A DNA stretch of 38,657 nucleotides, from positions 1-38,657 of the forward strand of contig JACPBN010000041.1 of NCBI GenBank assembly GCA_016180275.1, written 5' to 3'. Below, piece after piece: positions 1 to 38,657 of this stretch. Each line of letters starts with the position of its first letter. Position 1 is the first letter of the stretch. The stretch is from Candidatus Woesearchaeota archaeon (GTDB lineage: Archaea > Nanobdellota > Nanobdellia > Woesearchaeales > UBA10200). Both the position numbers and the translations under genes were made by a program. The notes under the pieces were generated by a model that searched no databases, had not been told where the DNA came from, and was given only the letters and a program-made list of their open reading frames with translations.

Positions 1-2
1 TC

Positions 3-332
3 TTAACTAAATTAAGTGCGCAGTTAGCTGATTTCGGAGCTAGCGGCGGAGGAACCGATTCTGGCGGGATGGGTGGAATCATGAACATCTTTGGCGTAGG
101 AATTCCGACGTATCATTTTCAGATAGTTGTAGGAATTTATGTGGTGCAGATAGCTTATATTCTAACAGTGTTATGCAACGGAATTGAAAACGGAGCCGAT
201 AAGTCAGCAGAAAGATATATGCTGGGGAAGAATATGATAAATAGCACGTTACTTTACTGCTTTATAGCGGGAGTAGTAACGGTATTGTTTAACTTGTTTG
301 CAGGGAATATATTGACGCCGATGTTGACGTGA
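3..332 (+). CDS. C-terminal fragment of multi-pass membrane protein, TadC/FlaJ (type II/IV secretion F)-like; 5' end outside window
   Basis: Frame is open from base 3 (LTKLSAQLADFGASGGGTDSGGMGGIMNIFGVGIPTYHFQIVVGIYVVQIAYILT...). Two hydrophobic segments follow; the family is a tentative assignment. Confidence 0.5.
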   Translation, partial: LTKLSAQLADFGASGGGTDSGGMGGIMNIFGVGIPTYHFQIVVGIYVVQIAYILTVLCNGIENGADKSAERYMLGKNMINSTLLYCFIAGVVTVLFNLFAGNILTPMLT

Positions 333-384
333 GAAGAAAAGAATGAAAGTGTTTGTTTAGCATCACCATAATTTAGAGAAAATA

Positions 385-462
385 GGCAACGTCAGAACTC
401 TTAACAAAAATCTTTCCCTCCATAGAGGTCGGTAAACCTAAAGATTTTTTGTGAGTTCCGCC
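385..462. other. Extended imperfect hairpin / branched structure upstream of the LAGLIDADG remnant
   Basis: GGC(385-387)/GCC(460-462), GAACTC(395-400)/GAGTTC(453-458), ACAAAAATCTTT(404-415)/AAAGATTTTTTGT. The inner part contains CCTC-CATA-GAGG and GG-TAAA-CC mini hairpins. Confidence 0.6.
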
Positions 463-488
463 AAACTGCCCTTTTTTCATCAATACTT

Positions 489-513
489 TAAGTTTTAAGC
501 TTAGGAAAACTTA
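489..513. other. Hairpin TAAGTTTT-(9)-AAAACTTA
   Basis: Perfect 8-bp inverted repeat with loop AAGCTTAGG. Confidence 0.5.
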
Positions 514-525
514 GAGGTGGTTGAA

Positions 526-663
526 ATGATAATGAATGAAAGAATTGCGGAGTTGATTGGGGCTATAATTGGTGATGGTTGTATCAGATACAAACTCAAT
601 ATGCATCAATATTACATAGAGATAGTTGGTGATAGGATAAAAGAAAGAGAATATTATATGTAA
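526..663 (+). pseudogene. LAGLIDADG homing endonuclease remnant (45 aa)
   Basis: MIMNERIAELIGAIIGDGCIRYKLNMHQYYIEIVGDRIKEREYYM*. The ELIGAIIGDGCI stretch matches the LAGLIDADG helix plus following strand; the rest of the domain is missing. Confidence 0.6.
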
Positions 664-737
664 GTACAAATGGAGACAGAACTGAAGATATCGTATCAGG
701 AATCAAAGACCTTGATTGGAATATAGATATTTATAGA

Positions 738-1091
738 ATGTTATTGAGAGTCGAGAGAGTCGACGTTAACGAATTTAAACAGTTGAACCCTAAGAGATTA
801 AATGGATATGATCTCGTTATATTGGATGGATTTTGTGCATCTGAAGATGCAAAGAGCATGGTTAACACTTATAATTCATTAAAATCACAACATTGCTCAA
901 ATGGAACAACAGCTATTCTATTGACTCCTAGTGAAACTTTAGGCAATAGAGTAGAAAGAGAATCACCAATAAACTACATCTTCATTATTGACAACCATGG
1001 AAATCTTGATCTCCAAAAATTACAAGAGGTAATGTATAAGTTAATGGTTAATCAGAAATCAGTTAAAAAAGCACAGTTCGACTGTAAATAA
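738..1091 (+). CDS. Hypothetical protein, probably 5'-extended or 5'-truncated (receiver-like fold possible)
   Basis: 117 aa ORF. The frame is open upstream with protein-like ILYVSTNGDRTEDIVSGIKDLDWNIDIYRM, reaching into the LAGLIDADG remnant. Confidence 0.45.
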   Translation: MLLRVERVDVNEFKQLNPKRLNGYDLVILDGFCASEDAKSMVNTYNSLKSQHCSNGTTAILLTPSETLGNRVERESPINYIFIIDNHGNLDLQKLQEVMYKLMVNQKSVKKAQFDCK

Positions 1092-1104
1092 TTGTATTTA
1101 ATTA

Positions 1105-3447
1105 TTAAACACTCTTCACCATATAAACACCTTCTTTCTTATAACCCAACTTTTTATAATACTCTCTCACACCAACTCCAGAAATCACAACAAGCTTTTT
1201 CTTGTGATAGGTCTTTGCAATGATTTCTGCATTCTCAAGCAGCTGCTTTCCTAAACCAAGATGCTGGAATGCGCCTTCGATCGTAGCGCCAAAATTTTCA
1301 TTTCCGATTGGCACCTGCTGGCCATAGATATGCAGCTCTCTTATCAATGCAGATTCCTCTGTGATCTCTGCTCGCAAGAACTGGCTAGGAAATCTCAATC
1401 TGCAGAATCCAAGCACATAATCATTCCATTCTGCTGAGATAAAGAACTCATTTCCATCTGATGCATGATAATGCCTTGCAACAAGCTTGATGTTCTTCAT
1501 AAGCTTATGCTTGAGAGCGCTAGGCTTAATTGGCTTTATATTTCTTTCATGACGCAATGTTTTCTTCAGCAGCTGCTTATAGAACATTGCAGGATTCTTA
1601 AATTTCTTGTATCTTTTGTCATTATCTTTAGTGTTATTTTTCTTATCTTTAATATTTTTTTGAGCAGATTTATTTACTTTAGATGCAAGTATCACGCTAG
1701 AGACTATCTTCTCAAAAGTTTCTGGATTCAATTTATCTTCTTCATAACCAAGCTTTTCAAAAAATCTTCCGATCTCCCTGCAGCGTATGCATCGGCATTT
1801 AATCTTTTTTTTCTTGACTACTTCTTCAACATATTGTCTCAGATTTGTCTTGTCAACGCCTGCGCTTGTTACGTTTGTGGGAATATCTCTCTGGACTCTC
1901 ATTATCCTGCAGTATTCAGGAACATATTTCTTGAATTCAGCGATTAACTTAGCTGCCTCTTTAGTTGACAATGGCTTGAATTTGCCTGCCTTCCATTGCT
2001 CATAGAGCTTAGTGCCTGGCATCACCATGCAAGGATATATCTTTAGCATATCTGGCCTGTAATCTTGGTTTTCAAACAATTGCACCATGCCGGCAAAATC
2101 TTCTTTTCTGCTTGTTTCTGGCAAACCTGGCATGTAATGCGCAAGAATCTTAAAACCAAGGTCTTTTAATATTCTTATAGACTCAATGTTATCCTGCACA
2201 GTATTGCCGCGATGGGTTATCTCCAGAACATTGTCGTAAACAGATTGAATTCCAAGCTCTACTCTTGTGCAACCTAAACGCAGCATTTCATTGCCTTGAT
2301 ATAGCTTTCCAAAATCACTCTTTGTCTCGATTGTCAGGCCAATGCATCTGACATGCGCTGTTTCATTTATCTTGTGCATTTCTTCAATTGTAATGTTTTT
2401 TCTGTCCTCCTGCCTTAATTTTTCCTGTATGGCCCTTATTAACCTGACATTTGCATCCTGCTGAGGCTCATTTTTTATAACATTTAAAGCAATTGTGCCA
2501 CCATTCTGCTCTGTTGCAATACTACTATGATCTTTGTTAGAAAAGATATTTTCTGATTTTTTTGCATTGCCGATATTTTCAAGCTTTAGCTTCTCAAGAA
2601 TTTTATTTAGTTTAGCCTGTTTTCTTTTGTCATTAAGATTAAACAATAATCCAGCTGTTTCCGTAAGTATTTTTTTATTAGTCAGATCCAAATATTTCAG
2701 ATACCTCAATTTTGCATGAATGCTTGCCATCCTTAATGGCTCATTGATATTTCCAGGCAGCTCAAAGAAATGATTGAACCTGGCATGATCAATCGAGTGG
2801 CTCTTTGTGAAAAATAATTCAGAGAAATCATTCATTGCCTTGAAAGCAAACTTGACAAAATATTCCTGGTAGGCTTTTGGAAAAAAAGTGAATGTGCCCC
2901 CCTGGATTATGACATCTACCTTGTCTGGAATCTTATTCATTGCAATATAATGCTCTAATCTGTTAAACACAACCATGTATGGATCGTAATTTACACGCGC
3001 TGCACGACGAGTGCTAGGTTCTGCGCCTGTGTAGCTTTGAGGAACATCGCCATATGGAGAGCCTGGGCCGCCTGGGCAGTAAGTGCATGGACCAATTGCC
3101 CGCATGCTATGCGGACAGGGGTAAGGATCTGACATTAAAGCTATAACTGTAATGCCAGCAGCGCTTCTCACTGGTTTCATGCCAAGCAGAGAGCCGAATT
3201 TCTCCCTGTCTTTACTGCTTGCTATGGAGAGAACATCAATGTTTTTTGGGATTTTAAAACTGATTTTAGGAAACTTTTTCTTGAATTCATTTATTACTTT
3301 GATCTTAAGCCTGACAAACTGCTTTTGGGTCTTAGGAGTAAGCTTATTTACTTCTACCAATATCTGCCTGCACAACTCACTGAAATGATCGTCTGCCATA
3401 AGGCATATTCTTTCATGCAGAGAATATAAATGTTTCTGGTTTATCAA
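1105..3447 (-). CDS. elp3: Elongator protein 3 family, radical SAM + GNAT (tRNA uridine C5 modification)
   Basis: 780 aa; PYPCPHSMRAIGPCTYCPGGPGSPYGDVPQSYTGAEPSTRRAARVNYDPY, LGIQSVYD, MRVQRDIPTNVTSAGVDKTNLR, and a C-terminal acetyltransferase segment. Confidence 0.95.
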   Translation of the reverse strand: MINQKHLYSLHERICLMADDHFSELCRQILVEVNKLTPKTQKQFVRLKIKVINEFKKKFPKISFKIPKNIDVLSIASSKDREKFGSLLGMKPVRSAAGITVIALMSDPYPCPHSMRAIGPCTYCPGGPGSPYGDVPQSYTGAEPSTRRAARVNYDPYMVVFNRLEHYIAMNKIPDKVDVIIQGGTFTFFPKAYQEYFVKFAFKAMNDFSELFFTKSHSIDHARFNHFFELPGNINEPLRMASIHAKLRYLKYLDLTNKKILTETAGLLFNLNDKRKQAKLNKILEKLKLENIGNAKKSENIFSNKDHSSIATEQNGGTIALNVIKNEPQQDANVRLIRAIQEKLRQEDRKNITIEEMHKINETAHVRCIGLTIETKSDFGKLYQGNEMLRLGCTRVELGIQSVYDNVLEITHRGNTVQDNIESIRILKDLGFKILAHYMPGLPETSRKEDFAGMVQLFENQDYRPDMLKIYPCMVMPGTKLYEQWKAGKFKPLSTKEAAKLIAEFKKYVPEYCRIMRVQRDIPTNVTSAGVDKTNLRQYVEEVVKKKKIKCRCIRCREIGRFFEKLGYEEDKLNPETFEKIVSSVILASKVNKSAQKNIKDKKNNTKDNDKRYKKFKNPAMFYKQLLKKTLRHERNIKPIKPSALKHKLMKNIKLVARHYHASDGNEFFISAEWNDYVLGFCRLRFPSQFLRAEITEESALIRELHIYGQQVPIGNENFGATIEGAFQHLGLGKQLLENAEIIAKTYHKKKLVVISGVGVREYYKKLGYKKEGVYMVKSV

Positions 3448-3472
3448 TTGAGATAGGAGAAATCGTAGTCTT

Positions 3473-3921
3473 TTAGTGGTGGAGATGTGAATTCTCTTTT
3501 TCTGGATTATGCTTATTTAGGATACCAAGACTAAACAATAATTTTCTTAACTCATAAGGGTATTCATGTAAAATAGCTCCAATCAGTAATAATAACAATC
3601 CAACATAAAAATATAAGGTTTTATTATACAATCTATATGTAATAAAAAATAAGAATGATGAAAGTATTATCCCTAAATAACCTATATTGAGATTCTTTAG
3701 TATTCTTCTCTCATTTTCTATTTTTTCATGGTCTGATTTTGATAATATTATCAAATTATCGCTATGATTATTTAATTTATCGCCATCAACATGATGGACT
3801 TCTTCTCCGGGGTTAATTTTTCTGATATCTTTTTCTGCATTATATCTATGGACTAAGATATTGCTATCTTTAAACCGGACATATCCTTTATTGTCAATAT
3901 AGGTTTTCTTGCGACAAATTC
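3473..3921 (-). CDS. HNH homing-type endonuclease domain fused to C-terminal TM helices; no clear start codon
   Basis: Extending the 93 aa ORF upstream in the same frame gives CRICRKKTYIDNKGYVRFKDSNILVHRYNAEKDIRKINPGEEVHHVDGDKLNNHSDNLIILSKSDHEK, then YLGIILSSFLFFITYRLY and LYFYVGLLLLLIGAILH helices. Confidence 0.65.
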
Positions 3922-4611
3922 TGCAGGACCGCAGAGATAGAATAATCCGTCTGCAATATCATGCACAGCTGCCTTGATCAGTTTTTCATCCATTCTTCCA
4001 CTCAGTCCATGCCAGTCAGGATCTTCTTCCGGGCGGGTGACTGTAAGATATAAGCTGAAGTTGTCATGCTCTGCAGCCAATCTTTCAAGTTCTTTTCTTG
4101 CAATAATGTCATGGCCTGTCTTATTGCTGAAAATTAAAGAGACTTTTAACGCAAGTCTTGAATCCAGGATATAGCGCACGATGCTTAATGGCGCAGTTAT
4201 TCCTGAGCCTGCTGCGAGCAGCACTATATGGTTTAATTTTCTGCCATGAACTTCATTTGAGAGGTTTTCCTGAAAAGTAAACATCCCGTAAGGGCCGGTT
4301 ATTTCCAGTTCATCTCCTTTCATATGCTCAAATAATCTTTTGCTTCCAAGACCCATTAATTTCACAATAGTCTCTATGTGCTTTTCCTGTGTCGGAGCTG
4401 AGGATAAAGAATACGAGCGTTTGATCAATTTTGGAATGCCATCTTGGACCACATTCAGGGTTATCATGATAAACTGGCCAGGCTTATACTCAAATCCCTG
4501 GGGATAAGAAAACCTAAAGCTTCTTACGTTGTGAGTCTCCTGATTAACTTCAATTATCTTTACCTTATGTGTTTTCGCTGGAGTTAGGGTTGGCTTATTT
4601 GGAGCTGCCAT
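3853..4611 (-). CDS. Ferredoxin/flavodoxin-NADP+ reductase-like (FAD/NAD(P) binding), C-terminus disrupted
   Basis: KPGQFIMITL, RSYSLSS, VLLAAGSGITAPLSIVRYIL, GLFYLCGPAEF. Sequence is family-like up to LCGP, then non-family residues ARKPILTIKDMSGLKIAIS. Confidence 0.8.
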   Translation of the reverse strand: MAAPNKPTLTPAKTHKVKIIEVNQETHNVRSFRFSYPQGFEYKPGQFIMITLNVVQDGIPKLIKRSYSLSSAPTQEKHIETIVKLMGLGSKRLFEHMKGDELEITGPYGMFTFQENLSNEVHGRKLNHIVLLAAGSGITAPLSIVRYILDSRLALKVSLIFSNKTGHDIIARKELERLAAEHDNFSLYLTVTRPEEDPDWHGLSGRMDEKLIKAAVHDIADGLFYLCGPAEFVARKPILTIKDMSGLKIAIS

Positions 4612-4695
4612 GGTTATCCTATATTAATGATTCAGTAGATTAACTGTAGTTTAGAATAGTTTATTTAAATGTTGTTGTAACGAAGTTCTAAAATT

Positions 4696-4954
4696 GTATT
4701 TGTTTAGCTCATGTGATAATCTATTCAAAAGCGGTGGCGACTGCCGACGAACACTAATTTAGTTCATCAATGAGTTGCTCCTCCTCTACGTTTAGAAAGT
4801 AGATGTGAGAATAGAAATGTATTGTGTGTTGTGTTACTTGAGGTTTAACTAGATAGCATCGCCCGTCGCAACTTAGCAGGGTTATTGTGGATTTGTGTTC
4901 GTCATAATTTGGCAGTCGCCACCGCTTTTAATTTTAGTGTAGCTAAACAAATAC
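4696..4954. repeat. Outer 14-bp perfect inverted repeat flanking ncRNA copy A
   Basis: GTATTTGTTTAGCT (4696-4709) and AGCTAAACAAATAC (4941-4954). Confidence 0.7.
4727..4929 (+). ncRNA. Novel structured RNA, copy A
   Basis: 19-bp perfect terminal stem AAAAGCGGTGGCGACTGCC/GGCAGTCGCCACCGCTTTT and 9-bp GACGAACAC/GTGTTCGTC. Core blocks AGTTGCTCCTCCTCTAC, TGTGAGAATAGAAA and GCCCGTCGCAAC are shared with copy B. Confidence 0.8.
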
Positions 4955-5019
4955 CTAAAATTTAATAATTATAGAATATATCACAGGCCATATTTCTCCA
5001 CAACCTTTATATACCTTTA

Positions 5020-5643
5020 GTGTATAATCATCAACTAAAGGTGTATAATATGCTCTTGACTATTAAGGAAAAGCTTGTATTGAGGACATTATCTGCTGGC
5101 ATTAATAGTGATTACTCTATTAACCAAATAGCTGAGCAATGCAATTTAAGCCCGAATGGCGCATACAAATTACTGAAAAAGCTTGAAAAGGAAGGCATCC
5201 TTAAAGTAAAGCAGATTGCGAACATTAAAAGCTACAGGCTAAATTTTGATGATGAAAAAACAGAGAGAATACTGGCATTAGCATTGATGCCTGATGAATT
5301 AGATGAAAGAGTAAGGAATCGCTCACAGGACTTAAAAGAACTAAAGGATGTAACAGCTGCCTGCATACTATTTGGTTCATATATTACATCAAAGCAGAAG
5401 CCTAATGATTTAGATGTGTTATTCATGCTTGAAAAGAAGAATTTTAATTCATACAAAAAAAATTTAGCAAAGGTTCAAGACATTATGCCTGTTAAAATAC
5501 ATGATGTTATACAAACAAGAGATGATTTAACGCAAAATTTAAAGAAGAATGACCCAATAATCACTCAGACCATACTTAAAGGCATGGTGCTTTGGGGCTT
5601 TGATGCATTAGTTGAGAGGATTAAAAATGCCGCAAAAGATTGA
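5020..5643 (+). CDS. wHTH + minimal nucleotidyltransferase (MNT) protein; start may be 5050
   Basis: N-terminal wHTH (YSINQIAEQCNLSPNGAYKLLKKLEKEGIL) and the NTase signature LFGSYITSKQKPNDLDVLF. Confidence 0.8.
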   Translation: MYNHQLKVYNMLLTIKEKLVLRTLSAGINSDYSINQIAEQCNLSPNGAYKLLKKLEKEGILKVKQIANIKSYRLNFDDEKTERILALALMPDELDERVRNRSQDLKELKDVTAACILFGSYITSKQKPNDLDVLFMLEKKNFNSYKKNLAKVQDIMPVKIHDVIQTRDDLTQNLKKNDPIITQTILKGMVLWGFDALVERIKNAAKD

Positions 5644-6142
5644 TGAAAAGCTTAGAAAGTGCTTTGATGAAGGAAAAAAAGGAAGTGAGCGCCATAAAGG
5701 ATTGATAAGATCTAATCCTGATTTAAGCAAATCAGAAGCATATTTAGCTAAAGCTTTGCATAATTTTAATGCAATAACAGATTTCCATGATTTAGGGTAT
5801 AGTGACTGGAGTGCAAGCGCATCATTTTATTCACTATATGTTGGGTTGCTTGCAATTCTTGCTAAACGAGGTTATGAGTCAAGAAACCAGTCATGCACAT
5901 TTGCACTTGTGGAAGACTTAATCATTAAAGGAGAAATAAAGACGCTGACTACAAACAATATTAAAGAGATTTTTGATAAAGAGGTAGCAACTGATCTGGC
6001 GCATAGCGCAAAAATACTTGATATCCGGGAAAAGATGCAATATTCTACCAAAACATCTTTGGAAGAGATGGAATTTCAAAGCTTAAAGAATAGGACAAAA
6101 GAATTGCTTGATAAGATAAGGCTGGAGCTTGAGAAAAAATAG
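5627..6142 (+). CDS. HEPN-like protein paired with MNT
   Basis: Overlaps the MNT gene end; all-helical sequence with LSKSEAYLAKALHNFNAITDF, SASFYSLYVGLLAILAKRGYESRNQS. ATG at 5627 gives MPQKIDEKL. Confidence 0.7.
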   Translation: MPQKIDEKLRKCFDEGKKGSERHKGLIRSNPDLSKSEAYLAKALHNFNAITDFHDLGYSDWSASASFYSLYVGLLAILAKRGYESRNQSCTFALVEDLIIKGEIKTLTTNNIKEIFDKEVATDLAHSAKILDIREKMQYSTKTSLEEMEFQSLKNRTKELLDKIRLELEKK

Positions 6143-6181
6143 TTTTCTATTTGGGCATATTTTTGTTTCTGCGTCGCAACC

Positions 6182-6189
6182 TTTATATA
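6182..6189 (+). promoter_or_regulatory. Archaeal TATA box for pyr operon
   Basis: TTTATATA about 30 nt before the likely pyrD ATG at 6216. Confidence 0.55.
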
Positions 6190-6215
6190 CAAAAGCTTAC
6201 TTTCATATCTTTTTA

Positions 6216-7247
6216 ATGAGCGCAAAATCTGCATCGAAAGTGGGAGAGAAAGGCTTTGCTAAATCAGATGCAGCCATTGATGTCTCTGCCAGTTTTTGCG
6301 GTGTAAAATTAAGGAATCCGCTTGTACTGGCTTCCGGGATTGTTGACACTACTGCTTCTTCACTTATATTTGCAATAGAGAATGGCGCAGGAGCAGTAAC
6401 CTGCAAATCAATAAGCTTAGAGCCAAGGAAAGGCCATGGCTCACCGATAATCGTGACAAATGAATCTGGCATGCTAAATGCTGTTGGATTATCCAATCCC
6501 GGATTAGCATCTAGCATTGAAGAGATCAAGGATGCAAAAAAAAGGCTTGCTGCACATAAAGATAAAGAATTAAGAAATGCCCGAATCATAGGCAACGTTT
6601 TTGCAACATCCATAGAAGATTTTGCCAAAGCAGCAAAAGAGATTTCTAAGTCTGGATGTGAAATGCTGGAATTAAATCTCTCATGTCCAAACGTAAAAGA
6701 TGAGTTTGGAGAGCCTTTTGCATGCAATCCTGCAATGGCAGCTGAGCTGACAAAGGCAGTAAAGAAAGCACTGAAAGAAGCAAATAAAGATGCAAATAAT
6801 AAAATAAACCTGCCAATTTTAGTAAAGCTTGCCCCAAATGTGCCAGACATCGCAAAGATAGCAAAAGCTGTTGAAGCCGCGGGCGCTGATGGAATAACTG
6901 CAATAAATACAATGCCAGGAATGTTTCTAGATTTAAAAACAGGCAAGCCAATACTGACAAATAAATCAGGGGGGTATTCGGGCCCAGGATTAAAGCCGAT
7001 TGCTGTCAAATGTATTTATGACATTTACAAAGCTGTGAAAATCCCAATTCTCGGGACTGGCGGAGTAAACACAGGCAAAGATGCAATTGAATTAATGATG
7101 GCAGGCGCAACTGCTGTTGGTGTAGGCAGTGCTGTTTACTATCGCGGAATAAGCTGCTTCAAAAAAATAAATAATGAAATAGCTGAATGGATGAAAGAAA
7201 ATAACGTTAGTTCATTAAAAGAGATAATTGGAAAAGCGCATAAGTAA
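6216..7247 (+). CDS. pyrD: Dihydroorotate dehydrogenase, class 1B-type
   Basis: FCGVKLRNPLVLASGIVD, LELNLSCPN, ILVKLAPN, NTMPGM, GTGGVNTGKDAIELMMAGA; followed by pyrK. Confidence 0.93.
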   Translation: MSAKSASKVGEKGFAKSDAAIDVSASFCGVKLRNPLVLASGIVDTTASSLIFAIENGAGAVTCKSISLEPRKGHGSPIIVTNESGMLNAVGLSNPGLASSIEEIKDAKKRLAAHKDKELRNARIIGNVFATSIEDFAKAAKEISKSGCEMLELNLSCPNVKDEFGEPFACNPAMAAELTKAVKKALKEANKDANNKINLPILVKLAPNVPDIAKIAKAVEAAGADGITAINTMPGMFLDLKTGKPILTNKSGGYSGPGLKPIAVKCIYDIYKAVKIPILGTGGVNTGKDAIELMMAGATAVGVGSAVYYRGISCFKKINNEIAEWMKENNVSSLKEIIGKAHK

Positions 7248-7287
7248 TAAAAGATACAGAAGTGAAAAATATAGTGAAGGTAATGCG

Positions 7288-8256
7288 ATGAAACAAATGA
7301 ATTATAAAAAGAAAGGATGCAAATGTATTGGTGCATTGCAATTAGATGATCCTTTTCCAATGCGCATGCTGAAGATTGAAAAAATTGTGCAGGAAAATTC
7401 AAACGTCAAAAATTTCTTCTTTAACCATAAACTAAATTCAAAGCCAGGGCAGTTTGTGATGATTTGGCTGCCTGATTGCGGAGAGAAGCCAATGTCAATT
7501 GCGCAGGATTTTGGAGAGGGCTTTTCATTGGCAATTGCTGCTATAGGTAAAGTATCAAGTACAATTTGTTGCGCAAAAGTCGGAGATTATGTCGGCATTC
7601 GAGGGCCATTAGGAACCTGCTTTAGCTTAGCAGATACAAACAAAAAAATTGAAAATAAAAATAATAACCAAAAGAACAAAGATGTAAATCTGGTGAAAAG
7701 CATTGCCTTAGTAGGCGGTGGCTATGGCGCAGGCCCTATGGCTTCTTTAGCAGAGCTTGCGATAAAAAAAGGATTAAAGCCGGAAAATATCCATTACATT
7801 GTTGGCGCGAGAACTAAAGATCTGTTATTATTCCACAAAAGATTAGAGGGTACAGGAGTTAACATTCATGTTACAACAGATGACGGAAGCTATGGTATAA
7901 AAGGAAGAGTTACCGGTGCTTTAAACAATATAATAAAAGAAAGTAAAGATAATATCAAAAAAAATGATAAAAATAAAACTAAGGATAAAAACAAGATTGA
8001 TAAAATCTATACTGTAGGCCCTGAATTAATGATGAAAGCAGTGTATGATGTTGCCGTAAGGGAGAATATTGATTGCGAAATAAGCTTAGAGAGATACAGC
8101 AAATGCGGCATTGGTGTTTGTGGAAGCTGTGCAGTAGATCCAACTGGAGAAAGAATGTGCATTGAGGGGCCTATCATTGGCAAAGAAAAGATTGCAAAGA
8201 TAACAGAGTTTGGAAGATATCATAGGGATGCAAGCGGGAATAAAATAAGGTATTAA
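7288..8256 (+). CDS. pyrK: Dihydroorotate dehydrogenase electron transfer subunit
   Basis: FAD/NAD domain (KPGQFVMIWLP, VGGGYGAGPMASLAE) and 2Fe-2S cysteines CGIGVCGSCAVDPTGERMC; adjacent to pyrD. Confidence 0.9.
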   Translation: MKQMNYKKKGCKCIGALQLDDPFPMRMLKIEKIVQENSNVKNFFFNHKLNSKPGQFVMIWLPDCGEKPMSIAQDFGEGFSLAIAAIGKVSSTICCAKVGDYVGIRGPLGTCFSLADTNKKIENKNNNQKNKDVNLVKSIALVGGGYGAGPMASLAELAIKKGLKPENIHYIVGARTKDLLLFHKRLEGTGVNIHVTTDDGSYGIKGRVTGALNNIIKESKDNIKKNDKNKTKDKNKIDKIYTVGPELMMKAVYDVAVRENIDCEISLERYSKCGIGVCGSCAVDPTGERMCIEGPIIGKEKIAKITEFGRYHRDASGNKIRY

Positions 8257-8317
8257 TTTTTATTATTTAGTCAATCAATATAATAAGCTGAATTTCAAAG
8301 AGCTGTTGTTACATATA

Positions 8318-8331
8318 ATTTACGCGTAAAT
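8318..8331. repeat. 14-bp perfect palindrome ATTTACGCGTAAAT upstream of pyrC
   Basis: Read directly in the pyrK-pyrC gap. Confidence 0.6.
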
Positions 8332-8368
8332 AAACTTGAAACCCAATAAAAACAGAATATTGAATGAT

Positions 8369-9811
8369 ATGAGACTCCTCATTAAAAACGCAACAATATT
8401 TGAGAAAAACAAGCCATTGCAGACAGACATTCTGATAGAGGACGGAGTTATTGCTAAGATTGAGCCTAATATAAATCTAAAAGCTGATAAAAGTAAAGCA
8501 GATAAAAATAAAAATACAAAAGGAAATAATATAATTAAGACAATCGATGCAACTGGCTTAACAGCTCTGCCAGGCATGATTGACCTGCATGTTCATTGCA
8601 GAGAACCAGGAGCAACACATAAAGAGGATTTTTTAACTGCAAGCCATGCTGCTGTTGCAGGCGGCATTACAACATTCTTTGATATGCCCAATAATTCACC
8701 ACCTACATCAACACTTGCAGCGCTTGAAGAAAAGAGAAACTTGGCAAAAAAATCTGTTGTAAATTATGGTTTTAATTTTGGATTAGTAAAAACTAGTGAG
8801 GCTATTGCGACAAATGACCTAAAGTCAGATAAGAAAATACAGCATAAAAAAAGTAAAAAATCTAAAGGAAAGAAAGCAAGTGCAGATGCTAAAACAGATA
8901 AAATCTCAAAAGGAAAGATAACTTATAACCTTGAAGAAGCAAAGGAATCCCAAAAATATAAATGCGTAAAAGCCGTGAAAGTTTATCTTGGCCAGACAAC
9001 TGGCAACCTTATGATTGATGACTTAAAGGTTCTTGAGCATTTATTCCTGACAACAAAGATGGTGATGCTCCATATAGAGGATGATAAACTTGAGGAAGTT
9101 CTTGAGCTGTTCAGCAATTACTGCAAAAAAAACACCTCAAGCAAGACTATGCTTTATATCTGCCATGTTAATTCTAAGAAGATGGTTGAGCTGATCAAAA
9201 AATACAAGAAGCAAAAGCATATTGAAGACAGATTATTCTGCGAAGTTACGCCCCATCATCTTTTCCTGAACAATGAAGATGCAAAGATGCTTGGAAGGTT
9301 GGCATATGTAAAACCATTAATTTTGACAAAAGACGACCAGAAAGCTCTCTGGCGAGCACTGGAAGATGGCACGATTGATGTAATAGCAACAGACCATGCT
9401 CCGCATACACTAGAAGAAAAAAATAACCCAGATATTACGAAAGTTCCTGCAGGAATGCCGGGATTGGAAACTGCCTTGCCATTATTACTCAATGCAGTGC
9501 ACGAAGGACAATTAACGGTTAATGACATTACAAAATTATATTCAACAAATCCTGCAAAAATATTCGGATTAAAGAAGAAAGGAAGATTAAAAGAGGGCTT
9601 TGATGCAGATATTGTGCTTGTGCAGCAGAAACTGAAGAAAAGAATTATAAATGATAACCTGTTAACAAAGTGCAAATGGAATGCATTCAGCAATAAAGAA
9701 TTGTTTGGAGTTCCGGTATATACCCTAGTCAATGGCAATTTAGCCTATGAGTATGATAAATTTACAGATAAGAAGACTTTGCATGATATTCAAGGAAGAG
9801 AAATAGAATAG
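8369..9811 (+). CDS. pyrC: Dihydroorotase
   Basis: GLTALPGMIDLHVHCREPG, FFDMPNNSPPT, DVIATDHAPHTLEEK, GMPGLETALPLLL. Confidence 0.92.
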   Translation: MRLLIKNATIFEKNKPLQTDILIEDGVIAKIEPNINLKADKSKADKNKNTKGNNIIKTIDATGLTALPGMIDLHVHCREPGATHKEDFLTASHAAVAGGITTFFDMPNNSPPTSTLAALEEKRNLAKKSVVNYGFNFGLVKTSEAIATNDLKSDKKIQHKKSKKSKGKKASADAKTDKISKGKITYNLEEAKESQKYKCVKAVKVYLGQTTGNLMIDDLKVLEHLFLTTKMVMLHIEDDKLEEVLELFSNYCKKNTSSKTMLYICHVNSKKMVELIKKYKKQKHIEDRLFCEVTPHHLFLNNEDAKMLGRLAYVKPLILTKDDQKALWRALEDGTIDVIATDHAPHTLEEKNNPDITKVPAGMPGLETALPLLLNAVHEGQLTVNDITKLYSTNPAKIFGLKKKGRLKEGFDADIVLVQQKLKKRIINDNLLTKCKWNAFSNKELFGVPVYTLVNGNLAYEYDKFTDKKTLHDIQGREIE

Positions 9812-9875
9812 ATAAAGAAAAGAAAGATATATTGAACAGATAAAGAACAATGATCCTTAAAGAGGCAGAATAACT

Positions 9876-10805
9876 ATGTTTTTCACAAAAAAAAATCCAT
9901 TAAAATGGCGCGACATAATAAGCATAAATGATCTGTCAAAAGATGACATTATCTATTTGCTTCAGCAGGCAGCAAAACTAGAAAGATACAATCCGAGAAT
10001 CATAACTGATAAAGTTATTGCATCATTATTCTTTGAGCCTAGCACAAGAACAAGATTAAGCTTTGATGCTGCTGTGAAGAGATTAGGCGGACAAGTAATT
10101 GGCTTTGATAATATTGAAACTACAAGCTTGAAGAAAGGCGAATCTTTCAAAGATACAATCAAGATGATTGAGCAGTATGCAGATGTCATTGTAATAAGGC
10201 ATCCTAAGGAAGGCTCTGCACAATTAGCTGCTGACATCTCCCATATTCCAGTAATAAATGCAGGTGATGGCTCTAATCAGCATCCAACCCAGACTTTAGT
10301 TGATTTATACACAATAAAAAAAGAGAAAGGAAAACTAGAAGGATTAACTGTTGGATTTTTGGGAGACTTGAAATTTGGAAGAACTGTGCATTCTCTTGCA
10401 AACGCGCTTGGCTTATTTGGAGTTAACATTGTTTTTATTGCGCCAAAAGGCTTAGAAATGCCTACTGAGTATCTGAAAGAACTTAATGAAAAAAATGTTA
10501 ATTACTCACAAACATCTGATCTATTATCTGTTGCGCAGAGCCTTGATGTTTTGTATGTAACAAGAATACAGGAAGAGAGATTCAAAAATAGAAAAGATTA
10601 CAAGAGAGTAGCCGGCAGCTATACAATAAACAAAGATTTGCTTGCAAATTTCAGGCAAGATGTATTAGTCATGCACCCATTGCCAAGATTAGAGGAAATT
10701 AATCAGGATGTTGATGATACCCAGAATCAGGGTTATTTCAAGCAGGCAGGAAATGCTGTTGCTGTCAGGAAAGCGATATTGGCAACTGTGTTGGGCAGAG
10801 TGTAA
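9876..10805 (+). CDS. pyrB: Aspartate carbamoyltransferase catalytic subunit
   Basis: FFEPSTRTRLSFDAAVKRLGG, VIRHPKEGSA, DGSNQHPTQTLVDLYTI, VMHPLPRLEEI. Confidence 0.95.
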   Translation: MFFTKKNPLKWRDIISINDLSKDDIIYLLQQAAKLERYNPRIITDKVIASLFFEPSTRTRLSFDAAVKRLGGQVIGFDNIETTSLKKGESFKDTIKMIEQYADVIVIRHPKEGSAQLAADISHIPVINAGDGSNQHPTQTLVDLYTIKKEKGKLEGLTVGFLGDLKFGRTVHSLANALGLFGVNIVFIAPKGLEMPTEYLKELNEKNVNYSQTSDLLSVAQSLDVLYVTRIQEERFKNRKDYKRVAGSYTINKDLLANFRQDVLVMHPLPRLEEINQDVDDTQNQGYFKQAGNAVAVRKAILATVLGRV

Positions 10806-10807
10806 TC

Positions 10808-11443
10808 ATGAACGGAAAAAAAGTTGCGGAAATCTTGCTGAAAGTCAAAGCAGTGACATTAAACCCCAGTAAGCCTTATACATATGCTTCTGGAATTAAA
10901 AGTCCAATTTACTGCGATAATAGGCTGTTAATTTCACATCCCGTCGAGAGAAAAATTATTGTTGATGCTTTTCTTGAACTAATTGAGCAGAATAATTTAA
11001 AGTTTGATGTTGTTGCAGGAACTTCAACTGCCGGCATTCCTTGGGCAGCATGGATTTCTTCTAAGCTGGATAAGCCAATGGTATACATCAGAGGAGAAGC
11101 AAAGATACATGGCAAAGGAAATCAGATTGAAGGAAAGATTCTTGCCGGACAGAAAGTAGTTGTTATAGAAGATCTAATCAGCACAGGCGGCAGCTCAAAA
11201 GCAGCAGTTGATTCTGTAATACAACAAGGAAATGAAGTCGTAGCATGTGTTGCGATTTTTACTTATGAAATGGAGAAAGCAAAGAAGGCATTTAGTGACT
11301 GCAAACTATTGACACTAACAAAATTCAGTACCTTGATAGATGTCGCACATAAGTCCAATTACATTGATGAAGAAGAGATGGCTAAAGTATTAGAGTGGAA
11401 CAAAGATCCAGAAAATTGGGCAAAGAAAATGGAGCTGGAATAA
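10808..11443 (+). CDS. pyrE: Orotate phosphoribosyltransferase
   Basis: TYASGIKSPIYCDNR, PRPP loop VVVIEDLISTGGSS. Confidence 0.93.
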   Translation: MNGKKVAEILLKVKAVTLNPSKPYTYASGIKSPIYCDNRLLISHPVERKIIVDAFLELIEQNNLKFDVVAGTSTAGIPWAAWISSKLDKPMVYIRGEAKIHGKGNQIEGKILAGQKVVVIEDLISTGGSSKAAVDSVIQQGNEVVACVAIFTYEMEKAKKAFSDCKLLTLTKFSTLIDVAHKSNYIDEEEMAKVLEWNKDPENWAKKMELE

Positions 11444-11444
11444 A

Positions 11445-12176
11445 ATGCCTGCAATGCATTCAGAAAGTAAAAACAATAAAGAAAAATTAGTTCTTGCGCT
11501 TGACGTAGAATCATTCAACGAAGCAAAGAAGATAGTTGATGAGCTGCATGATTATGTGGGAGTATTTAAAGTTGGCAAACAGCTTTTTACAAATGTTGGC
11601 CCAAAAATTGTTGAATATATCAATTCTAAGAAAGCAAAAGTTTTTCTTGACTTAAAATATCATGACATCCCAAATACAGCGCAGGGAGCCAGTAAAGCAG
11701 CTGCAGAGCTTGGCGTGTTTATGTTTAATGTGCATTGTGTCGGCGGCAGTGCAATGATGAAAGCAGCGATTGCTGGGGTAAAAAGTGCAGGAAAAACAAA
11801 TAAAGAGGTTAAAGTTCTTGGTGTAACTGTTTTGACAAGCATCAACGAAAATATTTTGCACGATGAAATTCATGTCAACGATATACTTGAAGATTATGTT
11901 GCACATTTAGCATTGCTAGCAAAAAATGCAGGATTGCAGGGAGTGGTCGCTTCACCTAAAGAAATAAAATTGATCAGAGAAGAATGCGGCAAAGATTTCA
12001 TAATCCTGACTCCAGGCGTTCGTCCTGAATGGGCATCTTCCAATGACCAAAAAAGAGTCATGACACCAAAAGAAGCAATTGACGCAGGAGCAGATTATAT
12101 CGTAGTCGGAAGGCCGATTTTGGCAGCAAAGGACAAAAAGGAAGCTGTGAAGAAGATACTGAAAGAGATTGGGTAA
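11445..12176 (+). CDS. pyrF: Orotidine 5'-phosphate decarboxylase
   Basis: LALDVESFNEAKKIV, VFLDLKYHDIPNT, LTPGVRPEW, GADYIVVGRPI. Confidence 0.93.
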   Translation: MPAMHSESKNNKEKLVLALDVESFNEAKKIVDELHDYVGVFKVGKQLFTNVGPKIVEYINSKKAKVFLDLKYHDIPNTAQGASKAAAELGVFMFNVHCVGGSAMMKAAIAGVKSAGKTNKEVKVLGVTVLTSINENILHDEIHVNDILEDYVAHLALLAKNAGLQGVVASPKEIKLIREECGKDFIILTPGVRPEWASSNDQKRVMTPKEAIDAGADYIVVGRPILAAKDKKEAVKKILKEIG

Positions 12177-12257
12177 ATTGGATAAATACGTTTAGATTTA
12201 TAATTAAATTATTTAAATTAAAGCATACTGCCATAAAATTACAATGAACAGAAAATA

Positions 12258-12440
12258 CTACTTCATCCTAACCTGTAATGCTACGCTTCTTTCAATATCT
12301 GTGAATAGGTTAGTTCCTGCATAGCCGCAGTCATCGCATTCGCTGATCATCCTTGCTAGCTGTATATTAAATTTTATGTGGTTGGTTACACTATTGCAAT
12401 AAGGGCACTGTTTTACATATTGCTTGTCCATCGCTGACAC
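12258..12440 (-). CDS. Small zinc-ribbon protein
   Basis: 60 aa with CPYC...CDDC. Confidence 0.6.
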   Translation of the reverse strand: MSAMDKQYVKQCPYCNSVTNHIKFNIQLARMISECDDCGYAGTNLFTDIERSVALQVRMK

Positions 12441-12634
12441 CTCTTTTTTACTCTTGTTTTTCCTGTTAGCTATCTTTGCTTTGACGGTTTTATATTTGTT
12501 TCTTGAGATATTGTATTTTTTAGTAATAAGTCGATTTTATGATTTTTTCGTCATTTTTTCTCAAATTTGGATTTTTGACATAAAATATGTCATTTTGTTA
12601 AAAGTGAAGGGATTATCCTTATCTAGTATATAAT

Positions 12635-12715
12635 AGAGTATACTAGTATATAAATATTGTGTATGTACAGCTAAGTAGTGACCTTAAAGAGTGGAATAGT
12701 ATACCAGTATACTCT
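12635..12715. repeat. Inverted pair of AGAGTATACTRGTATA elements
   Basis: 12635 AGAGTATACTAGTATATA and 12696-12715 ATAGTATACCAGTATACTCT, near-perfect reverse complements over ~16 nt. Confidence 0.5.
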
Positions 12716-12817
12716 GTAAGAGTAATGAATAAGTTATATATTGCCTATAATGAAGTTTTATTTGATTTATAACAACTATAGCTAGTATATTCGATAGGTT
12801 TAAATATTAATATACCT

Positions 12818-12847
12818 TTTACTATATTAATATATTAGTATAGTAAA
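12818..12847. repeat. Inverted repeat TTTACTATA-(12)-TATAGTAAA
   Basis: Perfect 9-bp arms in the long gap before the MFS gene. Confidence 0.5.
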
Positions 12848-12981
12848 TAGTATACAGACGAATAAAAATAGACTTAACTAGATAGATGCATAGAGATAGA
12901 ATATAGCACTAAGAATTCATTAATGATAACAAGATTAAGTAGTAAAGATAATAGTAAACAGTGACAATACAGTGACCCAGT

Positions 12982-14652
12982 TTGGGGGTAGTAAGAATGC
13001 GCAGTGACAACAAGAGCAATGCTAATAACATAGTGAATACTAAAATCACTCGAACAAATACTCAAACTACAGATAAGCCTAACAAACAGGCTAACGAACA
13101 GAATAAGGAACAGAATAATCAAAGCCATAAAGCAAATTCTTCAGAGCATGCATTAAATGAATCTGCGATAAAGACCCAGATGCGAAACTCTGTCTTAGAA
13201 GGAAATGCCTTTGCTGTGATGGCAGGCTTTACACAAGCATATCTTTCGCCTTTTGCCATTGCATTAAATGCGCCATTGGAAATAGTTGCATTTGTAACAG
13301 CAATCCCTGAGTTTCTTGGCTCAATTGTGCAGTTAGCGACAATAAGAATTTTGAAAACATTTGAGAACAGAAAGTTTTTGATAATCAGCTTGGCATTCCT
13401 GCAAGCATTTTTATGGCTGCCGATCTTGCTCCTCCCATATTTCAACTTCAGCAAGAGCAACTATATTTTATTGATTGCAATAGCTTCCTTTAGCGGCATA
13501 TGCAGCGCATTGCTAAACCCTTTATGGAACAGCTGGATAGGGGAGATTGTTCCAGAAAATACACGTGGTAGATATTTTTCACAGAGAACAAAGATAATCG
13601 GCACTACTACTTTTGCTGCAACCATAATCGCCGGCTTGATACTGGCACATTTTAAAACAAACATATTTTTTGGTTTTGCGATTTTGTTTGGGACAGCATT
13701 TTTCGCAAGAGCCCTCTCGGCTTTATTATTCACTAAGATAATCGATGCTGATTATAATAGAGAGGAGATCAAGCAATTTCCATTTATTGACTTCATAAAA
13801 AATATCTACAAACGAAACTACAGCAGATTTGTGCTGAAGGTTGCTTTGATAAGATTTGCAACAAACATAGCTACCCCTCTTTATGCGATATACATGCTCC
13901 GTGAACTTAATTTTTCGCATATTGAGTTTATGGCAGTAATTGCTGCACCTATATTGGCAAGCTATATATTTTTACCGTTATGGGGAAAGATCAATGACAA
14001 ATTTGGAAGTAAAAACACGATGTATTTTAGCGGATTAGCACTGCCTGCTGGATGCTTATTCTGGCTATTTTTTTCATCTCCTACTGCATTGTTCATAGTG
14101 GAGTTTGTAAAAGGCGCAATATTTGCAGGATTCAACATTGCAGTATCTAATTTCATTTTTGATTCAACTACAAAACAGAAGAGGATATGCTGCTTGAGTT
14201 ATTATAATTTTATCGTAGGAATTGCATTATTCCTTGGAGCATTAGTCGGGATAGGAATAGCAAATGGTGAATATAAAATATTTGGCTCAACAATTTTGCT
14301 GGCTTTTGTGATTAGTGCGGTTGTCAGAATTATAACTGTGCTTGTTTTACCTTTAAAGATAGACGAGACAAGGCTTGTTGAAGTTAATTTTACCAAGTCA
14401 TTTTTCAGGAGATTTGTCACAATTGAGCCAGGCCATGGATTAGTGTATGAGACAGTCTCAAGCGCTGATAGAAATAAAGATGGCAAAAACAACAGCCATT
14501 TGCATGAGAAAGAGATAACTGAGCTTATGCATTACACCAAGCAAAAGCCACAATACCTGCCAAAGGAGAATTACCTTTACCATAATAAGCACGAACAGGA
14601 ATATTTTGTCAACAAATTCAGGCAACGCATGATAGCAGCTGCTGAAAGATAG
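12982..14652 (+). CDS. MFS-type transporter with N/Q/T-rich N-terminal tail
   Basis: About 12 hydrophobic segments; NTRGRYFSQRTKIIG and LWGKINDKFGSKNTMY (MFS loop motif). Confidence 0.75.
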   Translation: MGVVRMRSDNKSNANNIVNTKITRTNTQTTDKPNKQANEQNKEQNNQSHKANSSEHALNESAIKTQMRNSVLEGNAFAVMAGFTQAYLSPFAIALNAPLEIVAFVTAIPEFLGSIVQLATIRILKTFENRKFLIISLAFLQAFLWLPILLLPYFNFSKSNYILLIAIASFSGICSALLNPLWNSWIGEIVPENTRGRYFSQRTKIIGTTTFAATIIAGLILAHFKTNIFFGFAILFGTAFFARALSALLFTKIIDADYNREEIKQFPFIDFIKNIYKRNYSRFVLKVALIRFATNIATPLYAIYMLRELNFSHIEFMAVIAAPILASYIFLPLWGKINDKFGSKNTMYFSGLALPAGCLFWLFFSSPTALFIVEFVKGAIFAGFNIAVSNFIFDSTTKQKRICCLSYYNFIVGIALFLGALVGIGIANGEYKIFGSTILLAFVISAVVRIITVLVLPLKIDETRLVEVNFTKSFFRRFVTIEPGHGLVYETVSSADRNKDGKNNSHLHEKEITELMHYTKQKPQYLPKENYLYHNKHEQEYFVNKFRQRMIAAAER

Positions 14653-14689
14653 AAATAAGAAATACCTAGAAATAAGAGGCCCTAAGAAA

Positions 14690-16501
14690 ATGGAAGCAAT
14701 ATTATATGATATTGGACTTATAATAATAGTTTCAACCTTGATAGGCTTTGTAATAAAGTTTTTCAAGCAGCCGATGATATTTGGGTACATGCTTGCAGGC
14801 TTAATTCTTGGGCCGCATATAATGGGGAAAATTGTGAGCCAGGACACCATATTAGGATTATCTGAACTTGGCATCACATTCCTGCTTTTTATTGTAGGGT
14901 TGGAATTCAACTTAAAGAAGCTAAAGGAAGTTTCCAGTGTTGTATTTTTTGGAGGCAGTATACAGGTAGCTGCAACCACGGCAGCTGGAATCTTAATCAG
15001 CTTATGGTTGGGCTTTAAATTTATTGAGGCAACATACTTCGGATTAATAATTGCATTGAGCAGTACTCTTGTCGTCGTAAAATGGCTTGCAGACAAGAAA
15101 GAGATTGACACTTTGCATGGAAGGATAGCCATAGGAATATTGATCATCCAAGATATAGTAGCAATAATTGCACTGACATTCTTCAGCAACATAAACAACT
15201 TTAGCTTTGCAGGCCTTGGAATTGCCATGTTAAAGGGAATTGTTTTAGTTTTGAGCGCATATATATTAAACAGGCCATTGCAGAAGATATTTGCATTTGC
15301 TTCAAAATTTGGAGAGCTTTTGTTCATCTCCTCACTCTCTCTCTGCTTTATATTTGCATTCATTGCACAGTATTTAGGATTCTCGATATCGATAGGCGCA
15401 TTCATTGCAGGCATAATGATCGCTAACCTGCCATACAGCTTAGAGTTGATAGGAAAAATAAAGTCAATTGCAAATTTTTTCACTGTGTTATTTTTTGCAT
15501 CACTTGGATTGCAGCTTTCAATCCCATCAATCTCAAAGATAGTTGTGCCTGTCATAGTAATGTTAGCTGTAGTCTTGATTATCAAGCCATTGATTACAAT
15601 ATTTGCTGTAAAGATATTTGGATATAAAAGCAAGACTGCATTCTTATCTGGAGTCTCACTTGCGCAGACAAGCGAGTTTTCATTAATAATTGCAGCTTTA
15701 GGAGTTGCACAAGGTCATATTTCGCAGGAGATATTTGCAATGACAATTTTATTGGCTGTTATAACAATAGGCGCATCCTCATATTTGATTAAGTATGGCA
15801 ACCTCATCTATTATAAGATAGGTAAATATATATTCCTAAATGAAAGGATGCATGCTACGAAGCATGAAGAAACTGAAGAACATTCAGGCGAAAAAATCAG
15901 TTCAGACATTATAATATTTGGGTATGAAGGAGTTGACCATGGCTTGTTAGAGCGCTTTAAAGCAATGAAAAAATCCATAACTGTGGTTGACCTTGAGCCA
16001 GATGTTATAAGAAGATTGAAATCAACAAGCATTTGCTGCATTTATGGTGATCCTAGTGAGTTTGAGATAATAAATAAGTTAGCGCTTGAGAATTCTGAGG
16101 TAATTATATCTACAGTACATGATGTAGTAAGCAATCTGCATTTAATAAAAAAGACAAGAGAAGTAAATAAAAAAGCAATAATAATATCTGCTGCAAATAG
16201 AATAAAGGAATCTCTTGAATTATATGAAGCAGGCGCTGATTATGTCGTTCTGCCGCACTTATTGGGAGAGAGTCAGGTAAGTGTTGTGGTTGAAAACTTC
16301 AGCAAGGATATCAATACATTAATTGCGCAGAAATTAAAGCATATAGATGAGCTTAAAAAGAGAGAAGAGCTGCAAAAGCAAGCGCAGGAATTCAGCAAAG
16401 ACAGTTTCATGGACATTGACAGGTTTATTGGAATGATGAGCGCGCCGATTAAAAGGAAGAATGGGACTGCAGAGAAGCAAGTTAATAGCGAGAAGATATA
16501 G
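14690..16501 (+). CDS. Kef-type cation/H+ antiporter with TrkA-N (RCK) domain
   Basis: LAGLILGPHIMGKI, LGITFLLFIVGLEFN, ALSSTLVVVKWLADK; C-terminal DIIIFGYEGVDHGLLERFK..VVDLEPDVI..YGDPSEFEI. Confidence 0.9.
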   Translation: MEAILYDIGLIIIVSTLIGFVIKFFKQPMIFGYMLAGLILGPHIMGKIVSQDTILGLSELGITFLLFIVGLEFNLKKLKEVSSVVFFGGSIQVAATTAAGILISLWLGFKFIEATYFGLIIALSSTLVVVKWLADKKEIDTLHGRIAIGILIIQDIVAIIALTFFSNINNFSFAGLGIAMLKGIVLVLSAYILNRPLQKIFAFASKFGELLFISSLSLCFIFAFIAQYLGFSISIGAFIAGIMIANLPYSLELIGKIKSIANFFTVLFFASLGLQLSIPSISKIVVPVIVMLAVVLIIKPLITIFAVKIFGYKSKTAFLSGVSLAQTSEFSLIIAALGVAQGHISQEIFAMTILLAVITIGASSYLIKYGNLIYYKIGKYIFLNERMHATKHEETEEHSGEKISSDIIIFGYEGVDHGLLERFKAMKKSITVVDLEPDVIRRLKSTSICCIYGDPSEFEIINKLALENSEVIISTVHDVVSNLHLIKKTREVNKKAIIISAANRIKESLELYEAGADYVVLPHLLGESQVSVVVENFSKDINTLIAQKLKHIDELKKREELQKQAQEFSKDSFMDIDRFIGMMSAPIKRKNGTAEKQVNSEKI

Positions 16502-16563
16502 AAAGGTTTATCTAACCGAAAAGATTATAAGTTATACTATCCAGATATCCTAACGAGAGCCCT

Positions 16564-16710
16564 ATGAAAAAAGCAAATATAATGGAATGTGCAGGCTTAT
16601 GGTCGCATATCAGCGATAAGGAAGCGAAAGAGATGAAAAGAGATATAGAAGAGATAGGCAAGAATATCACTCACTCAGTTCTTAAGAGGACAAGAACTAT
16701 GAATTATTAA
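16564..16710 (+). CDS. Small VapB-like orphan antitoxin candidate (48 aa)
   Basis: MKKANIMECAGLWSHISDKEAKEMKRDIEEIGKNITHSVLKRTRTMNY; no PIN ORF follows. Confidence 0.4.
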   Translation: MKKANIMECAGLWSHISDKEAKEMKRDIEEIGKNITHSVLKRTRTMNY

Positions 16711-16779
16711 TACCAGAAAAACCTCTAAACTACATTTTCTCCAGCAAAATTTTTAAACCTGCAAAAATCCATAGTTATT

Positions 16780-17499
16780 ATGAACATAATCAGCGTGCCA
16801 ATCTCTGGTGTATCATTAAGTTTTGAATACAAAGCAATCTTTACTGAAATAATTAAGCAGTATTCTTTGCTGGGAGCAAACGAAGACGGCAGAAATGATG
16901 TTGCTGAAATAAGAGAAGTGGATGATGCCAATGAGATAAAGGATTATGTAAAAGACCACACGGTATTTCTTTTTGGTGATGAAAGCTTTACTGCACAGGC
17001 ATTTAGAACATTTGCAGCAAAATATCCCAATGCAGGATTGCTTAGATTTGATTCTAATTTCTCCTCATTGTTACAATTAGTTAGAAATTCTACTCAAATA
17101 TCTACTTCTCCTATAATAAAGCCTAACCAAATAATATTTGCCGCAACCAGAGCATGGAACAGGGAAGAAGCTGATTACATTAGAACGCAGAAGATAAATC
17201 ATTTCGGCATGAAAAAGCTCTTTGAGCTAGGCATAGATGAGGCTACTGATACATTAATGGAAACTGCAAGGAATTATAGCGCATTGTATATTTCAATTGA
17301 TATTAGCTGTTTAGACCCAGCATTTGTTACTTCAGAAAAGAAAGAGCCAGGGGGCTTAACAACAAGAGAGTTACTTTATATGCAGCAAAGATTAAAGTTA
17401 TTAAAGAATCTGAAAATAGTGGATATTGTTGGTTTTACTCCTGAAAGAGATATGGCTACTGCAAAAATTGCAGCGAAGATTATGAAGGAGCTAAGTTAA
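16780..17499 (+). CDS. Arginase/agmatinase (ureohydrolase) family protein, metal ligands degenerate
   Basis: LYISIDISCLDPAFVTSEKKEPGGLTTRELL and VDIVGFTPERD match ureohydrolase C-terminal motifs; GDES and FDSNF replace GGDHS and DAHxD. Confidence 0.75.
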   Translation: MNIISVPISGVSLSFEYKAIFTEIIKQYSLLGANEDGRNDVAEIREVDDANEIKDYVKDHTVFLFGDESFTAQAFRTFAAKYPNAGLLRFDSNFSSLLQLVRNSTQISTSPIIKPNQIIFAATRAWNREEADYIRTQKINHFGMKKLFELGIDEATDTLMETARNYSALYISIDISCLDPAFVTSEKKEPGGLTTRELLYMQQRLKLLKNLKIVDIVGFTPERDMATAKIAAKIMKELS

Positions 17500-18068
17500 A
17501 ACTCCACTTTAACATCCTGCTTCTCAATCTCTGGGACTTTGTACATCTCTCTTGGCTGAGCCAGTCCCATCCTTTTTGCAACCATTACATCAGGGAATGA
17601 TTGTATGCGGATATTGAATTGGTTTACGCTGTCGTTATAAAACTCTCTTCTGTCAGATAATTCATTTTCCAAGCCGGAAATCCTGTTTTGAAGCTGGATA
17701 AAATTTTCATTAGCTTTTAAGTTAGGATAGTTTTCAGAGACAGCGAACAATGTTTTCAATGCGCTACTAATTAAACTGTCTGCAGCTGCTTTCTCGCCCA
17801 TTGACTCTGCATTCATAAATGCAGTTCTAGCTTTAGTCAATGTTACAAGCAATTCTTTCTCGTGCTTAATATAGCCTTTTACCGAGGCAATCAATTTAGG
17901 CAGCTCATCATGCCTTTGCTTTAACAATACATCAATATTTGCCCATGATTTTTCAATGTTATTTTTCAATGAAATTAAACCATTGTAGATAGACACGAAA
18001 TAACCAATAACACCTAAGACCACAAAAACAATAGATACCATTATCACAAATGTCAGACCAAATGCCAT
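17496..18068 (-). CDS. LemA family protein
   Basis: N-terminal TM helix, then YNGLISLKNNIEKSWANIDVLLKQRHDELPKLIASVKGY..E; FPDVMVAKRMG. Confidence 0.9.
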   Translation of the reverse strand: MAFGLTFVIMVSIVFVVLGVIGYFVSIYNGLISLKNNIEKSWANIDVLLKQRHDELPKLIASVKGYIKHEKELLVTLTKARTAFMNAESMGEKAAADSLISSALKTLFAVSENYPNLKANENFIQLQNRISGLENELSDRREFYNDSVNQFNIRIQSFPDVMVAKRMGLAQPREMYKVPEIEKQDVKVEF

Positions 18069-18145
18069 GTTATCACCTTTTTTGGATGTTTTTTATTAAT
18101 TATTATAAGTTTTATTATTTAATATTTAATATGAAATTATTTTGT

Positions 18146-18913
18146 TTAAAATACACCCAAGTATATAAAGATTATTGATAAGCAAACTAAACTTAAGGCT
18201 GCACCGCCAAATAATCCGCCAAATGTTTTCCGCTTTAATTTAGCCACCAGATCTTTTTCATTAGAATCAGAAATGTAATAAATCTGATCACTGCCTTTCT
18301 GTATCATGATATCTGCAGCATTATATATCCCAGTGCCCTCTTCAACAAAAGGATTATCACCTGCAGTACCCATTATGTAAAGCTTGTCTTTTGGCGCAAT
18401 ATAATATTCTAAATACTTTAATGTTCTGCCAGATCCTAAAAAGCCTGCATCAGAGAAATTAATAGACTTAAAAAAAGCCTTCAATAGAAGATTATTCTTA
18501 CTGTTAAGTGTTTGTGATTCAAAATCTAAAGGAATATCAATTTCTGCATCAGCAGGATTAGTTAATACTTGGCCTGTATTGTCTTTTAAGAAGAAATATG
18601 CGCCTTTTTTGCCTGATTTAATTGTCGCCCAGTAGGTTAATCTCTTGCTCCTTCTAAGCTCTTGGATTTCATATTTATAATACACACAATCATGAGCAGA
18701 GAATGGGCTTTTTAACAAATGGCCTTTTGCAGGCACTACTTCACCATAAATCTCTACCAATCCCATAGCCAATGAACGTATCTTTGAAGTAGGCATGTTT
18801 TCAACCATTCTCTTAAGCTTCAGCCATTCAAAGCCCTTGAAAAATAAGTAGATGCCAAAAATGAATCCAAATACACTGTAGATAAGTAAGTCACCTTCAT
18901 CATCACTTGCCAT
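18146..18913 (-). CDS. GIDE-domain-like membrane protein (E3 ubiquitin ligase MUL1-like family) next to LemA
   Basis: Terminal TM helices; MGLVEIYGEVVPAKGHLLKSPFSAHDCVYYKYEIQE. Confidence 0.65.
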   Translation of the reverse strand: MASDDEGDLLIYSVFGFIFGIYLFFKGFEWLKLKRMVENMPTSKIRSLAMGLVEIYGEVVPAKGHLLKSPFSAHDCVYYKYEIQELRRSKRLTYWATIKSGKKGAYFFLKDNTGQVLTNPADAEIDIPLDFESQTLNSKNNLLLKAFFKSINFSDAGFLGSGRTLKYLEYYIAPKDKLYIMGTAGDNPFVEEGTGIYNAADIMIQKGSDQIYYISDSNEKDLVAKLKRKTFGGLFGGAALSLVCLSIIFIYLGVF

Positions 18914-18984
18914 ATTTCAATATTGCAAAATAAAGAAGTATATAAACATATATGATGAATAAAGAGGGTATACTTGTATTGCAC

Positions 18985-19172
18985 AGCAGCTGCCGCCAAT
19001 TTAGTTGGCACTAATCCAAAAACAAAGAGAATGTTGCGACGGGCAATGCAATAAAGCTACGAATCAACTAATGCAACACGCAATGCTTTTCTATTCTCAC
19101 ATTTGCTAAACACAATGTAGAGGAGGAGCAACTCTTCGATAATCAATGCCAGTGCCAACGGCGGCAGCTGCT
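18985..19172 (-). ncRNA. Novel structured RNA, copy B
   Basis: 13-bp terminal stem AGCAGCTGCCGCC/GGCGGCAGCTGCT plus 9-bp GTTGGCACT/AGTGCCAAC. On the minus strand it carries AGTTGCTCCTCCTCTAC, TGTGAGAATAGAAA and GCCCGTCGCAAC. Confidence 0.8.
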
Positions 19173-19235
19173 TAGTAAATGTTTTTTAAATACATACTAC
19201 CAATAATAAAAATGTGCAATAAAAAAAAGGCGTAC

Positions 19236-19403
19236 TTATTTAAGGAAGTATCTTAATAGGGTAACAGCTATGGATATGATAAATACAAGAAATAATAATG
19301 CTATTAATTTCCTAGATGTTTTTTTGAATATCCATTCGATAAATACAATAAACCCTAATTCAGCAAAGATTTCTGCAAAAAATTCTCCTAAAGCACCTAG
19401 CAT
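19236..19403 (-). CDS. Small membrane protein (55 aa)
   Basis: MLGALGEFFAEIFAELGFIVFIEWIFKKTSRKLIALLFLVFIISIAVTLLRYFLK*; absent from the supplied ORF track. Confidence 0.4.
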   Translation of the reverse strand: MLGALGEFFAEIFAELGFIVFIEWIFKKTSRKLIALLFLVFIISIAVTLLRYFLK

Positions 19404-19442
19404 AATAGTTATAAAATAATCTAACTATAAAAATAGTATCAA

Positions 19443-20495
19443 TCAGCTCTCATTCAGCAGCTCAATAAACTTATCAATATCATCTCTTGCCATTGTGACT
19501 CCGCCAGCTTTCTCATGTCCGCCGCCTGTCAAGCCCTCAATTTTGCCATTGAATTCATTCAAGAATGCGCCTGCATCAAAATTAATATGGTCAGGGACGC
19601 GCATGCTTGCAATTATATTTCCATTAAACTTGTTCATGACAAGCAAAGGCTTGTTTTTTAAATGCCTGCTTGCTAAAACTCCCTGTATATTTTTGTCGCA
19701 TTCAATCACTGCATACTGTATTTTTTTAGTATCATGGATCTGAATCGGCATTTCATAGTATTCACGCAGCTGTTTCTTGTAATCCTGCAGCATCTCTGCA
19801 ATTGGATGCAGATTATAGATAAATAATTTTATATCATCTATGCTTTTCATCAGCTCAAATGGCACATTTCCATGCCAGTGCATTCTTTTGCCTGTGTTCA
19901 ATGCAGAAACATATCTTTCAATCTCAAGATAATCCTTGCCTGAACCATAAAATGATTTCTTTTTTTCCATCAGGTTATGGATCCCTTTTTTTGTTTCAAT
20001 TTGCAATAATTCGCCTGCAATAACCTGTAATTCCAGAGGTAAATTATCTGCTTTTCCGCCATCGCCAAAATAGCCTAGCAATGTGAGAAATACCATATAA
20101 GAATTGACTGCAAACTTTGAGCCTTGGAGAATGTCTCTCCATATCAAAAAGCTGCAGCTTTGAGCCTCATGGTCAAACACATGAAACAGAAAATCTTTCA
20201 GCATCGGTGCATTTGGCTGCATTGGATGATGGTCAATATAGATAACTTTTTTTGAATCAAGATTTGCGCTTGGCTTAATATCTGTGCAAATAATTACGTC
20301 TGGATTGCCAGTAATATCTTCTGGCTCAATCCTGAAAACTAAGCCTTTAGAAGTTGTATTTATCTTGCTTGCATTATTTTTCAGCAAATGATATATTATC
20401 GCCCCGGAAGTAATGCCATCTGCATCATAGTGAGTTGCAATGAAAACTTCTTTGCCTTTTGTTAGATCCAGTATTTTTTTTAAGTTAGGATTCAT
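19443..20495 (-). CDS. DHH/DHHA1 phosphoesterase (RecJ-like)
   Basis: IATHYDADGITSGAIIY, VIYIDHHPMQPN, LGYFGDGGKADN, GGGHEKAGG. Confidence 0.88.
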   Translation of the reverse strand: MNPNLKKILDLTKGKEVFIATHYDADGITSGAIIYHLLKNNASKINTTSKGLVFRIEPEDITGNPDVIICTDIKPSANLDSKKVIYIDHHPMQPNAPMLKDFLFHVFDHEAQSCSFLIWRDILQGSKFAVNSYMVFLTLLGYFGDGGKADNLPLELQVIAGELLQIETKKGIHNLMEKKKSFYGSGKDYLEIERYVSALNTGKRMHWHGNVPFELMKSIDDIKLFIYNLHPIAEMLQDYKKQLREYYEMPIQIHDTKKIQYAVIECDKNIQGVLASRHLKNKPLLVMNKFNGNIIASMRVPDHINFDAGAFLNEFNGKIEGLTGGGHEKAGGVTMARDDIDKFIELLNES

Positions 20496-20627
20496 CTAAG
20501 CACCTTATAAGATAAAGAAAAACTAAGGTATTTATAAATTTTGGTATATGAGATTATAATAATTATGAGTGTAGGTGTAATTAAAGACTATTCAATGCCT
20601 AATGCCGACAGAAAGATTTATATAGTT

Positions 20628-20662
20628 ACACATATTTAACTGCATTATGTGTATTAAATGCA
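20628..20662. promoter_or_regulatory. Overlapping inverted repeats in VapBC promoter (candidate operator)
   Basis: ACACATA(20628-34)/TATGTGT(20646-52) and TGCATT(20641-46)/AATGCA(20657-62), just after TTTATATA. Confidence 0.45.
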
Positions 20663-20687
20663 CAATAACTAAATTGGAGGGATCAAT

Positions 20688-20927
20688 ATGCCAACTTTAA
20701 CACTAGCAATATCTGCAGATTTAAAGAACGAGATGGACACCATGCCTGAATTAAACTGGTCAGAGATAGCCAGAGAAGCAATTGCCAAAAAAGCATCTGA
20801 ATTTAAATTATTTAAGGCAATTGTAGCAAAGTCCAAGCTAAAGCAGGAAGATGCTATCGTTATAGGCGAAAAGATCAAGGAAGATATCTATAGAGAGTAC
20901 AAGAAACGCCTGAAAGAGATGAAATAG
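20688..20927 (+). CDS. VapB-like antitoxin
   Basis: 79 aa, ribbon-helix-helix-like LTLAISADLKNEMDTMPELNWSEIAREAIAKKA; directly precedes a PIN gene. Confidence 0.75.
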   Translation: MPTLTLAISADLKNEMDTMPELNWSEIAREAIAKKASEFKLFKAIVAKSKLKQEDAIVIGEKIKEDIYREYKKRLKEMK

Positions 20928-21338
20928 ATGCTGATAGTTGTTGATGTCAACATAGTGATCTCTGCATTAACAGCAGGAAACATAGCTGACCTAATCTTAT
21001 CTGAAAAGCTGGAGCTGATATCTCCTGAGCTGTTGTTTGTAGAGCTGAGAAAACATAAGGAAGAGATAAAGCAAAAGTCTCTTTTTTCTGAGCAGGAATT
21101 TGAGAGAGTGACAAGCATATTAGAAGCAAAGATAAAGATAATCCCTTTAGAAGAATTTGCACATCTCATTTCGCAGGCAGAGCAGTTATTAGGCAAGCAT
21201 GTCAAAGATTCTCCGTATGTTGCACTAGCATTGAAATATAAATGCCCAATCTGGTCATACGAGAAATTATTTAAGAAGCTAGGCAGTGTGGAATGTTTGA
21301 TAACGCAGGAAGTTGCTGAACGAATAAAACAGATATAA
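20928..21338 (+). CDS. PIN-domain toxin (VapC-like)
   Basis: MLIVVDVNIVISALTAGNIADLILS...VKDSPYVALALKYKCPIWSYEK. Confidence 0.82.
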   Translation: MLIVVDVNIVISALTAGNIADLILSEKLELISPELLFVELRKHKEEIKQKSLFSEQEFERVTSILEAKIKIIPLEEFAHLISQAEQLLGKHVKDSPYVALALKYKCPIWSYEKLFKKLGSVECLITQEVAERIKQI

Positions 21339-21375
21339 GATTAATTGATTAGGGTATTTACTAAAAACTTATTAT

Positions 21376-23040
21376 TCAGTGCCTAAAATGCCGCATACCA
21401 GTAAATATCATTGCAATCCCGTGCTTATTAGCTGCGTCAATGACTTCATTATCCCTAATGCTTCCGCCTGGCTGGACAATATATTTTATACCCTGCTCAG
21501 CTGCAATCTCAACAGTATCTGCAAACGGAAAGAATGCATCGCTTGCTAGCACACACTCCCCAAATTTTTGCGCAAATTCCTTCTTAGAAAATTTCATTAA
21601 CTCAAAATTTTCTATTGCTTTTGTTATAGCTAACTTTCTTAGACTATCTACCCTGTTTGGCTGGCCAGCGCCCATACCTACAACCATAAATTTTCCTGGC
21701 GAATATTCATAGCCAAGAACTATGGCATTTGATTTTGTATGCTTACATGCTTTCCAGGCAAATTCTGCAAGAGCGTTTTTTGTTTCAGAAAATTTAGCTT
21801 TAGTAATAAGCTTCCATTCTGAATAATTCTGTGAATCAGTATTTTGTTCTAATATCCCCCCACCAACTGACCTATAAATATTTGAGACTTTAACCCCATT
21901 TGAATCCTTAGCACCAATTGCATCATAATTATCCAGCCCAATTACCTGCAGCAACCTGATATCTTTGCTTTTATTCTTTAAGAATTCAAGCGCATCATCA
22001 TCAAACTCTGGCGCTATTAATGCCTCAACAAATTTGCCTTTCAGAAACTCTGCTGATTTCAGGTCAACTTTTCTTGTGACTGCAATTATGCTTCCAAATG
22101 AGCTGACAGTATCCCCATGCCATGCATGCTCTAATGCTTCTGCAAGCGATTTGCCAGTTGCTAGTCCGCAAGGATTTGTGTGTTTAACTACGCATGCTGC
22201 AACTTCTTTTGAATGTTCTTTAACTGCTTCTAAAGCTGCATCTCCATCCAAATAATTATTGTATGACATTTCTTTGCCGTGTAATTGGATTGAATTGGAG
22301 ATGTTAGGAACCACTATATTGCTTGTATCTGCAACATAGAATATTCCCTGCTGATGAGGATTTTCACCATAACGTAGCTTTCTGCCAGCTATAAATTTCA
22401 TGCGCAGGATTTTTTCTCCATGTAATTTTTCACTCAAGAATTTGTCAATCGCAGAATCATAGTCAGCTGTATGCCTGAAAACTTTTAATGCAAGCTTTTG
22501 CCTTGTTTGTAATGTAGTAGATGGAATTTTATTTGCAGACTTTGATTTTTTCAACTCATCCAATACAGCGCCATAATCATTAGGGCCGATAACAACCGTA
22601 ACATACTTGTAATTCTTAGCAGCTGCCCTTAATATTGTCGGACCGCCAATGTCAATCTGCTCAATTGCTTCGTCTATTTTAACATCTTCAACTTTTTTGC
22701 CTGCATTTAACTGACTAGAAATAAACTGCTGAAATGGATAAAGATTTACAACAACTAAATCAATCATCTCTATTTTATTTTTCTTTGCTTGTTCCATGTG
22801 CTCTTTATTATCACGAATAGCCAGCAAACCGCCGTGAACTTTTGGATGCAAACTCTTTATCCTGCCATCCATCATCTCTGGAAATCCCGTATATTCAGAA
22901 ACATCTTTGACAGAAATCCTGTTCTCTCGCAATAATTTAGCTGTGCCGCCCGTAGAAAGAATTTCATAGCCAAGTTTAACAAGCTCAGATGCAAATTTAA
23001 CAATGCCATCTTTGTTTGACACTGAGATAAGTGCTTTCAT
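21376..23040 (-). CDS. purH: Bifunctional AICAR formyltransferase / IMP cyclohydrolase
   Basis: ALISVSNKDGIVKFA, ILSTGGTAK, FPEMMDGRIKSLHPKVHGGLL, RYGENPHQ, VVKHTNPCG. Confidence 0.93.
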   Translation of the reverse strand: MKALISVSNKDGIVKFASELVKLGYEILSTGGTAKLLRENRISVKDVSEYTGFPEMMDGRIKSLHPKVHGGLLAIRDNKEHMEQAKKNKIEMIDLVVVNLYPFQQFISSQLNAGKKVEDVKIDEAIEQIDIGGPTILRAAAKNYKYVTVVIGPNDYGAVLDELKKSKSANKIPSTTLQTRQKLALKVFRHTADYDSAIDKFLSEKLHGEKILRMKFIAGRKLRYGENPHQQGIFYVADTSNIVVPNISNSIQLHGKEMSYNNYLDGDAALEAVKEHSKEVAACVVKHTNPCGLATGKSLAEALEHAWHGDTVSSFGSIIAVTRKVDLKSAEFLKGKFVEALIAPEFDDDALEFLKNKSKDIRLLQVIGLDNYDAIGAKDSNGVKVSNIYRSVGGGILEQNTDSQNYSEWKLITKAKFSETKNALAEFAWKACKHTKSNAIVLGYEYSPGKFMVVGMGAGQPNRVDSLRKLAITKAIENFELMKFSKKEFAQKFGECVLASDAFFPFADTVEIAAEQGIKYIVQPGGSIRDNEVIDAANKHGIAMIFTGMRHFRH

Positions 23041-23123
23041 AACCCCAAATAGTGATAGGTTATATAAAAAGGTAGTTGGGAATTAATAAATCACAATCTT
23101 TTTTAGTTATATGAACCAAGAAA

Positions 23124-23780
23124 TCAATCCAAAATCCTTACTTTCCGTCCATCAACCTTCAGCCTTCCTTCGCAGAACAACTTAAGCGCTTCAGGCAATG
23201 CTTCATGCTCAATCTTCAAGCCGCGTTCTTTAAAGCTCTCAAATGTATCATCGTCTTTAATTGGATTTACTTTCTGCAGAATTATAGGGCCAGTATCGCA
23301 GCCTTCGTCAACAAAATGCACAGTGCAGCCAGAAACTTTGACACCATATTCCCATGCATCTTCATAGCCATGAATGCCTGGAAAGCTAGGCAATAGTGAT
23401 GGATGGATGTTGATTAGTTTATTCCTATACTTTTCAACAAAATATTTGGAAAGCAGCCTCATAAACCCTGCAAGAACAACTATATCAACAGTGTATTTTT
23501 CTAGCTGCTTAATAATTAGTTTATCATATTCCTCTCGTGATTTTGCCTTCTTTGGGTCAAGGAATATTGCCTGTATCTTGTGTTTTTTTGCTCGTTCTAA
23601 AGCAAATGCATCTGATTTATCACTAATTACAATTGCAACTTTCGCATTAAGATATCCAGAATCTATTTTGTCAATTATTGACTGCATATTTGTGCCGCGG
23701 CCAGATGCCAGCACAGCAATATTAATAATTTTAGAAGAAGAAGATTTATTGTTTTTATTGCTTAATGAAACATTTGCCAT
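23124..23780 (-). CDS. purN: Phosphoribosylglycinamide formyltransferase (formyl-THF dependent)
   Basis: IAVLASGRGTNMQSIID, LAGFMRLLS, NIHPSLLPSFPGIHG, GCTVHFVDEGCDTGPIILQ. Confidence 0.93.
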   Translation of the reverse strand: MANVSLSNKNNKSSSSKIINIAVLASGRGTNMQSIIDKIDSGYLNAKVAIVISDKSDAFALERAKKHKIQAIFLDPKKAKSREEYDKLIIKQLEKYTVDIVVLAGFMRLLSKYFVEKYRNKLINIHPSLLPSFPGIHGYEDAWEYGVKVSGCTVHFVDEGCDTGPIILQKVNPIKDDDTFESFKERGLKIEHEALPEALKLFCEGRLKVDGRKVRILD

Positions 23781-23852
23781 AGCTTATTACCTCTTGTTTT
23801 AGAGCAATTGAGTTGAAGCTATCTTTAAAAATATTTCTGAAAAATTTTGAGT

Positions 23853-24773
23853 TTAGAGTGTAGTTATTGATCTCGACTGAAGAATAAACACTTCCCCATC
23901 CTTGACAGCAAACTCAATGTCCTGCGGCTTTCCATAATGCTTTTCTATTTCAATCCCTTTTTTCGCTATAGTTCTGATTACATCTTCTGAGATGCCTTCA
24001 TACTCTCCCATCTTCTGCTTGATTGCAAATGTTTTTCTGTCTAAAAAATAGCTATTTGGAGTTACCTCGCCAGAAACTACCTGCTCACCTAAGCCAATCG
24101 CTGCCTCAACAAGAATATCCTTCTTATGTATGGGATCAACTGTGAACATCACTCCGGCATACTCTGCCTGAACCATCTCTTGGATGACAACTGCCATGCC
24201 AACATCATGCGGAATCTTCTTTTCTTCGCGATAAAAAATCGCCCGTGGATTAAATAAGCTAGCCCAGCATTTCTTTACTGCTGCCAAGACCTCTTTTTTT
24301 GAAACATTAAGGTAAGTATCCTGCTGCCCTGCAAAGCTCGCAGTCAGCAAATCTTCTGCAGTTGCGCTGCTTCTCACAGCGAATTTAGTAGCTTTTGTCT
24401 GCTGTAAATGTGAATTTATTTCTTTAATTATATGCCCCATGATCTCTTCATCAAGAATTAGCTTTTTAATATTCTCAGCTGCAGTTTCAAGGAGTTTGTA
24501 ATCATTTATATCAACATTCTTGAGCTCATCAATTATCTTCTGCTTTAATTCTTTTATCTCAACAAAATCATAGTAAGCATCTGTAGTCACAACAAATCCA
24601 TAGGGCACGTTATATCCAGAATTGAATAATTCGCCAAGGTTGCAGCCTTTGCCGCCTGCAGTTGAGATGTCTTTCTTGGATATCTGCCTAAAAGAGAGGA
24701 CAAAATCTTTGTTCACTTGCTTATTCTCAAATTTTTTAATGCTCTTTTTTGGTTTAATAGTTTTATTTGCCAT
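23853..24773 (-). CDS. Stand-alone PPDK_N ATP-grasp domain (PEP synthase N-terminal domain only)
   Basis: 306 aa: GGKGCNLGELFNSGYNVPYGFVVTTDAYYDF, FAVRSSATAEDL, FAGQQDTYLNV, ending DIEFAVKDGEVFILQSRSITTL; no swivel domain or barrel. Confidence 0.9.
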   Translation of the reverse strand: MANKTIKPKKSIKKFENKQVNKDFVLSFRQISKKDISTAGGKGCNLGELFNSGYNVPYGFVVTTDAYYDFVEIKELKQKIIDELKNVDINDYKLLETAAENIKKLILDEEIMGHIIKEINSHLQQTKATKFAVRSSATAEDLLTASFAGQQDTYLNVSKKEVLAAVKKCWASLFNPRAIFYREEKKIPHDVGMAVVIQEMVQAEYAGVMFTVDPIHKKDILVEAAIGLGEQVVSGEVTPNSYFLDRKTFAIKQKMGEYEGISEDVIRTIAKKGIEIEKHYGKPQDIEFAVKDGEVFILQSRSITTL

Positions 24774-24991
24774 TATTTATCAAATAACATCTTTAGTATT
24801 TTTTCAACCTTATTTGTAAATAGTAAATACAGCCCTAACAAAAATAACACAAAACCCCAGAATGTTTTAGATTTGGAGGTAGAATACAGCATCATGATTA
24901 TGCCATTGTACATTATGATAGCTGCTAATAGACAGACAACTGCGATTATTATAGAGAATAGTTTTTTCTGTTTTTTTGTATTTTTTGACAT
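24773..24991 (-). CDS. Small two-TM hypothetical protein
   Basis: 72 aa with two hydrophobic segments. Confidence 0.4.
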   Translation of the reverse strand: MSKNTKKQKKLFSIIIAVVCLLAAIIMYNGIIMMLYSTSKSKTFWGFVLFLLGLYLLFTNKVEKILKMLFDK

Positions 24992-25051
24992 TTTAATAAG
25001 ATCCCATAATAAGATAGATATAGTTTTAATGTATCAGCTTATATTTGTTTC

Positions 25052-25252
25052 TTAAAGAATAAGTCTTTTTTTGAGATAACCATAATATTCAGCTTCAGTA
25101 ACACCTTTCACATTTCCAGATTTTACATCTGCTATCCTTTTTTTGACAATTGAATCCTCATCAGAGAGTATTTCATCTACATCATTAATCAAAAGCTCTA
25201 CATCTGTCAATAATTTGCTAAATTTTTGTTTTGGTAAAGTTACTGTTTCCAC
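25052..25252 (-). CDS. RelB-like antitoxin candidate, no adjacent toxin
   Basis: METVTLPKQKFSKLLTDVELLINDVDEILSDEDS; GTG start; resembles the METVLLRKDALNDLL protein at 26662-26802. Confidence 0.4.
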   Translation of the reverse strand: METVTLPKQKFSKLLTDVELLINDVDEILSDEDSIVKKRIADVKSGNVKGVTEAEYYGYLKKRLIL

Positions 25253-25301
25253 GGTAAGTATAAATAAAGTGAGAGATTATATATAATTTACGGTTTTTAA
25301 C

Positions 25302-26282
25302 TCACAGATTCGCCTGGAACGCAGCTGTTGCTATGACATTAAGTATCTCGTCTGCGTTATATCCGCGTCCTCCATTTGTGACTGGCTTGTCCATGCCCCA
25401 TGCAAAGCTTCCAAAAATTTCTATTTTTGCAAGCTGATGTAATAGATGACAGGATATATTTGCAGAGAAGATATCTGGGAAAATCAAGACATTGGCATCT
25501 CCCTGTATTACGCTTCCTGGGCATTTTCTTTTTGCTGAATTAAGGCTGATAGCTGCATCTGCCTGCATCTCACCATCAATAATTAACTCAGGCCTTTTCT
25601 TTTTTACAATAGCAAGCGCTTCCCTTATAGGCTGCAAACATGGATGCTCGCCAGAGCCTTTTGTCGAGTGCGAAAGCAAGGCAACTTTTGGAGTAAATCC
25701 CAATGACTGTGCGCATTCTGCTGCATTCATTGCTATCTGCGCAAGCTCTTCTACGCTAGGCTTAATGCTAAAATCTGTGTCACTCAAGAATATAACCCTA
25801 TCGCCCATCACTATTGCGCTGACACCAGATGCACATACAACATCCTTTCTTTTTCCAATTACCTGAAAAGCAGGCTTCATAAATTCTGCTGTTGTAAACT
25901 TACAGCCGCCAACAACTGCATCTGCCTTACCTAACCTAACATATAACGTACCAAAATAATTTGGATTTTGCATTAATCGTTGGGCTTCTTCCAATCCAAG
26001 ACCTTTGGCTTTTCTTAATTCATATAGCTGTTTAGCATATTTTGAATTTAAGTCATCAAATTTTTTGTAATCAAGAATTTCTATGCCATCCAAAGAAATT
26101 TGCTTATCCTTTGCAATATTTTTTATTATCCTTTCATCTCCCAACAATATGGGTTTTGCTAACTTCTGCGCAACTGCCTTTGAAGCTGCCTCTATTATGC
26201 GATCATCCTCTCCTTCTACAAGCAAGACTCGCTTTAAGTGCTTTCTTGCGCGTTCTTTGATAAGATTTACTAGGTCAACCAT
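25302..26282 (-). CDS. pta: Phosphate acetyltransferase
   Basis: VLLVEGEDDRIIEAASKAV, LSHSTKGSGEH, DGEMQADAAI, PGSVIQGDANVLIFPDIFSANI. Confidence 0.9.
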   Translation of the reverse strand: MVDLVNLIKERARKHLKRVLLVEGEDDRIIEAASKAVAQKLAKPILLGDERIIKNIAKDKQISLDGIEILDYKKFDDLNSKYAKQLYELRKAKGLGLEEAQRLMQNPNYFGTLYVRLGKADAVVGGCKFTTAEFMKPAFQVIGKRKDVVCASGVSAIVMGDRVIFLSDTDFSIKPSVEELAQIAMNAAECAQSLGFTPKVALLSHSTKGSGEHPCLQPIREALAIVKKKRPELIIDGEMQADAAISLNSAKRKCPGSVIQGDANVLIFPDIFSANISCHLLHQLAKIEIFGSFAWGMDKPVTNGGRGYNADEILNVIATAAFQANL

Positions 26283-26404
26283 TTTGATTGGAATTATTGT
26301 CTTTAAGTTATAATATTATTTAAGTTGTATTTTTATATTTAAGTTATAATGCAAGAATATTGTTATCGTTTATATAGTTTTTTGATTATTCTGATTTAAG
26401 GCAA

Positions 26405-26656
26405 TTATCTGTATTTATGATCAAATACAATTTTTTCCAGATAAAGCTCTAACGTATCTTCATCATAAGAATAAATTACACGCAATTTTCCTATCCTGAT
26501 TCTGCAGCTGCCTCTCAGCTCATATTGCAGATGTTTGTATCTTTCAGGATTTAAAGCTACTTCCTCAAATTTTGACTTAATTCTTCTCTGCTCTACTATC
26601 TCTACTTTTTTAAAATCTTTCTCAAATTCCTTAGTTGGCAGAATTTTATAAGGCAT
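26405..26656 (-). CDS. RelE/ParE-type toxin
   Basis: MPYKILPTKEFEKDFKKVEIVEQRRIKSKFEEVALNPERYKHLQYELRGSCRIRIGKLRVIYSYDEDTLELYLEKIVFDHKYR; ATG at 26656 preferred over the upstream TTG. Confidence 0.85.
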   Translation of the reverse strand: MPYKILPTKEFEKDFKKVEIVEQRRIKSKFEEVALNPERYKHLQYELRGSCRIRIGKLRVIYSYDEDTLELYLEKIVFDHKYR

Positions 26657-26661
26657 CCCAA

Positions 26662-26802
26662 TCAGCAAACTCTCTGTTTTTTATCAGAAGCCATAAACTG
26701 TTGATCACTCATCAGCTCAATAGATTCAACAATAGCATCAAACTCTTCTTTAACCTTAAGTAAATCGTTCAATGCATCTTTTCTTAGTAGCACGGTTTCC
26801 AT
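26662..26802 (-). CDS. RelB-like antitoxin (46 aa)
   Basis: METVLLRKDALNDLLKVKEEFDAIVESIELMSDQQFMASDKKQRVC*, immediately upstream of the RelE gene; absent from the supplied ORF track. Confidence 0.6.
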   Translation of the reverse strand: METVLLRKDALNDLLKVKEEFDAIVESIELMSDQQFMASDKKQRVC

Positions 26803-26848
26803 TGCATATCACTTTTACTATGAGAGCACACAGATATATAAATGTTGC

Positions 26849-28303
26849 TTAAATCTTTCTAACAATGCCATTTTTCACATCCATTTCAATTTTATCTCCC
26901 GTCTTTAGTATCTTGGTTGCAACTTTCGTTCCGACAATACATGGTATGCCTAATTCCCTTGAAACAATCGCTGCATGGCTGGTCAATCCGCCTTCATCTG
27001 TGATAATTGCAGCAGCCTTTCTCATTGCAAATATATAATCAGGAGAGGTCATCGGTGCAACAAGTATTTCGCCTTTTTGCAGCTTGTGGATGTCTGCCGG
27101 AGTAAATAAGATTTTAACAACACCAACAAATTTATCTTTATTTTTATCTTTATTTGCTTTAATATTACCAATACTTACAACAACACCTTTAATTGTTTTA
27201 GCATCAGGCTTAACTTTAACTTCATATTGTTTTATTAATTTAAAAGATTGCAGCGAATTTAAATATTCCAGCTTGCCGTCTGCGTAATAATAGAGGGTAA
27301 ATGCTTTTTTCCTGTCAGCAACCTCTGTTCTCTTGTCATCTGCCAATAATTTTCTGATCTCTGCCAGAGTATAAAATTCTAAGTCATCAAAAGAAACCAG
27401 CTTGACAGCACTAACCTGCTTTAATATCTGCGAAATGATGTGATTTGCAATATAGATATACCTCTTCCTTAAGTCCTGCCACCATATAGAGAAAGCTAAT
27501 CTTTCTGAGATAGATGAGAGTTCTTTAGGGAGATTATATTTTTTAATTATTTCTTTTCTTGCTGCAATAATTTTATAAGGATATGAATTTATTTCAGTTA
27601 GTTTTTTTCTTGCACCACTAATTGATATTTTTTCTAACTCCTCATTGAAATAATCTTTGTCCAAAACAACTGCTCCGTTATAGCTATTTTTGAGCCAATA
27701 ATAGTTTTCCTGATGGATTTGCAAAGCCTTTTCCTTTTTTATCTTGTTCTTAATCAGCTTTACCTTGAGAAAATCAATCTCTTCTTTCTGGAAAAAAGAA
27801 AGCCTATCAGGAGCAGAAAGCTTTTCAACAATCTCATGCTTGTTAAGATCAAGCTCTTTAAGTTTTCTAGTCAATAGCTGCTCGCCACCCCAATTACCAA
27901 GCTCTGCTATATAGCTGTATGTCCAGAAAAGGTAGTATGCACTGTTCCATGAATCAAACAATTTCAGAAAGTCTTTTTCACGCAGAGAAGTGAATTTTTT
28001 GGTGTTAACAGTGTTTTCAAAATAGAGTATCTGCTTAACCTGCCTGAGGAATAGCTTATAATTTTGCCTGAATCTTTTTGTATCTAATATCTCGTTTTTA
28101 AATATCTGTTCACCAGCATCATACAAATTATTATAATCACAGATAACAAGCACCTTGCCATTGGAGACATAAGTCAGTACATCTGGCCAGCCTGTCTTAA
28201 AAGTTTTCAATGTGCTATCTAAGCCATGCATCCATGGATCTGTGTAAATTATCTTTGCGTCTATCGGTCCCCATCTGAATAGTTTTTGGTTTGGGTTGAT
28301 CAT
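26849..28303 (-). CDS. Helical domain + PEP-utilizing swivelling (phospho-His) domain, paralog 1
   Basis: ITDEGGLTSHAAIVSRELGIPCIVGTKVATKILKTGDKIEMDVKNGIVRKI; N-terminal ~370 aa helical; no TIM barrel. Confidence 0.85.
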   Translation of the reverse strand: MINPNQKLFRWGPIDAKIIYTDPWMHGLDSTLKTFKTGWPDVLTYVSNGKVLVICDYNNLYDAGEQIFKNEILDTKRFRQNYKLFLRQVKQILYFENTVNTKKFTSLREKDFLKLFDSWNSAYYLFWTYSYIAELGNWGGEQLLTRKLKELDLNKHEIVEKLSAPDRLSFFQKEEIDFLKVKLIKNKIKKEKALQIHQENYYWLKNSYNGAVVLDKDYFNEELEKISISGARKKLTEINSYPYKIIAARKEIIKKYNLPKELSSISERLAFSIWWQDLRKRYIYIANHIISQILKQVSAVKLVSFDDLEFYTLAEIRKLLADDKRTEVADRKKAFTLYYYADGKLEYLNSLQSFKLIKQYEVKVKPDAKTIKGVVVSIGNIKANKDKNKDKFVGVVKILFTPADIHKLQKGEILVAPMTSPDYIFAMRKAAAIITDEGGLTSHAAIVSRELGIPCIVGTKVATKILKTGDKIEMDVKNGIVRKI

Positions 28304-28367
28304 AGTAATTCTTAATTCACTTTTGTTATAATATCTAGTTATTATATTTAAGAGGGATTATTTATAT

Positions 28368-29927
28368 TTATTTCTCCAATATTCTCACAACACAATGATT
28401 GCCATTTATCTCAACAATCATACCATCTTTTAACATTTTAGTTGCAATCTTAGTGCCAACGATGCAAGGCAATTTAAATTCCCTGCAGATAACTGCTGCA
28501 TGGCTTGTGATGCCGCCTTCATCTGTAATGACTGCTGCAGCTTTTTTCATCAATGGAACAAAATCTGGCCTTGTCATGCTTGTGACCAAGATTTCTCCTT
28601 TCTCAAATCTTGCATTGCTTGGATTAAAGACCACACGCACTTTTCCAGTTACATTGCCATAAGAAGCAGTTGTGCCGCGGATGTCTTTTACTTCAGTTTC
28701 CAGGTTTTTTTCCAGTATCTTCCTGCAAACATTCTTAAATTCCTTGCCAATATATATTTGTTCATAGCCGCATTTATCAAGATAATACGCGCAACCCTTT
28801 AATCTAAGAGCAATATTACCAAAGATTTCTTTGACACCCTTATTCTCTTTCTCTTGCTTAGAACTCTCAAAGCTGCATAAGGCTTCCAGTTCAGGAAGCA
28901 GGGTAAACTGGAGCTGGTCTAATTTTATCTTTTTGCCAAATTTTGCGCTTAATAACTCAGCAAATTTAGCTAGAAATATATTGATATAGTGGTTTGCGAC
29001 AAGATTTGCTTTTTTGCGCTGGTCTGCCCACCATGAGACTTTAGAGATAAGCTCTAGTCTTATAATATCTGGCTTTGAAAGATTCATTCCTGCTAAAGCC
29101 TGCTGCTTTTTCTTTTTCAGCAGCTCTTCGTAATTTTGAAGCTCAGAGATTTTTTGTGTTAGTTCAGTTGATGATAAATTAGATATCTCATGCTTTATAT
29201 CTTCCAAGAATTGATCGCAGGAGATTGGCAGAGTATATTTATAATTATTTCTTATCCAGAAAAATTCCTTTTGATGCGAAAGAATTGCTTCTTTAATATC
29301 TGCATGCAGTTTATCATAATTTTTAGGCGCTTTTTTGGCCTCATTGATTTCTTTATTTTGAATAAGCTTCAACCCAATCTTTAATTCACTAAGCTGTTCC
29401 TCGCCTAGAAAAGGAAGCTTAAGCGGAGAGGTCAATACAGTGATATTTTTTGCCTGCTCTTTTGTGAGCTTATTGCTGATCTCTTTGATGATGTTATCAC
29501 CATAAACCACAAAGTAATCGCTTATCAATGCTGTTGCATATTCCTCAACATAAGCTGAATTAAATTTCTTATAAAGCTCTAATAATCTAGAGAGGTTTAG
29601 CTCATCTGCCTCTTTGGATAATTTCAACTCAATCTGTTCAGTAAGATCATAGAAATTCTTTCTTGCAACAAGCCATGCATAGAATACTTTTTCCAACTCT
29701 TTAGGATTTTCTTCATAATATTTTCCTTCAGTAAGATAACATTCTTCATCTATAGCCCAGGTGCTTTCATCACCTTTTTTCTTGAAGAATGTAACACATA
29801 CTGTAAGTCCATGGCCTTTTGAAAGCTCTTCTAATCTAAGATTGAATGCCTGCATCAATGGCCAGTTATGGTGCAATGTATTTGCGCTGCATTGCATGAA
29901 AAATTTTATTTTGGATAGGTCGTACAT
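28368..29927 (-). CDS. Helical domain + PEP-utilizing swivelling (phospho-His) domain, paralog 2
   Basis: ITDEGGITSHAAVICREFKLPCIVGTKIATKMLKDGMIVEINGNHCVVRIL; likely start MYDLSKIKFF (29927). Confidence 0.85.
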   Translation of the reverse strand: MYDLSKIKFFMQCSANTLHHNWPLMQAFNLRLEELSKGHGLTVCVTFFKKKGDESTWAIDEECYLTEGKYYEENPKELEKVFYAWLVARKNFYDLTEQIELKLSKEADELNLSRLLELYKKFNSAYVEEYATALISDYFVVYGDNIIKEISNKLTKEQAKNITVLTSPLKLPFLGEEQLSELKIGLKLIQNKEINEAKKAPKNYDKLHADIKEAILSHQKEFFWIRNNYKYTLPISCDQFLEDIKHEISNLSSTELTQKISELQNYEELLKKKKQQALAGMNLSKPDIIRLELISKVSWWADQRKKANLVANHYINIFLAKFAELLSAKFGKKIKLDQLQFTLLPELEALCSFESSKQEKENKGVKEIFGNIALRLKGCAYYLDKCGYEQIYIGKEFKNVCRKILEKNLETEVKDIRGTTASYGNVTGKVRVVFNPSNARFEKGEILVTSMTRPDFVPLMKKAAAVITDEGGITSHAAVICREFKLPCIVGTKIATKMLKDGMIVEINGNHCVVRILEK

Positions 29928-30042
29928 AGGCAATGGTTTAGAAGATGAGTTTTTTAATGTTTCGCAGAAAAAAACGAGTAAGAAATACAATATCGTTTCC
30001 ACTTACAAATGAAAATCAAAATGTAATGGGAAAATTATACTG

Positions 30043-31059
30043 TTGAAGATTAAATGCCATAAAAATAGACTTACCCTCTATTTTGAGAAATTGGCTTATT
30101 ACTATCTGCGAGCATCGCAGAAAAAAGGAAGTAAAACAATCGTAAAAGATATCGCTTACTTAGGCAGCAATATAAAAGATGTTAAGGATGCACTAGAAAA
30201 GCTGCCAAAGTACAAAGAACAGATAAGAAAAGCATATACCTTAATGAATATTGCTTTAGAATCAAATTTATACATTGAAAAGATTCGCGATGCAAAGATA
30301 AAAAAATATGATTACCTCGGTTATGATTTATTGGTAGAGATTGAGGCATGCAAACTTCATTATAATACTGTTTTTAGTAAGATGCATGAGCTTACCAAGC
30401 AGGAGATATTCAAAAATTTCATTATAGAATTTGCATATAATACTGCTTCAATAGAAGGCAATACAATAAAGCTAATTGAAGCAAGAAATTTGCTGCAAGA
30501 AGGCTTTACTCCAAAAAATAAAACGCTTAGAGAAATCTATGATTTACAGAATACTGAAACTGTATTTAATAGTCTGTTTACTTCTAAAGAGGATATTAAC
30601 CATGAGTTAATAATAGATATCCACACAGGATTATTGAAGAATATAGACAGCAGAATAGGATACAGGACAGAAGATGTGAGAGTCTTTAAGTCAAGATTTG
30701 ATTCAAGCCCTGCACAATATGTAAAGACAGACATGAGTATATTGCTTAAATGGTACAATGAAAACAAACATAGCTTGCATCCTTTAGCTCTTGCTATTGT
30801 TTTCCACCATAAATTTGAGAAAATACACCCATTCATGGATGGCAACGGAAGAACAGGCAGAATGCTGCTAAACTACATCCTTCTCAGAAATAATTATCCT
30901 CCGCTTATAATTCATGCAAAAAAAAGGAAAGAGTATTTGGATGCGCTTGACGAAGCAGATGATAGCAAGCTCACAAGCTTCAGTAAAAAGGAATACACCA
31001 AAGTATTAGAATTTGCTGCAAATGAAATGATTGATGGCTATTGGGGCATATTTCTATAA
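30043..31059 (+). CDS. Fic domain protein (AMPylator-type)
   Basis: HPFMDGNGRTGRML Fic motif; TASIEGNT matches the (S/T)xxxE(G/N) inhibitory motif. Confidence 0.92.
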   Translation: MKIKCHKNRLTLYFEKLAYYYLRASQKKGSKTIVKDIAYLGSNIKDVKDALEKLPKYKEQIRKAYTLMNIALESNLYIEKIRDAKIKKYDYLGYDLLVEIEACKLHYNTVFSKMHELTKQEIFKNFIIEFAYNTASIEGNTIKLIEARNLLQEGFTPKNKTLREIYDLQNTETVFNSLFTSKEDINHELIIDIHTGLLKNIDSRIGYRTEDVRVFKSRFDSSPAQYVKTDMSILLKWYNENKHSLHPLALAIVFHHKFEKIHPFMDGNGRTGRMLLNYILLRNNYPPLIIHAKKRKEYLDALDEADDSKLTSFSKKEYTKVLEFAANEMIDGYWGIFL

Positions 31060-31106
31060 TTACCCTTTATTTTTAGAAATTGAATTTAGAGGGTAAGAAA
31101 TATCAC

Positions 31107-32486
31107 TTACTTCTTTTCATGCGAATGTGCTGTAGAATGATGATACGCATCATGTTTTTCATGTCCACCATGAAGATGACCTGCAACTCTATTTTCAGCT
31201 ATTTTATCTTCACTTACTTTTTCACTAACTGCTTTCATTGACTCTCCTGTATGCGCCAATGGCTTAGCCGGCCATCCTGAAACAATCGTATCATTTGGCA
31301 CTGGCCTGTCAACAAAACTCCATGACCCGACTATTGCATGCTTGCCAATAACCAAGCGCTCTTCCTGTCCAGTTGCTTTGTTTGTATAATGGCATTGTAT
31401 CATTGCATTTTCTTTTATAATTGCGCCTTCGCCTATTACTGGCCTTCCTAACGAGGATTTGTTATTGATAAAATCATGTCCGCCGATAAACGAGCCTGTT
31501 TTCAGAACTGCATTATCTTCAATGGTTATTAAGTCTGGGTTTATGTGATCAATATATGCAAACTGCTCTATTCTTACATTTCTGCCGATTTTTGCGCCTG
31601 TCAATCTTAACATTAGATTTTTCAATCCGCATGCAGGAAAGAAAGCAGTAAATTCAACCCAGGCAGCTGTAATCCAAATTTTCAGTGTATTGCGCATCCT
31701 AAACCATTCATTGCCTGCATTTCCGCGCTTGCCTTTGTAAGTGATGTTTAGTGAAGGAATTGTTTTGTCTTTCAGGAATTTCTTAGTCATCTCTTTTTGC
31801 TCGCGATAGTAGGCAGCAGTATCTGTCCTGTCAATAGTATTCCATCCCGCATCTACAATTTTAATCAATCGCATTGGACGCGAACCAACAAAACCAAGCT
31901 CTGGAACATCTTTGTCAACATAAGTTGCTGTGCCAATGATTGCATTATCTCCAACAGTAACGCCTGGCTCAAAGTCTGCAATGCTCGCAACTAAAACATC
32001 TTTGCCGATCTTTACTCTGCCTAATTTCAGGATTCTTTTTCCATCAATTGTTTTATGGCTTGTCTGATTCAATCTATTAATGCTTGCATACCTGTTTTTG
32101 TCAAAATAGTTGACTTTATTCTCTTCTTTGTATGGCTCTCTGAGCATGTGCGCAAATATTTGTGTATAGCCGCCGATTAAAGTATTATCACCTACCTCAA
32201 CCAAGTCTGGATAGCGATAATCAAAGAGAACATCCATCGGCAGGCAGATTTCTTTGCCTAATTTTACGCCAATCATCCGATAGAGAGAGTTTTTAATCTT
32301 GCAAGGCGGAACTTTTCCTAGGATCCTGTTTAACATCCAATTAAAGTAATATCTCAATGCGCTTCTTGGATAAACCTGGCTGTCTGTTACACCCGGATCC
32401 AATTCAATCTCAATAGATTTCTGCTCTGGATTTGCAAGGAATTCTTTTATGCGCTGTTTTGCTTCTTTTGCGTTCATTTTTAGCAT
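31107..32486 (-). CDS. Left-handed beta-helix (hexapeptide) acyltransferase with His-rich C-terminus
   Basis: Repeated VGDNTLIGG / IGKDVLVASIADFEPGVTVGDNAIIGTAT / IGRNVRIEQFAYI hexapeptide pattern; two such segments. Confidence 0.8.
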   Translation of the reverse strand: MLKMNAKEAKQRIKEFLANPEQKSIEIELDPGVTDSQVYPRSALRYYFNWMLNRILGKVPPCKIKNSLYRMIGVKLGKEICLPMDVLFDYRYPDLVEVGDNTLIGGYTQIFAHMLREPYKEENKVNYFDKNRYASINRLNQTSHKTIDGKRILKLGRVKIGKDVLVASIADFEPGVTVGDNAIIGTATYVDKDVPELGFVGSRPMRLIKIVDAGWNTIDRTDTAAYYREQKEMTKKFLKDKTIPSLNITYKGKRGNAGNEWFRMRNTLKIWITAAWVEFTAFFPACGLKNLMLRLTGAKIGRNVRIEQFAYIDHINPDLITIEDNAVLKTGSFIGGHDFINNKSSLGRPVIGEGAIIKENAMIQCHYTNKATGQEERLVIGKHAIVGSWSFVDRPVPNDTIVSGWPAKPLAHTGESMKAVSEKVSEDKIAENRVAGHLHGGHEKHDAYHHSTAHSHEKK

Positions 32487-32503
32487 TGAAATGTAACATT
32501 ATT

Positions 32504-32776
32504 TTAATTATTTTCTATTTCATTTATCTCTTTTAATTTTTCACTGTTTAAGCTGCAGTGTTGTTCTCCTGTTGATTTTTTGTTAATCAATATACCTTTA
32601 TTGAATAAGTCATCAATTGCTTCTTCTACTATTTTTTCACCCCTTAGATGCCTTGGAACACAATTTTTTAGATGGATTGTTTCTGTATGCGCTCCGCCAT
32701 ATTTTTTCTTGTTTTTCAGCATTCTAATCATTTTTTTCTGGATAGCATGCATTTCATTAACATCAATTTTTGCCAT
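32504..32776 (-). CDS. Small wHTH-like protein A1
   Basis: ETIHLKNCVPRHLRGEKIVEEAIDDLFNKGILINKKSTGEQHCSLN; similar to 34733-35002. Confidence 0.6.
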   Translation of the reverse strand: MAKIDVNEMHAIQKKMIRMLKNKKKYGGAHTETIHLKNCVPRHLRGEKIVEEAIDDLFNKGILINKKSTGEQHCSLNSEKLKEINEIENN

Positions 32777-32884
32777 ACTTAATACAATTAAATAATTCCC
32801 TTATATAAAGATATGTTGCATAAATGTAATATATGTGTTGCAGAATAGAAACATTTAAATAGTAATTAGTCTTTAATCGGTTAA

Positions 32885-33226
32885 GTGATGCACATGAGCT
32901 TTCAAGATGAAAATACATTGTTTAGGACATTATTTGGAGATACGCCTAAGATAAGAGTCTTAGAATACTTATTAGAAGGACGTGAATTAGATCATTCTAT
33001 AGGGGACATAGCAGAAGGCGCAGGCATCAACCGAGTAACATTATTTAGAATGTGGAATGAGATGATAAAATCACAGATTATAGCTCATACAAGAGATATA
33101 GGCAATGCTAAATTATATAAGATTAATGCAACTAACCCATATGTTAAAATCTTAATTGAAGTCTTTGATAGGATAATAAATGTTGATTTTCAAGAAGAAA
33201 GAATCAAAAAGAAAGTTCTAGTATAG
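32885..33226 (+). CDS. wHTH transcription-regulator-like protein B1
   Basis: TPKIRVLEYLLEGRELDHSIGDIAEGAGINRVTLFRMWNEMIKSQIIAHTRDIGNAKLYKIN. Confidence 0.75.
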   Translation: MMHMSFQDENTLFRTLFGDTPKIRVLEYLLEGRELDHSIGDIAEGAGINRVTLFRMWNEMIKSQIIAHTRDIGNAKLYKINATNPYVKILIEVFDRIINVDFQEERIKKKVLV

Positions 33227-33230
33227 GTAT

Positions 33231-34667
33231 TTATTTTATTATCTTCACAACTCCGTGATTCGCATTCACTTCAACTAACATCCCATCCCGCAAAACTTTA
33301 GTCGCAATCTTTGTGCCAACTGTGCATGGAATATTAAATTCTCTCGAGATTATTGCTGCATGGCAGGTAGCGCCTCCTTCGTTTGTAATGATTGCAGCTG
33401 CTTTTTTCATGGCTGGCAAAAAATCAGGCATGGTCATTCCTGTTACTAAGATATCTCCTTTCTCAATTTTGCTGAGAGCATCTGCTGCAGATAAAGCAAT
33501 TTTCACTTTACCTACCGCTTTTCCCAAAGAAGCAGGCAACCCAGAGAAATCTCTTATTCCTTGAATATCTGCGCTGAATTCTTTTTCTTTCACAGATAAT
33601 GCTTCTTTACCAATAGCAGAAGTTATTTTCTTATTTTCAATTATGATTGTCACACACCCTAATCTCGCAGTTGTTTCATTTTCATCTAATTTGTTTTTTC
33701 CTTCTGATTTTATTAATGCAAGAATCTTTTCTGGCATATATAACTCAAGATATTCTACTTTTATCTTAAATCTGGCAGCTAATTCCTCTAATATCAGGTA
33801 AATGCTGTAAGTTGTCTTTAGCTGGGTTTCTTTTCTTTTGTCATGCAGCAATGCATAAGCTTCAAAGATATCATTTAAGACAGCAAGCTCTTTATCTTTT
33901 AGATATTTTTCTTTTCCATTTAATGTCTCTGCCCTGTACTTTTCCAACTGCTTGATATGTTTATTAATGTCTTTTGTCTGTTTTATAATATCATTAACTC
34001 CTTTCTTAATGTTCTCAACGGTTCTTATATTTCCTGCACGCCAGTTCAGCTCAGTCCACCAGTATTCGTCTAACAATTTAGTTAGTAATTCTTTATTTAT
34101 TTCTCTGGCTTTTTCGTTACCTGGTTTTTTATTTTTTTGAAAATCCAGCACCAGCTTATAATACAGCAATTCTTCTTTTTTTGGATAGCTTAATTCAGCA
34201 GCAGTTGTCATTATAGCATAAGCTTCATTTTGCTCTCTTTTTATGCCAACTAATTTTGCTATTCTTGCCCTTAATTGATTCTCAAGCTCGATATCAACAG
34301 CATCAATCTCCATAGAAAGCGCATGAAATTTCTCTGTTTTCTCTCTAAGATCTGCATATAAATCATATAGTCCATTATTGCTTAATTTACTTAATCTTGC
34401 CAAGCCAAGTTGTTTTACCTTTGCTGCAGATTGCTGCGCATCATTTATAATTTTATTATGCAGCTCAACATGTTCCTTTAGCCAAGTATTATCCTTTGAA
34501 TTCTCAACCAGAAATTTGCCCATAATCTCTAAGTCAAGCTGCCACCAGCCCCAAAAAGACCTGTCATTAAGCTGCTCTGCACTGTACAACATTTTAGTAA
34601 ATGGCTTTCCTACTAGCTCAGCAGAGTATTTTGCCATTCCGTCAACTATCTGCATGCCTATCTGCAC
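33231..34667 (-). CDS. Helical domain + PEP-utilizing swivelling domain, paralog 3 (frame continues upstream of GTG 34667)
   Basis: ITNEGGATCHAAIISREFNIPCTVGTKIATKVLRDG. Upstream in frame: KEVIVRLSFDEGETITYVEYIRECIS, with no ATG/GTG/TTG. Confidence 0.82.
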   Translation of the reverse strand: MQIGMQIVDGMAKYSAELVGKPFTKMLYSAEQLNDRSFWGWWQLDLEIMGKFLVENSKDNTWLKEHVELHNKIINDAQQSAAKVKQLGLARLSKLSNNGLYDLYADLREKTEKFHALSMEIDAVDIELENQLRARIAKLVGIKREQNEAYAIMTTAAELSYPKKEELLYYKLVLDFQKNKKPGNEKAREINKELLTKLLDEYWWTELNWRAGNIRTVENIKKGVNDIIKQTKDINKHIKQLEKYRAETLNGKEKYLKDKELAVLNDIFEAYALLHDKRKETQLKTTYSIYLILEELAARFKIKVEYLELYMPEKILALIKSEGKNKLDENETTARLGCVTIIIENKKITSAIGKEALSVKEKEFSADIQGIRDFSGLPASLGKAVGKVKIALSAADALSKIEKGDILVTGMTMPDFLPAMKKAAAIITNEGGATCHAAIISREFNIPCTVGTKIATKVLRDGMLVEVNANHGVVKIIK

Positions 34668-34732
34668 TGAGATGCATTCGCGGATATATTCGACGTAAGT
34701 AATTGTCTCACCTTCATCAAATGATAATCTAA

Positions 34733-35002
34733 CTATAACTTCTTTAAAAAAACATCAATATAAAACATAACTTTGTCTATTATATCTAGATTTATTGATA
34801 CTTGCTCGCCGTAACTAGTATGCTTAACCAACAAAATATTTTCTTTCTTTAATTCCTTAACCATATCTTTTACTCTACCGACCATATCTTTGGGAAATCC
34901 TTTTTGCAGATGCTCAATAGCAGTATGGCTAGCCTCAAATTTTCCAAAACGAGTCAGCTTATGCAATATTTTGCCTTTAATCTCAGCATCTGTCCAAATC
35001 AT
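34733..35002 (-). CDS. Small wHTH-like protein A2
   Basis: FEASHTAIEHLQKGFPKDMVGRVKDMVKELKKENILLVKHTSYGEQVSIN. Confidence 0.6.
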   Translation of the reverse strand: MIWTDAEIKGKILHKLTRFGKFEASHTAIEHLQKGFPKDMVGRVKDMVKELKKENILLVKHTSYGEQVSINLDIIDKVMFYIDVFLKKL

Positions 35003-35113
35003 CTAAACACCTATACTTTCCAACAATCTATAAAAATGCTTAATTTTCTAAAGTCTATATATATATATACTTTGACCGTAAGATTTATATACTTTTCTAT
35101 ATTTTATTAAGGT

Positions 35114-35443
35114 ATGAAAGACAAATCATTATTATTGCAACTGACTGGAGAAATGCCATTATTTAAGATTATAGATTTCTTAGTAGAGAATAAAGGTATG
35201 GATTTTACAAAAACCGATATAGAAAAAGGCGCAGAAATCTCCAGAGCATCTGTATTTAATTATTGGGAGCAATTGGAGAAAAACGGATTAGTACGAGAAA
35301 CAAGAAGATTTGGCAAGACAAGGCTTTACACATTAAATGCCGAAAGCCCTGTTGTTAAGAAGATTCTAGAATTAGAAGCAACTTTGATTAGGCAAGCGAT
35401 GGTAAGTGTCACAAAGAAAAAAGTGATAGTTATAGGTAATTAG
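35114..35443 (+). CDS. wHTH transcription-regulator-like protein B2
   Basis: MPLFKIIDFLVENKGMDFTKTDIEKGAEISRASVFNYWEQLEKNGLVRETRRFGKTRLYTLN. Confidence 0.75.
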   Translation: MKDKSLLLQLTGEMPLFKIIDFLVENKGMDFTKTDIEKGAEISRASVFNYWEQLEKNGLVRETRRFGKTRLYTLNAESPVVKKILELEATLIRQAMVSVTKKKVIVIGN

Positions 35444-35464
35444 TAATTCTCTGATAAAAATAGT

Positions 35465-35686
35465 TTACTGCAAAATTTGGATTATGCCAAGCAATGCATC
35501 TCTTTTATTTTTCTGGTCCTTAAACACAAATCCGTCTCTTTTAATGTCGCTTCTTCCCTTGTATTTATGTACAACTCTCCTTAATTTTGATAGATTATAA
35601 ACAACGGCAATGTCGATCCTAACTGGCTTCTCGCCAAATTTCTTTGGCCATGTGTAGAACGGCTCGATAAAATTTTCCATAATCAC
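35465..35686 (-). CDS. Hypothetical protein
   Basis: 73 aa, MIMENFIEPFYTWPKKFGEKPVRIDIAVV...; follows 35693-36010 by 6 nt. Confidence 0.4.
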   Translation of the reverse strand: MIMENFIEPFYTWPKKFGEKPVRIDIAVVYNLSKLRRVVHKYKGRSDIKRDGFVFKDQKNKRDALLGIIQILQ

Positions 35687-35692
35687 TGAATC

Positions 35693-36010
35693 CTACCTAA
35701 CTTTGAAATCAAGCGCAAAAAAATCAATCTTTTTGTTTTCAACATTCTCATACCTGTCTCCTTTTTTACTAAAGTCATACCTGTCATGGCCTAATCCCAT
35801 GATTATTTTTATTAGAGCATTGACAGACTTTCCTTTATGTTCCTGGCTTCCCAAGCATCTTATAGCAACTTTTTTTCCTATAGCAACCCAGTCAGGTTTA
35901 GATTTAACGCTATATTCCGAAATTTTGATCTGATAAACAGGAACTGCCATTTCTGCCAGATGAGAAACATTGTTTATTAAGCTTTCTGAAGCGTTACCCC
36001 TACATTTCAC
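35693..36010 (-). CDS. Hypothetical protein
   Basis: 105 aa, tightly linked to 35465-35686. Confidence 0.4.
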   Translation of the reverse strand: MKCRGNASESLINNVSHLAEMAVPVYQIKISEYSVKSKPDWVAIGKKVAIRCLGSQEHKGKSVNALIKIIMGLGHDRYDFSKKGDRYENVENKKIDFFALDFKVR

Positions 36011-36078
36011 AAAAAAACAAAAAAATTCATGATTTGTAGAGGTAATGGATGCTATAACTGAAATAGTTTCCGGATAAC

Positions 36079-36119
36079 AAAGGTATTTTTTATACCTTTT
36101 GTAGGTATAATATATACCT
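36079..36119. repeat. Two tandem hairpins with GGTAT/ATACC arms
   Basis: AAAGGTAT-TTTTT-ATACCTTT (36079-36099) and AGGTATA-ATA-TATACCT (36103-36119). Confidence 0.6.
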
Positions 36120-36145
36120 GAGAGATAATCTTAGCCAATACGATC

Positions 36146-37645
36146 TTATTTCAGGATCTTCACGATGCCATGATTCGCATTGACAATCACCAAATCTCCA
36201 TCCTTAAGCACCTTGGTCGCGATCTTTGTGCCGATGACACAAGGTATCTTGAGTTCTCTGCTTATGACTGCAGCATGGCTTGTGATGCCGCCTTCATCTG
36301 TGATAATTGCTGCAGCTCTTTTCATCGCAGGAACAAACTCTGGCCTAGTCATTGATGTAACAAGTATGTCTCCTTTCTCTACTTTAAATATTTCTGCTGC
36401 ATTAATGCAGACTTTAACTTTGCCAGTGACATTACCTAATGATGCGCACATTCCGTTCAGCTCTTTAACATCATCTTCCTTATGCTGCCTGACAAGCATA
36501 GATTTGATCTCTTTGTATCTGTCTCCAGTAAATACTTCTAATTGATCTTCACAGTGAATAAATATGCTTGCCTTCCTTCTTTCCTTTAGATTTGTATTCT
36601 TGATAGAACCAACATCATCAGGATTAACTTCATCTGCCAATAGATATTTCAGGTCGCGAGAATCAACCTTAAAACGTTTGGCTATCTCATCGACAAACTG
36701 CTGAAATGCATAGACACCTGACAAAATCACAATCTTTCTCTGGTCTTGCCAGAAAGTTACAAAATCAGTTATCTCAACAAGGTCAATTAATTCGTGGCTT
36801 AAGTTTAGTTCTTTAAAGAGTTTCTTTTTGAGCAAAATATTCTTCTTAAGCTGTGAATCTGTTGTAATGGTTATCTGCTCGTTCTTATCAACTGCTTCCT
36901 TGATCTCAGAAATAACATCATCTGCAGTATATTCTCGTGCCTTGTCCCATTGAGATTTTATCCAGAAAAATCTTTTAATATGGGCATCAACCAGTGCTTT
37001 TAATTTTTTATCTTCAAGAGATGGTTCTTTGCGATTATTTTCTTTTTGATGTTTTTTATAATACTCAACCATCTTCAACATGCTCTTATTAAACTCTGGA
37101 AAGAACATCTTTCTGGTAGGCTGTGTCAGCTCAGTGAAATATTCTGTAAACTTATCCACTTTGCCTATCTTCTGCAAAGCTTTCAGCAAAAGATCCTTGA
37201 ACACAACATCAGTTGTAAGTGAGATTCCTTCAACAAGATGAGACGCTCCAAAAGCAAAATAGAACATGTTTGCAAATTTTTTATAATGAGTCAGTAACTG
37301 TTCGTCATTTAACTTAGACATTTTGTTCAATTGCTCTGCCATATACTTAAAGAAAGGCTTTTTTTCCTCATTGCTCTTTTTATCAAGCCAATCTAAGTAA
37401 TCCTTATCTTTCTTGTACCTTTTCATGAACTCATCGCACATATGGTGAAGGTCTTCTCTGCTGTAGTATAATTCAAGATAATCATTCTGGAAATCATAGA
37501 TAAACTTAGAATACCCATAACCAAGTGTTTTTTTGCATGCAATTATGCCAGAGATTGAAGCCCCAAATACAAAAACAGGGACAGCAGCTATTCCCTGGAC
37601 ATACCAGGATTTTTTTATTAAAGAGTTAATCAGTTCTTTGTTCAT
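36146..37645 (-). CDS. Helical domain + PEP-utilizing swivelling domain, paralog 4
   Basis: ITDEGGITSHAAVISRELKIPCVIGTKIATKVLKDGDLVIVNANHGIVKILK. Confidence 0.85.
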   Translation of the reverse strand: MNKELINSLIKKSWYVQGIAAVPVFVFGASISGIIACKKTLGYGYSKFIYDFQNDYLELYYSREDLHHMCDEFMKRYKKDKDYLDWLDKKSNEEKKPFFKYMAEQLNKMSKLNDEQLLTHYKKFANMFYFAFGASHLVEGISLTTDVVFKDLLLKALQKIGKVDKFTEYFTELTQPTRKMFFPEFNKSMLKMVEYYKKHQKENNRKEPSLEDKKLKALVDAHIKRFFWIKSQWDKAREYTADDVISEIKEAVDKNEQITITTDSQLKKNILLKKKLFKELNLSHELIDLVEITDFVTFWQDQRKIVILSGVYAFQQFVDEIAKRFKVDSRDLKYLLADEVNPDDVGSIKNTNLKERRKASIFIHCEDQLEVFTGDRYKEIKSMLVRQHKEDDVKELNGMCASLGNVTGKVKVCINAAEIFKVEKGDILVTSMTRPEFVPAMKRAAAIITDEGGITSHAAVISRELKIPCVIGTKIATKVLKDGDLVIVNANHGIVKILK

Positions 37646-37692
37646 TTCAATAGCCTCATGTTTGTTCTGGATTCAAATATTTTCTGAGATTA

Positions 37693-38657
37693 TCATTTTA
37701 ATATCTTCACGATGCCTTTGTCAGCATCAACTTCAACTTTCATGCCGTCTTTAAGCACTTTGGTTGCTTTTCTTGTGCCGATAATGCAAGGGATGCCTAG
37801 CTCTCTCGAAACAATTGCTGCATGACATGTCAGTCCACCTTCATCAGTTACTATTGCAGCAGCTTTTTTCATCGCTGGCACAAACTCTGGCTGTGTCATG
37901 CACGCAACTAAGATATCTCCTTTCTGCACTTTTGCGATCTCATTTGCGCCACGGCAGACCTTGACTGTTGCAGTAACTTTGCCAGGTGATGCACAATTGC
38001 CATGCAATTCTTTGAGGTCTCCAAGCTCTTCCTGCATCAATTGGTTGATCATCTTCCCTGCTTTGCTGCCAGTAAACACTATTGCCCTTTTTTCATGGTC
38101 TTTTTCTTTCTGGCTTTCAAAATTTGAGAAGAAGATTGAGGTTTTTCTTCTTTCTTCAAGCATCTGGGATGTAAGATTTCGCAGATTTTTCTCAGTTACT
38201 TCTGCCTGAATAAGATAGCGCATTAGTTCATGCTCTATGTTAAATCTCCTGCCTATCTCTCCCAAGAAATTGTCAGTATAGCTCAGAGTGATTGTAGTAA
38301 CATGCTTTCTGTTGTCCTGCAATTTTGCCATGAAGTCGCTGATTTCCAGCAGCTGGATAAGCTCTTTGCTTAGCTTTAATTCTTTGAAAAGCAGGTGTTT
38401 TCTTTTTTTGGTATCAAGCAGGATTCTCCTGTAATTTTTGGCATTATCTGCCATTTCAGCTGTAATGCCTTTCTTCACTAACTCTTGAACTTCGTGCATA
38501 AAGTAAGCTGCATCCAGATAATGTGTGCAGGAATAACCATTATTGAGCCAGTAATATCTTTTCTCCAATCGCTTTAGCAATGGATCAATATTCTTTCCTT
38601 TAGAAAATTCAATTGCTGCCAAAACAATTTCATTATGGGCTTCGCCTATGAATGATG
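37693..38657 (-). CDS. Helical domain + PEP-utilizing swivelling domain, paralog 5 (5' end beyond window)
   Basis: VTDEGGLTCHAAIVSRELGIPCIIGTRKATKVLKDGMKVEVDADKGIVKILK. The frame is still open at the window edge (SFIGEAHNEIVLAAIEF). Confidence 0.85.
   Translation of the reverse strand, partial: SFIGEAHNEIVLAAIEFSKGKNIDPLLKRLEKRYYWLNNGYSCTHYLDAAYFMHEVQELVKKGITAEMADNAKNYRRILLDTKKRKHLLFKELKLSKELIQLLEISDFMAKLQDNRKHVTTITLSYTDNFLGEIGRRFNIEHELMRYLIQAEVTEKNLRNLTSQMLEERRKTSIFFSNFESQKEKDHEKRAIVFTGSKAGKMINQLMQEELGDLKELHGNCASPGKVTATVKVCRGANEIAKVQKGDILVACMTQPEFVPAMKKAAAIVTDEGGLTCHAAIVSRELGIPCIIGTRKATKVLKDGMKVEVDADKGIVKILK

Follow-up and report, generated by a model that had tools for sequence, protein, structure and literature searches.

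Two intergenic loci in a 38,657-nucleotide stretch of DNA from a Candidatus Woesearchaeota archaeon (the window; contig JACPBN010000041.1) share short core sequences inside terminal stems of different sequence, and the question is whether this combination marks a functional RNA, as a preliminary description had proposed, or a repeat of another kind. The three core blocks are found at the positions and on the strands given in that description, at 4773-4789, 4804-4817 and 4861-4872 on the plus strand in copy A and at 19117-19133, 19088-19101 and 19033-19044 on the minus strand in copy B. Their spacing is also as described, with 14 and 15 nt between the first and second blocks and exactly 43 nt between the second and third in both copies. 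The terminal stems of copy A consist of a 19-bp helix (H1, 4727-4745 paired with 4911-4929), whose 3′ arm has a run of T at its end, and a 9-bp helix (H2) with the arms GACGAACAC (4746-4754) and GTGTTCGTC (4895-4903), the 3′ arms of the two helices being separated by a one-sided 7-nt bulge, ATAATTT (4904-4910). Copy B has a 13-bp stem, a one-sided 6-nt bulge, TAAATT, and a 9-bp stem, GTTGGCACT/AGTGCCAAC; in both copies the stems agree with the description. Relative to dinucleotide shuffles, the folding z-score is -7.2 for copy A and -4.2 for copy B. Only the extent of the two loci needed correction, since the limits first given were slightly too small and the mobile unit spans 4696-4954 in copy A and about 18976-19197 in copy B.

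Copy A is a complete class A element of 259 bp on the plus strand, measured from one terminal inverted repeat (TIR) to the other. The left TIR, GTATTTGTTTAGCT, occupies 4696-4709, and the right TIR, AGCTAAACAAATAC, occupies 4941-4954. Comparison of the flanks identifies an 8-bp target-site duplication (TSD), CTAAAATT, at 4688-4695 and again at 4955-4962, so that the locus reads CTAAAATT, GTATTTGTTTAGCT ... AGCTAAACAAATAC, CTAAAATT. Two core boxes provide the arms of a third helix, H3: AGTTGC in AGTTGCTCCTCCTCTAC (4773-4789) is the 5′ arm and GCAACT in GCCCGTCGCAACT (4861-4873) is the 3′ arm. The boxes enclose an interior of about 71 nt (4790-4860), which is variable in sequence, near-constant in length and common to several element classes. 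Copy B is a class B element on the minus strand, with degraded TIRs (GTATGTATTT / GTATTGCACA), no clear TSD and approximate limits (18976-19197). It is absent from the homologous place in G002, one of two sister genomes of the same genus (G001 and G002), while copy A is absent from the homologous place in both sisters, inside a larger absence of 1.47 kb. That stretch (4674-6142), which lies between pyrimidine genes, holds copy A and two open reading frames, an HTH/nucleotidyltransferase frame (5020-5643) and a HEPN frame (5612-6142), which look like an MNT-HEPN toxin-antitoxin pair.

The two copies belong to a large family. When up to two mismatches are allowed, the host genome contains 75 occurrences of AGTTGCTCCTCCTCTAC, 59 of them exact, and none of its reversed control, so the sequence is repeated far above chance. 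A covariance model, built on the H2-to-H2′ region from an alignment of 53 full copies, gives 114 matches at E<=1 in the host assembly (1.37 Mb, 76% complete), of which about 105 pass E<=0.001, and at least 20 matches in each of the two sisters. Copies are dispersed in the host genome, with no cassette arrays, and make up about 2% of it (114 copies of about 250 bp). No credible member is found outside the genus in 147 relatives or in 380 genomes across the phylum, two sets that overlap. One match of 33.9 bits in a genome of another family (G039) is judged to be chance, as the DNA there looks coding and lacks the core boxes. When one genome per GTDB species is scanned for the two boxes together, the records are those of Candidatus Woesearchaeota plus three matches, in one Nitrososphaerales, one Streptomyces and one Myxococcus contig, which are also attributed to chance because the covariance model is silent there. 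The viral contigs scanned give no match. No model of Rfam release 15 reaches its gathering threshold anywhere in the window, and around copy A a scan with a permissive cut-off gives only weak chance matches to microRNA and snoRNA models. Among the papers searched in full text, none joins Woesearchaeota with "miniature inverted-repeat". The family, with more than 100 short mobile elements, is real and, so far as checked, undescribed.

The termini indicate how the copies came to be dispersed. Units are 220-260 bp long. At least six kinds of TIR (A-F) occur on the same body, though some copies lack them. Length is tight within a class, mostly 258-259 bp in class A and 222-228 bp in class B. In many copies, copy A included, 8-bp TSDs flank the TIRs, and 26 clear TSDs are 82% A+T; in many other copies neither a TIR nor a TSD can be recognised. 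A scan of 169 copies for TIRs with TSDs at a loose threshold yields 80 real cases against an average of 46 in swapped-flank controls, and because of this background reliance is placed on the cases with strong TIRs. For one class F copy, G001 shows the empty site exact to the base: the filled site, AAATTTTGTCTTTTTTA followed by a 251-bp insert and CTTTTTTAAGGAGATTG, corresponds to AAATTTTGTCTTTTTTAATGAGATTG in the sister, and the TSD is CTTTTTTA. About 17 sites can be compared between species. At roughly 11 of them the other species has an empty site, and six are shared, some of the latter with differing classes or orientations in the two species. Replacement in place was considered for L053/L135 and rejected, as the duplications there point to two insertions that occurred separately, at places about 8 bp from each other. 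Taken together, the TIRs, the 8-bp TSDs and the empty sites identify the copies as transposable elements. The host has 95 class A TIRs and the sisters have only 13 and 5, which indicates that classes amplify lineage by lineage. Many host contigs stop about 90 bp inside a TIR, and contig breaks inside repeats are expected where the repeats are young. Besides these six, GAGTCGCCTTAAT...TTTTTAGGCGACTC is probably another terminal type; it is seen in the sisters (L151, L165 and L109) and in the host (L054 and L086).

Although the termini vary, the unit keeps a layered arrangement: from outside to inside, TIR, AT-rich spacer, H1, 3′ bulge, H2, linkers, H3 and interior. H1 is about 11-19 bp long with a class-dependent sequence, the one-sided 3′ bulge is near-constant, mostly 6-7 nt, and H2 has 9 bp. 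The interior of about 71 nt is bounded by the boxes TCCTCCTCTAC and TGCCCG. Two-sided changes occur in 17 of the 19 predicted pairs of H1 and H2, and when five H3 pairs are added, 95.0% of cells pair against 78.0% after shuffling; sliding of the partner strand abolishes this pairing. H3 is AGTTGC/GCAACT in most copies, and its arms co-vary as GTTGC/GCAAC, GTTAC/GTAAC, GTTTC/GAAAC and GTTTT/AAAAC. An 8-bp form, GTTTCGGC/GCCGAAAC, also exists, and in one subfamily H3 is GTTGTGCT/AGCCCTAC, with only partial pairing. These results bear out the claim that the family is repeated, intergenic and structured, that its stems covary on both sides and that Rfam has no match for it. Beyond H3, no convincing covarying pairs are found inside the interior. 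In 32 of 130 copies one bottom-strand frame runs open through the interior; a coding reading is nevertheless rejected because the interior varies in length by 1-2 nt and the remaining frames are open near expectation; without a conserved reading frame, the interior has no coding capacity. Smaller palindromic repeats were seen as well. One of them, CAAATTTTACGAAAATTTGATAAAAGTGTGCGGCATAAAGCCGCACTAGACGA, occupies the same core place in L083, L084, L085, L088:3596 and L098 and is truncated in L081:6064 and L094, and another, TTGAAAATCATTTTTAATCATTAAAAATGATTTTGCAAAA, is present at L052:2635 and L044:8638.

Pairing of this kind may be kept in RNA or in DNA, and the stems themselves help to distinguish the two. 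In a selected RNA, G-U pairs should exceed A-C mismatches on the transcribed strand. The 100 unique H1 stems contain 1501 Watson-Crick pairs, 32 G-U, 40 A-C and 39 others (p=0.41), and in H2, over all copies, G-U pairs number 25 and A-C mismatches 39. Since neither stem has a bias of G-U over A-C, the covariation is without an RNA-strand signature, and covariation is equally expected of inverted-repeat DNA. Given these stems, together with the TIRs, the 8-bp TSDs and the empty sites, the step from covariation to a functional RNA in the preliminary description is unsupported. A structured non-coding RNA, regulator or terminator could still be the selected unit, with a putative transcript on the reader's strand that would adopt the H1-H3 fold and end at the T-run after H1, the mobile ends being its carriers. 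The boxes, the geometry and the H3 pairing are indeed constant across classes and in three species while the termini change, and bacterial MITE transcripts with stem-loops and MITE-derived small RNAs are known (PMC10969869). There is one hint in favour of the reader's strand, since 22 of the 27 informative stem classes have a longer T-run after H1 than A-run before it (p=0.0015), but this is a post hoc test and the asymmetry is lost when copies are counted instead of classes (p=0.38). The G-U preference is missing on both strands, the orientation of flanking genes is mixed without strong bias (++36, --54, +-32, -+23), and neither the interior, in which convincing covarying pairs are lacking, nor Rfam lends the idea support, so that an RNA as the selected unit is unlikely. 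The symmetry of the arms may, alternatively, arise from DNA mechanics and not from selection, if template switching or arm-to-arm repair restores complementarity in fold-back DNA. The 93% share of Watson-Crick pairs in H1 (1501/1612), with very few G-U, and the switching of whole arms together between classes are as such repair would produce, even though the conserved, non-palindromic core boxes and the near-constant 6-7 nt bulge are unaccounted for by it. As a full account of the covariation it is a possibility of modest weight, and it could act jointly with transposition.

The evidence strongly favours reading the copies as MITE-like, non-autonomous DNA transposons (MITE, miniature inverted-repeat transposable element) that form a family at the level of the genus. 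Such a unit, of about 220-260 bp with short TIRs and no protein, would insert in AT-rich, mostly intergenic DNA through an 8-bp staggered cut and would be moved in trans by a DDE transposase, presumably absent from the incomplete genomes or unassembled in them. In ordinary MITEs the termini are the best-conserved part. The pattern here is the reverse, with the interior kept and the termini and stem sequences diverging. A transposon, which the preliminary description had listed among the findings that would tell against its RNA reading, accounts for much of the conservation, namely the dispersal and, in part, the symmetry of the arms, but not for the conserved core, whose role transposition alone leaves unexplained. 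The folded core, made up of the three helices with the boxes TCCTCCTCTAC and TGCCCG, may persist because mobilisation or recognition makes use of the fold-back DNA. A further proposal, which we regard as rather improbable, is that the folded core is an RNA or DNA module selected genus-wide on several terminus types, its 71-nt interior being swapped as a cassette via the boxes.

Exchange of interiors has traces in the copies themselves. Identical interiors, extending up to 60 nt from the core box, occur in copies with different arms and TIRs, which indicates that interiors pass from one class to another; the simplest route is recombination through the conserved boxes. On the transposon reading, copies of the family would swap interiors in this way by means of their identical core boxes. 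The same identity from the core box on, in units with different ends, together with the conserved fold, the variable stems and the one-sided unpaired bases, would also suit sites at which site-specific recombination uses a folded single strand, as at the attC sites of integrons. The 8-bp duplications, the exact empty sites and the dispersal of the copies outside cassette arrays make these sites a highly improbable account of the family, and as a mode of insertion they are largely refuted. Two copies, L113 and L125, are chimeras in which the left arm is of class B and the right arm of class A or D. Their arms of different classes (L113:19371-19576 and L125:9301-9502) are possible junctions of rearrangements between copies, as is L158:5007-5168, where the left flank repeats a right arm.

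No mobiliser was found in the genomes searched. For an autonomous element, inverted TIR pairs at 1-3 kb were sought for class A in three genomes and for class B in the host, and none was present. Repeated DNA of transposase size is also absent from the examined stretches, except in L026, where two direct repeats of 0.7 kb with 71% identity (1207-1912 and 2235-2940) lie on either side of an element copy. Models of IS6, IS1595 and ISL3 detect no transposase with matching ends in the three genomes, which are 64-76% complete, and the ISL3 model has no match in them at all. Since class D TIRs start with GGCACT, an IS6-family MITE was considered and set aside for want of an IS6 partner: PF13610 (IS6, DDE_Tnp_IS240) has no match in G000, G001 or G002, although the same search is positive in control genomes, an absence that is not final because the assemblies are incomplete. 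The three genomes hold one IS1595 gene, in G002 (L189, contig C85, at the contig end), which was rejected as mobiliser because its ends start with GGTGATT and so have other termini.

Mobile repeats are little described in Woesearchaeota, and this family breaks the host assembly and differs in position between close species. Its conserved interior and diverging ends raise the question of what the interior is for. It also calls for caution, because transposon inverted repeats can give strong covariation in repeated intergenic DNA without a functional RNA. The family is apparently a variant of MITEs and not a demonstrated RNA gene. Like prokaryotic MITEs, including Sulfolobus SM1-SM4, its members are small and non-coding, with TIRs, TSDs, AT-rich intergenic targets, stable stem-loops and many copies. 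Unlike them, they have a conserved interior core and at least six TIR types, and no parental insertion sequence was found in the genomes searched; the 114 matches in 1.37 Mb also compare with a reported 25-44 copies per family in Sulfolobus (PMC10969869). ERIC and Correia elements of bacteria are likewise palindromic and dispersed between genes, and some of their hosts have more than 100 of them in one genome (PMC10969869); they differ in host and sequence. The 8-bp duplications set the present family apart from them, as do, by description alone, the layered H1/bulge/H2/H3 arrangement and the terminal classes. Integron attC sites resemble it in having a conserved fold, variable stem sequence and one-sided extrahelical bases. 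However, the complementary boxes of attC are terminal, and attC sites lie in cassette arrays and lack a target duplication, whereas here the complementary boxes are internal, insertion duplicates 8 bp and the copies form no cassette arrays.
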